Below are positions 1-44,104 of a stretch of DNA of 44,104 nt, one piece after another. The notes below the pieces were generated by a model. That model was not told the origin of the DNA. It searched no databases and saw only the letters and a list, made by a program, of their open reading frames with translations. The DNA comes from an uncultured archaeon. GTDB taxonomy: Archaea > Halobacteriota > Methanosarcinia > Methanosarcinales > Methanoperedenaceae. How positions within the stretch are numbered: position 1 is the stretch's first letter; the number at the start of each line of letters is the position of its first letter. Location: positions 1 to 44,104 of the forward strand of contig CABMCA010000073.1 of the NCBI GenBank assembly GCA_902384525.1. The letters run 5' to 3'. A program made the translations under genes and the position numbers.

Positions 1-293
1 CATTTGTAAATGATCAATCCTACGACCAGTACGACCTGCACGATCCCTATAGGTAAATGAAGACTGTTAGATATATATAAAGGAGCAATTAATGCTTCTT
101 CTACTATTGACCAGCGCCACCCTGTTTCCACACCTTCCAGCGTAACGAAATGTGAAATGGTCAGGGCAAGCACGCCGCAAATAAATAAAAATACTTCCAG
201 ATTTTGCTCAATGATCTTGATCTTGAACGGCCCGATCAGTACAATCAGGAAAATGATAAAAAGTCCTATTGTTATCCCAATATCCAGTGCCAT
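1..293 (-). CDS. DUF1646 family membrane protein, 5' part only
   Basis: An open minus-strand frame starts at an ATG (291-293) and runs without a stop to the window edge, giving about 97 residues. It begins MALDIGITIGLFIIFLIVL and continues with GPFKIKIIEQNLEVFLFICGV, then a TISH motif and further hydrophobic stretches, so at least three membrane segments are visible. The pattern of an N-terminal helix, a short charged loop with IEQNLE, and a second helix matches my memory of DUF1646 proteins, which are suggested to be ion transporters in methanogens. A GGAGGA Shine-Dalgarno lies just upstream of the ATG on the minus strand. The C-terminal part is outside the window. The family call is from memory; a transport substrate cannot be given. 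Confidence 0.7.
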   Translation of the reverse strand, partial: MALDIGITIGLFIIFLIVLIGPFKIKIIEQNLEVFLFICGVLALTISHFVTLEGVETGWRWSIVEEALIAPLYISNSLHLPIGIVQVVLVVGLIIYK

Positions 294-551
294 TTATATT
301 TTTCCTCCTATAACAAATTTTGAAATCCAAGCCAACGGCTGAATTTCTTCATGAATAATCATAAGGTCTTTTAAAGTTTGTGTTTTGATTTGATTATTAA
401 TCGTGAAAAATTCTTTCTGCAATTTCTGGAAAATCAAGAAATGAGGTTTATTAGAAACTAATTATTGAAATTCAATATCATTGAACTTTCTTTGTGTACA
501 GCTTCTTATAGATTTGTGGACAAAAGTATAAAATTTAATTCTATTTTTCCA

Positions 552-593
552 TTCAGGAAAAGATTATATCTTTTCAGGAAAAAATTATGTCTT
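552..593. repeat. two tandem 21-bp repeats, operator-like
   Basis: TTCAGGAAAAGATTATATCTT (552-572) is followed directly by a second copy at 573-593 that differs at two positions. A 21-bp period puts both copies on the same DNA face. Inside the array, AAAAGAT-TAT-ATCTTTT (558-574) is a perfect 7-bp inverted repeat. The position upstream of a DNA-binding regulator gene suggests binding sites, possibly for autoregulation; this is inference. Confidence 0.6.
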
Positions 594-614
594 TGATGCA
601 AAGACTTAAATATT
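589..614. promoter_or_regulatory. palindrome GTCTTTG-ATG-CAAAGAC next to a TATA-like box
   Basis: A perfect 7-bp inverted repeat with a 3-nt spacer occupies 589-605 and abuts TTAAATATT (606-614), which resembles an archaeal TATA box. A repressor bound here would cover the TATA element. This promoter would be about 150 nt upstream of the regulator gene. A second TATA-like stretch, TTATATTT at 740-747, lies about 25 nt before the regulator ATG. Confidence 0.4.
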
Positions 615-663
615 GACCCAATTTTTACCATTAATTATGACAGATTGTAATCTGGCATATAGC

Positions 664-754
664 GGTTGTATTTCTCAATTGCATCCGACTATTTATCTGG
701 AAAACAGGGGTGTAGCCACGCCCCTCTCTCCTATTTTGGTTATATTTCTCAATT
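664..754 (+). repeat. pair of 17-bp direct repeats (664-680 and 738-754)
   Basis: GGTTGTATTTCTCAATT at 664-680 recurs at 738-754 with one change (GGTTATATTTCTCAATT), 74 bp apart. The downstream copy contains the TATA-like TTATATTT and sits immediately before the ribosome binding site of the XRE regulator. The upstream copy could be an alternative promoter or a second regulator site. Confidence 0.5.
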
Positions 755-767
755 CCGGTGATAGATA

Positions 768-1301
768 ATGACAGCAGATGATCTAATAAAAGCAGTAATA
801 GAATCGGATGAGGCCTTTATCAAGGAGTTCGCAAGGACAATAAAAGATGAACTGCATATGACCGCCGGGGAATTCAGTGAAAAGTCCAGCATCCCGGCAA
901 GCACCATATACAAGATATTATCAGGCCACCGTGAACCGAACGTAAAGACCCTGAGACAAATTATATCGTTTTTGCAGAAACTGGAAGGCAAGGATCAACT
1001 CGAAAGGGAAAAGTCCGGGTTCATTGCTGTAATAGCAGCCCGGCCTGTACTTGATCTGATCACGGAGAAGAAACTCAAGGTAAAAGACCGCCTTCTTACC
1101 ATCAGGGAATATTCAGCAACCTCGATGGAAGAAGCTATCATAGCTGCGATAAAAGCAGAGAGGGACGGTGCAAAAGCAGTGGTATGCGCACCAATAGTCA
1201 GTACCACAATTGAAAAGGTGCTGCGAATACCTGTAGCCATCATCATGCCCAGGGACAGCCTTTTTGAGGCCATTGAGCTTGCTGCCAGAAAAATGGGATG
1301 A
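768..1301 (+). CDS. XRE-type transcriptional regulator with PrpR_N-like C-terminus
   Basis: This 177-residue protein has an N-terminal helix-turn-helix at about residues 20-72 (phrases FSEKSSIPASTIYKILSG and PNVKTLRQIISFL are typical of XRE/Cro-type HTH domains). The C-terminal 90 residues include EAIIAAIKAERDGAKAVVCA and IPVAIIMPRDSLFEAIELA, which resemble the end of the PrpR_N sensory domain, a periplasmic-binding-like fold in which a small ligand is sensed. GGTGAT at 757-762 is a suitable ribosome binding site. Direct repeats and palindromes upstream suggest autoregulation. HTH is clear; the ligand domain is inferred from a few motifs, and the ligand is unknown. Confidence 0.8.
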   Translation: MTADDLIKAVIESDEAFIKEFARTIKDELHMTAGEFSEKSSIPASTIYKILSGHREPNVKTLRQIISFLQKLEGKDQLEREKSGFIAVIAARPVLDLITEKKLKVKDRLLTIREYSATSMEEAIIAAIKAERDGAKAVVCAPIVSTTIEKVLRIPVAIIMPRDSLFEAIELAARKMG

Positions 1302-1309
1302 TCCGATTC

Positions 1310-2515
1310 TCAATGTACTAAATTGATTCCAGTGTTCAATGCTGTTTTAAATATCTCCAATGGATTGGAAATACCAAGATAATGAACTATCAAAGGTATC
1401 GCTACAATAGTCCCAAGCATACTCCCAAAGTTGGCAAGGCCAGCAACAAGTAAAATACGAAATAATCTATTCTGCATTAATTCTTTTAAGTTTTCAGTTT
1501 TCATTATGTTTTTGAAATCTTCGGTCATTGGTGGGCGATAATGCGTTTCCACAATCCCGGCGAGCCACCCGACTGGCAACCAGGGATGCAGGAATCCGGA
1601 CCATGCAAGGCTAAAAGCAGTTAAAATTGAAAGAGAATGTCCACGTGCGAGTATAACACCAGCAGCCGAGAGTGTTCCCTTGGTTATGAATAAAATTAAC
1701 AGCATGGTCAAGAGAGTCATTAAAGAAAGAGTCCCGGAATAGACAAGAAGAGCCGGTAATCCTATAACCATAACGGATAATCCGATAGCAGCAGCCTTAA
1801 ACCAGCTAACGCGCTTTTTTGGGAGCGCCAATAATTCCTCAATTGGAGGAATAGACTTCGGAGCATCGAGATACTTCTGGATGCCTTCACGATGGCCTGC
1901 TCCTACAACAGCTACAACCTTTCCTTCCCTGGAGAAATCAATCAGATTTTTTGCCATTATAGCGTTTCTTTCATCCAAAAGAACAGATACAGCAGTAGGG
2001 GCAATCTTCCTCAACTCAGATACCAATTGGGTGACTACATCCTCATCTGTCACTCTGTCCATATCAATATCTTCTGTACCGAAACCGAATGTTGCACCAA
2101 TGAGAGAAATAAATAACTTTAGCTTCTCAAAAATGGACATTTTATTCCAGAAACGTGCAATAGTGATCTGGATATCCCTATCGATAAGTGCCAAATGTGC
2201 GTTCATTTTCTCGGCCTTTTCAATTGCAGACAGCATCTCAGCACCTGGCTTAACCCCCTGCTCTTTACCGAATTTTTTCTGAACATAAGCGAGAAGCCAT
2301 TGCATCAAAAAGTGATAAAATCTGTTTCCGCTGAGTAAGTCTTTAACATTTACTTCTTTAACTTCTTCTTTCCCTTTTAATGCATTATACCTGGCTTTAC
2401 AGAGTTCTACAGCCACAATGTCGGGCTTTTCCCTTTCAATTACTTCATTGACCTCAGTTACGCTCTTTTCAGAAACATGAGCTGTTCCGACTAAGATAAT
2501 CTTACCAGTATTCAT
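1310..2515 (-). CDS. TraB family protein (TraB/PrgY-like), membrane-anchored
   Basis: This 401-residue protein opens with ILVGTAHVSEKSV and PDIVAVELCKARYNAL, the two conserved motifs of the TraB/PrgY/GumN superfamily, a Tiki-like metalloprotease-related fold. A later VVAVVGAGHREGI is the third family motif. Residues about 235-400 carry four or more hydrophobic helices, so the N-terminal domain is membrane-tethered. PrgY limits peptide pheromone activity in enterococci; the archaeal role is unknown. The start lies one base from the tatA-like stop, so the two genes are probably cotranscribed. Confidence in the family is high; activity is not established. Confidence 0.88.
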   Translation of the reverse strand: MNTGKIILVGTAHVSEKSVTEVNEVIEREKPDIVAVELCKARYNALKGKEEVKEVNVKDLLSGNRFYHFLMQWLLAYVQKKFGKEQGVKPGAEMLSAIEKAEKMNAHLALIDRDIQITIARFWNKMSIFEKLKLFISLIGATFGFGTEDIDMDRVTDEDVVTQLVSELRKIAPTAVSVLLDERNAIMAKNLIDFSREGKVVAVVGAGHREGIQKYLDAPKSIPPIEELLALPKKRVSWFKAAAIGLSVMVIGLPALLVYSGTLSLMTLLTMLLILFITKGTLSAAGVILARGHSLSILTAFSLAWSGFLHPWLPVGWLAGIVETHYRPPMTEDFKNIMKTENLKELMQNRLFRILLVAGLANFGSMLGTIVAIPLIVHYLGISNPLEIFKTALNTGINLVH

Positions 2516-2516
2516 A

Positions 2517-2810
2517 TTATGTTTTTAAAACTTCATTCGATCTTATTTTTGAACGAATCTCTTCAATAAGCTGCTCATTAGATTTATTCCGGGTATCCAG
2601 ACCCATTTCTGCTGCAAGGTTATGGATTTTTTCATCCTTATCGTCTAATGGTTTAACCATTTGCTTCAATTCGGTTTCAGTTTGCATCTGCGCTTTCTTG
2701 AATTCTCCTGTTGCCTTGCCTAATGACCTTGCCATTTCGGGAAGTTTATTTGACCCGAATAACAATAAAGCTACGGCCAGAATTAATATAATATCTTCTA
2801 TTCCAAACAT
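2517..2810 (-). CDS. tatA: Sec-independent translocase subunit TatA/TatE
   Basis: The protein starts MFGIEDIILILAVALLLFGS, followed by KLPEMARSLGKATGEFKKA: one membrane helix, the FG hinge and an amphipathic helix, the hallmark of TatA. TatA oligomerises to form the pore that exports folded proteins with twin-arginine signals. I chose the ATG at 2810 because GGAGGAAG precedes it on the minus strand; an in-frame upstream start would add 15 residues not typical of TatA. The tail (residues about 50-97) is charged and longer than in the smallest TatA proteins. The following gene is TraB-like, one base away. TatC is not in the window. Confidence 0.88.
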   Translation of the reverse strand: MFGIEDIILILAVALLLFGSNKLPEMARSLGKATGEFKKAQMQTETELKQMVKPLDDKDEKIHNLAAEMGLDTRNKSNEQLIEEIRSKIRSNEVLKT

Positions 2811-2947
2811 TTCTTCCTCCAGGTCAACCAAAAATACAGGATTGAGGGATAGCATAACAGATCATTGTTGGTGGTATATGGAAAAAAATTCTTTTTTGAA
2901 AGAATATAGGTCATGCTGTCATTCCCCCCTGATTTCTTATATTGCCG

Positions 2948-3088
2948 CTAAGCATGTATATTAGACCCGCCAACAAGCAGCAAGATGATTAATACCATTA
3001 TTATTTTTAACCATAAAGGACTGACATAATATGATAATTTTGTTCTCAGTTTCATTTTTACTAATTCTTCAGCTTTGTCTGCTGCCAT
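2948..3088 (-). CDS. 46-residue single-pass membrane protein, hypothetical
   Basis: This short minus-strand frame begins MAADKAEELVKMKLRTKLSY and continues with SPLWLKIIMVLIILLLVGG, a single predicted membrane helix, ending in SNIHA. The N-terminus is charged and the hydrophobic segment has a clean coding look. TTAAATTATATC lies upstream as a possible TATA box, and a weak CAGGG precedes the ATG. I do not recognise a family. It could be a noncoding coincidence, but length, charge pattern and promoter favour a real small membrane protein. Confidence 0.45.
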   Translation of the reverse strand: MAADKAEELVKMKLRTKLSYYVSPLWLKIIMVLIILLLVGGSNIHA

Positions 3089-3276
3089 AAATAAACCCTG
3101 TTTGATATAATTTAATTACAATCGATAGCTAAATGTTAAGGCGTATTTGTCACTTTGAATCTGGATTCTTTTTCGCTCTTATGTGATATAAATATGATAG
3201 CCCATTCTCAAATAATGATAACATCAGAATTATACCCATAATAAATAGAACGCATTAATCAATAAGTAATAGTAAA

Positions 3277-3918
3277 CTACACGAATGAGCGTCGGACTAA
3301 ATAACCAATCATAAATCCAATAAATCCGCCTGCAATGATATCTGAGATGTAATGCTGACCTACATAAACAATTAAAAACATTATTATTAAAATAAATATT
3401 AGAAGTGGTATTCTTAATCTATTGTACATCCAAAGAACTCCCAGCACAGTGAATGTGATTGCCGCATGTCCTGAAGGAAAACTATCTCTATTATCAGATT
3501 GCTCTATGGTATCGAGCCACCTGCCGTCACTATAAACATGAACATTATTTAGATAAACATATGGTCTGGATACCCCAAAGATCGTTTTCAATGGGCCAAG
3601 AATTAATCCAGAAATAACTACAGCTATCAGTAATATAATGGCTATTTTTTTTAACTCTCTATTTTTACAAATTATTGAGATAAGCAATATTATAGAACTC
3701 AAAAAAAATAAGTACATGAAAATATTTGTGTCATTGGATCCAATATCCGATGCTGTCGCAGCTATTCTGTTTAATACTGGACTCTGCATATCTTGATTTA
3801 TAGCATGAAACATAGCTACATCCAGGCTTCCCAGCATCGGACCCTGTCCATTATGGATAACTAATACAAACATCGCAATTATTACAATTACAAAAAATAA
3901 GATATATTTGCTCCTCAT
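3277..3918 (-). CDS. PAP2 superfamily phosphatase, membrane-bound
   Basis: This integral membrane phosphatase carries the three PAP2 signature blocks: KTIFGVSRP, then SFPSGHAA, then YVGQHYISDIIAG, with the catalytic histidines in the second and third. Around six hydrophobic helices are visible. Family members remove phosphate from lipids or polyprenyl diphosphates at the membrane; the substrate here is unknown. The ATG at 3918 (MRSKYILFF) is preferred over an upstream TTG at 3945, since the extra nine residues overlap the end of the MscS remnant. The third block lacks the usual SR pair before the histidine, reading IVYVGQH. Confidence 0.85.
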   Translation of the reverse strand: MRSKYILFFVIVIIAMFVLVIHNGQGPMLGSLDVAMFHAINQDMQSPVLNRIAATASDIGSNDTNIFMYLFFLSSIILLISIICKNRELKKIAIILLIAVVISGLILGPLKTIFGVSRPYVYLNNVHVYSDGRWLDTIEQSDNRDSFPSGHAAITFTVLGVLWMYNRLRIPLLIFILIIMFLIVYVGQHYISDIIAGGFIGFMIGYLVRRSFV

Positions 3919-3925
3919 ATTCGTA

Positions 3926-4246
3926 TTACCGTTGTGATCGGTCAATATCCGATTTATAGCTTATCCCGGTCTTGATAGTGAATCTGACTTCTTGATCTGA
4001 CTCAGAATAGTTGATGATTTTTCCTTTGGAGATGACTGCATTGGGTAGGATAATTATCTTGTTATCCATGGTTTTAATGCGAGTGCTTCGCACCCTTATA
4101 TCAATCACATCACCGATTTCAGTCTCAGATAATTCGATTCTATCACCAATTTTAAAAGGTCTATCCGTAAGTATCGAAAAGGCGCCGAAGACGTTTGAGA
4201 TGGTCTCCTGGGCAGCGAAAGCAACAGCGATACCCGCAACAGCTAT
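3926..4246 (-). pseudogene. MscS mechanosensitive channel remnant, truncated at both ends
   Basis: Minus-strand codons read IAVAGIAVAFAAQETISNVF, then FSILTDRPFKIGDRIEL, GDVIDIRVRSTRIKTMDN and IIILPNAVISKGKIINYS. This is the pore-helix end and beta domain of an MscS channel. A TAA stop (4247-4249) precedes the first of these codons in frame, and the frame ends after about 105 residues at SDIDRSQR, where the family normally continues through an alpha-beta C-terminal domain. The membrane helices are missing. The 3' end runs into the PAP2 gene. This is best read as a deletion remnant, although an internal ATG could still give a 60-residue peptide. Confidence 0.8.
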
Positions 4247-4397
4247 TTAAAACTAATAGGCTGCTATTCCAGGAAAATTACTTTAAGACAGACAAAGTCA
4301 AAATCTTAATTGGCTTTTTTATTACTAATGATTTGTTTCACATTATTAGATTAAAGTTCTGGCAAGGGCTCACTTACACTATATGATCTTATATGAT

Positions 4398-5246
4398 CTA
4401 TCTTAGTGGTCTGGGTTGCTTATGCTCAGGCAGCACAGGCAATTCTGCTGTGCTGACTAGAATTGGTGATTCTATTTCCTTTGCCCTCTCAATGATCAAT
4501 TCTTTGCCCTTTTGTGTCAATGCGAACATGGGAACAGAAGTTCCGGCCTGGAGGACGGGACGTACAAGGTGGCGCACCATATTTGAAGCACAGCTTGTGA
4601 TAATATCCATTTTCGCAATAAGCTCCTGTGCTTCCCTGAATTGGATTCCTGTGAGATGAGCCCCGATAAGGATAAGGTCAATATTCTTTTCTTTTTCTAT
4701 CAAACGAAGTTTCAAAGCCTCTGCAGGAGAGACAACACTTACCGCAATCTTCTTATAACCCAGTTCACACGCTCTTACAAGACCTCCTGCCTGGTCTATT
4801 CTTGCATTTTCTTTATCAAGAACTATACCTCCCCGCGATTCGATCCCTGCAATAATTTGCGTTATCGGCTCGGTTTCAATAAGTCCTGACATCAAAGCAC
4901 CCATACCCTGTACCAGTACAGGATTACTAGTTATCACAGTTCCCGCACCATCGCATACAGTGACCGTGGAATCGATAATCCCGCGGGAAAGGGCGGTCAT
5001 CATTATCTCACTTGCCCCGAAATTGACAAAAACACCCTGATCCAACTTTCTTTCCGGGGTAAACATCCCCAGTTCGCGTATCCTGTATTCCATATTCTTT
5101 TTTGCTTCCAGGGAGGTGAGTCTTGAAACATTTGAAACCTTACTGAAAACAGGACACCAATCCGCAACAGGTTCACCAACCTCCACAACTTTCCCATCCT
5201 TTATTACAACCCTTGTTTTCCCGAACAATTCCATAATATGCGGCAT
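4398..5246 (-). CDS. Methanogenesis marker protein 8 (DUF2099)
   Basis: The protein has the typical opening GKTRVVIKDGKVVEVGEPV followed by DWCPVFSKVSNVSRLTSLEA, which I recognise from methanogenesis marker protein 8. The family is found nearly only in methanogens and their methane-oxidising relatives; its biochemical role is unknown to me, although restriction to these organisms points to methyl-coenzyme M reductase or cofactor maturation. A glycine-rich core (GAGTVITSNPVLVQGMGALM) and conserved cysteines are present. The ATG at 5246 follows AGGTGAT, which is part of the preceding gene's stop region, so translation is coupled with the 112-residue gene upstream. Confidence 0.87.
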   Translation of the reverse strand: MPHIMELFGKTRVVIKDGKVVEVGEPVADWCPVFSKVSNVSRLTSLEAKKNMEYRIRELGMFTPERKLDQGVFVNFGASEIMMTALSRGIIDSTVTVCDGAGTVITSNPVLVQGMGALMSGLIETEPITQIIAGIESRGGIVLDKENARIDQAGGLVRACELGYKKIAVSVVSPAEALKLRLIEKEKNIDLILIGAHLTGIQFREAQELIAKMDIITSCASNMVRHLVRPVLQAGTSVPMFALTQKGKELIIERAKEIESPILVSTAELPVLPEHKQPRPLR

Positions 5247-5247
5247 T

Positions 5248-5586
5248 TCAATCACCTGCGAACCTGTAAAGTTCAAGCAATTCTGTGGCTTTTATTCTTG
5301 AGATCTTTTCGCCTGCGACCTCAATAAGCGCATCGACATGCTCCTTTTTAACGCAATGAAGGCTCTCCATTCCCTCAAATATCAAATTTACAAGGTAATT
5401 CAATTCTTCATCAGAAAGCTTCAACAACCGTTCCCTGAAATCACTCTTTGAGGTAGAAATATGCTGGCTCACAGGAGGAAGCACTGACCTGAATTCCCAC
5501 CCCGCATGTCCGCATGTGTTGTCGACAAGTTCAGGAGCGATTTTTTTAAGAATTTGAAGATCCAGTGAATTCAGCTTTCGTGCCAT
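5248..5586 (-). CDS. Hypothetical protein coupled to methanogenesis marker 8
   Basis: This 112-residue soluble protein begins MARKLNSLDLQILKKIAPEL. It includes DNTCGHAGWEFRSVLPPVS and a helical C-terminus with DEELNYLVNLIFEGMESL. I recognise no domain. Its stop lies directly ahead of the marker-8 start, and the marker-8 ribosome binding site is within its last codons, so the two proteins are likely made together. The N-terminal CGHAGW motif with a cysteine and histidine could bind a metal. A partner or assembly role beside marker 8 is inference from position only. Confidence 0.75.
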   Translation of the reverse strand: MARKLNSLDLQILKKIAPELVDNTCGHAGWEFRSVLPPVSQHISTSKSDFRERLLKLSDEELNYLVNLIFEGMESLHCVKKEHVDALIEVAGEKISRIKATELLELYRFAGD

Positions 5587-5683
5587 TGCTTAATCATTAA
5601 CTTAAGGGAGTATATAACGTTAGCGCCGCTATGTGACCGTTGCATTTTAAAGTGTTGGTGCTCACTGCAAAGGGCGTATGATA

Positions 5684-6307
5684 ATGATGTTTGACACCCA
5701 AACATATATCAGGTTTGTTATCAAATCTAATTTGTTCATGTCGGAATATTACAATATCCTTACAAAAGTGATGGCAAATAAGCAGATGTCCATAAGCAGT
5801 ATAGCACGGGAATTGAAAAAGAACGGATATGACCAGCACAGGCTGATACTTACAGGATATCTTCGGGCTTTGCATGAAACCGGTTACGTGGAAGAGATCG
5901 ACATACCGCCATCAAAAGTATATGTTTTAAAACCCGGTATGAAACGTGATATTTATAGTATTGTGAAAGAACATTTGAAAGATATTGACATTTCAGAAAG
6001 GTCAGGAATTGCAGTATTTATCCTTAGCTCGCTTTTCCACCGCCCTTCTTTCAAATGTGAGCTTGAATTGTTGGGTATCGAAGCGCGAAAGACCGAAAAC
6101 GTAAAAGAGTCAAAGGATGCCCTCCTCAACGAGCACCGCTTAGCTGTAACACGCATAAAAATTCCCGTAGATGATCCGGCTTTTGAGATGAACGGGGACA
6201 CAACTGAGATCCAGCTTCTTGGGAATAAAGTCCTGATAGATATTATTAAAGATCTGATCGACCTTGATGGATTAAAAGCAAAGTCCCAGCAGACAAAACT
6301 TGCATAA
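5684..6307 (+). CDS. Archaeal winged-helix-like hypothetical protein
   Basis: The roughly 207-residue protein has a segment MSISSIARELKKNGYDQHRL followed by LTGYLRALHETGYVEEIDIPPSKVYVL, which reads as a winged helix: helix, recognition helix and beta hairpin. A helical middle and a C-terminus with TEIQLLGNKVLIDIIKDLI follow. It is transcribed away from the marker-8 pair. Several ATGs cluster at 5678, 5684 and 5687; AAAGGG at 5669-5674 is best spaced for 5684. I do not recognise a named family. A DNA- or RNA-binding role is inference from the fold. Confidence 0.72.
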   Translation: MMFDTQTYIRFVIKSNLFMSEYYNILTKVMANKQMSISSIARELKKNGYDQHRLILTGYLRALHETGYVEEIDIPPSKVYVLKPGMKRDIYSIVKEHLKDIDISERSGIAVFILSSLFHRPSFKCELELLGIEARKTENVKESKDALLNEHRLAVTRIKIPVDDPAFEMNGDTTEIQLLGNKVLIDIIKDLIDLDGLKAKSQQTKLA

Positions 6308-6336
6308 GTCCAAATTTTATATTACACAATTTAAAA

Positions 6337-6358
6337 AAATTGTACATGAAAATCTATT
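6337..6358 (+). promoter_or_regulatory. A/T-rich inverted repeat upstream of the sensor kinase
   Basis: ACAATTT-AAAA-AAATTGT forms a perfect 7-bp inverted repeat in the spacer between the winged-helix gene and the sensor kinase. TATA-like stretches follow near 6388-6396 and GGAGAT lies upstream of the kinase ATG. The repeat may terminate the upstream transcript or bind a regulator; the low G+C makes a chance origin possible. Confidence 0.3.
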
Positions 6359-6419
6359 TAAACTATCATAATTAGTATCATAATCATAAATATATCCTTT
6401 TAAAAGGAGATCATCCTTA

Positions 6420-7832
6420 ATGAATAAACAAGTTCGTGTATTGATTATTGAAGACTCCAGATTTGACGCACGGGTATTAATTGGAGAACTTGAGCGTGGT
6501 GGTTACAAACCTGATTATGAACTTGTGGACACTCCCGAAGGTATGCGAACTGCACTTACGGCAAAATCATGGGATATCGTTATATCTGATTATGTAATGC
6601 CTGATTTTTCGGGATTGGATGCGATCAGGATCTTACAGGAAAGCGGTCTTGACATACCGATAATAATCGTATCAGGAAATATCGGTGAAGATACTGCTGT
6701 ACAGGCCATGAAAGCCGGGGCGCATGACTATCTCATAAAAGGCAATCTTGCAAGGCTCATACCTGCTATCGAGAGAGAACTCAGCGAGGCACAGGAGCGG
6801 CGAAAACGAAAGAAAGCAGAAGCTGAACTGAAAAGCACTAAAGAAAAACTTGAATCATTTATTAACAACACTTCTGATGCCATCATAATACTGGATATTG
6901 AAAAAAAAATCCTCCAGGTAAACACTGGTTTTGAAAAGATATACGGATGGACTGCCACGGAAGCAGTAGGGATCAAATTGCCCACAATACCCGGAAATAT
7001 AATTCCAGAAACCGAGAAGCTCCTGGCGCAAGTAAAGTCCGGCAATGTCATTACAGCTTATGAAACTATAAGGAAGCGAAAAGACGGAAGTGTTTTTGAT
7101 GTCAGTGTGACAATTTCACCAATAAAGGATGCCGAAGGTAAAGTCGTTGCTTTTGCTGGAATATCACGGGATATAACTGAGCGAAAGAGATCGGAAGAAC
7201 TGATAAGATCTTCTCTTTTAGAGAAAGAAACCCTTCTCAGGGAAATACATCATCGGGTCAAGAATAATATGCAGGTTATTTCCAGTTTACTCAGGCTACA
7301 ATCAAGATATGCCAAAGATAAGGACGATATTGAGTTTTTCAAAGATAGCCAGAACCGGATCTCTTCCATGGCTCTGGTTCACGAGAAACTTTACCAGTCC
7401 GGAAATTTTACAAAAATTGATTTTAATGTTTATGCCAAAGACCTCATAAAGAGTATATTCCACTCCTATGGGACTATTTCAAGCCGTATCATACCGACTA
7501 TTAAAGTTGAAAATGTTTCACTTGGAATTGATTCAGCCATTCCCTGCGGTTTGATCATCAATGAGCTTGTCACCAATTCATTGAAACATGCATTTCCTGA
7601 TGGTAAAAAAGGTGAAATCAAGATTTTTATGCGGCGAACAGGTGAAAATGAATATAGTTTAGAAGTATGCGATAATGGGATAGGCATAGCGCAAGGAATA
7701 GATTTCGATAACAGTAACAGTCTGGGTTTGCATCTGGTTAAAATATTGGCACAGAATCAGTTAAATGGAGAGATCAACCTGAATCGCGACCATGGGACTG
7801 AAATCAAAATTAATTTTAAAGGAGCTAAATAA
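6420..7832 (+). CDS. Hybrid REC-PAS-HisKA_2 sensor histidine kinase
   Basis: The 470-residue cytoplasmic protein has a receiver domain at 5-125 with acidic E11/D12 and phosphoacceptor D57 (WDIVISDYVMPD), then a PAS domain at about 142-262 (YGWTATEAVGIKLP, ITERKRSEE). A HisKA_2 dimerisation domain follows with phosphoacceptor histidine in REIHHRVKNNMQVISSLLRL at about residue 278, then an HATPase_c domain with N-box NELVTNSLKHAF, DNGIG and SLGLHLV. Having the receiver first is common in archaeal hybrid kinases. GGAGAT is the ribosome binding site. The next gene starts in its stop codon, so the two form one signalling unit. The signal is unknown. Confidence 0.93.
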   Translation: MNKQVRVLIIEDSRFDARVLIGELERGGYKPDYELVDTPEGMRTALTAKSWDIVISDYVMPDFSGLDAIRILQESGLDIPIIIVSGNIGEDTAVQAMKAGAHDYLIKGNLARLIPAIERELSEAQERRKRKKAEAELKSTKEKLESFINNTSDAIIILDIEKKILQVNTGFEKIYGWTATEAVGIKLPTIPGNIIPETEKLLAQVKSGNVITAYETIRKRKDGSVFDVSVTISPIKDAEGKVVAFAGISRDITERKRSEELIRSSLLEKETLLREIHHRVKNNMQVISSLLRLQSRYAKDKDDIEFFKDSQNRISSMALVHEKLYQSGNFTKIDFNVYAKDLIKSIFHSYGTISSRIIPTIKVENVSLGIDSAIPCGLIINELVTNSLKHAFPDGKKGEIKIFMRRTGENEYSLEVCDNGIGIAQGIDFDNSNSLGLHLVKILAQNQLNGEINLNRDHGTEIKINFKGAK

Positions 7833-8641
7833 TGTCTAAAAAACAGATACTCATTGTCGAAGATGAAAGTATCGTTGCTGAAGACCTGAGGGAAACCTTG
7901 ATCAGTTTAGGGTATGCAGTTCCTTCTGTTGAATCTTCAGGGGAAAAAGCTATTGAAAAAATAGAAGGAATGCGCCCTGACCTTGTGCTTATGGATATTA
8001 TGTTGCAGGGTGCAATGGACGGCATTGAAACGGCAAAAGTGGTACATGACCGGTTCGATATTCCTATCCTGTATATTACTTCATATTCTGATGAGCATAT
8101 CCTTGAAAGAGCAAAAATAACAGAGCCATACTGTTATATAATAAAACCCTTCAGGGAAAGAGAGCTTCATATCAATATCGAGATAGCAATCTATAAACAC
8201 CAGATGGAAAATAAATTGAAGGAAAGCGAACACTGGTTGTCATCAACGATCAAAAGCCTCGGGGAAGCTGTAATATCAACAGATAAAGACGGTTTAATAA
8301 AGACCATGAACCCATTTGCAGAGGCTATGACTGGTTGGAAATTTGATGAAGCATTCGCAAAACCCATTTCTACTGTTTTTAATATAATCAGTGAAAAACC
8401 TGATATAAAAGTGGAAAACCCGGTAACCAAGGCGATACGGGAAGGAATTTTCTACGGACTTGCAGAGCACACTGTATTGATATCAAAAGAGGGAATGGGA
8501 GTACCTGTTGATATTATTGGATCCCTTATAAAAGACAATTTTGGAAATATTATGGGTACTGTAATGGTCTTTGAGGATATTATTGAGCGTAAACGTTTAG
8601 AGGAAAGAATCAAAAAAACAAACATCGAACTTTCCAGATAA
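7832..8641 (+). CDS. REC-PAS response regulator
   Basis: A receiver domain fills residues 4-122 with E10/D11, phosphoacceptor D55 (DLVLMDIML) and the ITSYS and IIKPF motifs. A PAS domain follows (SLGEAVISTDKDGLIKTMNP to EDIIERKRLEERI). The ATG overlaps the stop of the upstream kinase by one base, so this is probably its cognate regulator. No DNA-binding or kinase domain follows: the protein ends at KKTNIELSR, which in relatives is the linker leading into a histidine kinase. It is therefore either a single-output PAS regulator acting by protein contact or a kinase that lost its catalytic half. Confidence 0.9.
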   Translation: MSKKQILIVEDESIVAEDLRETLISLGYAVPSVESSGEKAIEKIEGMRPDLVLMDIMLQGAMDGIETAKVVHDRFDIPILYITSYSDEHILERAKITEPYCYIIKPFRERELHINIEIAIYKHQMENKLKESEHWLSSTIKSLGEAVISTDKDGLIKTMNPFAEAMTGWKFDEAFAKPISTVFNIISEKPDIKVENPVTKAIREGIFYGLAEHTVLISKEGMGVPVDIIGSLIKDNFGNIMGTVMVFEDIIERKRLEERIKKTNIELSR

Positions 8642-8683
8642 TTTATTATCTTTGCGTGTCCATTCTAATCCTGAGGAAATATT

Positions 8684-9202
8684 ATGGAGTGTATGGAAGT
8701 TATCCAGGGGAGAAGGTCTGTCAGGAAATTCAAAGATCGGGCAGTAGGAAAAGAGATAATTGAAGAGTTGGTCAAAGCCGCGCAAATGGCACCATCTGCT
8801 GGAAACCTGCAGGCGCGGGATTTCATAATAGTTACCAACAAAATAACAAAACAAAAATTAACAAAAGCGGCTCTTGGCCAGTCATTCATTGAGCAGGCAC
8901 CCATTGTTATCGTTGCTGTTGCAAATATTGAGCGCTCATCACGGATATACAGATCAAGGGGAGAACTTTATGCGACACAGGATGCTACTGCGGGCATCGA
9001 GAACATGCTTCTTGCGGCTTATTCTATGGGCCTTGGCACATGCTGGATCGGCGCTTTTGATGAAAACGCGGTCAGTGAGCTTTTCGGAATACCGGATAAA
9101 ACATTACCTGTTGCGATAATACCGGTTGGGTATCCGGATGAACAGCCAGCCATGCCGCCGAGGATCGCTATGGAAAGGCTTGTTCACTGGGAAACATGGT
9201 GA
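8684..9202 (+). CDS. Nitroreductase family protein
   Basis: This 172-residue protein shows the FMN-binding nitroreductase pattern: IQGRRSVRKFKDRAV at the N-terminus, AAQMAPSAGNLQARDFII, and the C-terminal GLGTCWIGAFDE and VGYPDE blocks. Members reduce quinones, nitro compounds or flavins with NAD(P)H, usually as dimers. The length is typical of small archaeal members. It begins with ATG (8684) after GAGGAAATATT, a usable ribosome binding site. A hairpin terminator follows directly, so it is likely the last gene of its transcript. The physiological substrate is unknown. Confidence 0.9.
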   Translation: MECMEVIQGRRSVRKFKDRAVGKEIIEELVKAAQMAPSAGNLQARDFIIVTNKITKQKLTKAALGQSFIEQAPIVIVAVANIERSSRIYRSRGELYATQDATAGIENMLLAAYSMGLGTCWIGAFDENAVSELFGIPDKTLPVAIIPVGYPDEQPAMPPRIAMERLVHWETW

Positions 9203-9209
9203 TTTAAAC

Positions 9210-9251
9210 TCTATCGGTCACTTTTTCCATGAGGTGACCGATAGATTTTTT
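9210..9251 (+). terminator. Hairpin plus T-run after the nitroreductase gene
   Basis: TCTATCGGTCAC (9210-9221) pairs perfectly with GTGACCGATAGA (9234-9245), a 12-bp stem with a 12-nt loop, and six T bases follow at once. It starts 7 nt after the nitroreductase stop. This looks like a bacterial intrinsic terminator; in archaea the T-run alone can terminate, so the strong stem is noteworthy. Confidence 0.75.
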
Positions 9252-9279
9252 ATTATTGGATACATACATAGTATCTGCT

Positions 9280-10581
9280 ATGGAAAAAGAAAGAATAATC
9301 GAGATCCTGGATGATTGGAATTTCTGGTCAAATACTCCATATACAGGGATTGTGCGGAGAGATTATTTACGAAAATTTGAGATTTTTAACAAGACAAAAC
9401 AGATCGTATTCGTAACAGGAGTAAGAAGATCCGGTAAATCCACATTAATGAAACAATATATTAAAACCATGATCGATAAAGGAGAGGACAGGAAGAATTT
9501 TTTATATATTAATTTTGAGGAACCAAAATTCATTGACGATCTTTCGATCAGGTTTATGGATGAAGCTTACCAGGCATATCTGGAGATAGTCCAGCCCTCA
9601 ACTATTCCTTATCTTTTTCTTGATGAAGTCCAGCATATAATAGGCTGGGAAAAGTTTGTTCGTGGATTGCATGAAAAAGGAAAGGCACATATTTTCGTTT
9701 CGGGTTCGTCCGCAAGATTATTGAGCAAGGAACTCGGGTCAGCTTTGACCGGCAGGCATGTGGATATTCATGTAAATCCACTGACATTCATTGAGTTTTT
9801 ATATTTTAATGATTTGAAGATCAATACAAAGTTTGAACTGCTCTCAAATAAGCTTAAAATAAAACAAATGCTGCGTGAATATCTTGCATCAGGAGGTTTT
9901 CCCGGAGTTGTAATGTCCGGAGAAAAGAACGAACAACTTACAAGATATTTTGAGGATATAATATATAGGGACATTGCAGAAAGATACAAAATAACAAAGA
10001 TAGATAAACTCAAGAGCCTGGGCAAATATTATTTAACAAACATCGCATCGCCAACAACTTTCCGGAAAATTGCTGATTTTCTTGGAATAAGCTTAGACAG
10101 CGTTGAAAGATATTCATATCATTTCCAGGATACATATCTCATATTCTTTGTAAACAAATTTTCATATTCATTGAAGGAGCAGGAAAAAAATCCCCGGAAA
10201 GTCTATGCTATAGACTCAGGACTTCGAAATATCGTGTGCTTTAAGTTCAGCGAGGATATTGGTAAACTTTACGAGAATACGGTTTTCCTGGAACTTTCCG
10301 GGAAAGGAAATGATATCTATTACTATAAGGACAAACGAGAATGTGACTTCATAATAAAAACCGGCGAAAAAATCGATTCAGCTATCCAGGTCTGTTATTC
10401 CCTGACAAGAGAAAATCGTGAGCGTGAATTAGGTGGCTTGCTGGAAGCTATGGAAGAATTTGACCTGGGGGAAGGACTCATTATTACAGAAGAGATCGAG
10501 GGTGAGGAAAAATATAATGGAAAATGCGTCAAGTTCATACCTTTATGGAAATGGTTGTTCGAAATTCAGGACAATGCCTGA
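9280..10581 (+). CDS. AAA_14/DUF4143 ATPase
   Basis: The 433-residue protein has Walker A GVRRSGKST at about 47-55 and Walker B YLFLDEVQHI with the adjoining SGSSARLLSKELGSALTGRH sensor region, then a C-terminal DUF4143 domain with a nuclease-like patch (YYYKDKRECDFIIK). This ATPase family is widespread, often patchily distributed, and of uncertain function. The ATG at 9280 is preferred over an in-frame TTG at 9256, which lies in the terminator region. No clear Shine-Dalgarno is seen, so it may be leaderless. The lone position after a hairpin suggests a separately acquired gene. Confidence 0.9.
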   Translation: MEKERIIEILDDWNFWSNTPYTGIVRRDYLRKFEIFNKTKQIVFVTGVRRSGKSTLMKQYIKTMIDKGEDRKNFLYINFEEPKFIDDLSIRFMDEAYQAYLEIVQPSTIPYLFLDEVQHIIGWEKFVRGLHEKGKAHIFVSGSSARLLSKELGSALTGRHVDIHVNPLTFIEFLYFNDLKINTKFELLSNKLKIKQMLREYLASGGFPGVVMSGEKNEQLTRYFEDIIYRDIAERYKITKIDKLKSLGKYYLTNIASPTTFRKIADFLGISLDSVERYSYHFQDTYLIFFVNKFSYSLKEQEKNPRKVYAIDSGLRNIVCFKFSEDIGKLYENTVFLELSGKGNDIYYYKDKRECDFIIKTGEKIDSAIQVCYSLTRENRERELGGLLEAMEEFDLGEGLIITEEIEGEEKYNGKCVKFIPLWKWLFEIQDNA

Positions 10582-10583
10582 GA

Positions 10584-11153
10584 TTAATCCATTTCCACCT
10601 GTTCGATCCAGTTTATCTTTCCTGGCCTGAATTCTTCAAGCACTTTTCCCTGTCTAAGGGCTTCAATTATTGAAATAACCGATTTCACAACTGCCAATAG
10701 GTTCATATTTGTAGTATCGATCTCAAACACGTTCATATTTCTTTCAGTCGCTTCCACCAATATTACGTCCAGCGCTTCAGCATCAGCATTCTCCTTTACT
10801 TTCTGGAATGAATAATTCTTCCTTTTTCCCAGGCGCTTTCGCAGGGCGACAGGATGCGCCCGAAGCACGATAACGGCATCTGCTGGCAAATGATGTGAAA
10901 GATGTCCTTCCATTATGATATCCAATCCATTGCATATATCTTCAATTTCCTGTTTCACGCGCTCCTCAAGCTTATCCATATCAGCTTCATAAGTATCCCG
11001 CGCTTCATCTTTTCCTGTGTATAGTTTTTCATCAAGAACGAGTCTATTCACATCTATTATGCTGTATTGCTTTTTGTACTGTGAATGTTCTCTAATTACT
11101 TCGCAGACCGTTGTTTTTCCTGTGCCCGGCGTACCTGTAAGAGCGATTATCAT
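10584..11153 (-). CDS. AK6/Fap7-type adenylate kinase
   Basis: This 189-residue kinase begins MIIALTGTPGTGKTTVCEVI, with the P-loop at about 7-15, and has EGHLSHHLPADAVIVLRAHP and LRKRLGKRKNY, the compact AK6/Fap7 layout rather than the long-lid adenylate kinase. Homologues phosphorylate AMP and act in small ribosomal subunit maturation with ribosomal protein uS11. Its ATG overlaps the hisC stop as ATGA, so it is the last gene of the KaiC-argD-hisC run. It converges on the AAA/DUF4143 gene with 2 nt between stops. Confidence in the family is high. Confidence 0.88.
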   Translation of the reverse strand: MIIALTGTPGTGKTTVCEVIREHSQYKKQYSIIDVNRLVLDEKLYTGKDEARDTYEADMDKLEERVKQEIEDICNGLDIIMEGHLSHHLPADAVIVLRAHPVALRKRLGKRKNYSFQKVKENADAEALDVILVEATERNMNVFEIDTTNMNLLAVVKSVISIIEALRQGKVLEEFRPGKINWIEQVEMD

Positions 11154-12241
11154 AATATTTCGCGAAATGCTGTAATGACTTTTTCGTTCTGCACCTCTGT
11201 ACCAACAGATATCCGTATCAGGGACTTACCTGCACCCCTGAAAGACGTGCAATCCCGGATTATTATCCCTTTTCTCAACAGGGATTCAGAAACTTCTTTT
11301 GCGCTGCGGGGAGATACATCTATCATAATAAAATTAGCATCGCTTGGATATACTTTGCAAAGTGATCCAAGTGCGCCTGAAAGTTGGATGCGCCCATTTT
11401 TTACGGTCTCGATGCTCTTTTTAAGATATTCCCTATCCTCAAGGGCAGCTAATCCCGCAGCAGTAGATAAAAAATCCATTGAGAACGGAGTCATTACTTT
11501 CATATAAACTCTTGCTATCCATTCTGGTACAATTGCATAACCCATGCGCATACCTGCAAGTCCGAACGCTTTTGAAAAAGTGCGGCCAACAATAAGATTT
11601 TCATATTCACTGACAAGCCCGGTTATGCTGCTATCGGCAAATTCAACATAAGCTTCGTCTATGAACACGATAGCGTCAACAGAATCAAGGATTTTTCGTA
11701 CATCCTTTTCTGAGATAGAATTCCCGGATGGGTTGTTGGGAGAACAGAGAAAAATCAAACTTGTATTCTCATTTACTTTGCCAAGGATCTTTTCCGGGGA
11801 AATGGAAAAATCAGGACACCTATCAACGAACACAGGCTTTCCACCATTGGCAAGTGTCGATATCTCATAATAGGAAAACGTTGGTAGGGGTATTATTGAT
11901 TCGGCGCCTGGTGACATGAATAACCTCATTATCGTATCAAAAATCCCATCCATACCATTCCCTGAAACAACGATATTACTGGCTGGATAACCGGCGTAAT
12001 TTCCAATGGCACTCCTTAATTCAAGCGCATCAGCCTGAGGATACAGGTTGACTCTTCCTGCTTTTTCTTTTATGGCCATCACAGAAAGAGGCGATGGCCC
12101 AAGTGGATTTTCATTTGAACCAAGTTTGATTATGGTATCAGGATCAAGCCCGTATTTTTTAGCTATTTCCTCTATGGATTTACCGGGTACATACTCCTTG
12201 ATATCCTTTACCGTTGGCCGGACAAGTTTTTCAAATCTCAT
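11150..12241 (-). CDS. hisC: Histidinol-phosphate aminotransferase
   Basis: The enzyme is a class-I/II pyridoxal-phosphate aminotransferase making L-histidinol phosphate from imidazole acetol phosphate. Seen motifs are KLGSNENPLGPSPLSV at the N-terminus, FLCSPNNPSGNSI, FIDEAYVEF, and the PLP lysine in GRTFSKAFGLAGMRMGY. The length is about 363 residues, typical for HisC. I start at the ATG at 12241 (MRFEKLVRP), which lies inside the argD end; a longer upstream frame would add 51 residues in a different frame from argD with no family similarity. The 11-nt overlap with argD and the ATGA overlap with the downstream kinase imply an operon. Confidence 0.93.
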   Translation of the reverse strand: MRFEKLVRPTVKDIKEYVPGKSIEEIAKKYGLDPDTIIKLGSNENPLGPSPLSVMAIKEKAGRVNLYPQADALELRSAIGNYAGYPASNIVVSGNGMDGIFDTIMRLFMSPGAESIIPLPTFSYYEISTLANGGKPVFVDRCPDFSISPEKILGKVNENTSLIFLCSPNNPSGNSISEKDVRKILDSVDAIVFIDEAYVEFADSSITGLVSEYENLIVGRTFSKAFGLAGMRMGYAIVPEWIARVYMKVMTPFSMDFLSTAAGLAALEDREYLKKSIETVKNGRIQLSGALGSLCKVYPSDANFIMIDVSPRSAKEVSESLLRKGIIIRDCTSFRGAGKSLIRISVGTEVQNEKVITAFREIL

Positions 12242-13388
12242 CCAGCACCGACACCACTGTATCAAGCTGTTGTTTTGTGATAGTAAGAGGCGGGACAAAA
12301 CGCAGGACTGATTCTGATGTGCAATTAAGAAGAACACCTTTTTCGCGTGCTTTTGCAACAATGTCCTCGCACTTAATCGAGAGTTCCATGCCAACCATCA
12401 ATCCTTTGCCCCGTATTTCCAAAACGTAATCCTTATTAAGCCCGCGAAGTTTCGAAACGAGATAATTTCCCAGAACTTGCGACCTTTCCACAAGTTTTTC
12501 TTTTTTGATCACATCAATATTAGCCAGAGCAGCCGCACAGGCTAAAGCTCCGCCGCCAAACGTTGAAGCGTGGTCACCGCGAACGAAATTTGTAGCCACA
12601 TCCTCACGGGCAAGCATTGCGCCCATTGGGAAGCCTCCTCCCATTGCTTTTGCGGTTGTCATTATATCCGGAGTAATATCGGAATGCTCTTTTGCGAACC
12701 ATTTTCCAGTCCTGCCAAAACCCGTCTGTACTTCATCAAGGATCAATAAAACGTCTTTCTCATCGCAAATTTCCCTTACTTCCTTAAGATACCTTTCAGA
12801 CGGAATGATAATTCCGCCTTCTCCCTGGATGGGTTCAAGTATTACGCCTGCGGTATTCCCTGTTATCGCCGACCTTATGGCATCGGCATTATTATAAGGG
12901 ACAAAAACTGCGGGGCCAAGAGGTTCAAATGGTTTCCTGTATTTTTCTTTATGTGTGACACTCAGGGCGCCGCGAGTGCGTCCGTGGAATGCATGTTCTG
13001 TAGCTATGAACTCTTTTTTGCCAGAGGTCTTCATGGCAAGTTTCAGGGCGCCTTCTACTGCTTCAGCGCCGGAATTGCAGTAAAATACACGATCCATCCC
13101 CGAAATGCTGGCAAGTTCTTCGGCGAGAATGGCCTGGTTCTCGGTATAATACAGGTTGGAGACATGAATTAATTGCTCTGCTTGTTGTTTTATTGCATCT
13201 ACTACTGCAGGATGGCAGTGTCCCACATTATTTACGGCGATTCCTGCCACACAGTCGATATATTCTTTTCCATCAACATCCGTGACCAGCGCGCCCTGCG
13301 CACTCTTTATAGCTATGGGCTGGCGGGTATATGTCTGGAATATATACTTTTCATATTTACTGGCTATTTCATTATAGGTAAGGGACAT
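12231..13388 (-). CDS. argD: Acetylornithine aminotransferase
   Basis: This class-III PLP aminotransferase has GIAVNNVGHCHPAV, FYCNSGAEAVEGALKLA, EPIQGEGG, LILDEVQTGFGRTGKWFA and the PLP lysine in TTAKAMGGGFPMGAM. The size, about 385 residues, and pattern fit ArgD, which transfers the amino group from glutamate to N-acetylglutamate semialdehyde in arginine synthesis, often also acting in lysine synthesis. A GGAG precedes the ATG at 13388 (MSLTYNEIA); an alternative ATG at 13409 overlaps the KaiC stop. The next gene, hisC, overlaps its end. Substrate specificity within class III is inference. Confidence 0.85.
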   Translation of the reverse strand: MSLTYNEIASKYEKYIFQTYTRQPIAIKSAQGALVTDVDGKEYIDCVAGIAVNNVGHCHPAVVDAIKQQAEQLIHVSNLYYTENQAILAEELASISGMDRVFYCNSGAEAVEGALKLAMKTSGKKEFIATEHAFHGRTRGALSVTHKEKYRKPFEPLGPAVFVPYNNADAIRSAITGNTAGVILEPIQGEGGIIIPSERYLKEVREICDEKDVLLILDEVQTGFGRTGKWFAKEHSDITPDIMTTAKAMGGGFPMGAMLAREDVATNFVRGDHASTFGGGALACAAALANIDVIKKEKLVERSQVLGNYLVSKLRGLNKDYVLEIRGKGLMVGMELSIKCEDIVAKAREKGVLLNCTSESVLRFVPPLTITKQQLDTVVSVLDEI

Positions 13389-13405
13389 CTGTTTTATTCT
13401 CCAGG

Positions 13406-14173
13406 TCATTTCTTTCTAGCTGCATCAAAAAGGCTGATCTCATCGTTCATGACGGTCTCACCCGGATAAACGACAATGCCTTTTTCCCTGATCTCATATG
13501 GATGCAGGGTCTCATCATGCTTGACGCCTCTCATCTTTAATATTTCGATTGCTTTTACTCTGTTTCCCTCCGCCCTGAACACATGAAGTCTTATGACGCC
13601 TGAGCAAAGATACTCTTCAACATTGAATGATTGCTCTCCTTGCATTTCACTTGACAGAACCGTAGTGCAATCAAGAAACTCAAGATTCTTGATAAACTCT
13701 GATATCATATGCCTTACTTCTGACTGGTCCGGAGATATTTTAAGGGATGTTATCGAATCGATAAATATTCTTTTTGCCTGGATCGCTTCAGCTTCGATTT
13801 GAATTTGCTCAAATAGATCGCCAATGTTTTTCCTTGCAGTAATAACATTGCCTGGAATGTCCTGTAGTGTTTTTGCGTATCTTATGTATGTGAAAGGATT
13901 TGCATAGATTATTTTCAGCTTCTTCTGGGATATGAGTTTCTCAAGTTCCCAGCCAAATCTCCACATATCCCGGATTATCCTTGAAGGGGTTTCCTCCATG
14001 CAAACAAGTACTCCAGGCTCATCAAAAGTTCTTGCACCCTCCACAAGATATTGAACTCCGAAAGTTGTTTTTCCTGAGCCAGGGCCTCCGGTCACAAGGA
14101 TAACATCATACTCGATATAACCTCCTTCGATCAATTCATCAAGGCCAGGGATAGCAGTTTTTACTTTGCCCAT
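13406..14173 (-). CDS. KaiC-like RecA-superfamily ATPase
   Basis: A single KaiC domain of 255 residues: TAIPGLDELIEGGYIEYDVIL, Walker A GGPGSGKTTFGVQY, Walker B-like RIFIDSITSLKI, and the strand region EMQGEQSFNVEEYL. Such single-domain KaiC proteins are common in archaea, often as signal-transduction or regulatory ATPases, and roles are mostly unknown. It is the first gene of an overlapping run into argD, hisC and the AK6 kinase. An AT-rich TATA-like stretch precedes it near 14200-14220, flanked by ACAGT/ACTGT arms. A regulatory role on amino acid synthesis is speculation from position. Confidence 0.9.
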   Translation of the reverse strand: MGKVKTAIPGLDELIEGGYIEYDVILVTGGPGSGKTTFGVQYLVEGARTFDEPGVLVCMEETPSRIIRDMWRFGWELEKLISQKKLKIIYANPFTYIRYAKTLQDIPGNVITARKNIGDLFEQIQIEAEAIQAKRIFIDSITSLKISPDQSEVRHMISEFIKNLEFLDCTTVLSSEMQGEQSFNVEEYLCSGVIRLHVFRAEGNRVKAIEILKMRGVKHDETLHPYEIREKGIVVYPGETVMNDEISLFDAARKK

Positions 14174-14241
14174 TAATTTCTCACTAATTAAGATGCAATG
14201 ATTTAACAGTATAAATATTTAACTGTAAAAATAACCAAAAA

Positions 14242-14445
14242 TCAGGGATGTGCAATAAACCTGTTCTTTGTAAACTCATTCAGGACAAGTTCTTTTACCG
14301 GAATGTCCTCTTCCGTGCATTTTTCTTCTTTCCAGGCCTCTATCGAGCGAAAAATAAAGAACATGCCATCCTTTTTCTTTGAAGCCTTAAGATTCGGGTC
14401 ATCTTCGGCATCGAAAAATGATTTGTATCCGTCTAATATGGTCAT
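14242..14445 (-). CDS. Hypothetical 67-residue protein
   Basis: The sequence begins MTILDGYKSFFDAEDDPNLK and has a compact, charged composition with KKDGMFFIFRSIEAWKEEK and a final NRFIAHP. No domain is recognised. It begins with ATG but no clear Shine-Dalgarno is seen, and it lies 68 nt upstream of the KaiC-like gene in the same direction. It may be a small partner of the KaiC-like protein, or a chance frame; the amino-acid pattern looks protein-like. Confidence 0.55.
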   Translation of the reverse strand: MTILDGYKSFFDAEDDPNLKASKKKDGMFFIFRSIEAWKEEKCTEEDIPVKELVLNEFTKNRFIAHP

Positions 14446-14566
14446 TCTATCATTGTTAATGTGTTAATCCAATATGAATTTTACTGCATTGTCAACATTT
14501 ATCTACAATAGCAGATATTGAAGAACCACTACATCTTCCAATCGGATGGAAGGAGCTTACTCCAAA

Positions 14567-15814
14567 ATGGTCGAATCAGACGCACATAAAAAATATGAAT
14601 TCAAAAGAACGCTTGAAGCACTTCGCGGTAAACGCGGAAGGGGCACAGAACTCATCTCGCTTTATATCCCGCATGACAAGCAGGTATCGGATATAACGAG
14701 CCAGCTCAGGGAAGAATTTGGCCAGGCTTCGAACATCAAATCCAGGGTTACACGTCAGAATGTGCAGGGTGCCATTGAATCTCTGCTTTCAAGACTTAAA
14801 CTCATACCAAGAGCTCCTGAGAATGGTGTTGTCATTTTTTGCGGCGCTGTGGACATTGGCGCAAATAAAACAGATATGCAAACCTTCATAATCGAGCCAC
14901 CTGAACCCATAGTATCATATAAATACCATTGTGATTCATCCTTCCTCCTTACGCCGCTTGAGGAAATGCTGCATGAGCAAAAGACCTATGGTCTACTTGT
15001 TCTTGACAGGCGCGAAGCTACTGTGGGAGTTTTAAGAGGAAAACACATCGAAGAAATGGCACATCTTACTTCTAATGTCCCTGGCAAACAGCGAAAAGGT
15101 GGTCAGAGTTCCCACAGGTTCCAGCAGCTTCGACTCATTGCGATCAATGAATTCTATACACGCATAGGGGACGCGGCAAGCGAGGTCTATCTGGGGATCA
15201 ACCAGAAGGATTTCGAGGGCGTTTTCATAGGCGGACCATCACCCACTAAAGAAGAATTCGAAGCAGGGGCATATCTGCATCATGAGATACAGAAGAAGAT
15301 ACTCGGGCTTTTTGATGTGGCAAATACTGACGAATCGGGTCTTACCGAACTCTTCGACAGACTAGGCGATGCCTTGCAGAATGTGGAAGTTGTCCAGGAA
15401 AAAAAATACATGGAACGGTTCCTTAAAGAACTTGTAAGTGATATGGGGCTTGCCTCATATGGCGAGGAACATGTGAGAAAGAACCTTCAGATGGGTTCAG
15501 TAGAGACGCTTTTACTTTCGGATGAACTGCGAAAAGTGCGCCTTACAATAAAATGCGGCAATTGCGGTTTCGAGGAAAAAAAGACCATCACGAAGAAACT
15601 CGGTGATGAGGAATACCAGCCAGGTAATTGTACAAAATGCGGATCAAGCCTGAAGGTTGCAGAATCTGTGGATATCGTAGAGGAGCTATCAGATATTGCT
15701 GATCAGATGGGGACGAACATCGCTTTCATTTCAAGTGATTTTGAAGAAGGCAACCAGCTTTTGAACGCATTTGGGGGGATAGCGGCGATATTGAGGTTTA
15801 AGACAGGCATCTAA
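14567..15814 (+). CDS. prf1: Peptide chain release factor aRF1
   Basis: Archaeal release factor 1 (415 residues from this start) reads all three stop codons and triggers peptide release. Seen motifs are NIKS at residues 56-59, YxCDxxF-type YHCDSSF at 120-126, which help stop codon decoding, and GGQ at 178-180 in GKQRKGGQSSHRF, the catalytic loop. A C-terminal zinc-ribbon pair CGNC and CTKC follows. The ATG at 14567 (MVESDAHKKYEFKR) fits the family start, with AAGGAG 11 nt before; an ATG at 14546 would add seven residues. It converges on the 67-bp small gene downstream. Confidence 0.97.
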   Translation: MVESDAHKKYEFKRTLEALRGKRGRGTELISLYIPHDKQVSDITSQLREEFGQASNIKSRVTRQNVQGAIESLLSRLKLIPRAPENGVVIFCGAVDIGANKTDMQTFIIEPPEPIVSYKYHCDSSFLLTPLEEMLHEQKTYGLLVLDRREATVGVLRGKHIEEMAHLTSNVPGKQRKGGQSSHRFQQLRLIAINEFYTRIGDAASEVYLGINQKDFEGVFIGGPSPTKEEFEAGAYLHHEIQKKILGLFDVANTDESGLTELFDRLGDALQNVEVVQEKKYMERFLKELVSDMGLASYGEEHVRKNLQMGSVETLLLSDELRKVRLTIKCGNCGFEEKKTITKKLGDEEYQPGNCTKCGSSLKVAESVDIVEELSDIADQMGTNIAFISSDFEEGNQLLNAFGGIAAILRFKTGI

Positions 15815-16014
15815 TATTTCTTCTTATTGACAGAAAATTTAACAATCAGATCGATTGAGAGACCATTAATTGATTCCTCGGCATCCTGCAGCGTTTCTTT
15901 AATATTGGCATTATCCAGGATATGCTGGATTTGATCTCTTATCCCGAGGTAGCGGACATACTCATCGACTGTGAGCTGCTTCTCGTTATTCGTTTCAATC
16001 GAAATCGAACTCAT
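15811..16014 (-). CDS. Hypothetical 67-residue protein
   Basis: This small minus-strand protein reads MSSISIETNNEKQLTVDEYV, then RYLGIRDQIQHILDNANIKE, ending in LIVKFSVNKKKY. It is mostly helical and charged, with no recognised domain. Its stop overlaps the aRF1 stop by 4 nt, convergently. The ATG at 16014 is chosen; an alternative at 16041 adds nine residues. No strong ribosome binding site is visible. Medium confidence that it is expressed. Confidence 0.55.
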   Translation of the reverse strand: MSSISIETNNEKQLTVDEYVRYLGIRDQIQHILDNANIKETLQDAEESINGLSIDLIVKFSVNKKKY

Positions 16015-16051
16015 CAATTGAATATGCGGATGTAAGTACAATAGGTTTTGA

Positions 16052-16091
16052 TAAAAAAATAGAAATTATGTGATGTGAAAAATCACATCAC
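16052..16091 (-). terminator. Hairpin terminator after ftsZ
   Basis: Read on the minus strand, GTGATGTGA-TTTT-TCACATCAC is a perfect 9-bp stem (16070-16091) starting 9 nt after the ftsZ stop and followed by a T-rich run (A-run on the plus strand at 16053-16060). It probably ends the ftsZ transcript. Confidence 0.65.
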
Positions 16092-16099
16092 GTATAATA

Positions 16100-17080
16100 T
16101 TATTCTCCTTCCATGAATGGGCTCTTGACACCGGTCAAGACTGCCATTACACGTACTCTGCCTGTGATCTGGTCATCGACTTTTGCGCCCCAGATAACTC
16201 TCTTTGTATTCGGGACTTTGTCCATGATCAATTCGCCAGTTACTGCTACTTCTTCGAGTGTCAGGTCTTCGCCACCAACTATGTGGATCAATACGCCATA
16301 GGTTGCTGACATATCTGAAATATCAAGCAATGGGACTGCAAGTGCCTGTGAAACTGCCTTAGCTACCCTGTCCTCACCGTCGCCTTCGCCAATGCCTATT
16401 GCTGAGACTCCGCCTCGCTCCATTACTGCGCGAAGATCTGCGTAATCAAGATTGATCAAGCTTGGCTGTGTGATCGTCTCGGTAATGTTCTTGACAAATG
16501 CTCCAATGAGTGCGTTTGCTACTGCAAGTGCCTCTTTTAAAGGAAGGTTGCCTGCAACTTCTCTTAATTTTCCGTTATCAATAACAATCGTTGCGTCACA
16601 GCTTGCTGCGAGCGCTTTAATAGCTTCCCTGGCCTTCTCTCTTCTGAACTGTTCGATCTTGAATGGGATTGTCACACATGCAATTGTGAGGCAGCCAAGT
16701 TCTTTTGTTACTTCGCCAACTACAGGTATTGCTCCTGTACCGGTTCCTCCTCCCAATCCTGCTACAAGAAAGACAAGGTTTGTACCCTCAAGTTCAGCCC
16801 TGAGTTCTGTGAGGTTTTCTTTGGTTGCCTGGGCACCCATTTCCGGATATCCCCCGCATCCATGTCCCTTACATAACTTCTCACCAAGCAGAACCAGTTT
16901 ATCAGCTTTACTCATCGTTGATAAGTGGTTTACATCGGTATTAGCTGCTATGATCTTTCCGCCCGCCATTCCTTTTTCTGCTATCCATGTCGTTATGTTA
17001 CATCCTGCGCCACCAAGCCCGACTACGGCCACTGATGGCTTTGACGTCTTTACAAACTCTGCTAACTTTTCGTTAACCAT
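16100..17080 (-). CDS. ftsZ: Cell division GTPase FtsZ family
   Basis: The protein has the tubulin/FtsZ core: VAVVGLGGAGCNITTWIAEK at the N-terminus, AANTDVNHL, and the GTP-binding signature GLGGGTGTGAIPVV. The length of 326 residues covers the GTPase and C-terminal activation domains with little tail. It polymerises at mid-cell to drive division. Archaea often carry several FtsZ paralogues; the lack of an N-terminal extension and the GCGGYPEMG insert after the fourth strand make this a divergent paralogue, whose class I cannot assign with certainty. GAGG precedes the ATG and a TATA-like stretch lies about 50 nt upstream. A hairpin terminator follows. Confidence 0.93.
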   Translation of the reverse strand: MVNEKLAEFVKTSKPSVAVVGLGGAGCNITTWIAEKGMAGGKIIAANTDVNHLSTMSKADKLVLLGEKLCKGHGCGGYPEMGAQATKENLTELRAELEGTNLVFLVAGLGGGTGTGAIPVVGEVTKELGCLTIACVTIPFKIEQFRREKAREAIKALAASCDATIVIDNGKLREVAGNLPLKEALAVANALIGAFVKNITETITQPSLINLDYADLRAVMERGGVSAIGIGEGDGEDRVAKAVSQALAVPLLDISDMSATYGVLIHIVGGEDLTLEEVAVTGELIMDKVPNTKRVIWGAKVDDQITGRVRVMAVLTGVKSPFMEGE

Positions 17081-17155
17081 ATTAAATGCCTCTTTCGAAC
17101 CACATTATGGGTCTCTTTACTGATTACACTGTTAAAGTATATAGATTTGATTGAT

Positions 17156-17181
17156 AAAAAGGTGTGTAAAAAGAGAAAAAA
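17156..17181 (-). terminator. Oligo-T terminator after cdhE
   Basis: Downstream of the cdhE stop, the minus strand reads a T-rich tract with runs of six and five T followed by another run of five (A-runs on the plus strand at 17156-17181). Such T tracts terminate archaeal transcription without a hairpin. Confidence 0.55.
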
Positions 17182-17196
17182 GGTGTGAACGTATTT

Positions 17197-18606
17197 TTAT
17201 TTCGGTTTTGGAGGCCAATTCTTCTCCATCCAGCCCGGAATTCTTCCTGAGTCGGGCGGACCGATCATCACACGAAGTCCTGTCACATCTTCCACATCCC
17301 CCTGCAGCCTTGCAGCAAGACCCGGAAGAATAATAGTACTATGGGAAGTTTTATCCTTGAACTCGAAATTGGCCTTCTGGAATGTATCTTTTATCTTGGC
17401 TGCGGTAAGCTGTCCGCCTGCAACCGCGGCTTCAACTCCAATACCGTCCGTATCAACCGCTGCCAGATAACAGTTTATCTTATTGGAAGAGAGGTCGCTC
17501 TCCACAGTATAGTAAGTAAGAGCGAAATTTGTTGTGACTATCACAGGTGAATCCTTTGTCGGAGTACCAACCTCATTTACTCCTGGCGCCACTTTCACCG
17601 GTGTCCGAGGATCAGTATAGATCGTATCCCTGATGTGAACTTCAGGCAGCATGGCATAAGGCTCAAGGCTGTGAAGTATCATGATGTCACCGTACCTTAC
17701 AGTAAATATTGAGGCAAGAACCGTTTCCCAGTAAGAAGCAGTCACTGTATCCTTATAAACAAGCCAGGCGTTAAGGGGAACAGCCATGATAGGGTATGCA
17801 ATATCCTTTTGTCCTTCTTTTATTCCTGAGCGGCGAATTTTTATGAATCGTTCAAAAGTTTCCTTCAATTGCTTACCCTGCGGATAAGTACCAGGATCAA
17901 GGACAATATCCTTTATGCCCATTTCCCCGAAGCTCAGGGCAAGGGATTTGAGCTTATCAAGATCCGGTGAGAATAATACAACCGGAACTTTATAATTCAA
18001 AGCAAGTTCTGAAACTTCACTCCAGTTATTCTCATTTGCTGCATATATAAGCGGATTCTTATCTTTAACAACTTCAAGTCCGGCTTTCAGGACTGCCGGA
18101 TCCAGGGAACAGAGTACAAGTGGAAGTTTTGTGATATCGCTTACCTTTCTGACCGCTGCGGCAAATTTAAGGGCATCACCGGAAACGCATCTTATGGCTA
18201 CTATATCAACTTTAAGGAACTTCCCGACATAGAATTTCCTGAAATTCTGGATCTTATTCACTCGTTCCACAAGTTCATTTTCAGGCATTGTGTCCCAGAC
18301 ATCGTAAGCCAATGCGGTCGGGTCAAAGAAAGTCAACTGGTGGCGGTAAAGAATATCATCCCCTCCGATCCTTTTTGCGTGTTCTCCTGTACCGATCGTG
18401 ATCTCGCGTATCTCCGGAGCAAGAAGTGTCACCAATTCCATGTATTTTTTCTTAAATCCTTCTTTTAGTATGGGCGGGCAATCCTCAACTTTCTTTGACC
18501 TGTCAATGAGATGAGACGCAAAAGCCATACATGTTGCTTCACCGCATTCCGCGCAATTTGTCTGTGGCAGGTACTTATAGACTTGAAGTGGACTATTTAC
18601 TTTCAT
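17197..18606 (-). CDS. cdhE: Acetyl-CoA decarbonylase/synthase gamma subunit (corrinoid Fe-S protein)
   Basis: The large subunit of the corrinoid iron-sulfur protein moves a methyl group between tetrahydrosarcinapterin and the acetyl-CoA-forming site. The N-terminus carries the Fe-S cysteines C18, C21, C26 and C43 in NCAECGEATCMAFASHL and EDCPP. The length of about 469 residues and the internal TIM-barrel and C-terminal cobamide regions (DSPVIVTTNFALTYYTVE) fit CdhE. The ATG at 18606 overlaps the cdhD stop as TAATG, so the two are translated together. An in-frame upstream start at 18627 lies inside cdhD and is less likely. An oligo-T terminator follows. Confidence 0.96.
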   Translation of the reverse strand: MKVNSPLQVYKYLPQTNCAECGEATCMAFASHLIDRSKKVEDCPPILKEGFKKKYMELVTLLAPEIREITIGTGEHAKRIGGDDILYRHQLTFFDPTALAYDVWDTMPENELVERVNKIQNFRKFYVGKFLKVDIVAIRCVSGDALKFAAAVRKVSDITKLPLVLCSLDPAVLKAGLEVVKDKNPLIYAANENNWSEVSELALNYKVPVVLFSPDLDKLKSLALSFGEMGIKDIVLDPGTYPQGKQLKETFERFIKIRRSGIKEGQKDIAYPIMAVPLNAWLVYKDTVTASYWETVLASIFTVRYGDIMILHSLEPYAMLPEVHIRDTIYTDPRTPVKVAPGVNEVGTPTKDSPVIVTTNFALTYYTVESDLSSNKINCYLAAVDTDGIGVEAAVAGGQLTAAKIKDTFQKANFEFKDKTSHSTIILPGLAARLQGDVEDVTGLRVMIGPPDSGRIPGWMEKNWPPKPK

Positions 18607-19895
18607 TATACCACCGCCGTGATCCAATTATCAATATTAAGCGGCTCTGTTTCTTTCAAACCATACAGCGTCTGGGTAATTTCCTTGAGAACCTGAACAG
18701 CGGTGGGGTGCATCATCATAAAAAGGTCATTTCCCGCTAGCGATAATGTCAAACCTGTGATTATTTCCCAGATAGGTCCTCGATACTCACGGGGTCCCCA
18801 GTCAGAATCTTCCTTCAAAGGTGACGCTGTCATCCATGCCTCGCGCGCCCCCCATGCGTTGGTTGTGCCGCTTGACATGGGGAAATTCAGTTCAGTATCA
18901 CCGGATAAACCTGCAAGCCTTATCCGTTCCATATTCGTGTAAGCGTAATCAAGCCCGTATCCGAGAGCTGCAGTCGTCGGATCCATCAATATATTTTCGC
19001 GCGCCACACCACACTGTTTCATAAGCTTTCGGTTAAGTTCTTTTTGTGCGTTTATCTCAAGCTGCGTCCATGAGAGCACAACATGATTATATTTCTTGGC
19101 TGCTTCAGCAATCCTCGCATAATCCAGGTTCAAACTGGCTGATGCAAGAAGACATCGTTCACCTTCAGCGGCCTCAGCCGCTTTCTCAAGAACTGCCGGG
19201 TCTTTTTCGGGGTTACCCGAACCACCGATAACAATAGGCACATCCACTGCCTGCAGGACCTCTTCCACGGTTTTTGCAGCTTGCGCCGGGGATGTGTCCT
19301 TGATGTTAGGATCAGTACTGATAAGATGAATTGTGACCATATCCGCGCCGAAATCCCGGACGACTTTCTTTGCCCATTCTGCGGGGCTGTTGATAACATC
19401 CTCATAGTTGGATTTTACCGCTTTTGCCATGTTAATGGGCATGTCAAAAACATCCATAGTGATGTGATTGCGATGCGGCATCGGACTATCAAAATAATAA
19501 GGGAGGGATTTTTCCCCGCCAAGTGTTATTGTACTCTTTCTGCTTCCACCGTCTGATGAAGTTGCTCCCAGCACGACTTCCTGGATAGGAGTTTTCCATT
19601 CCTCTATTTTTCCAACGCTGAATTTCGACTCGATCAACTTGCTTAACTTCTTTGGAGCCGCAACCTGTTGTCCTCCTAACACCTGGTCAATGGGATAACC
19701 CAGTATTCTTGAAATATTCATCAAGTGGAGAGCCATCTGGGCGGTTTCATGGCCTAACGCGTATGCCATCTGGGGATTCATACCCATTTGTCCGAGGTCT
19801 ATTTCAACATCGCCTTCTATTTTTACTCCTTCAAGGGCTTCAATATCGCCACCAAGAAGGCTTCCAAGTTCAGAGAGTTTGATCTTTTTTGTCAT
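18606..19895 (-). CDS. cdhD: Acetyl-CoA decarbonylase/synthase delta subunit
   Basis: The small subunit of the corrinoid Fe-S protein (429 residues) pairs with CdhE. It starts [20 protein letters not shown] and has the conserved [20 protein letters not shown] and the TIM-barrel phrases [17 protein letters not shown] and [20 protein letters not shown] precedes the ATG as a ribosome binding site, and a clear TATA element lies about 50 nt upstream. It is the first gene of the cdhDE pair. The cdhABC genes that usually precede cdhD in Methanosarcina are absent here and must lie elsewhere. Confidence 0.96.
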
Positions 19896-19941
19896 TCTTG
19901 CATCCCATTTCGCACTATTAATCGTCTAAGATAAGACTCGA

Positions 19942-19960
19942 TACATATATAATTTTATAT
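19942..19960 (-). promoter_or_regulatory. TATA region of the cdhDE promoter
   Basis: On the minus strand, AATATAAAATTATATATG lies about 50-65 nt before the cdhD start and is a strong archaeal TATA element. A short GTCT/AGAC inverted repeat with a 6-nt spacer lies downstream at 19924-19937, where an operator could act. Confidence 0.5.
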
Positions 19961-20016
19961 TCGGGGCTGCACAGTTCTTGAGTCATATTCAAGGCAAAGC
20001 TATGCATATCCTGGGC

Positions 20017-20265
20017 TCAGATATTATAGCGATTAAAAAGTTCTTTCCTCACAGGACATATACAAACGAAAGAATAACCAAACGATATCCTGTAATTACA
20101 GGGTTCACTGCTCAGGCATTTCACAAAATGTATTTTATTATCGATATTAAGTTCAACCTTGCAAAGGTTATTTCTTATATCCGACAGGCAGGAAAAATCT
20201 TTTTTACATTTAGTAGTTTTCTTTAAGATTTCTTCACCTATTTGAATATCCTTTTTTTGATTCAA
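20017..20265 (-). CDS. Cysteine-rich small protein upstream of cdhDE
   Basis: The 82-residue protein has seven cysteines: TKCKKDFSCLSD, NLCKVEL, HFVKCLSSEPCNYRISFGYS and FVCICPVRKELF. The spacing and the aromatic FGYSFVC-CPVR ending look like a metal-binding or iron-sulfur mini-domain conserved in methanogens, though I cannot name it. No ATG is available: the start is TTG at 20263-20265, with GGGGAT as ribosome binding site, making a leader TTG likely. It lies between the VLRF1 gene and cdhD, same direction, with its own duplicated TATA box. Confidence 0.75.
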   Translation of the reverse strand: MNQKKDIQIGEEILKKTTKCKKDFSCLSDIRNNLCKVELNIDNKIHFVKCLSSEPCNYRISFGYSFVCICPVRKELFNRYNI

Positions 20266-20299
20266 TTTTTTTATCCCCGGACACTGTAACTATTTGTAT

Positions 20300-20329
20300 T
20301 CTCGTATTTATACATCTCGTATTTATACA
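20300..20329 (-). promoter_or_regulatory. Perfect tandem 15-bp repeat duplicating a TATA box
   Basis: TCTCGTATTTATACA occurs twice back-to-back (20300-20314 and 20315-20329). On the minus strand each copy contains TATAAATA, so the Cys-rich gene has two TATA boxes 15 bp apart, at about 40 and 55 nt upstream of its TTG start. A 15-bp shift would give two transcription starts 1.5 turns apart. Confidence 0.65.
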
Positions 20330-20352
20330 AGCCAGGTTAACTGTTCCTGATG

Positions 20353-21300
20353 TTAAATCCAGTAACACCTGACTGCCAACACATCCCTCAAAACCTGATC
20401 GACATTCCCATTTGAAATTGTATCCATACTCTTCATAACCAGGGGAAAATCATATCCTTCCATTATCATTTTTATCAATTTACCCTCTCCGCCTGCAAGG
20501 ACATATTGAATATCCTTATGCTTTGAAATCATCGGATCAAGTGCAGACCTCACTTTATTCGCATGATGTCTGACATCCTCTTCAACCAGGCTCTGGAATC
20601 GCTTCTGGCTCCATCCTCCCTGTTTATGTTTCCCCATAACACTGCTTCTTACGATCTGGTGTTCCACAAAAGTATCAGCTTCGACAATTCCTATAATGGT
20701 CTCACCTGCATGGGTATTGACAACAAGTATTTTTTCATATTCAAGATTCCGTATTAAAGGTTCAAGATCGAATTGTGTGCCCACAATATATTCTGAAGTA
20801 AGGATTGGAAAAACCGGTATTATTACCAGGTTAACGATCCTATTGGTATCGTAAAGAATTATTTTTCCAGTGGATGATTCTATTTTTTCAATAAGATGCA
20901 AAGCTGAACTGTCAAAAAGATTTACCGTTTCTCCTGCCACATCCCCGACCGCCTTATCTTTTTCCAGGTAAACTGTTATCAATGTCGAAATCTTTGACTT
21001 CATTGTACTTATAAAGAAAATTATCTCCTCAAGCCTGTTTTTGGACATGCTTTCTGATAGCCTGAATTTAAACTCCTGTGATGTTTCTTTTTTCAGCGTC
21101 TGTATCTCGTTAGTAAGTGAAGATATCTTATTTACGGCTTCATTTAATTCCCGGTCAACATCCTGTTTTATTGCGATCGTTTTTTTTGCTTTTTCATCTT
21201 TTTTCCCAAGCTGCAGGGAGAGTATCCTGTTCTCTTCCTCAAGCTGTGATATTCTTGCTTTCAGGGAATTGATTTCTTCTTTCTTGAATAGATCAAACAC
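20353..21300 (-). CDS. VLRF1/Vms1-like archaeal release factor family protein
   Basis: This 315-residue protein has a coiled coil at about residues 8-80 and then a release-factor-like domain with GKHKQGGWSQKRFQSLVEED at about 223-242. That GG-W-Q motif is the signature of the VLRF1 family, which includes yeast Vms1/human ANKZF1, and cleaves peptidyl-tRNA on stalled large subunits; Gln in the motif replaces the GGQ of eRF1. The C-terminal DVLAVRCYWI is typical of archaeal versions. It starts with GTG at 21300, overlapping the Brix stop by 8 nt, with GAGG and AAGG upstream. The family call is confident; the enzymatic role is inferred from eukaryotic homologues. Confidence 0.85.
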   Translation of the reverse strand: MFDLFKKEEINSLKARISQLEEENRILSLQLGKKDEKAKKTIAIKQDVDRELNEAVNKISSLTNEIQTLKKETSQEFKFRLSESMSKNRLEEIIFFISTMKSKISTLITVYLEKDKAVGDVAGETVNLFDSSALHLIEKIESSTGKIILYDTNRIVNLVIIPVFPILTSEYIVGTQFDLEPLIRNLEYEKILVVNTHAGETIIGIVEADTFVEHQIVRSSVMGKHKQGGWSQKRFQSLVEEDVRHHANKVRSALDPMISKHKDIQYVLAGGEGKLIKMIMEGYDFPLVMKSMDTISNGNVDQVLRDVLAVRCYWI

Positions 21301-21746
21301 TGCCTTCGCCTCGTACTTCCAGTACTGTTAATTTGATATAGGATTCACCATCACTTGTAAATTCAATGTTATCATCGACCATTATAATTCTTTTTGATTT
21401 TTCCCCTGCTTCTGTTCCTGTTTCCGTTCCTGTTCTTAATCCTGTGACTTTACAAAGATCAAGCGCTAGGGAATTATTTCCCTGGATGACAGGTTCGATC
21501 CCAATACCGATATCTTTATCGAGTGATACATGGGCACGAATTGAGAGAACACATTTTTCTTTAAAAAAAAAAACTAAAACTGCCAGGGTTTCCTTTATAT
21601 TCACCTACCAATAAAAAAGGTTTATCTGCAAACTCCTGAAGGCTGGCTTTTCCGCGGGTCACATATTTCCAGCCCGTGAACCTGCCTAAATGTTTGCAGA
21701 ATATTCGTGTTTTTGAGGATGGTTTTCGTGCAGTGGTAATGATCAT
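21293..21746 (-). pseudogene. Brix-domain (Imp4-like) protein, frameshifted in a homopolymer
   Basis: The first part reads [20 protein letters not shown] and EFADKPFLLVGEYKGNPGSF, the start of archaeal Brix proteins, which bind rRNA in ribosome assembly. At an 11-base A run (21563-21573; T run on the coding strand) that frame meets TAA. Removing one base restores FFFKEKCVLSIRAHVSLDKD and NSLALDLCKVTGLRTG, the expected C-terminal half, to the stop at 21293. So this is one gene with a one-base shift, not two. The ATG overlaps the rpoP stop (ATGA), and the last codons overlap the VLRF1 start. Sequencing error, true mutation or slippage-based control cannot be told apart here. Confidence 0.85.
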
Positions 21747-21880
21747 TCGGCTTTGACCTGTTTTACAACCACAGGTCTTTCCTTGACAAGGATTCGATGG
21801 CCACAATAAGGGCAACGGACACCGCTATATTCATAATCTATCTCCACTGCCCGCTTGCAACGGGTACATTTATAAACCAT
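21743..21880 (-). CDS. rpoP: DNA-directed RNA polymerase subunit P (Rpo12)
   Basis: The 45-residue zinc-ribbon subunit reads [20 protein letters not shown], then [14 protein letters not shown] and ends VVKQVKAE. The CxxC pair and the final CxxC bind zinc, and RILVKERP is the conserved core. It is a subunit of archaeal RNA polymerase matching eukaryotic Rpb12. It lies directly after rpl37ae in the same direction, as in many archaea, and its stop overlaps the Brix gene start. It is too short for simple ORF calling, so it is easily missed. Confidence 0.95.
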
Positions 21881-21889
21881 ACTATATCC

Positions 21890-22195
21890 TTATCTTGCTG
21901 AAGCTAATTGTTTATTAATTTCAGCTTTTACAGCCTGGACTGCTCTTAAGACCGTTGTATGAGCAGGACTTTGTGGAACATATGAGCCACCAGCGAATGT
22001 GTGTTCACATTTGGAGCACTGCCATATTCCTGTGCCGATCCTTGATATTTTCTTTGCGCCGCATTTAGAACATGTATATTCGGCCCGCATTTTCTCTTCA
22101 CTATCGCCCACAAGTTTTCGGGCCTTTGTTCCGTATCTTGTTCCAAATCTTCCGGCGGACCTTGATTTATGTCCTTTTGAACTGATTTTAGCCAT
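21890..22195 (-). CDS. rpl37ae: Ribosomal protein eL43 (L37Ae)
   Basis: The 101-residue protein has the sequence TKARKLVGDSEEKMRAEY and a zinc ribbon CSKCGAKK with CSKCEHTF, then GGSYVPQSPAHTTVLRAV, the standard eL43 pattern. It binds the 50S subunit near the E site. The ATG follows the rrp42 stop within a few bases, and rpoP follows. Placement after exosome genes is the common archaeal order. Confidence 0.96.
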   Translation of the reverse strand: MAKISSKGHKSRSAGRFGTRYGTKARKLVGDSEEKMRAEYTCSKCGAKKISRIGTGIWQCSKCEHTFAGGSYVPQSPAHTTVLRAVQAVKAEINKQLASAR

Positions 22196-22197
22196 GA

Positions 22198-22977
22198 TTA
22201 TATCTCCAGGAATTTTTCTCTTAATTCTTTTGCCTTCTCAATTGAAATATCCACTATATAATTTATCTGTTCAGTTGTAAGCGGCGAAACACCGCTCTTT
22301 TGCATGCCTGATAAGCCGCCATCCTGGTTGGAAATAACGGTCAGTTTTGTTCCGGATATGCTTTGTTCATCGAGTGAAGGGTCAAGCATGATGGCTCCGC
22401 CGATCTCAACCGCAGTTACGGCCACTGGCACATCCCTCATGGGAACAGGCGTGTCTTCTCCCACGCCAAACCTTTGTGCTGGTAATTTTGCGGTCATAAG
22501 AGCTGCTATGGCGCCCAGGGATGCAGCATCCATAATGTTCCCTCCATCATCAAGGACATGAACATCAATGAAAACCATCCATACTTTTTCTCCAGGTGTT
22601 ATACACAGTTTAGAAAGGTCAATGGACTCTGATTCACGGATGCCCCTGTCAACTACCCTGGCAAGTTCTATGGCATCTTCCCTTGGCGGGCCTGATTCAA
22701 ATACAGGTGAAGCAAGAGGGATAAGTTCAAGATTTGTAATGATCACTCCCTTATCAGGTGTGTCAGGGAAAGGTGTGCCGGTCTGGATCTTAACCCCGAC
22801 GACCACATGTGTATCCCCGAGTTTGACTCGTGCGGAGCCCTCTGCCTTTTCAATGACATTTGTGTCAATTGTTATCTCCCTGTACTCGTCAAATTTTCGT
22901 CCATCCTCTCTTTCCCCCTTGATCATTAGATTATAGATATAATCTTTACGAAGTTCGGACATTATTTCATTACTCAT
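22198..22977 (-). CDS. rrp42: Exosome complex RNase PH-like subunit Rrp42
   Basis: This RNase PH-fold subunit lacks the phosphorolytic active site and forms the hexameric ring with Rrp41. Seen motifs are [36 protein letters not shown] and GGPPRED-type [19 protein letters not shown]. About 259 residues. The ATG at 22977 has GGTGA from the rrp41 end as ribosome binding site; a GTG at 22986 would add three residues. The start overlaps the rrp41 stop by eight bases. rrp42 follows rrp41 as in other archaea. Confidence 0.96.
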
Positions 22978-23701
22978 TGACTTCACCTTCTATCAGGGAG
23001 GAATATTTTTCCATGAGTGCAGTTCTTTGCAATTGCGCTATCTCAAGACATCCTTTCTTTGCCATTTCAAGCCCTTCCCTGAATTCGTCCCTGGTAAGAT
23101 GACCATCCATCTGCAATAGTGTGATCTTTCCATCTGGCGTCATGGCAATTGGCATATCAGCCTGCCCATAGTTATCTTCATCTTTATTCAGGTCAAGAAC
23201 AAGAGTATCGTCGACTTTACCAACCGCGCAGGCCGAAACCAGGCTTTTCATTGGTATACCCGCATCGGCAAGAGCTATGGATGCGGCATTAATTCCTGCC
23301 GTCCTTGTACCTGCATCAGCCTGGAGGACTTCTACGAAGATATCTATGGCTGAACGGGGAAAATATTCCTGGAATATAACAGGTTCCAGGGCTTCCCTGC
23401 TCACCTTTGAGACTTCAATGCTTCTCCTGTCAGGCCCGGGGCGTTTTCGTTCTTCAACCGAGAACGATGCCATATTATACCTGTACCGAACAACTGCACT
23501 TGTTGATTTCTGCTGGTGTCTGGGATGTACTTCCCGCGGCCCGTATACTGCTGCAATTACCTTGTTCCCTCCGAATTCAAAATAACATGAGCCGTCAGCC
23601 CTATTCAAAACGCCCACCTTTATTTTGATGGGTCTTATTTCATCTGGTTTTCTGCCATCAAGGCGAATACCGTTTTCAATTAACTTTTCTGGTTTTACCA
23701 T
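22970..23701 (-). CDS. rrp41: Exosome complex exonuclease Rrp41
   Basis: The catalytic RNase PH-like subunit of the archaeal exosome degrades RNA 3' to 5' phosphorolytically. It has [31 protein letters not shown], the arginine cluster [20 protein letters not shown] and active-site acids in [15 protein letters not shown]. The length of 243 residues is standard. ATG at 23701 follows GAAGAGGAATCTT. It is separated by 88 nt from rrp4, a spacer that contains an in-frame extension of rrp4 (see findings). Confidence 0.97.
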
Positions 23702-23789
23702 AAGATTCCTCTTCTCTTTCTTCCTCGTTCCTTATAATTTCATACAAGACATATTATTTATCCAGCAGTTCATCCAGGATCCCACCTGA

Positions 23790-24599
23790 TTAATTCTCTT
23801 CAATGTTCTCAGGTTCTTCTGCATCTTCCATGACAGTTTCTTCGGTTTCTTTTGCGGCTCTGGTAGTCTCCTCTGCAGGCTCCTGTTCGTGCTCCTTGGC
23901 CTCTTCCTTTTTCGCTTTCTTTTTTATCGGTTGTTTGACTGGTATCCCTTTTTCTTCTTTCAAGAAGTTGACTATCCTGTCTGTCAAACCCGGAATATGA
24001 GATTCTTTTTCGATTTTCTGGATCGTCCGTACTGCAATATCGAGATTCTTATCTTTACCTGTAAGCCATACCCTGCCATTTTGCCCGATAAATATATTGC
24101 AGTTAGTCTCATTTTTCAGCATAGCGATCATCGAGCCGCTTCTGCCTATTAATCTTGGCACCTTGGAAGGTGTTACTTCGATGATCCGGCCGTCTTTTAT
24201 CTGCCTAAGTCTCTGATCATTCAATGTAAGTTCGACCTTCATGCTCTGGTCAACGTCCTTAACAAGCGTCATTATTGAATCGCCGACTTTAAGATATTTT
24301 GACATTTCCGAGTTATCTATTCGTCTTGGAAATTCGGATATATGCAGTAAACCCTCATAAGGGGACCGAATATCAACTATCCAGTTCGAAAAAGAGACTT
24401 CGCTTATTATGCCTATAATAAGGTCACCCTGTCTGGGAATATATTTCCCTGACAGCGGCACGACTTTGATATGGTTTTTCAATGATGCTATACCAAAGAC
24501 AGATGAAAATACTTTACTATCTTCAACATATGTACCCTCATCAGCAAGCTTTACATCATCTGATAAGAATTCACCCGGAATTACTAATTTTTTATCCAT
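23790..24599 (-). CDS. rrp4: Exosome RNA-binding cap protein Rrp4
   Basis: The RNA-binding cap of the exosome has an N-terminal domain (VIPGEFLSDDVKLADEGTYV), an S1 domain (SPYEGLLHISEFPRRIDNSE) and a KH domain (VPRLIGRSGSMIAMLKNETN). A charged, low-complexity C-terminal tail rich in E and K ends EEPENIEEN. Caps select and thread RNA into the Rrp41/Rrp42 ring. It follows SBDS by five bases. After its TAA the frame continues for 11 more codons to another TAA, encoding SGGILDELLDK. Confidence 0.95.
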   Translation of the reverse strand: MDKKLVIPGEFLSDDVKLADEGTYVEDSKVFSSVFGIASLKNHIKVVPLSGKYIPRQGDLIIGIISEVSFSNWIVDIRSPYEGLLHISEFPRRIDNSEMSKYLKVGDSIMTLVKDVDQSMKVELTLNDQRLRQIKDGRIIEVTPSKVPRLIGRSGSMIAMLKNETNCNIFIGQNGRVWLTGKDKNLDIAVRTIQKIEKESHIPGLTDRIVNFLKEEKGIPVKQPIKKKAKKEEAKEHEQEPAEETTRAAKETEETVMEDAEEPENIEEN

Positions 24600-24604
24600 T
24601 TACA

Positions 24605-25300
24605 TCACTTTAAGAACTTTGTCTCCGCACTCCCTTTTGTCAGCCTGTTCAGGAGGCTGTACAATTCATCCTGTCTTCCCGCCGGAATAGTTAAAACACC
24701 GATCCAGGAGCCGTCATTTTGCCATTCCTGCTTTGTCAGGGTTCCAAATCCTGCAACATTTCCATACGCTTTTACTGCGTATTCTGCCGGAAGCTTAATA
24801 GCGATCTTTACTTCCTCAAATCGTATCGGGATGATAGGTCTTATCGCTTTCATCGCGATCTCTACAAGTTCATCCACGTTTTTCATTGGGTCGATATGCA
24901 CGCCAGCTTCATTCATAGCAGCTTCGATACGTGCAGGTGGATGCGGACCTTTTGTCTGGGGATTGATGGCATTGGTCGCAATGATGCTTATTACACGATG
25001 AATTTTTTCATCCTGTATCTTCTTTTTCTGTTCGGTTGTAAGATGAAGCTCTCCATCCGTGATTATTTTTTCCGCGATCTTCAATGCGTCGGTCGTCCCG
25101 AAAGCATTAATAACATCCTGTTCATTTGGCCGGTCACCATTCTTGGCATCTTCGAAGACTTCTTCCACTGCCAGGATATTCTCGATCTTCACGGGGTCGC
25201 CTTTTTTATATGCCAGCGCTCCCTCAGGTTCTACAAAAACCTCAAAAGTTTTTCCGTGAGTCTTAAGACGCGCAATTATGGACTCATCAAGAGTGACCAT
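24605..25300 (-). CDS. Ribosome maturation protein SBDS
   Basis: The archaeal SBDS/Sdo1 homologue (231 residues) opens MVTLDESIIARLKTHGKTFE, with FVEPEGALAYKKGDPVKIEN and the helical region DEKIHRVISIIATNAINPQT typical of domain II, then IRPIIPIRFEEVKIAIKLPA in the C-terminal domain. It assists release of the anti-association factor aIF6 during late large-subunit maturation. It lies between psmA and rrp4, the usual archaeal arrangement. GTGAGGAAAAT precedes the ATG. Confidence 0.95.
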   Translation of the reverse strand: MVTLDESIIARLKTHGKTFEVFVEPEGALAYKKGDPVKIENILAVEEVFEDAKNGDRPNEQDVINAFGTTDALKIAEKIITDGELHLTTEQKKKIQDEKIHRVISIIATNAINPQTKGPHPPARIEAAMNEAGVHIDPMKNVDELVEIAMKAIRPIIPIRFEEVKIAIKLPAEYAVKAYGNVAGFGTLTKQEWQNDGSWIGVLTIPAGRQDELYSLLNRLTKGSAETKFLK

Positions 25301-25307
25301 ATTTTCC

Positions 25308-26081
25308 TCACTCTTCTGTCTTCTTTTTCTTATCCTTTCCCTTTGTTTCGGAGGCGTGCATCTTTATGACCCGTTCCACGTATTTTTCCACTTCTGATGG
25401 GGTGAGTTTCCTGAATTTCCTGGTTGAAAGTTCTATTATCCCGACTTCGATAGTAGAAGCGTTAAAAACCCCCTCTGTCGTGCTGTGAAGTGCATCCAGG
25501 CCAAGGATAATTGCATCTTCCAATTTTATATCATCAGTATATTTTTTCTCAAAGACCTCCATGGTCTCTGTTCTTCCCGAACCAATGCTTGTGGCCTTAT
25601 ATTCAAGCAGGGCGCCGCTCGGGTCTGTTTCAAAAAGGCGCGCACGATGGTCATCAACTCCCGCGATAAGGAGAGCTGTCCCGAAAGGCCTGACACCACC
25701 GTATTGCGTATATGATTGTTTGAAGTCGCAGATTTTCTTGGAGAGGACCTCAACACCTATGAGTTCATCATAAGTAACTTTATTTATCTGGGCTTCAACG
25801 CGCGCGCGATCAATGAGCGCCCTGGCATCTGCAACAAGACCTGATGTGGCAGCTCCTATATGATCATCGATCTGGAATATTTTTTCAATTGATTCCGCTT
25901 CAAGTAATTTACTCGTAACACGCTTATCGACCAGAAGTGCCACCCCATCAATGGCCTTTACTCCAACTGCCGTTGTTCCGCGTTTAACCGCTTCACGCGC
26001 ATATTCTACCTGAAATAATCTTCCATCAGGACTAAAAACAGTTATTGCCCTGTCATATCCCATTTGTGGTGCCATTTGCAT
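25308..26081 (-). CDS. psmA: Proteasome alpha subunit
   Basis: The 20S proteasome alpha subunit has the N-terminal gating signature [20 protein letters not shown] and [18 protein letters not shown], followed by the alpha-type core ([35 protein letters not shown]). The tail ends in a lysine-rich [10 protein letters not shown]. Seven copies cap the proteolytic ring and control entry. AAGGAG precedes the ATG at 26081. It sits between the RNase P genes and SBDS, the typical archaeal gene order, linking protein turnover to ribosome and RNA processing. Confidence 0.97.
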
Positions 26082-26125
26082 TCTATCATCTCCTTATATG
26101 AAAAACCGTAATTTCCTATATTCTG

Positions 26126-26497
26126 TCATTTCTTTATCCTTTTTTCGGGTTCTGACTCTTTAACGAGTGATTGTTGTATAAACTTTTCCGTTGCACCTTT
26201 GATGGTGCCGGATATGCCAAGTACATGAATAGAAACGAGTATTCCGTGAATATTATTGATGCAGGCAAGACCTGCCCTTGTTTCATTTGTTTTTTCCCGG
26301 GCGCAGCGAAGTATCCCGAATCGTCCCTCAAATGACATGAGCGAGGGATTTATCTCACTTGCTCCTTTATCTCCAAACAAAGAAATTATTGAATTCGATA
26401 TCTCTCTGACCAGTTCCTGCCGGATTATCGCCATCCCTGAATTAATTTCAAACGCGATATACCTTTTTTTTTCACGCAAAGTGGGCAGGGTTTTCAT
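26126..26497 (-). CDS. rnp2: RNase P protein component 2 (Pop5)
   Basis: The 123-residue RNA-binding protein has the Pop5 pattern: MKTLPTLREKKRYIAFEINS, ISNSIISLFGDKGASEINPS and RFGILRCAREKTNETRAGLA, then the terminal IHVLGISGTIKGATEKF. It assists the catalytic RNA that trims tRNA 5' ends. Its start overlaps the rnp3 stop (ATGA), as in other archaea, supporting cotranslation. Psma follows after 44 nt. Confidence 0.95.
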   Translation of the reverse strand: MKTLPTLREKKRYIAFEINSGMAIIRQELVREISNSIISLFGDKGASEINPSLMSFEGRFGILRCAREKTNETRAGLACINNIHGILVSIHVLGISGTIKGATEKFIQQSLVKESEPEKRIKK

Positions 26498-27147
26498 ATT
26501 ATTTCGATGCCTTCCTTGATATAATCAGGGCTTTTTCTTCGAAGTATATTTTCTGGTGTTATACTCATTGCGTCAATGGCTTCGAAAGGTGTCATCCCGA
26601 AAAGGCTTGAAAGTGCAACCATTTCCCTCGGGGAACGAAGATCATAAACTGAACTGGAATCACTTGTGAGGATCATTTTGAGTTTGTATTTCCTTGCATG
26701 TTTAAGAATTATCCTCATATTCTTTAATTCTCTGACGCGCGCATCTCCCCTTAGCCTTATGAGTAAACCCAGGTTGAGTCCGATAGCTATGGAATTATCA
26801 CTCGCAGCTTTAGCAAGGACATTATTAAATTCAGATGGCTGTAAAAGTATGTCAAGACCATCTGATTCCACAGATGCACGATTTATGTCTTCTTCTCCCC
26901 CCCTGACTATGGTAATAATATTTGAGTCCCTGTGTTTCTTTATTTCTTCCCTGATCCTTGATGACTTTGCCTGGATCTCGACACCTTTGTATATGGAAAA
27001 ATCATCCGGAAGAATGATACCTTCATTGGCCTTCAGGTTCGTAACAACTATTCCGGAATAGCCATACTTTTTCGCCCCTGCTGCCATTAATTCAGGACTA
27101 TCGGGATGCGTGAAAAAATCATAGAATTTAGAGTCATACTTTGACAT
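26494..27147 (-). CDS. rnp3: RNase P protein component 3 (Rpp30)
   Basis: This PHP-like TIM-barrel protein (217 residues) begins MSKYDSKFYDFFTHPDSPEL and includes GYSGIVVTNLKANEG, GGEEDINRASVESDGLDILL and LTSDSSSVYDLRSPREMVAL, the Rpp30 pattern. It pairs with Pop5 to activate the RNase P specificity domain. It is the first gene of the minus-strand superoperon; CTTTTAAGTATTATTAAG on the minus strand just upstream is a possible TATA region. Confidence 0.95.
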   Translation of the reverse strand: MSKYDSKFYDFFTHPDSPELMAAGAKKYGYSGIVVTNLKANEGIILPDDFSIYKGVEIQAKSSRIREEIKKHRDSNIITIVRGGEEDINRASVESDGLDILLQPSEFNNVLAKAASDNSIAIGLNLGLLIRLRGDARVRELKNMRIILKHARKYKLKMILTSDSSSVYDLRSPREMVALSSLFGMTPFEAIDAMSITPENILRRKSPDYIKEGIEII

Positions 27148-27175
27148 TATCCGGCTTAATAATACTTAAAAGTGA

Positions 27176-27267
27176 TATAGTTATGTTATGTTATTGATGT
27201 AGTGATTATTGTATAGTTATGTTATTGCTTGTCTGAAAATACCCTGCAAAAGAATATTCAGACAAGC
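27176..27267. repeat. AT-rich direct repeats and an 11-bp hairpin
   Basis: TATAGTTATGTTAT recurs at 27176 and 27212, the first copy with an extra GTTAT unit. Next to it GCTTGTCTGAA (27227-27237) pairs perfectly with TTCAGACAAGC (27257-27267) across a 19-nt loop. It lies between the divergent rnp3 and eIF5A promoters, so it could be a regulatory site for either, or a small RNA structure. Confidence 0.45.
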
Positions 27268-27357
27268 TCTTAAATATTAACCCAGGTATGAAAGAGTTTT
27301 CGTAAGATTTAATAGTCTTTAAATACGTTGTTATGTAGTCTCAAGAGTATGAATATA

Positions 27358-27430
27358 GTAATAAAAATAAATATATACTTTTAGAAAGGTTTAATATATA
27401 AGAAGCTATCATGAGGAAAGGAGATTAACA
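27358..27430 (+). promoter_or_regulatory. eIF5A promoter and ribosome binding site
   Basis: AATAAATATATACTT at 27366-27380 is a TATA-like element about 55 nt before the eIF5A ATG, and AGGAAAGGAGATTAACA gives a strong Shine-Dalgarno (GGAG). The following short UTR is AT-rich. Confidence 0.5.
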
Positions 27431-27817
27431 ATGAAGGATCAAGTTGAAGTTCGGACATTAAAAGAAGGAAAATATGTCTTAATTGATGATGAACCCTGTG
27501 TCATCAAAAGCATTTCTCATGCAAAAACGGGAAAACATGGCTCAGCAAAAGCAAGGATCGATGCCATAGGCATTTTTGACGGTACAAAACGCTCAATCGT
27601 GCAGCCAGTTACGGATAAGACGTATGTCCCTGTCGTAGAAAGGAAGAATGGACAGGTCCTGGCTATAAAAGGCGATATATGCCAGATAATGGATAACGCC
27701 GACTATTCCACACTTGAGCTCAAAATACCCGAAGAATATAAGGGACTGATTGAGGCCGGAAAAGACGTTTCATATCTTGTCGCCATGGGAAAAATGAAAA
27801 TAGACATCCGTACTTAG
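27431..27817 (+). CDS. Translation factor eIF5A (hypusine-containing)
   Basis: The 128-residue protein has the hypusination loop SHAKTGKHGSAKAR, with the modified lysine at K35, followed by a C-terminal OB fold (DICQIMDNADYSTLELKIPE). eIF5A relieves ribosomes stalled at proline-rich and other sequences once the lysine carries hypusine. The stop is TAG and the next base starts agmatinase in the same frame, so the two are encoded with no spacing. A strong GGAG precedes the ATG. The deoxyhypusine synthase gene is not in the window. Confidence 0.97.
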   Translation: MKDQVEVRTLKEGKYVLIDDEPCVIKSISHAKTGKHGSAKARIDAIGIFDGTKRSIVQPVTDKTYVPVVERKNGQVLAIKGDICQIMDNADYSTLELKIPEEYKGLIEAGKDVSYLVAMGKMKIDIRT

Positions 27818-28696
27818 ATGGATCAGTCTCTTTTTGCAGATGCCAATTCCGATTACGAAAGAGCCCGTTACGTAATTTGCGGGGTGCCGTTTGACGGTAC
27901 TTCAAGCTACAGGCTCGGAAGCAGGTTTGCGCCTGACGAAATGAGGGCAGCATCGTATAATTTTGAGACTTATAGCAGTTTTTTTGATTTTGACCTTGCA
28001 GATGTGGACATCCATGATGCTGGCAACCTTGAAGTCGCTGATAATATCGATGATACTCTTTTTGCGATTTCAAAATATGCCAATAAATATGTCAACGACG
28101 GGAAGATCCCTGTAATGCTTGGCGGGGAACATTCCCTTTCATACCCGTTTGTAAAAGCCTGTAAAAATAAATATCCGGAACTGGGATTTGTGGTTCTTGA
28201 CGCGCATATGGACCTGAGAGATGAATTTCATGGTGAGAAGAACAGCCATGCATGCATATCAAAACATGTAATTGATGATTTGACACACAAATATGTTTCA
28301 ATAGGTATAAGGAGCGGAACCCGCGAAGAATATGAGTATGTCAGTGAAAATAAAATAAAAATGTTCTCAGCGGAAGATGTTTATTCAAATGGCATTGAAA
28401 AAATTATTTCTGAATTTCGCGATTATATCAGGGGACCGGTTTATCTGTCTATAGATATGGATGCGATCGATCCGGCTTATGCACCCGCTCTTGGCACCCC
28501 GGAACCGTATGGGATAACACCGCGTGATGTCAGGGACATAATATCATGCTTAGCACCCCAGGTTGTGGGTTTTGACCTTGTCGAGATCGCCCCTGCTTAT
28601 GATTCAGGCGGGACGGCAGTCCTTGGAGCAAAGCTTGTGCGTGATTTTTTAGCTGCAAGCACAAAAGCGCGTTTATTCCTTGAACATACTCTTTAA
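27818..28696 (+). CDS. speB: Agmatinase (SpeB-like ureohydrolase)
   Basis: The 292-residue ureohydrolase has the manganese ligands H105 (GGEHS), D128, H130 and D132 (VLDAHMD), and D213, D215 (SIDMDAIDP). Family members cut agmatine to putrescine and urea. Its ATG directly follows the eIF5A TAG stop. In some haloarchaea, agmatine is the aminopropyl-free donor for eIF5A modification and an agmatinase then gives deoxyhypusine; the gene pairing here suits that idea. The end overlaps the opposite-strand hydrolase by 24 nt. The specific substrate is inferred. Confidence 0.92.
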   Translation: MDQSLFADANSDYERARYVICGVPFDGTSSYRLGSRFAPDEMRAASYNFETYSSFFDFDLADVDIHDAGNLEVADNIDDTLFAISKYANKYVNDGKIPVMLGGEHSLSYPFVKACKNKYPELGFVVLDAHMDLRDEFHGEKNSHACISKHVIDDLTHKYVSIGIRSGTREEYEYVSENKIKMFSAEDVYSNGIEKIISEFRDYIRGPVYLSIDMDAIDPAYAPALGTPEPYGITPRDVRDIISCLAPQVVGFDLVEIAPAYDSGGTAVLGAKLVRDFLAASTKARLFLEHTL

Positions 28697-29617
28697 TTCA
28701 TTCTCCAGCGGCTCTTTCATACCCTCACTATATCCATGAGTTCCGGTGGTTACCGTATAAAACTGCTTTGGCTCTTTAGCTTTCTCAAATGTCTTCCGGG
28801 CAAGCTGTATAGGAATAATTGTGTCATTCACAGAATGGATCATTACGAATTTTCTTGGAGGAATAGACCCAAGATAGGTTTCGGGATCGATTGAGCGATA
28901 GAACCGTATGATATTCTCATCCCTTATACCACTAATTTGTGACTCGATGTCATAACCGCTTGTGCTTATCCCGATCACACCTGTTATTCCAGGGTCAATT
29001 GCTGCTGCAATTATAGCAAAACGCCCTCCATTGCTCTCACCCACAATTGCTATTCTGTCAGGATCAATCGATGGCTCCTGCCTTAACACATCCACAGCCC
29101 GCAGGGCATCAAATACCATTTTATGTTCCACAGGTTCTAATCCCTTTTTCCAGAGGCCATAATCATAATCCATATCCACTCCACCACGGTTTCGCTGTTC
29201 GATTCCGATGCTTGCATATCCCATATTGGAAAAAATTTCGGCAAGAGTTTGTGTTCCTTCCTTCGGGATAGTAGCTCCGGGCAGGATCACAACTCCGGGT
29301 ACTTTTTTTCCTGCGACAGGAATGCGAAGAAGTCCTTCGACATTATAATCCTTGCTCGGAAAAGAAATGTTCTTGAGAATATAATCAGGTCCGGATTCGG
29401 TTTTCAGGATTTCGACATCAAGTTTGCCCCTGTTTTCAGGATACGAGAGAATTCCTTTATCACTCACAGTCCATTTATTGCTATCGCTTCCCTGCGGGAT
29501 AAGATAATAAATCAGTGCAAGAAGTAGAAGCATACCGATTATAACATAAATACTTAATTTAATGGAAGATTTCTTTTCAACTTTCTTTAATTTAATATTC
29601 TTTTTTTTTGAACCCAT
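28673..29617 (-). CDS. Membrane-anchored alpha/beta hydrolase
   Basis: A basic N-terminus (MGSKKKNIKLKKVEKKSS) precedes one membrane helix (SIYVIIGMLLLLALIYYL), so the rest faces outward. The alpha/beta hydrolase domain has GESNGG as the nucleophile elbow, D in HSVNDTIIP and H in TGTHGY, forming the catalytic triad. It resembles dienelactone-hydrolase or peptidase-like members, but the substrate is not known. GAGGACAG precedes the ATG. It converges with speB with a 24-nt overlap, so their transcripts are antisense at the 3' ends. Confidence 0.88.
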   Translation of the reverse strand: MGSKKKNIKLKKVEKKSSIKLSIYVIIGMLLLLALIYYLIPQGSDSNKWTVSDKGILSYPENRGKLDVEILKTESGPDYILKNISFPSKDYNVEGLLRIPVAGKKVPGVVILPGATIPKEGTQTLAEIFSNMGYASIGIEQRNRGGVDMDYDYGLWKKGLEPVEHKMVFDALRAVDVLRQEPSIDPDRIAIVGESNGGRFAIIAAAIDPGITGVIGISTSGYDIESQISGIRDENIIRFYRSIDPETYLGSIPPRKFVMIHSVNDTIIPIQLARKTFEKAKEPKQFYTVTTGTHGYSEGMKEPLENELKSMFKE

Positions 29618-29693
29618 TTTCTGTCCTCTATCTTTTTCAAAACAGTTTTGTTAAAGATCATATATAAATAATATCCACCCCATCTTAGCAGCA

Positions 29694-30635
29694 ATGAAAT
29701 GTCTCGTAACAGGCGGAGCTGGATTTATCGGTTCACATATTATCCGGCATTTACTTGAATGCGGATATGAAACAATATGCTTTGACAATTTTGACCCGAC
29801 CTATGATATCAATACCAAGAAAGGAAATATTTCTCCTTTTTTAGAAAATAATAATTTTGAATTGATAGAAGGGGATGTCCGGGACAGGGAATTGCTGAAA
29901 AAAGCAATAACGGATATTGATTATATTTTCGATGAAGCTGCTGTTGTTTAGGTTGTAGAGAGCATGAAAAATCCTGTCAGGACAATAGAGATCAATACTA
30001 TAGGCACATTCAATATCCTGGAGGCAGCTATATCCGGAAATGTCAAAAAAGTGATCCTTGCGTCATCGGCAGCTGTTTACGGTGACTCGCCCGAGCTTCC
30101 CAAAAAAGAAATCATGACCCCGGTTCCCAAATCGCCTTATGCTATCTCAAAACTTGATTGTGAATATGCCGCAAGAATATATTTTGAAGAGCATGGGCTG
30201 AAAACCACTTCTTTGCGCTATTTTAACGTTTACGGCCCGCGGCAGGACCCAACATCGCCATATGCCGCTGCAATCCCCATCTTTTTACAAAAGGCTTTGA
30301 AGAACCAGGAAATCCGGATATATGGTGATGGAATGCAAACGCGTGATTTTGTTTTTGTCAATGATGTTGTGCAGGCTAATGAATTAGTGATGTCAAAGGG
30401 AGACGGGAAGACATTTAATGTTGCTAATGGCATTGCCACTTCAATTAATGAAATTGCAGAAAAGATCATAAATCAAACCGGATCAAAATCAACCATTGTA
30501 AATGAAAAAGAAAGAAGCGGGGATATCAAGCATAGTGTCGCTGATATTACAGAAATAAGTAAGATCGGGTTTAAACCGGAATACGATATGAATAAAGGTC
30601 TGAAAAATACGATTGAGTGGTACAGGAATTGTTAA
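29694..30635 (+). pseudogene. NAD-dependent sugar epimerase with an in-frame TAG
   Basis: This extended SDR enzyme (UDP-glucose 4-epimerase-like) has the Rossmann glycine motif [10 protein letters not shown] at residues 6-15, SSAAVYGDSPELP and the Y149/K153 pair in SPYAISKLDCEY, then GDGMQTRDFVFVNDVV. The frame is intact except one TAG at 29949-29951, codon 86, in DEAAVV-stop-VVESMKNP, just where relatives carry a conserved AAxxS turn. A single C-to-A change of TCG would give TAG, so a serine is the likely original. It is either a recent pseudogene, a base-call error, or an amber codon read through. Both halves start in the same frame. Confidence 0.85.
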
Positions 30636-30639
30636 TCGG

Positions 30640-31122
30640 TCAAGTTATTTCGGTAATTTGCTTGTTTTTTAAAAAATCATCAAGCTTTTTAGTATGGCCA
30701 TTGAATTCTGTCATAACTTTTGCGAGATTATCATCATTGGTTACCAAAATTATTTCCTTTATTATACAAGTCTCTGCTATCAATATATCTCTTGGTTGAT
30801 TTTCCCTTCTTTTCTTTTTTCCACTTTTCTTATCTAATTCTTGAAGTTTAACTAATAATAAATTATATAATTTACCATTACCGACCTTACATTTACCTAC
30901 TCTAGAAATACCAACTATTGCTGATTCCGTTGGAATGTCATTTTGGTCAATTTCCTTAAAAATTTTTAATAATTCATTCTTTCTATCCTCTATCTGTGTT
31001 TCATTTAACTCATCAAACTGTATATGAGTAATATAATAATCAAATTCTGGTGACAAATTTATTTGAATATTTTTATCTAAAATGCTATTGAAAATATTTG
31101 TATCAAACATAAAACCATTCAT
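30640..31122 (-). CDS. PIN-domain protein
   Basis: The 160-residue protein begins MNGFMFDTNIFNSIL and later has RDILIAETCIIKEIILVTND. The acidic residues of FDTN and TNDDN match PIN-type ribonuclease centres, often toxins. ATG at 31122 is preceded by GAGGT. The gene is AT-rich compared with its neighbours and has no adjacent antitoxin-like gene, so an orphan acquired PIN gene is likely. A KKSGKKKRREN basic patch may bind RNA. Activity cannot be proven from sequence. Confidence 0.8.
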   Translation of the reverse strand: MNGFMFDTNIFNSILDKNIQINLSPEFDYYITHIQFDELNETQIEDRKNELLKIFKEIDQNDIPTESAIVGISRVGKCKVGNGKLYNLLLVKLQELDKKSGKKKRRENQPRDILIAETCIIKEIILVTNDDNLAKVMTEFNGHTKKLDDFLKNKQITEIT

Positions 31123-31210
31123 AGTAAACCTCATCATCCGCCTCTACATCAATTCCAGAAGTTCCTTTATTTCAACTATCCTTAAATATGTTGTCGGCAG
31201 CTCTGTGTGT

Positions 31211-31684
31211 TCACTTTGAACCTGACATATTCAAGAATTCAAGCACTTTTTCTAGAATAATATCCATATCTTTGATTTTTTCATCCGTAACCGCTATAAC
31301 CCTGCATTCGCGTTCGAAAATTATTGCATCCTCTTCCCTTTCCACTACAATTATCCGGGGCTTATCGGACTGTGTGAACCCGTCTGCAAGAACAACGTCA
31401 GTGTCGCAAAAAAAGTTTTCACAAATCTCATCAATATCAGTCGTGATATTTTCATTTTTGATAAGTGCAAATTTCACAGATGAGGATATGGCAACAGTAT
31501 CAGCCCCGGCCAATGCATATTTCCATGTATCTTTGCCTTCGATATCTATTTCAAAATCACCATGTTTGTGATATTTTAAGGCTCCTACCCGAAGATCCCG
31601 GATTTTCAATTCTTTTATCAATTCTTCCATTAACCTTGTTTTTCCGGTTTTACTGCTTCCGACGATACAAATTACAGGTGGAAT
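31211..31684 (-). CDS. mobB: Molybdopterin-guanine dinucleotide protein MobB, non-ATG start
   Basis: MobB is a P-loop GTPase that helps attach GMP to molybdopterin. The P-loop GSSKTGKT lies upstream of the first ATG (31630): codons PPVICIVGSSKTGKTRL precede it in frame. A TGA bounds the frame 5 codons earlier, leaving no ATG, GTG or TTG. The best start is ATT at 31682-31684, with GAGAGG five nt before, giving 157 residues. Conserved features follow: KYHKHGDFEIDIEGKDTWKY and DVVLADGF. It overlaps the fdhD end by 13 nt, so coupled translation, perhaps by frameshifting, is possible. Confidence 0.82.
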   Translation of the reverse strand: MPPVICIVGSSKTGKTRLMEELIKELKIRDLRVGALKYHKHGDFEIDIEGKDTWKYALAGADTVAISSSVKFALIKNENITTDIDEICENFFCDTDVVLADGFTQSDKPRIIVVEREEDAIIFERECRVIAVTDEKIKDMDIILEKVLEFLNMSGSK

Positions 31685-32424
31685 AAAAGCCTCTCATAGT
31701 GTGAAAAAACTGACATTTTATCATTTGAAACAAAACAAACAAGACAAACACCAGTCCGCATGGCGGCATCAATGCCCGAATTAAGCGGCGCGGTTTTTGT
31801 GGCAACAAGAGGGATTCCGGCCCTTGCGGCTTTTAATACCATTCCTGCAGACTGGCGTCCGGTTGATATGATGAAATGCTCCCTTACATCAATCCCGTTA
31901 AGATAGGCATATCCAACGACCTTGTCAAAAGCATTATGTCTTCCTACATCAATCGCTTTTGCCACGCATTCACCCCTGGCATTTATAAGACAGGCTGCAT
32001 GTGTCCCTCGCGTTTCCCTGTATATATCAGATTCCAGGAATCTGAGACTTTTCCCAATTGTATCCATGCTGAATCTTGTATCAGAATCAATTGAGATATT
32101 TTCATTCTCTTCCCATCGTACACCAACGCAGCCCGATGACCTTAATTCACGCCAGATTTCAATATGCCCGGTCTCTTCTATTGCGGCATATATCCTGTTC
32201 CCGTCTATTTTAAAATCTTTTATGCTATCCGGATCTTTTACAAGTCCTTCGCATATAAAGTACCCGATGGCAAGCTCTTTAATCATTTCCGGTGTAGCAA
32301 GTATTGATGCGATCGGGATTTTATTTATGAAAATCTCAATAGTGCTCTCTATAGCTACTGTATGGATTTTTTCATGCGGTACACCCTTTTTAAACTCAAG
32401 CGCAGGATAATTTTTTTTATACAT
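31672..32424 (-). CDS. fdhD: Formate dehydrogenase accessory sulfurtransferase FdhD
   Basis: FdhD passes sulfur to the molybdenum/tungsten cofactor of formate dehydrogenases. The protein (250 residues) has ELAIGYFICEGLVKDPDSIK, SSGCVGVRW with one cysteine in the usual sulfur-transfer loop (E. coli has CxxC), GTHAACLINARGECVAKAID and DVGRHNAFDKVVGYA, then STGRQSAGMVLKAARAGIPL. It overlaps mobA upstream by eight nt and mobB downstream. Formate dehydrogenase genes are not in this window. Confidence 0.95.
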   Translation of the reverse strand: MYKKNYPALEFKKGVPHEKIHTVAIESTIEIFINKIPIASILATPEMIKELAIGYFICEGLVKDPDSIKDFKIDGNRIYAAIEETGHIEIWRELRSSGCVGVRWEENENISIDSDTRFSMDTIGKSLRFLESDIYRETRGTHAACLINARGECVAKAIDVGRHNAFDKVVGYAYLNGIDVREHFIISTGRQSAGMVLKAARAGIPLVATKTAPLNSGIDAAMRTGVCLVCFVSNDKMSVFSHYERLLFHL

Positions 32425-33022
32425 TTTTATTGATTATATCCATCTCTTCTGGAGTATTAATATTGATAAATGTTCTTAAATTCATGTCGATTTTCCTGAT
32501 TTCTTCCATTTCCACATAATTGACCCTTAATTTTTGAATCGGAGCAAGAACTATTTTCTCTCCGTTCTTAATAGCTTTCTTTGTCTCAGATAACATGGGT
32601 TTGCATTTATAAACAGCATGCAGTGGCTCAAGAAAACCATCTTTCCAGCGCGGGATGGCTGCATCGTGATCCTCACCGGACTTAAAAAGCAGCTTTATTA
32701 CATTTTCATTTATAAAAGGCATATCGCATGCAGCGATAAAACAAAAATCATCCGTGCAAACCGTAAGCCCTGAAAGTATTCCCGCAAGAGGGCCTGTGTT
32801 TTCATATTCATCAAATGCGTAAATGTACCCTGGTAACACTGAATCCAACAATTTTCCCTGTGCTTTATCACGAACGGAAATTATAATGTTATCAACAACC
32901 TTTTCAAGGCTCTCAATAACATAGCTGATAAGGGGTTTACCATTAATGGCCATAAGAGCTTTTTCCCGGTAACCCATACGTTTTCCTTTTCCTCCCGCAA
33001 GGATAATTGCAGAATATGCCAT
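32417..33022 (-). CDS. mobA: Molybdenum cofactor guanylyltransferase MobA
   Basis: MobA adds GMP from GTP to molybdopterin. Seen motifs: LAGGKGKRMGYREKAL (nucleotide binding), NTGPLAGILSGL and IAACDMPFINENV with the metal-binding D. About 201 residues. AGGG precedes the ATG. It lies ten nt after radC and overlaps fdhD by eight bases, so radC-mobA-fdhD-mobB read as one unit for cofactor assembly. Confidence 0.94.
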   Translation of the reverse strand: MAYSAIILAGGKGKRMGYREKALMAINGKPLISYVIESLEKVVDNIIISVRDKAQGKLLDSVLPGYIYAFDEYENTGPLAGILSGLTVCTDDFCFIAACDMPFINENVIKLLFKSGEDHDAAIPRWKDGFLEPLHAVYKCKPMLSETKKAIKNGEKIVLAPIQKLRVNYVEMEEIRKIDMNLRTFININTPEEMDIINKNV

Positions 33023-33032
33023 ATTTATTTCC

Positions 33033-33719
33033 CTAGATATGTCCTGCTTCTTTCATGCTGAAATGCCTTCCATCCCCGATTATTACATGGTCAAGAAGAG
33101 TGATCCCCATTATATTCCCGGTCTCAACGAGTTTCTTTGTTATTTCAATATCTTCCCGGCTTGGCGTCGGGTCGCCGGACGGATGATTATGAACCACTAT
33201 TATATGTGCTGCGGATTCTGCCAGTGCAAGCTTGAAGACCTCTCTTGGATGAACGATATTTGCATTCAAAGAACCCACCGAAATCGTTTCCTCCTTGATG
33301 ATCTGGTTTTTTGTATCAAGACAAAGCTCGATGAAAAGTTCCTTTTTTTGCTCCCTTATTTTTGGATATATCCGCCTGTAAACATCTTCGGGAGAGTTGA
33401 TCTTTTGTTTGTCCTCATCCTTGAAAGTTTCCAGGCGCCGCGCGATCTCAAAACAGGCTGCGATTTGTGCTGCCTTACTTTCCTTGATACCATGGACTTT
33501 CATCAATTGCGTTAAATTGATTTGTGAGAGCTGTTTAATGTTGTATTCTTTTAAGATTCTCTGGGATAGGTTTATGACATTTTCCTGCTTTGAACCTGTC
33601 CTCAGTATTATTGCAAGAAGTTCCGAATCACTCAATGCCGAAGCGCCGTTCTTTATGAGCCTCTCGCGCGGTCTTTCATCCTTTGGCAGATCATGGATCC
33701 TTATCTTGTATTCCTGCAT
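33033..33719 (-). CDS. radC: RadC-like JAB/MPN-domain protein
   Basis: The protein has an N-terminal helix-hairpin-helix-like part (GASALSDSELLAIILRTGSK, VHGIKESKAAQIAACFEIAR) and a C-terminal JAB domain with VVHNHPSGDPTPSREDIEIT, the metal-binding JAMM-type signature. Bacterial RadC is annotated in DNA repair, but its role is unsettled. The ATG at 33719 is preferred to an upstream TTG. It heads the mobA-fdhD-mobB run. RadC is more typical of bacteria, so transfer is possible. Confidence 0.92.
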   Translation of the reverse strand: MQEYKIRIHDLPKDERPRERLIKNGASALSDSELLAIILRTGSKQENVINLSQRILKEYNIKQLSQINLTQLMKVHGIKESKAAQIAACFEIARRLETFKDEDKQKINSPEDVYRRIYPKIREQKKELFIELCLDTKNQIIKEETISVGSLNANIVHPREVFKLALAESAAHIIVVHNHPSGDPTPSREDIEITKKLVETGNIMGITLLDHVIIGDGRHFSMKEAGHI

Positions 33720-33818
33720 AGGCCCGTACAATTATTTTCATACTTCTAAAATCTTTCCAGACAGGATAAACAATAGAACTATATTAAGAATCTGACATAT
33801 TGGGAATGGAGAAATAAT

Positions 33819-33983
33819 ATGGAAGATATAGATATAGAAATGGTTCTTGAGATCGACGGAAAAAAAATACCTATGAACGGTTTTGTTAAAAAAATCCTGT
33901 GCGGGATGGTCAAAGGTTCGATTGAAACCCTTCGTGGGGTTAATGATGATTGGAAGAACGTAAATATCAGGATGAGCAGGTAA
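33819..33983 (+). CDS. Conserved-looking 54-residue protein
   Basis: A short plus-strand frame reads MEDIDIEMVLEIDGKKIPMN, GFVKKILCGMVKGSIETLRG and ends DDWKNVNIRMSR. It alternates beta strand and helix in a compact fold, similar to small proteins I have seen in methanogens (self-consistent motifs: DGKKIPMN, FVKKIL, SLRGV-type TLRGV). GGAG lies 7 nt before the ATG. No function is known. It sits between radC (divergent) and the membrane protein at 34005. Confidence 0.78.
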   Translation: MEDIDIEMVLEIDGKKIPMNGFVKKILCGMVKGSIETLRGVNDDWKNVNIRMSR

Positions 33984-34004
33984 TGCCAATTAGAAATTTA
34001 TTGA

Positions 34005-34373
34005 TCATTTAACAATTTCGGAATTTGATTTTCGAATAGTTGCAAATATAATATACACAAAAGTTATCATTATTAAAATAAGGATCAATCCAAAAATCCT
34101 TTGTAAATCTTTAATAAAAGAATAATCCAGTGAAAAAATATGTGGTATATATATTAAAGATACATGCAAGATTAATATAAAGGCAAATGCTGCAAACAAA
34201 ATAAAAGCCTTTTTGATTTCATCATATTTTAAGAAAATCCTTGACCTGATCACATCAGGATCTTTTTTACATAAATATATTACTATATAAATCAGTAGAA
34301 AGAAAGTAATAATTGCTATCGGTAAAACAAGTACCTCATTTATAACTTCTAAAACGTTTTTAATATCTATCAT
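34005..34373 (-). CDS. Hypothetical three-helix membrane protein
   Basis: The 122-residue protein has three hydrophobic helices: VLPIAIITFFLLIYIVIYL, AFILFAAFAFILILHVSLIY and IFGLILILIMITFVYIIFAT, separated by a charged cytoplasmic loop (KKDPDVIRSRIFLKYDEIKK). No family is recognised. The region is AT-rich. It is convergent with the 54-residue gene and divergent from ahbB. Confidence 0.65.
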   Translation of the reverse strand: MIDIKNVLEVINEVLVLPIAIITFFLLIYIVIYLCKKDPDVIRSRIFLKYDEIKKAFILFAAFAFILILHVSLIYIPHIFSLDYSFIKDLQRIFGLILILIMITFVYIIFATIRKSNSEIVK

Positions 34374-34474
34374 ATTAATATATCTACGTTTACATTCAGT
34401 TGATTTATTTCCTATCCATACATGTAAACAATGAACATATATATGAATATTTCTAAAATAACCTATCTGATAAA

Positions 34475-34933
34475 ATGGACAAAATTGATTTGAAATTATT
34501 AAAAACGATCCAGGATGGAATTCCGATCGTATCCGAACCCTTCAAACATATTGCAAAAGAAGTTGGGCTTTCTGAAACAGATGTCCTTGCGCGTGTACAC
34601 AACATGGCAAAAGAAGGTGTCATAAGACGTTTTGGCGCTTCGATCGGACACAGGGCAATAGGAATAACGGCTAATGCCATGTGCACCTGGAACGTTCCTG
34701 ATGAGAAAGTGGAAGAACTGGGAGCCATAATGGCAGGCTTTCCGGAAGTCACACATTGTTATGAACGACCCAGATACCCCGATTGGAATTATAACCTTTT
34801 TACCATGGTCCATGCATATTCGCGTGAAGAATGTGAAAAAATAGCAAAAGAGATCTCTCTTGCTACGGGTATAAAGGATTACAGCATACTTTTCAGCGAA
34901 AGGGAGTTCAAAAAAACAGGCGTGAGGTTATGA
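34475..34933 (+). CDS. ahbB: Siroheme decarboxylase subunit AhbB
   Basis: This Lrp/AsnC-like protein (152 residues) acts in the alternative heme route, removing acetate carboxyls from siroheme to give 12,18-didecarboxysiroheme together with AhbA. An N-terminal HTH (LLKTIQDGIPIVSEPFKHIA) is followed by GVIRRFGASIGHRAIGITAN, then THCYERPRYPDWNYNLFTMV, the AhbB-type block. The YPDWNYNL stretch and the N-M-W pattern favour AhbB over AhbA. It overlaps the next gene as ATGA. No ribosome binding site is clear; a TATA-like stretch at 34438-34450 suggests a leaderless mRNA. Confidence 0.88.
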   Translation: MDKIDLKLLKTIQDGIPIVSEPFKHIAKEVGLSETDVLARVHNMAKEGVIRRFGASIGHRAIGITANAMCTWNVPDEKVEELGAIMAGFPEVTHCYERPRYPDWNYNLFTMVHAYSREECEKIAKEISLATGIKDYSILFSEREFKKTGVRL

Positions 34934-35565
34934 GTGATTTTTTACCTCTTATGCTTGACCTGAAGGAAAAAGAGATCATAATTTTCGGCGGTGGAGAAGT
35001 GGGTGAGCGAAAAGCGTCTCTTTTTTGTGAGTTTGCTTTAGTGACTGTCATAAGCAAAGAATTTACATCCGGATTGAACAGGTTTTATGAGATGGGAAAG
35101 ATAAAACTGATACAAGTTAAGGATATTACCGGGAAAGATATTTCCTCTTACCTGAAAAAAGCCTTTATTGTAATTCCGGCTACCAATGACGCGATATTGA
35201 ATGAGAGAATAGCAAAGATCGCAAGAGATGAAGGAAAATTTGTAAATCGTGTGGATGATATCGGGGATATTATAGTTCCGTCAGTTATCAGGCGAGGCGA
35301 TATTGTGATCGGTATCTCTACCGCAGGCCAGAGTCCTGCCCTTTCAAAATATATTCGCCAAAAAGTTGAAGAAGTGATAACACCTGAATTTGCACAAATG
35401 TCAAGGCTTCAAAATGAAATCAGGGAAATATTGAAATCCTCTGTGGATGAACAGAAAAAACGTAAAGTAATCCTTTGGAACATAATTAATGACAATGATG
35501 TATGGAAAGGATTCGAAGAATCATATGAAAAAGCATTTATTACTGCATCGAAGCATATAAGGTAA
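34930..35565 (+). CDS. Precorrin-2 dehydrogenase/sirohydrochlorin ferrochelatase (Met8-like)
   Basis: This NAD-binding enzyme oxidises precorrin-2 and may insert iron to give siroheme. Seen motifs are IIIFGGGEVGERKASLF (Rossmann with a GGG turn), VIPATNDAILNERIAKIARD, FVNRVDDIGDIIVPSVIRRG and GISTAGQSPALSKYIRQKV. The length, 211 residues, matches archaeal Met8-type proteins. It is coupled to ahbB by ATGA and followed by hemA after 25 nt, so this is the siroheme and heme branch of one pathway. Confidence 0.92.
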   Translation: MSDFLPLMLDLKEKEIIIFGGGEVGERKASLFCEFALVTVISKEFTSGLNRFYEMGKIKLIQVKDITGKDISSYLKKAFIVIPATNDAILNERIAKIARDEGKFVNRVDDIGDIIVPSVIRRGDIVIGISTAGQSPALSKYIRQKVEEVITPEFAQMSRLQNEIREILKSSVDEQKKRKVILWNIINDNDVWKGFEESYEKAFITASKHIR

Positions 35566-35590
35566 AACGAACATAAAACAGGGACAATCA

Positions 35591-36844
35591 ATGACAGAAA
35601 TATCAAGCATGCTAATTACTCATACCAAAGCGACAATAGTAGAAATGGAAGGCGCATGGCATGGCGGCATAGACCAGCTTCTGGTGCATCTTAAGTCACA
35701 TGAACTTGTGGAAGAATGCGCTGTACTTAAGACCTGCAACCGTGTTGAAGTTTATGTTGTTTCGCCAAAAGGAAGCAAAGTGCTTTTTGAGTTTGCAAAA
35801 CATATGAAAGTCTCTTCAAGGATCATTGATTTCCTTGACCATGAAGAGTCACTCAGGCATCTTTTGCGCCTGACATCTGGTCTTGAATCGATGATCGTGG
35901 GTGAAGACCAGATACTCGGGCAGGTAAAAGAATTGTTCCAGATGGCAAAGAAAGCAGGAGCCGTTGGAAAGGTCCTTGATACTGCGTTCAATAAGTCGAT
36001 ACAGGTTGGAAAGCGTACCCGGAATGAGACCGGGATAAACAAAGGCTCGGTATCTATTGGTTCAGCAGCAGTGGAACTGGCTGAAAAGGAATTAGGCGGA
36101 CTTGTTGGAAAAACAGTAATGGTAATAGGTGCAGGAGAGATGGGAACACTTGTGGCAAAAGCGCTTGCTAATAAGGATATCAAGGTTATTTACGTGGCTA
36201 ACAGGACATTTGATAAAGCACAGAACCTGGCATGTGAATTGAATGGTGAAGCCGTGCCGTATGAGAAAATGGAAGAATATATCCCTAAATCAGATGTTGT
36301 AATCAGCGCCACCAAGGCGCCTCATTTTGTCTTAACACAAGAAATAATGTCAAGACTATTGGAAAAACGAAAAAAGGATATCATGCTCGTAGACATTGGC
36401 AATCCCAGGAATATCGAAAGCAGTACAGGGGATCTGCCGGGTGTGAGCCTTCATAATATCGACAGTTTAAGAAGTATCAGCGAGGCAAACCTTGATAAAC
36501 GAAGGGCTGAAGCAAAAAAAGCGGAGATCATTATAGAAGAAGAATTGTCTCTTCTTAAACGACAGTACAAGCGCCAGATGGCGGACAATATTATATCAGC
36601 TCTTTATTCTAAAGTTGAGAAAATCCGGGAACAGGAGCGAGAAACGGCAATAAACAAGCTCAAGTCAAGACACACGATAGGGGATACAGAGCGTGAAGTC
36701 CTGGATGATATGACAAATTCTTTTGCCAAACAGATCCTTGCCGAACCAACAAAGATCCTCAGGAATGCAGCGGAGCATGATGATGAAAAATTCCTGGATA
36801 CGGTTTCAGAGTTATTTAAATTAAATGGAAAAAAGGTCAAATAA
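35591..36844 (+). CDS. hemA: Glutamyl-tRNA reductase
   Basis: HemA reduces glutamyl-tRNA to glutamate-1-semialdehyde, the first step of tetrapyrrole synthesis. The protein (417 residues) has the catalytic cysteine in LKTCNRVEVYV, ESMIVGEDQILGQVKELFQM, NADPH-binding VIGAGEMGTLVAKAL and DIGNPRNIE, then a long helical dimerisation tail. It follows the Met8-like gene and overlaps nothing; the CNNM transporter begins 3 nt after its stop. HemB, HemL and HemC are not in the window. Confidence 0.97.
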   Translation: MTEISSMLITHTKATIVEMEGAWHGGIDQLLVHLKSHELVEECAVLKTCNRVEVYVVSPKGSKVLFEFAKHMKVSSRIIDFLDHEESLRHLLRLTSGLESMIVGEDQILGQVKELFQMAKKAGAVGKVLDTAFNKSIQVGKRTRNETGINKGSVSIGSAAVELAEKELGGLVGKTVMVIGAGEMGTLVAKALANKDIKVIYVANRTFDKAQNLACELNGEAVPYEKMEEYIPKSDVVISATKAPHFVLTQEIMSRLLEKRKKDIMLVDIGNPRNIESSTGDLPGVSLHNIDSLRSISEANLDKRRAEAKKAEIIIEEELSLLKRQYKRQMADNIISALYSKVEKIREQERETAINKLKSRHTIGDTEREVLDDMTNSFAKQILAEPTKILRNAAEHDDEKFLDTVSELFKLNGKKVK

Positions 36845-36847
36845 TTG

Positions 36848-37864
36848 ATGGATTTCCCGTTAGCAATTGAAATATCAATTATATCGATATTGGTTGTGCT
36901 GTCTGCCTTTTTTTCCGGTTCAGAGACAGCACTTATCTCAACAAATAAAATACGGGTCCGGCACCTTGCAGATACAGGGAATAAAAATGCAACAGTAATA
37001 TTAGAACTGCTTGAAAATCCTGAACAGTTCCTGACCGCGATCCTGATAGGCAACAATATCGTCAACATCAGCGCTTCCGTGCTGGCAGCAGACGCAGCGC
37101 TTCATACCTTTGGAGACAGCGGGATCGCAATAGCTACAGCGGTGATGACTATGTTCATCCTTGTTTTTGGAGAGGTTTTTCCTAAAACGCTTGCTTCAAG
37201 ACATCCAGAATCGATAGCATTGCATATAGCAAAGCCCATACGAACGGTGATATTTATCTTAAGTCCGCTTGTCTGGATTTTAACTGAATCCATAAATTTC
37301 CTGATCGTGCGCTTTGGCGGAAAAGAACGTGTGCAGCATCCCTGCGTCACTGAAGAAAAAATTAAAATTATGCTAAGAGTCGGGGAAAAGGAAGGGACGA
37401 TCGAGAAACACGAAAGGGAGATAATACACAACGTTTTTGAATTATCTGACACAAAAGCAACAGAAGTGATGACCCCGCTTGAAAAAATGGCTTGCATTGA
37501 GGAATCAAATACTCTCGATACTGCGCTTGCTTTAATTAATGAATCCGGTCATTCAAGGATACCTGTTTATAAACAAACGCTTGATAACATCACCGGGATG
37601 GTGTATGCAAAAGATTTCCTGAAGTTCAGTGATCATGAGCTGAACTGGATAAAAGTTTATCAGGTTTTGCGCCCGACCCTGATCGTGAAAGGTGGGCGAA
37701 AAATTTATCCGATCATGAAAGAACTCCAGCAAAAGAAAATGAATATTTCAGTAGTAGTGGACGACAATAAGAAAGTTATCGGATTGATATCTATTGAAGA
37801 TATACTGGAAGAACTTGTTGGAGAAATTTTTGATGAATATGACGTCGAAAATAAAATTGGCTAA
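36848..37864 (+). CDS. CNNM/CorC-type membrane protein with CBS domains
   Basis: The 338-residue protein has an N-terminal CNNM/DUF21 domain of four membrane helices (SAFFSGSETALISTNKIRVR, VFGEVFPKTLASRHPES) and a cytoplasmic CBS pair from about 200 (ATEVMTPLEKMACIEESNTL, VVVDDNKKVIGLISIEDILE). Such proteins are linked to magnesium or other divalent cation export. The terminal transporter-associated domain seen in CorC is missing. The ATG at 36848 follows a TTG after the hemA stop. Confidence 0.92.
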   Translation: MDFPLAIEISIISILVVLSAFFSGSETALISTNKIRVRHLADTGNKNATVILELLENPEQFLTAILIGNNIVNISASVLAADAALHTFGDSGIAIATAVMTMFILVFGEVFPKTLASRHPESIALHIAKPIRTVIFILSPLVWILTESINFLIVRFGGKERVQHPCVTEEKIKIMLRVGEKEGTIEKHEREIIHNVFELSDTKATEVMTPLEKMACIEESNTLDTALALINESGHSRIPVYKQTLDNITGMVYAKDFLKFSDHELNWIKVYQVLRPTLIVKGGRKIYPIMKELQQKKMNISVVVDDNKKVIGLISIEDILEELVGEIFDEYDVENKIG

Positions 37865-37943
37865 CTGGCTGGTAATAAACAAAAGACCTTTGTGAACAAA
37901 GCTACGCAAAGCATTTTAACCAACACGATCAAAGATATGCCTG

Positions 37944-39113
37944 ATGGCAATTGACCCTATCTGCAAAACCACTGTTGATGAAAAAACGGCATTCAAATCA
38001 GTTTACAAAAACAAAGATTATTATTTTTGCTCCGAGAATTGCAAGAAGAAATTCGATGAGCTTGACAAAAGTGTGATCCGGGTGCGGCGTTCACTAAAAG
38101 ACAAAGAAAAGATATCATTCGCAAAGTTAAGGCGCGAGATCATAGAACCTGGCATCTGTACTCTTTGTGGGGCATGTGTGGCAAGCTGTGAAGTTTTGTC
38201 AGTGGTCAATGGCAAGCCCGCACTCAAAGGGCCGTGTACCGCATGCGGTGTATGCTATAACCAGTGCCCTCGAACCATTACCACGGAATCAAGCCTGATC
38301 GGGAATGTGCGTGATGCCTTCACTGCAAAATCTTTACTTTCCGAAGTAAAAGGACAGGACGGCGGGGTTGTGACATCCATGCTGCTCTATGCGCTGGAAG
38401 AAGGACTGATAGACAGTGCCATAGTTACTGTAAAAAGCGATGAGGAACCATGGAAACCTGTTCCGATCGTTGCCCAGACAAGAGATGATATTTTGCGCGG
38501 AAGTGGTTCGATCTATGTTCATTCACTCACAATGGAATCGTTAATGAGCGCAATAAAAAGAGGTTCCCGTTCAATAGGTTTTGTAGGTCCGTCCTGCAAC
38601 ATAGATGCCGTTCATAAAATGCAGAACTCACCCTATGGGTTACTTCATATGTTCATGAGGGCGAACATCCTGAAGCTCGGGCTATTCTGCATGGACACCT
38701 TTGATTATCCGGGTTTGAAAACATTTATCGAGCAGAAAGGTTTTCCCCTGTCTTCCATCAGGGAAATGAAGATCAGGAAAGGAAAATTCATAATCAGATC
38801 GGAGTCTTCTGCCACATTCCCTTTAAGTGAACTTGATCATCTCCGAAGCGGCTCATGCACCGTATGCACAGACCTGACAGCTGAGAAGTCCGACCTTTCA
38901 TTCGGAAGCGTGGGATAAAATGAAGGTTACACGACGGTACTTGCGCGAACAGGACTCGGTCTTGAGCTCTTGCAGGACGCAGCCGATAGGGGCTACATCA
39001 AGATAGAAACACTTGTTAGAGAGGGTCTTGACAGGGTTCTTCACCAGGCAAAAGCCAAGAAAGTGCAAATGTACATGATAAAGAAGAGAATTGAAACGGG
39101 GAAAGGTTTATGA
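37944..39113 (+). pseudogene. YHS-ferredoxin-FrhB protein with an in-frame TAA
   Basis: Residues 1-45 form a YHS/TRASH-like metal-binding domain (C7, C29, C33). Two CxxCxxCxxxC clusters follow (C72-C82 and C98-C108), then the FrhB/FpoF-like F420-binding domain (GQDGGVVTSMLLYALEEGLI, GFVGPSCNIDAVHKM, CTDLTAEKSDLSFGSVG). A TAA at 38916-38918 then interrupts; the frame continues NEGYTTVLARTGLGLELLQD and 64 more codons to TGA at 39111. Relatives read FGSVGS at the break, so TCA to TAA is the likely change. Function would be electron transfer between F420 and another carrier. Status, pseudogene or readthrough, is open. Confidence 0.85.
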
Positions 39114-39165
39114 ATAAACGGAAGTATTCTGAAGCCAAACTAAATCATTGGAGGATATAAATTTC

Positions 39166-39345
39166 ATGGGAAAAACAGGTATAACAAAATGGGGCAGAGT
39201 CAAAGGACGAAAAGGGAACATAATAATGGTCCCCGAAGCCGAACTCAGCCACAAGCGCCCCGGCCCGATGCAGCGATATACTTCTGAAGGCGCAAAGCGC
39301 AAGAAGATAGCCCGCTCACCTAAAGCTATTGTAAAAGGATCATAA
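39166..39345 (+). CDS. DUF5350 family protein
   Basis: The 59-residue basic protein begins MGKTGITKWGRVKGRKGNII and ends AKRKKIARSPKAIVKGS. The pattern fits DUF5350, a short family of methanogens, by my memory; no function is known. GGAGG lies 13 nt before the ATG; a TTG at 39148 would add six residues. The high lysine/arginine content suggests nucleic-acid binding. It is the next gene after the interrupted FrhB-like gene and likely in its transcript. Confidence 0.75.
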   Translation: MGKTGITKWGRVKGRKGNIIMVPEAELSHKRPGPMQRYTSEGAKRKKIARSPKAIVKGS

Positions 39346-39356
39346 ATAATCAGCAG

Positions 39357-39397
39357 AACGCAGATATCAATCTGCGTTTATCCGCATTCATCTGCGG
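39357..39397. repeat. GCAGAT-type intergenic repeat with hairpin
   Basis: AACGCAGAT-ATCA-ATCTGCGTT (39357-39378) is a perfect 9-bp hairpin, and ATCTGCG recurs just after it (ATCTGCGGTTA). The motif, with TCCGCATTCATCTGCGG following, resembles a short intergenic repeat seen widely in environmental prokaryote genomes. It may also end transcription from the DUF5350 gene. Confidence 0.55.
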
Positions 39398-39473
39398 TTA
39401 ATATATCACTTGAATATAAGGGTTGTAGTATGTGCGGATTGCTTTCTTAATCCGTCTATTCTGGTTTTAAGAT

Positions 39474-40358
39474 ATGGTGTCAGACCCTGTTCAGTTCCTT
39501 TTCAACGAAAATATCAATATATTTTTTCGTGATACTGGTACTCCTTTACTTGATACGTCATTCAGGGTTATAACTAATGTTCTCAGCCAGCCGGTCTATA
39601 TATTTTTTGCATCGCTCATATTCTGGTGCCTTAACAAGAAAACAGGCATCAGGGCTATGTATATAATTATGTTTTCTGCATACACAGCACTTCTTGCCAA
39701 GAACCTGTTCGGTATGCCACGACCACCAGCTTATCTTCATAAAGTCACAGAAAATGACTTCGGATTCCCCAGCGGTCACGCGCAGGTCTCATCAGGATTC
39801 TGGGGTTACCTGGGGTTGCAAAGCAAAAGAACCCGGATCATCATAATTGGCGCTGTTGCAGTAATCCTTGTTTCAGTATCGCGGTTATATCTTGGCGTCC
39901 ATTATCCGGGTGATGTGGTCGGGGGTATTATTTTTGGTCTCATGGTCGCGTTTATTTCATACAGGGGAGAGCCGGGAATCCTCAAAATATTCAATGAACA
40001 AAGCTGCAATTCAAAATATCTTATTGCTTTATTTCTTCCGATAATACCTGTTTTAATAACAACTTTTCAGGGAGGTCTTTTGAAAGAAGAGATTGAATTA
40101 GGGCTTTTAATGGCTTCCGTAGGAGCTGGTTATTTATTACAGGAGGAAAAGATCAGATTTCCTGATGTGAAAAATAAGAAACAAAAGATTAAAAGGGCAT
40201 TTATCGGCATTTTAATTTTAGGTTCGATTTACTTAATTTCAGAGATATTGTCCTTAGCATTTCCTGTTTTTGCATATATTAAATACGCTGCACTTGGATT
40301 TTCTTCAGTTTTTTTTGTTCCCTGGGTATTTATGAAGCTGGAAGGTGTGAAATATTGA
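39474..40358 (+). CDS. PAP2 superfamily phosphatase with extra membrane helices
   Basis: The PAP2 signature is complete: KNLFGMPRPPAYL, FGFPSGHAQVSSGFWG and VSVSRLYLGVHYPGDVVGGI. The 294-residue protein has the core helices plus an added C-terminal part with four more (YLIALFLPIIPVLITTF, RAFIGILILGSIYLISEI). It probably acts on phospholipid or polyprenyl phosphates; the added helices are common in archaeal members. It is not part of the upstream transcript, as a repeat hairpin intervenes. Substrate unknown. Confidence 0.9.
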   Translation: MVSDPVQFLFNENINIFFRDTGTPLLDTSFRVITNVLSQPVYIFFASLIFWCLNKKTGIRAMYIIMFSAYTALLAKNLFGMPRPPAYLHKVTENDFGFPSGHAQVSSGFWGYLGLQSKRTRIIIIGAVAVILVSVSRLYLGVHYPGDVVGGIIFGLMVAFISYRGEPGILKIFNEQSCNSKYLIALFLPIIPVLITTFQGGLLKEEIELGLLMASVGAGYLLQEEKIRFPDVKNKKQKIKRAFIGILILGSIYLISEILSLAFPVFAYIKYAALGFSSVFFVPWVFMKLEGVKY

Positions 40359-40478
40359 ACTTTTACTTTTACCCAATCTCCTTTCCAATCTTTTAAAGCG
40401 ATAGTTATTTGATTCTACGAAATAATAAATTACAGTGGGATTCTGTTTAATTAATTTTGTCGATTAAAGAGGTAAGGA

Positions 40479-42509
40479 ATGGGAAAAGATCATCATATTA
40501 CCAGTAATAGCCATGCGGGGCATACATCCCATGAAATGAAAAAGCCGGACACACACCATGATCATCATTCCATGATGCTCGAGGACTTCAAAAAGCGGTT
40601 CTGGATATCATTTATTATTACCATCCCTATACTCTTACTCTCTCCCCTGATCCAGGAATTTTTGGATATTAAGAAAATTGTCAGTTTTCCCGGGGATATA
40701 TATGTCCTCTTTGCGCTCTCATCCATAGTCTTCTTCTATGGCGGGTATCCATTTCTTAAAGGTATCTTTGATGAACTGAAATCAGCAAGTCCTGGAATGA
40801 TGACTCTAATCGCCATAGCGATCACCACGGCCTATGTTTACAGCAGTGCTGTTGTATTTGGCCTGAGAGGCATGGTATTTTTCTGGGAACTGGCAACACT
40901 AATAGATGTTATGCTTCTCGGCCACTGGATAGAGATGAAGTCTGTCATGGGCGCTTCAAAGGCTCTTGAAGAACTGGCAAGGCTGATGCCCTCTGATGCA
41001 CATAAACTCATGTCTGACGGCAGTATAAAAAATATTCCATTAAGCGAACTGATGGTGAATGACAGTGTCCTTATCAAGCCTGGAGAAAAGATCCCCGCCG
41101 ATGGCATTGTGGTAGATGGCGAGACATCAGTAAATGAGGCTATGCTAACAGGAGAGTCGAAGCCTGTTTATAAAAATGTGGGTGCCAAAGTCATAGGAGG
41201 CTCGATAAACGGCGAAGGGTCGATCACTGCGAAGGTCAACAAAACAGGAGAGGATTCATTCCTTTCACAGGTGATCAAGCTTGTTAAAGAAGCGCAGGAG
41301 AGCAAGTCAAGAACACAGGATCTGGCGAACCGCGCAGCCGTGTGGTTAACAATAATAGCTATCGTGGGAGGGGCTATAACCCTTTTTGTATGGTTCTATA
41401 TAATGAAAGCGGATTTTGCCTTTGCAATTGAGCGGACTGTCACTGTGATGGTGATCACATGTCCTCATGCGCTTGGGCTTGCTGTTCCTCTGGTGGTTGC
41501 GGTCTCGACCGCCATCTCTGCAAGGAACGGTCTTTTGATACGGGATCGTGCTGCCTTTGAGAGGGCAAGGAAAATCCAGGCTATAATATTTGATAAGACC
41601 GGAACGCTCACCGAAGGAAAATTCGGGGTCACTGATACTATCATTTTTTCAGGGAGTGGTGATGAAAAAGAACTTCTAAAATACGCTGCGTCAGTGGAGG
41701 CAAATTCCGAACATCTCATTGCAAAAGGGATCGTCTCGTCATCCGGGGATGCTTTTCCTGTTGAGGGGTTCAAATCAATTCCAGGCAAAGGTGCAGAAGG
41801 GAGGGTTAACGGAAGGGATGTAAAGGTTGTAAGTCCCGGGTATCTTCGGGAACAGAATATTCCAGTTACGGATGAACGAATTGAGAAGCTCTCGTCTCAG
41901 GGAAAGACCGTGGTGTTCATGTTGATAGATGGAGAGCTAAAAGGCGCCATTGCCCTTGCTGATATCATAAGGCCGGAATCGAAAAAGGCGATCTCGAGGC
42001 TCAGGGAAATGGGTGTAAAATGCATAATGCTGACAGGGGATAACAAACAGGTGGCAAAATGGGTAGCTGATGAATTGGAGCTTGATGAATATTTTGCAGA
42101 GGTCCTGCCACATGAAAAGGCCGCAAAAGTAAAAGAGATCCAGTCCAAAGGCCTGGTCGTAGCCATGACAGGTGATGGTGTGAACGATGCCCCGGCGCTT
42201 GCCCAGGCAGATGTAGGTATTGCCATCGGCGCTGGAACGGACGTAGCTGTGGAAACGGCTGATATAATCCTTATAAGGAGCGATCCGCTTGATACAGTGG
42301 CAATAATCGATCTTGCAAAAGCAACATACAGAAAAATGGTCCAGAACCTTATATGGGCAACAGGCTATAACGCATTTGCCATTCCTCTTGCCGCAGGAGT
42401 GCTGTATAATTGGGGGATACTTCTTAGCCCTGCAATGGGCGCCGGACTTATGGCAGCAAGCACGGTGGTCGTTGCCATAAATGCGAGATTTTTGAAGATT
42501 GAGAAGTAG
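40479..42509 (+). CDS. CopB-type heavy-metal P-type ATPase
   Basis: This P1B-3-type ATPase (676 residues) has a histidine-rich N-terminus (HTSHEMKKPDTHHDHHSMM), eight or so membrane helices, CPH at C328-H330 (TCPHALGLAVPL) in the metal site, phosphorylated D372 in DKTGTLTEG, TGES and TGDGVNDAPAL. CPH fits the CopB class, which exports copper or silver. The nucleotide-binding site reads SEHLIAKGI where the family usually has SEHP. GAGGTAAGG precedes the ATG. No copper regulator is adjacent. Confidence 0.94.
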   Translation: MGKDHHITSNSHAGHTSHEMKKPDTHHDHHSMMLEDFKKRFWISFIITIPILLLSPLIQEFLDIKKIVSFPGDIYVLFALSSIVFFYGGYPFLKGIFDELKSASPGMMTLIAIAITTAYVYSSAVVFGLRGMVFFWELATLIDVMLLGHWIEMKSVMGASKALEELARLMPSDAHKLMSDGSIKNIPLSELMVNDSVLIKPGEKIPADGIVVDGETSVNEAMLTGESKPVYKNVGAKVIGGSINGEGSITAKVNKTGEDSFLSQVIKLVKEAQESKSRTQDLANRAAVWLTIIAIVGGAITLFVWFYIMKADFAFAIERTVTVMVITCPHALGLAVPLVVAVSTAISARNGLLIRDRAAFERARKIQAIIFDKTGTLTEGKFGVTDTIIFSGSGDEKELLKYAASVEANSEHLIAKGIVSSSGDAFPVEGFKSIPGKGAEGRVNGRDVKVVSPGYLREQNIPVTDERIEKLSSQGKTVVFMLIDGELKGAIALADIIRPESKKAISRLREMGVKCIMLTGDNKQVAKWVADELELDEYFAEVLPHEKAAKVKEIQSKGLVVAMTGDGVNDAPALAQADVGIAIGAGTDVAVETADIILIRSDPLDTVAIIDLAKATYRKMVQNLIWATGYNAFAIPLAAGVLYNWGILLSPAMGAGLMAASTVVVAINARFLKIEK

Positions 42510-42767
42510 TTAATGCTTATTCATTTCTTCTTCAATGATATCTTCCAGGCCACTATTTCCCTCTACATATTTTTTAATAATGGATTTTTGTTTTGACTCT
42601 GTTAAAGAATCCCAATATGTTTTAATATCTTCCGTAGTATCAAAAGCAAAATCACCATTAGGAGCGGCTATAGGTATGCAAACCCCTTGTGAACAGGCTG
42701 CTATTTTTTCCAATTTTTCAGCTATTTTTCCTGTAGCTATTCTTTTTTTAACTAAAATTTTGACCAT
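42510..42767 (-). CDS. Hypothetical 85-residue protein
   Basis: The protein begins MVKILVKKRIATGKIAEKLE, has two cysteines in AACSQGVCIPIAAPNGDFAF, and ends in a helical, acidic region (SGLEDIIEEEMNKH). No family is recognised. Its stop abuts the CopB stop, convergent with no spacing. AAAGG precedes the ATG by four bases. The CSQGVC pair might bind a metal, which would fit a copper-related neighbour, but that is speculation. Confidence 0.6.
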   Translation of the reverse strand: MVKILVKKRIATGKIAEKLEKIAACSQGVCIPIAAPNGDFAFDTTEDIKTYWDSLTESKQKSIIKKYVEGNSGLEDIIEEEMNKH

Positions 42768-42857
42768 AGCCTTTACTTATCTTAATATCAATGCTAATAT
42801 TTATCGGTAGCAACATTTATGAGAATAGACTTACAAACATACACCATTGTGAGTGGT

Positions 42858-44021
42858 ATGAATACAAAGTTTCTCTTAAAAATATTAATCATTTTGTTCA
42901 TTTCTGTTATCATTTTTCCCTCAATTACCAGTGCTTCGGAATTCAGGTCAGGGGATAAACTCGTTATCATGAAAGATGAAGTAGTAAATGATGACCTTTA
43001 TTTTGCAGGAAATTCGATAACAGTAGACGGCATTATCAACGGTGATCTTATTGCTGCTGGTTCTGAAATAAGAGTCACTGGAACAATAAATGGCGGGATC
43101 ATTGCGGCTGGAGGTTCCATAATCGTTACCGGGAAAGTCACGAATGATATCAAGGCGGCTGGTGGCGTAGTTAGAATAGGTGGGGATGTCGGGGATAATG
43201 TTCTTGTCTTTACCGGGAATCTTGTTTTAGAGAAAAATGCGAGGATAGCCCGGGATTTAACACTGGGTGCCGAAACTGCTACCATTGATGGTACTGTGAA
43301 TGGAAATATCAATGGAGGAGCTTCCAATATGGAAATGAATGGTGCTACGAAAGGAAATGTGACTGTTAGAATAGGTAATAATATCAAGCTCTCTCCTGGC
43401 GCAACCATAGGTGGAAATCTGGAATATACGGCCCCCCGGCAGGGTGAAATTTCAGGAATTGTTTCAGGAACGACTACTTACAAAGAAATCCCGGTACAAA
43501 GGGAAAATTTCATGTCAAGGTTACCTGGTGAAATAATAGGATATTTATGGCTTTTATTGATCGGAATAATATCCCTGATATTCGCTCCTGAATTAACTCA
43601 AAAAATTTCAGACAATATTTCAGTTAAGCCGTTAAAAAATCTATTGTGGGGACTCCTGGTCCTTATAGTCACGCCCGTTGTTGCAATATTACTTCTAATA
43701 ACTATAATTGGAATTCCCCTGGGTCTGATATTATTAGTTATTTATATCATATTATTCTATATAAGTAGAATTTATGTTGGGCTCTGGGTTGGACAATATG
43801 TATTAAGAAAATTGAAACAAGAAACGAAGTCCAGGGTATTAGCCATGGCTTTAGGTTTAATTATAGTGGTTATAGGTATAAATCTGCCAATTATTGGGGG
43901 ATTTATTCATTTTGTAATTGTTCTTCTTGGATTTGGAGCCATTGTATTGACAGAATATGATGTTTATAAGAGATTGAACCATAGCTTCTATAACCAATTA
44001 GCATATATATTCAAAGAGTAG
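42858..44021 (+). CDS. Bactofilin-like surface protein with membrane C-terminus
   Basis: A signal-like segment (MNTKFLLKILIILFISVIIF, ending TSAS) is followed by about 190 residues of repeated short beta units such as VDGIINGDLIAAGSEIRVTG and GTINGGIIAAGGSIIVTGKV, typical of beta-helical bactofilin/polymer-forming proteins. Then come about four membrane helices (GYLWLLLIGIISLIFAPEL, PVVAILLLITIIGIPLGLIL). It is an exported beta-solenoid anchored in the membrane. The ATG at 42858 is preferred; an upstream ATG at 42819 adds 13 residues before the signal peptide. Function is unknown; envelope scaffolding is possible. Confidence 0.82.
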   Translation: MNTKFLLKILIILFISVIIFPSITSASEFRSGDKLVIMKDEVVNDDLYFAGNSITVDGIINGDLIAAGSEIRVTGTINGGIIAAGGSIIVTGKVTNDIKAAGGVVRIGGDVGDNVLVFTGNLVLEKNARIARDLTLGAETATIDGTVNGNINGGASNMEMNGATKGNVTVRIGNNIKLSPGATIGGNLEYTAPRQGEISGIVSGTTTYKEIPVQRENFMSRLPGEIIGYLWLLLIGIISLIFAPELTQKISDNISVKPLKNLLWGLLVLIVTPVVAILLLITIIGIPLGLILLVIYIILFYISRIYVGLWVGQYVLRKLKQETKSRVLAMALGLIIVVIGINLPIIGGFIHFVIVLLGFGAIVLTEYDVYKRLNHSFYNQLAYIFKE

Positions 44022-44104
44022 TTCTACTATATATGGGGAGTATAACTATCTATAAACCTGAACTACAAAATTGTGTTGTATGTGGCAGATTCTTAATCAT
44101 AAAA
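44022..44104. other. Right-edge spacer
   Basis: The last 83 bases follow the surface-protein stop. They are AT-rich and I see no gene start or RNA feature here. Confidence 0.5.

Follow-up and report, generated by a model that had tools for sequence, protein, structure and literature searches.

An apparently captured and doubled cysteate synthase promoter before a candidate coenzyme M-linked regulator in Candidatus Methanoperedens

Methyl groups are carried by coenzyme M (CoM) in archaea that produce methane and in those that oxidise it, and the locus described here raises the question of what an array of repeats does, and where it comes from, when it lies ahead of a helix-turn-helix regulator gene in such an organism. 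The window (the whole analysed stretch of 44,104 nucleotides, contig C73) derives from a genome of the methane-oxidising archaeon Candidatus Methanoperedens, and its closest named relatives are Candidatus Methanoperedens. The regulator gene at 768-1301 is designated A-type, and a second copy of the regulator, B-type, is found on contig C88 of the same genome. Window positions 1-127 are identical to the reverse-complemented first bases of contig C50 of this genome (L256), which carries the remainder of the DUF1646 gene followed by mtrE, so that mtrE is next door, past the DUF1646 gene. A preliminary description of the locus placed the repeats in a 474-bp gene-free region; positions 294-767 do lack a family-matched gene, but a 43-codon open reading frame at 637-768 lies inside. 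The features of the locus, with cs denoting the cysteate synthase gene, are the following.

517-530, + strand: Box 1, TGGACAAAAGTATA, of general form ACRANNGTA; pattern AC[AG]ANNGTA in 9/9 regulator leaders and 28/29 cs promoters
547-561, + strand: distal copy of Box 2, TTCC-N5-GGAAAA, present in regulator leaders only (joint alignment)
567-582, + strand: proximal copy of Box 2, TATC-N6-GGAAAA, in the register of the single cs Box 2 (9 leaders aligned with 29 cs promoters)
605-612, + strand: TATA box, CTTAAATA, conserved in the alignments
637-768, + strand: short leader ORF of 43 codons, the first ~20 homologous to the start of cysteate synthase (DNA homology to ~704)
707-724, no strand assigned: dyad GGGGTG-TAGCCA-CGCCCC, in some form in 9/9 leaders and absent from cs
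768-1301, + strand: A-type regulator with HTH_3 and a PrpR_N-like C-terminal domain carrying the invariant Cys140 (domain searches, alignment and fold comparison)

The box at 517-530 and the dyad at 707-724 are conserved elements additional to those described previously. On the basis of the usual archaeal spacing to the TATA box, transcription is predicted to start at ~631-637.

The tandem 21-bp repeats at 552-572 and 573-593 are present as originally described and identical at 19/21 positions, an agreement matched in 1/1000 first-order resamplings of the 474-bp region and thus non-random. The 17-bp direct repeats at 664-680 and 738-754 are likewise real and above chance in the window (identical at 16/17, equalled in 2/1000 resamplings), but the second copy is recognisable in only 3/9 leaders (G000, 16/17; G021, 12/17, p 0.012; G008, 12/17, p 0.007). 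The palindrome GTCTTTG-ATG-CAAAGAC at 589-605 exists and touches the TATA-like box at 605-612 as claimed, but it is chance-like, since 556/1000 resamplings contain a 7-bp palindrome whose gap is 0-10, and it is not kept in the orthologue alignments. A search of the genome for more copies of the repeat, as originally suggested, led no further: TTCAGGAAAARATTATRTCT with up to 3 mismatches gave 6 matches in the genome, two of which are the array itself, versus 3 for the reversed control. The proposed conservation ahead of orthologues held up well, and the operator-like array is a real, conserved cis-regulatory array. Array and TATA box are kept before nine A-type copies (the window and eight others; G000, G002, G005, G007, G008, G016, G019, G021 and G023) in 9/31 genomes of the genus. 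The A-type loci can be aligned in their upstream DNA between roughly Box 1 and the start codon, with only L032/L003, among seven other loci compared, alignable further to the left, and the block stays with the regulator even where mtr is not adjacent (L116 and G007).

The origin of this block is invisible from the window alone. A sequence-only model of the leader, built from eight regulator leaders and searched against 31 genomes of the genus, returned at E<=1e-3 the nine regulator leaders and 16 further places. Of these, 15 are starts of the gene for cysteate synthase, the enzyme that begins CoM synthesis (all identified by TIGR03844, above its cut-off), and the exception is a single place in G028. 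A joint alignment of the nine leaders with 29 cs promoters shows Box 1, Box 2, the GGAAAG-TATA element, the position of the ATG and ~20 codons to be common to both, and on these matches and alignable elements window positions 517 to ~704 are a paralogue of the cs promoter together with the first ~20 cs codons. The regulator leaders differ from cs in that they have two copies of Box 2, 21 bp apart, where the cs promoters have one (extra unit in 9/9 leaders and 0/29 cs promoters), and in that they depart from cs at ~704 to continue with the dyad and the regulator gene. The spacing TCC-N6-GG is found in 7/9 leaders and 27/29 cs promoters (in G029 at another position), the leaders without it being that of the window, with a gap of 5, and that of G002. 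Two observations indicate that cs was the donor, as its promoter also occurs in genomes without an A-type gene and the leader has enzyme codons without the enzyme. In the genome of the window the Box 2 of cs reads GTCC-N6-GGGC whereas the leader retains GGAAAA, so the two copies have long been kept apart. We therefore regard capture of the promoter, as read from these alignments, as almost certain, and the occurrence of one copy of Box 2 before cs, in the same register, further supports a cis-regulatory role for the array. The gene for sulfopyruvate decarboxylase follows cs in both loci tested (2/2). Beyond the genus, in a search of 119 genomes in all under stricter filters, no more than three places matched the leader model at E<=0.01 (G043, G050 and G118; best 0.0019). 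The viral contigs contained no relative of the regulator and no exact copy of the 3' part of the leader.

The regulator resembles the XRE/HTH_3 one-component regulators (the restriction controller C.Esp1396I, DdrO and others) in its N-terminal part. HTH_3 scores 31.7 bits in the window protein against a Pfam gathering score of 23 and is matched at E<=0.01 by 44/44 relatives, and the HTH fold is alike (Z 7.4, 62 aligned, 2.9 A). Unlike those regulators, it has a separate Rossmann-like C-terminal domain with a cysteine, Cys140, that is invariant in 44 sequences; the protein model (mean pLDDT 83.6, pTM 0.49) comprises the HTH domain and this Rossmann-like domain, and Foldseek gave no match to it at E<=0.001. 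The earlier suggestion that the C-terminal part senses a small molecule is plausible in light of the fold comparison and of a PrpR_N match, which in the window protein reaches 16.2 bits, under the Pfam gathering score of 29.1, and is obtained at E<=0.01 by 17/44 relatives (best 0.00055). Residues ~80-177 are similar in fold to the N-terminal sensor of PrpR (2pju; Z 7.2, 93 aligned, 4.3 A, a score in the range where common arrangements also score) and to a racemase-type fold (2eq5; Z 9.0, 74 aligned, 2.5 A), although the domain is shorter than PrpR_N. Eight of the A-type proteins cluster together within Methanoperedens (100/99), the ninth, from G023, having been left out because an in-frame deletion of its HTH takes it under the length filter. 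This single group points to one duplication within the genus, and by its sequence the A-type regulator is a genus-specific paralogue. The assumed recognition-helix part of the HTH hardly differs between A- and B-type proteins, which suggests one site for both. Altered copies of the gene also occur: the HTH-deleted A-type regulator of G023 (L114, G023:C268, 4407-4832) has kept its leader; in G003 (L110, 5030-5323) only the C-terminal part is left, divergent from mtrE; and in G025 (L115, G025:C63, ~2056-2430) the HTH part runs into unrelated sequence, possibly through misassembly.

The A-type gene is near the mtr operon in 7/9 genomes, where it is divergent from mtrE (L117, L118 and L108), upstream of mtrE in the same direction (L109 and L114) or separated from it by other genes (L119 and the genome of the window); it lies away from mtr in L116 and, in the stretches examined, in G007. 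The non-A loci have ssuA or ssuC, of a sulfonate-type ABC transporter, in the flank in 56/70 cases, and a regulator orthologue stands beside ssu in 12/14 Methanosarcina-titled loci. The transporter proteins obtain scores with the SsuA family, and of four tested, two exceed its cut-off. The 14 non-A loci without ssu include loci with short flanks, six full-flank Methanoperedens loci and four from Methanophagales or related genomes.

These genes coincide with a published response. PMC12068725, which states that CoM is the methyl carrier in methanogens, reports that nearly 60 genes change in a CoM-starved mutant of Methanosarcina acetivorans and that the changes are relieved by CoM; among these genes are cs, comDE, hdrABC and, for an ABC transporter specific to CoM, ssuA and ssuC, with ssu, cs and comDE induced by the starvation. 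Deletion of hdrABC likewise raises the sulfonate transporters, cs and comDE (PMC12713407). The passages of these two papers available to us do not name the regulator of the response, and we recognised no named CoM regulator among the papers that literature searches listed, including the available passages of PMC12068725, PMC12713407, PMC11619418, PMC1852104 and PMC5244752. MsrC, discussed as a candidate heterodisulfide sensor for methyltransferase genes (PMC11619418), could instead account for some of the CoM sensing in that organism. The gene set ssu, cs and comDE of the M. acetivorans response (PMC12068725) is the same as that encountered here, with regulator orthologues beside Methanosarcina ssu, but no Box 1 or Box 2 is recognised before Methanosarcina cs. 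The CoM-specific transporter is only likely to be the regulator-linked ssu, because the locus tags of ssu are absent from the PMC12068725 text at hand. As the leader repeats represent the cs promoter and first codons in an enlarged copy, the regulator family becomes a candidate for the CoM sensor. From linkage and published expression, we consider the chances evenly balanced that the regulator responds to CoM or a sulfonate. Conceivably, at a probability we would put well short of even, the family is the CoM sensor of the Methanosarcinales and controls both ssu uptake and cs-comDE synthesis, a part of Methanoperedens holding a second copy under the captured, doubled cs promoter, mostly near mtr, by which methyl transfer would be tied to the supply of CoM. 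The thiol or the heterodisulfide may be sensed directly by the invariant Cys140.

The distribution of the boxes bears on what they are. The arrangement TCC-N6-GGA-N18-GGAAAG has 36 matches in the 31 genomes versus 19 for the reversed control; 13 are cs promoters, 4 lie before mtrE (that on contig C50 of the window's own genome included), and the other 19 equal the control count. The enrichment at cs is clear. For mtr the strict Box 2 is found in 3/25 promoters read (a 26th locus gave no start), and since the mtr sites come from related genomes and are so few, control of mtr is a hint. We consider it likely that the boxes are protein-binding regulatory sites; that this particular regulator binds them is a tentative proposal, which we hold to be less probable than its contrary. 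Their position directly upstream of the TATA box fits an activator or recruitment, and repression is equally possible.

A conserved site also precedes the regulator in other loci. The site conserved upstream of orthologues is recognised in 36/45 outgroup loci (those reaching 13/17 against a consensus read from such sequences, so that the count is partly circular), in 23/26 Methanoperedens B-type loci and in 0/29 cs promoters. A matrix trained on this site before the outgroup regulators recognised Box 1 in 0/29 cs promoters at p<=0.05, which speaks against a single operator for the whole order. Among the leaders 3/9 reached p<=0.05, one at Box 1 (G002) and two elsewhere; in five of the nine the highest-ranking position falls on Box 2 in the reverse orientation (p 0.045-0.08), an observation on which nothing is built here. 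The outgroup site and Box 1 have the common core CAANNGTATT. With up to 2 mismatches the site gave 9 matches in the window's genome versus 7 for the control, and a scan of 8 Methanosarcinaceae genomes showed four g19 genomes to have one exact match apiece, ahead of the regulator, with otherwise no excess over the control (18 vs 29). At L065 and other Methanosarcina loci a conserved site, CCCAAATGTATTAATA, lies between ssuA and the regulator, ~100-130 bp before the latter, and in L065 it is part of a longer palindrome; the exact matches in the g19 genomes scanned are to this site. Bacterial sigma-70 sites, inappropriate in an archaeon, were discarded, as they were not above shuffles (2 found, 3.9 expected).

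The explanation that we favour, and hold to be moderately probable, is that the regulator is a one-component protein linked to CoM whose gene stands under a promoter of CoM synthesis that was captured and doubled. The sequences show that the regulator gene was duplicated in Methanoperedens and that the A-type copy came to lie behind a copy of the cs promoter and ~20 codons, with Box 1, Box 2 and the BRE/TATA element. Box 2 was doubled there, and since a 21-bp step corresponds to about two turns of DNA, both copies lie on the same face; the second would provide stronger or cooperative control. The cs fragment became a short ORF ending near the regulator start. Translation probably begins at this stub ORF, with coupling to the regulator possible. 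A factor, perhaps this regulator family itself, would bind the boxes beside the TATA box and tune transcription, with the C-terminal domain sensing CoM or else a sulfonate or thiol related to it. Co-expression with cs and, presumably, the downstream comDE would let the level of the regulator follow the demand for CoM. The likely targets would be cs-comDE and the regulator's own gene, with the adjoining mtr operon as a possible further one, and the B-type copy or an orthologue may handle the ssu transporter. Several observations count against this explanation: the leader persists in L114 despite the lost HTH, the B-type gene of the window's genome is not adjacent to ssu, strict Box 2 occurs in 3/25 mtr promoters, ssu is absent from 14/70 non-A loci, and Methanosarcinaceae cs promoters have no clear Box 1 by eye or pattern. 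Its simplest binding model is further opposed by the absence of the outgroup-trained site from cs and by G001 and G012, which have no regulator match and yet keep both boxes before cs.

These last two genomes indicate that another factor may bind, unless the gene is missing from the assemblies, and lead to a reading in which the promoter was captured but some other, general factor binds its boxes, the regulator being expressed like cs and acting elsewhere. The failure of the outgroup matrix at cs (0/29) is in agreement with it, as are the boxes before cs in genomes without an A-type copy. The excess of boxes, however, is seen only at cs and at a small number of mtr promoters, with the remaining 19 matches equalling the control, which argues that they are not a general promoter element, and Box 2 is doubled specifically before a regulator; we judge this reading rather unlikely. 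The classical alternative, an autoregulatory operator with looping between separated repeats as initially envisaged, can draw on the conserved tandem repeats upstream of the TATA box and on the above-chance 17-bp repeats of the window. Looping is nevertheless unsupported, because the 17-bp repeats lie in and after the cs-derived coding stub, 3' of where transcription is predicted to start, and their second copy is mostly unconserved (3/9 leaders), and the palindrome is chance-like; we regard such an operator as very improbable.

It is also improbable, if slightly less so, that the leader acts as RNA, either as a structured element or riboswitch or as a leader peptide whose translation controls the regulator. 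The window leader folds better than shuffles (z -2.66), and the dyad at 707-724, whose pattern GGGGYG-N6-CGCCCC occurs once in the genome and 0 times for the control, is conserved and could be either an RNA hairpin or an operator. The stub ORF is open in 9/9 leaders, and its end falls in the interval from 22 bases ahead of the regulator start to 14 bases past it, the TAA stop overlapping the regulator ATG in the window (TAATG); its first 57 nt carry an in-frame coding signal (p 0.018, 8 sequences), as expected from the cs origin. Against an RNA role, the covariation term of the consensus fold is positive, i.e. unfavourable, hairpin pair counts are not above shuffles (338/500 shuffles reach the percentage paired), and single-base deletions shift the stub frame in the window and L114. 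Nor was an Rfam family found, with 0 matches to Rfam 15 in window positions 1-3000 and, in 540-800, only matches under the gathering score (E 0.36-8.4). A structured RNA was set aside, since the single and consensus folds, Rfam and the pair counts add little beyond the folding z-score of the window.

Under the CoM-linked explanation, the locus documents how a regulator may be drawn into a pathway, through capture of the promoter and first codons of an enzyme gene and doubling of one box. A candidate family and likely sites can now be named for the CoM-starvation response, for which M. acetivorans is suited to direct testing, and the candidate CoM regulator should merit such a test by specialists in methanogen regulation.

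Two minor observations concern the surroundings of the A-type gene and mtr. A methanogenesis marker 8 protein is encoded at window positions 4398-5276 (TIGR03275 for the window copy) and recurs close to the A-type gene in L119, L118, L108, L110 and L154. One Methanoperedens genome has a second, divergent mtrE match above the cut-off (319 bits) at G015:C2:64803-65657 (L294).
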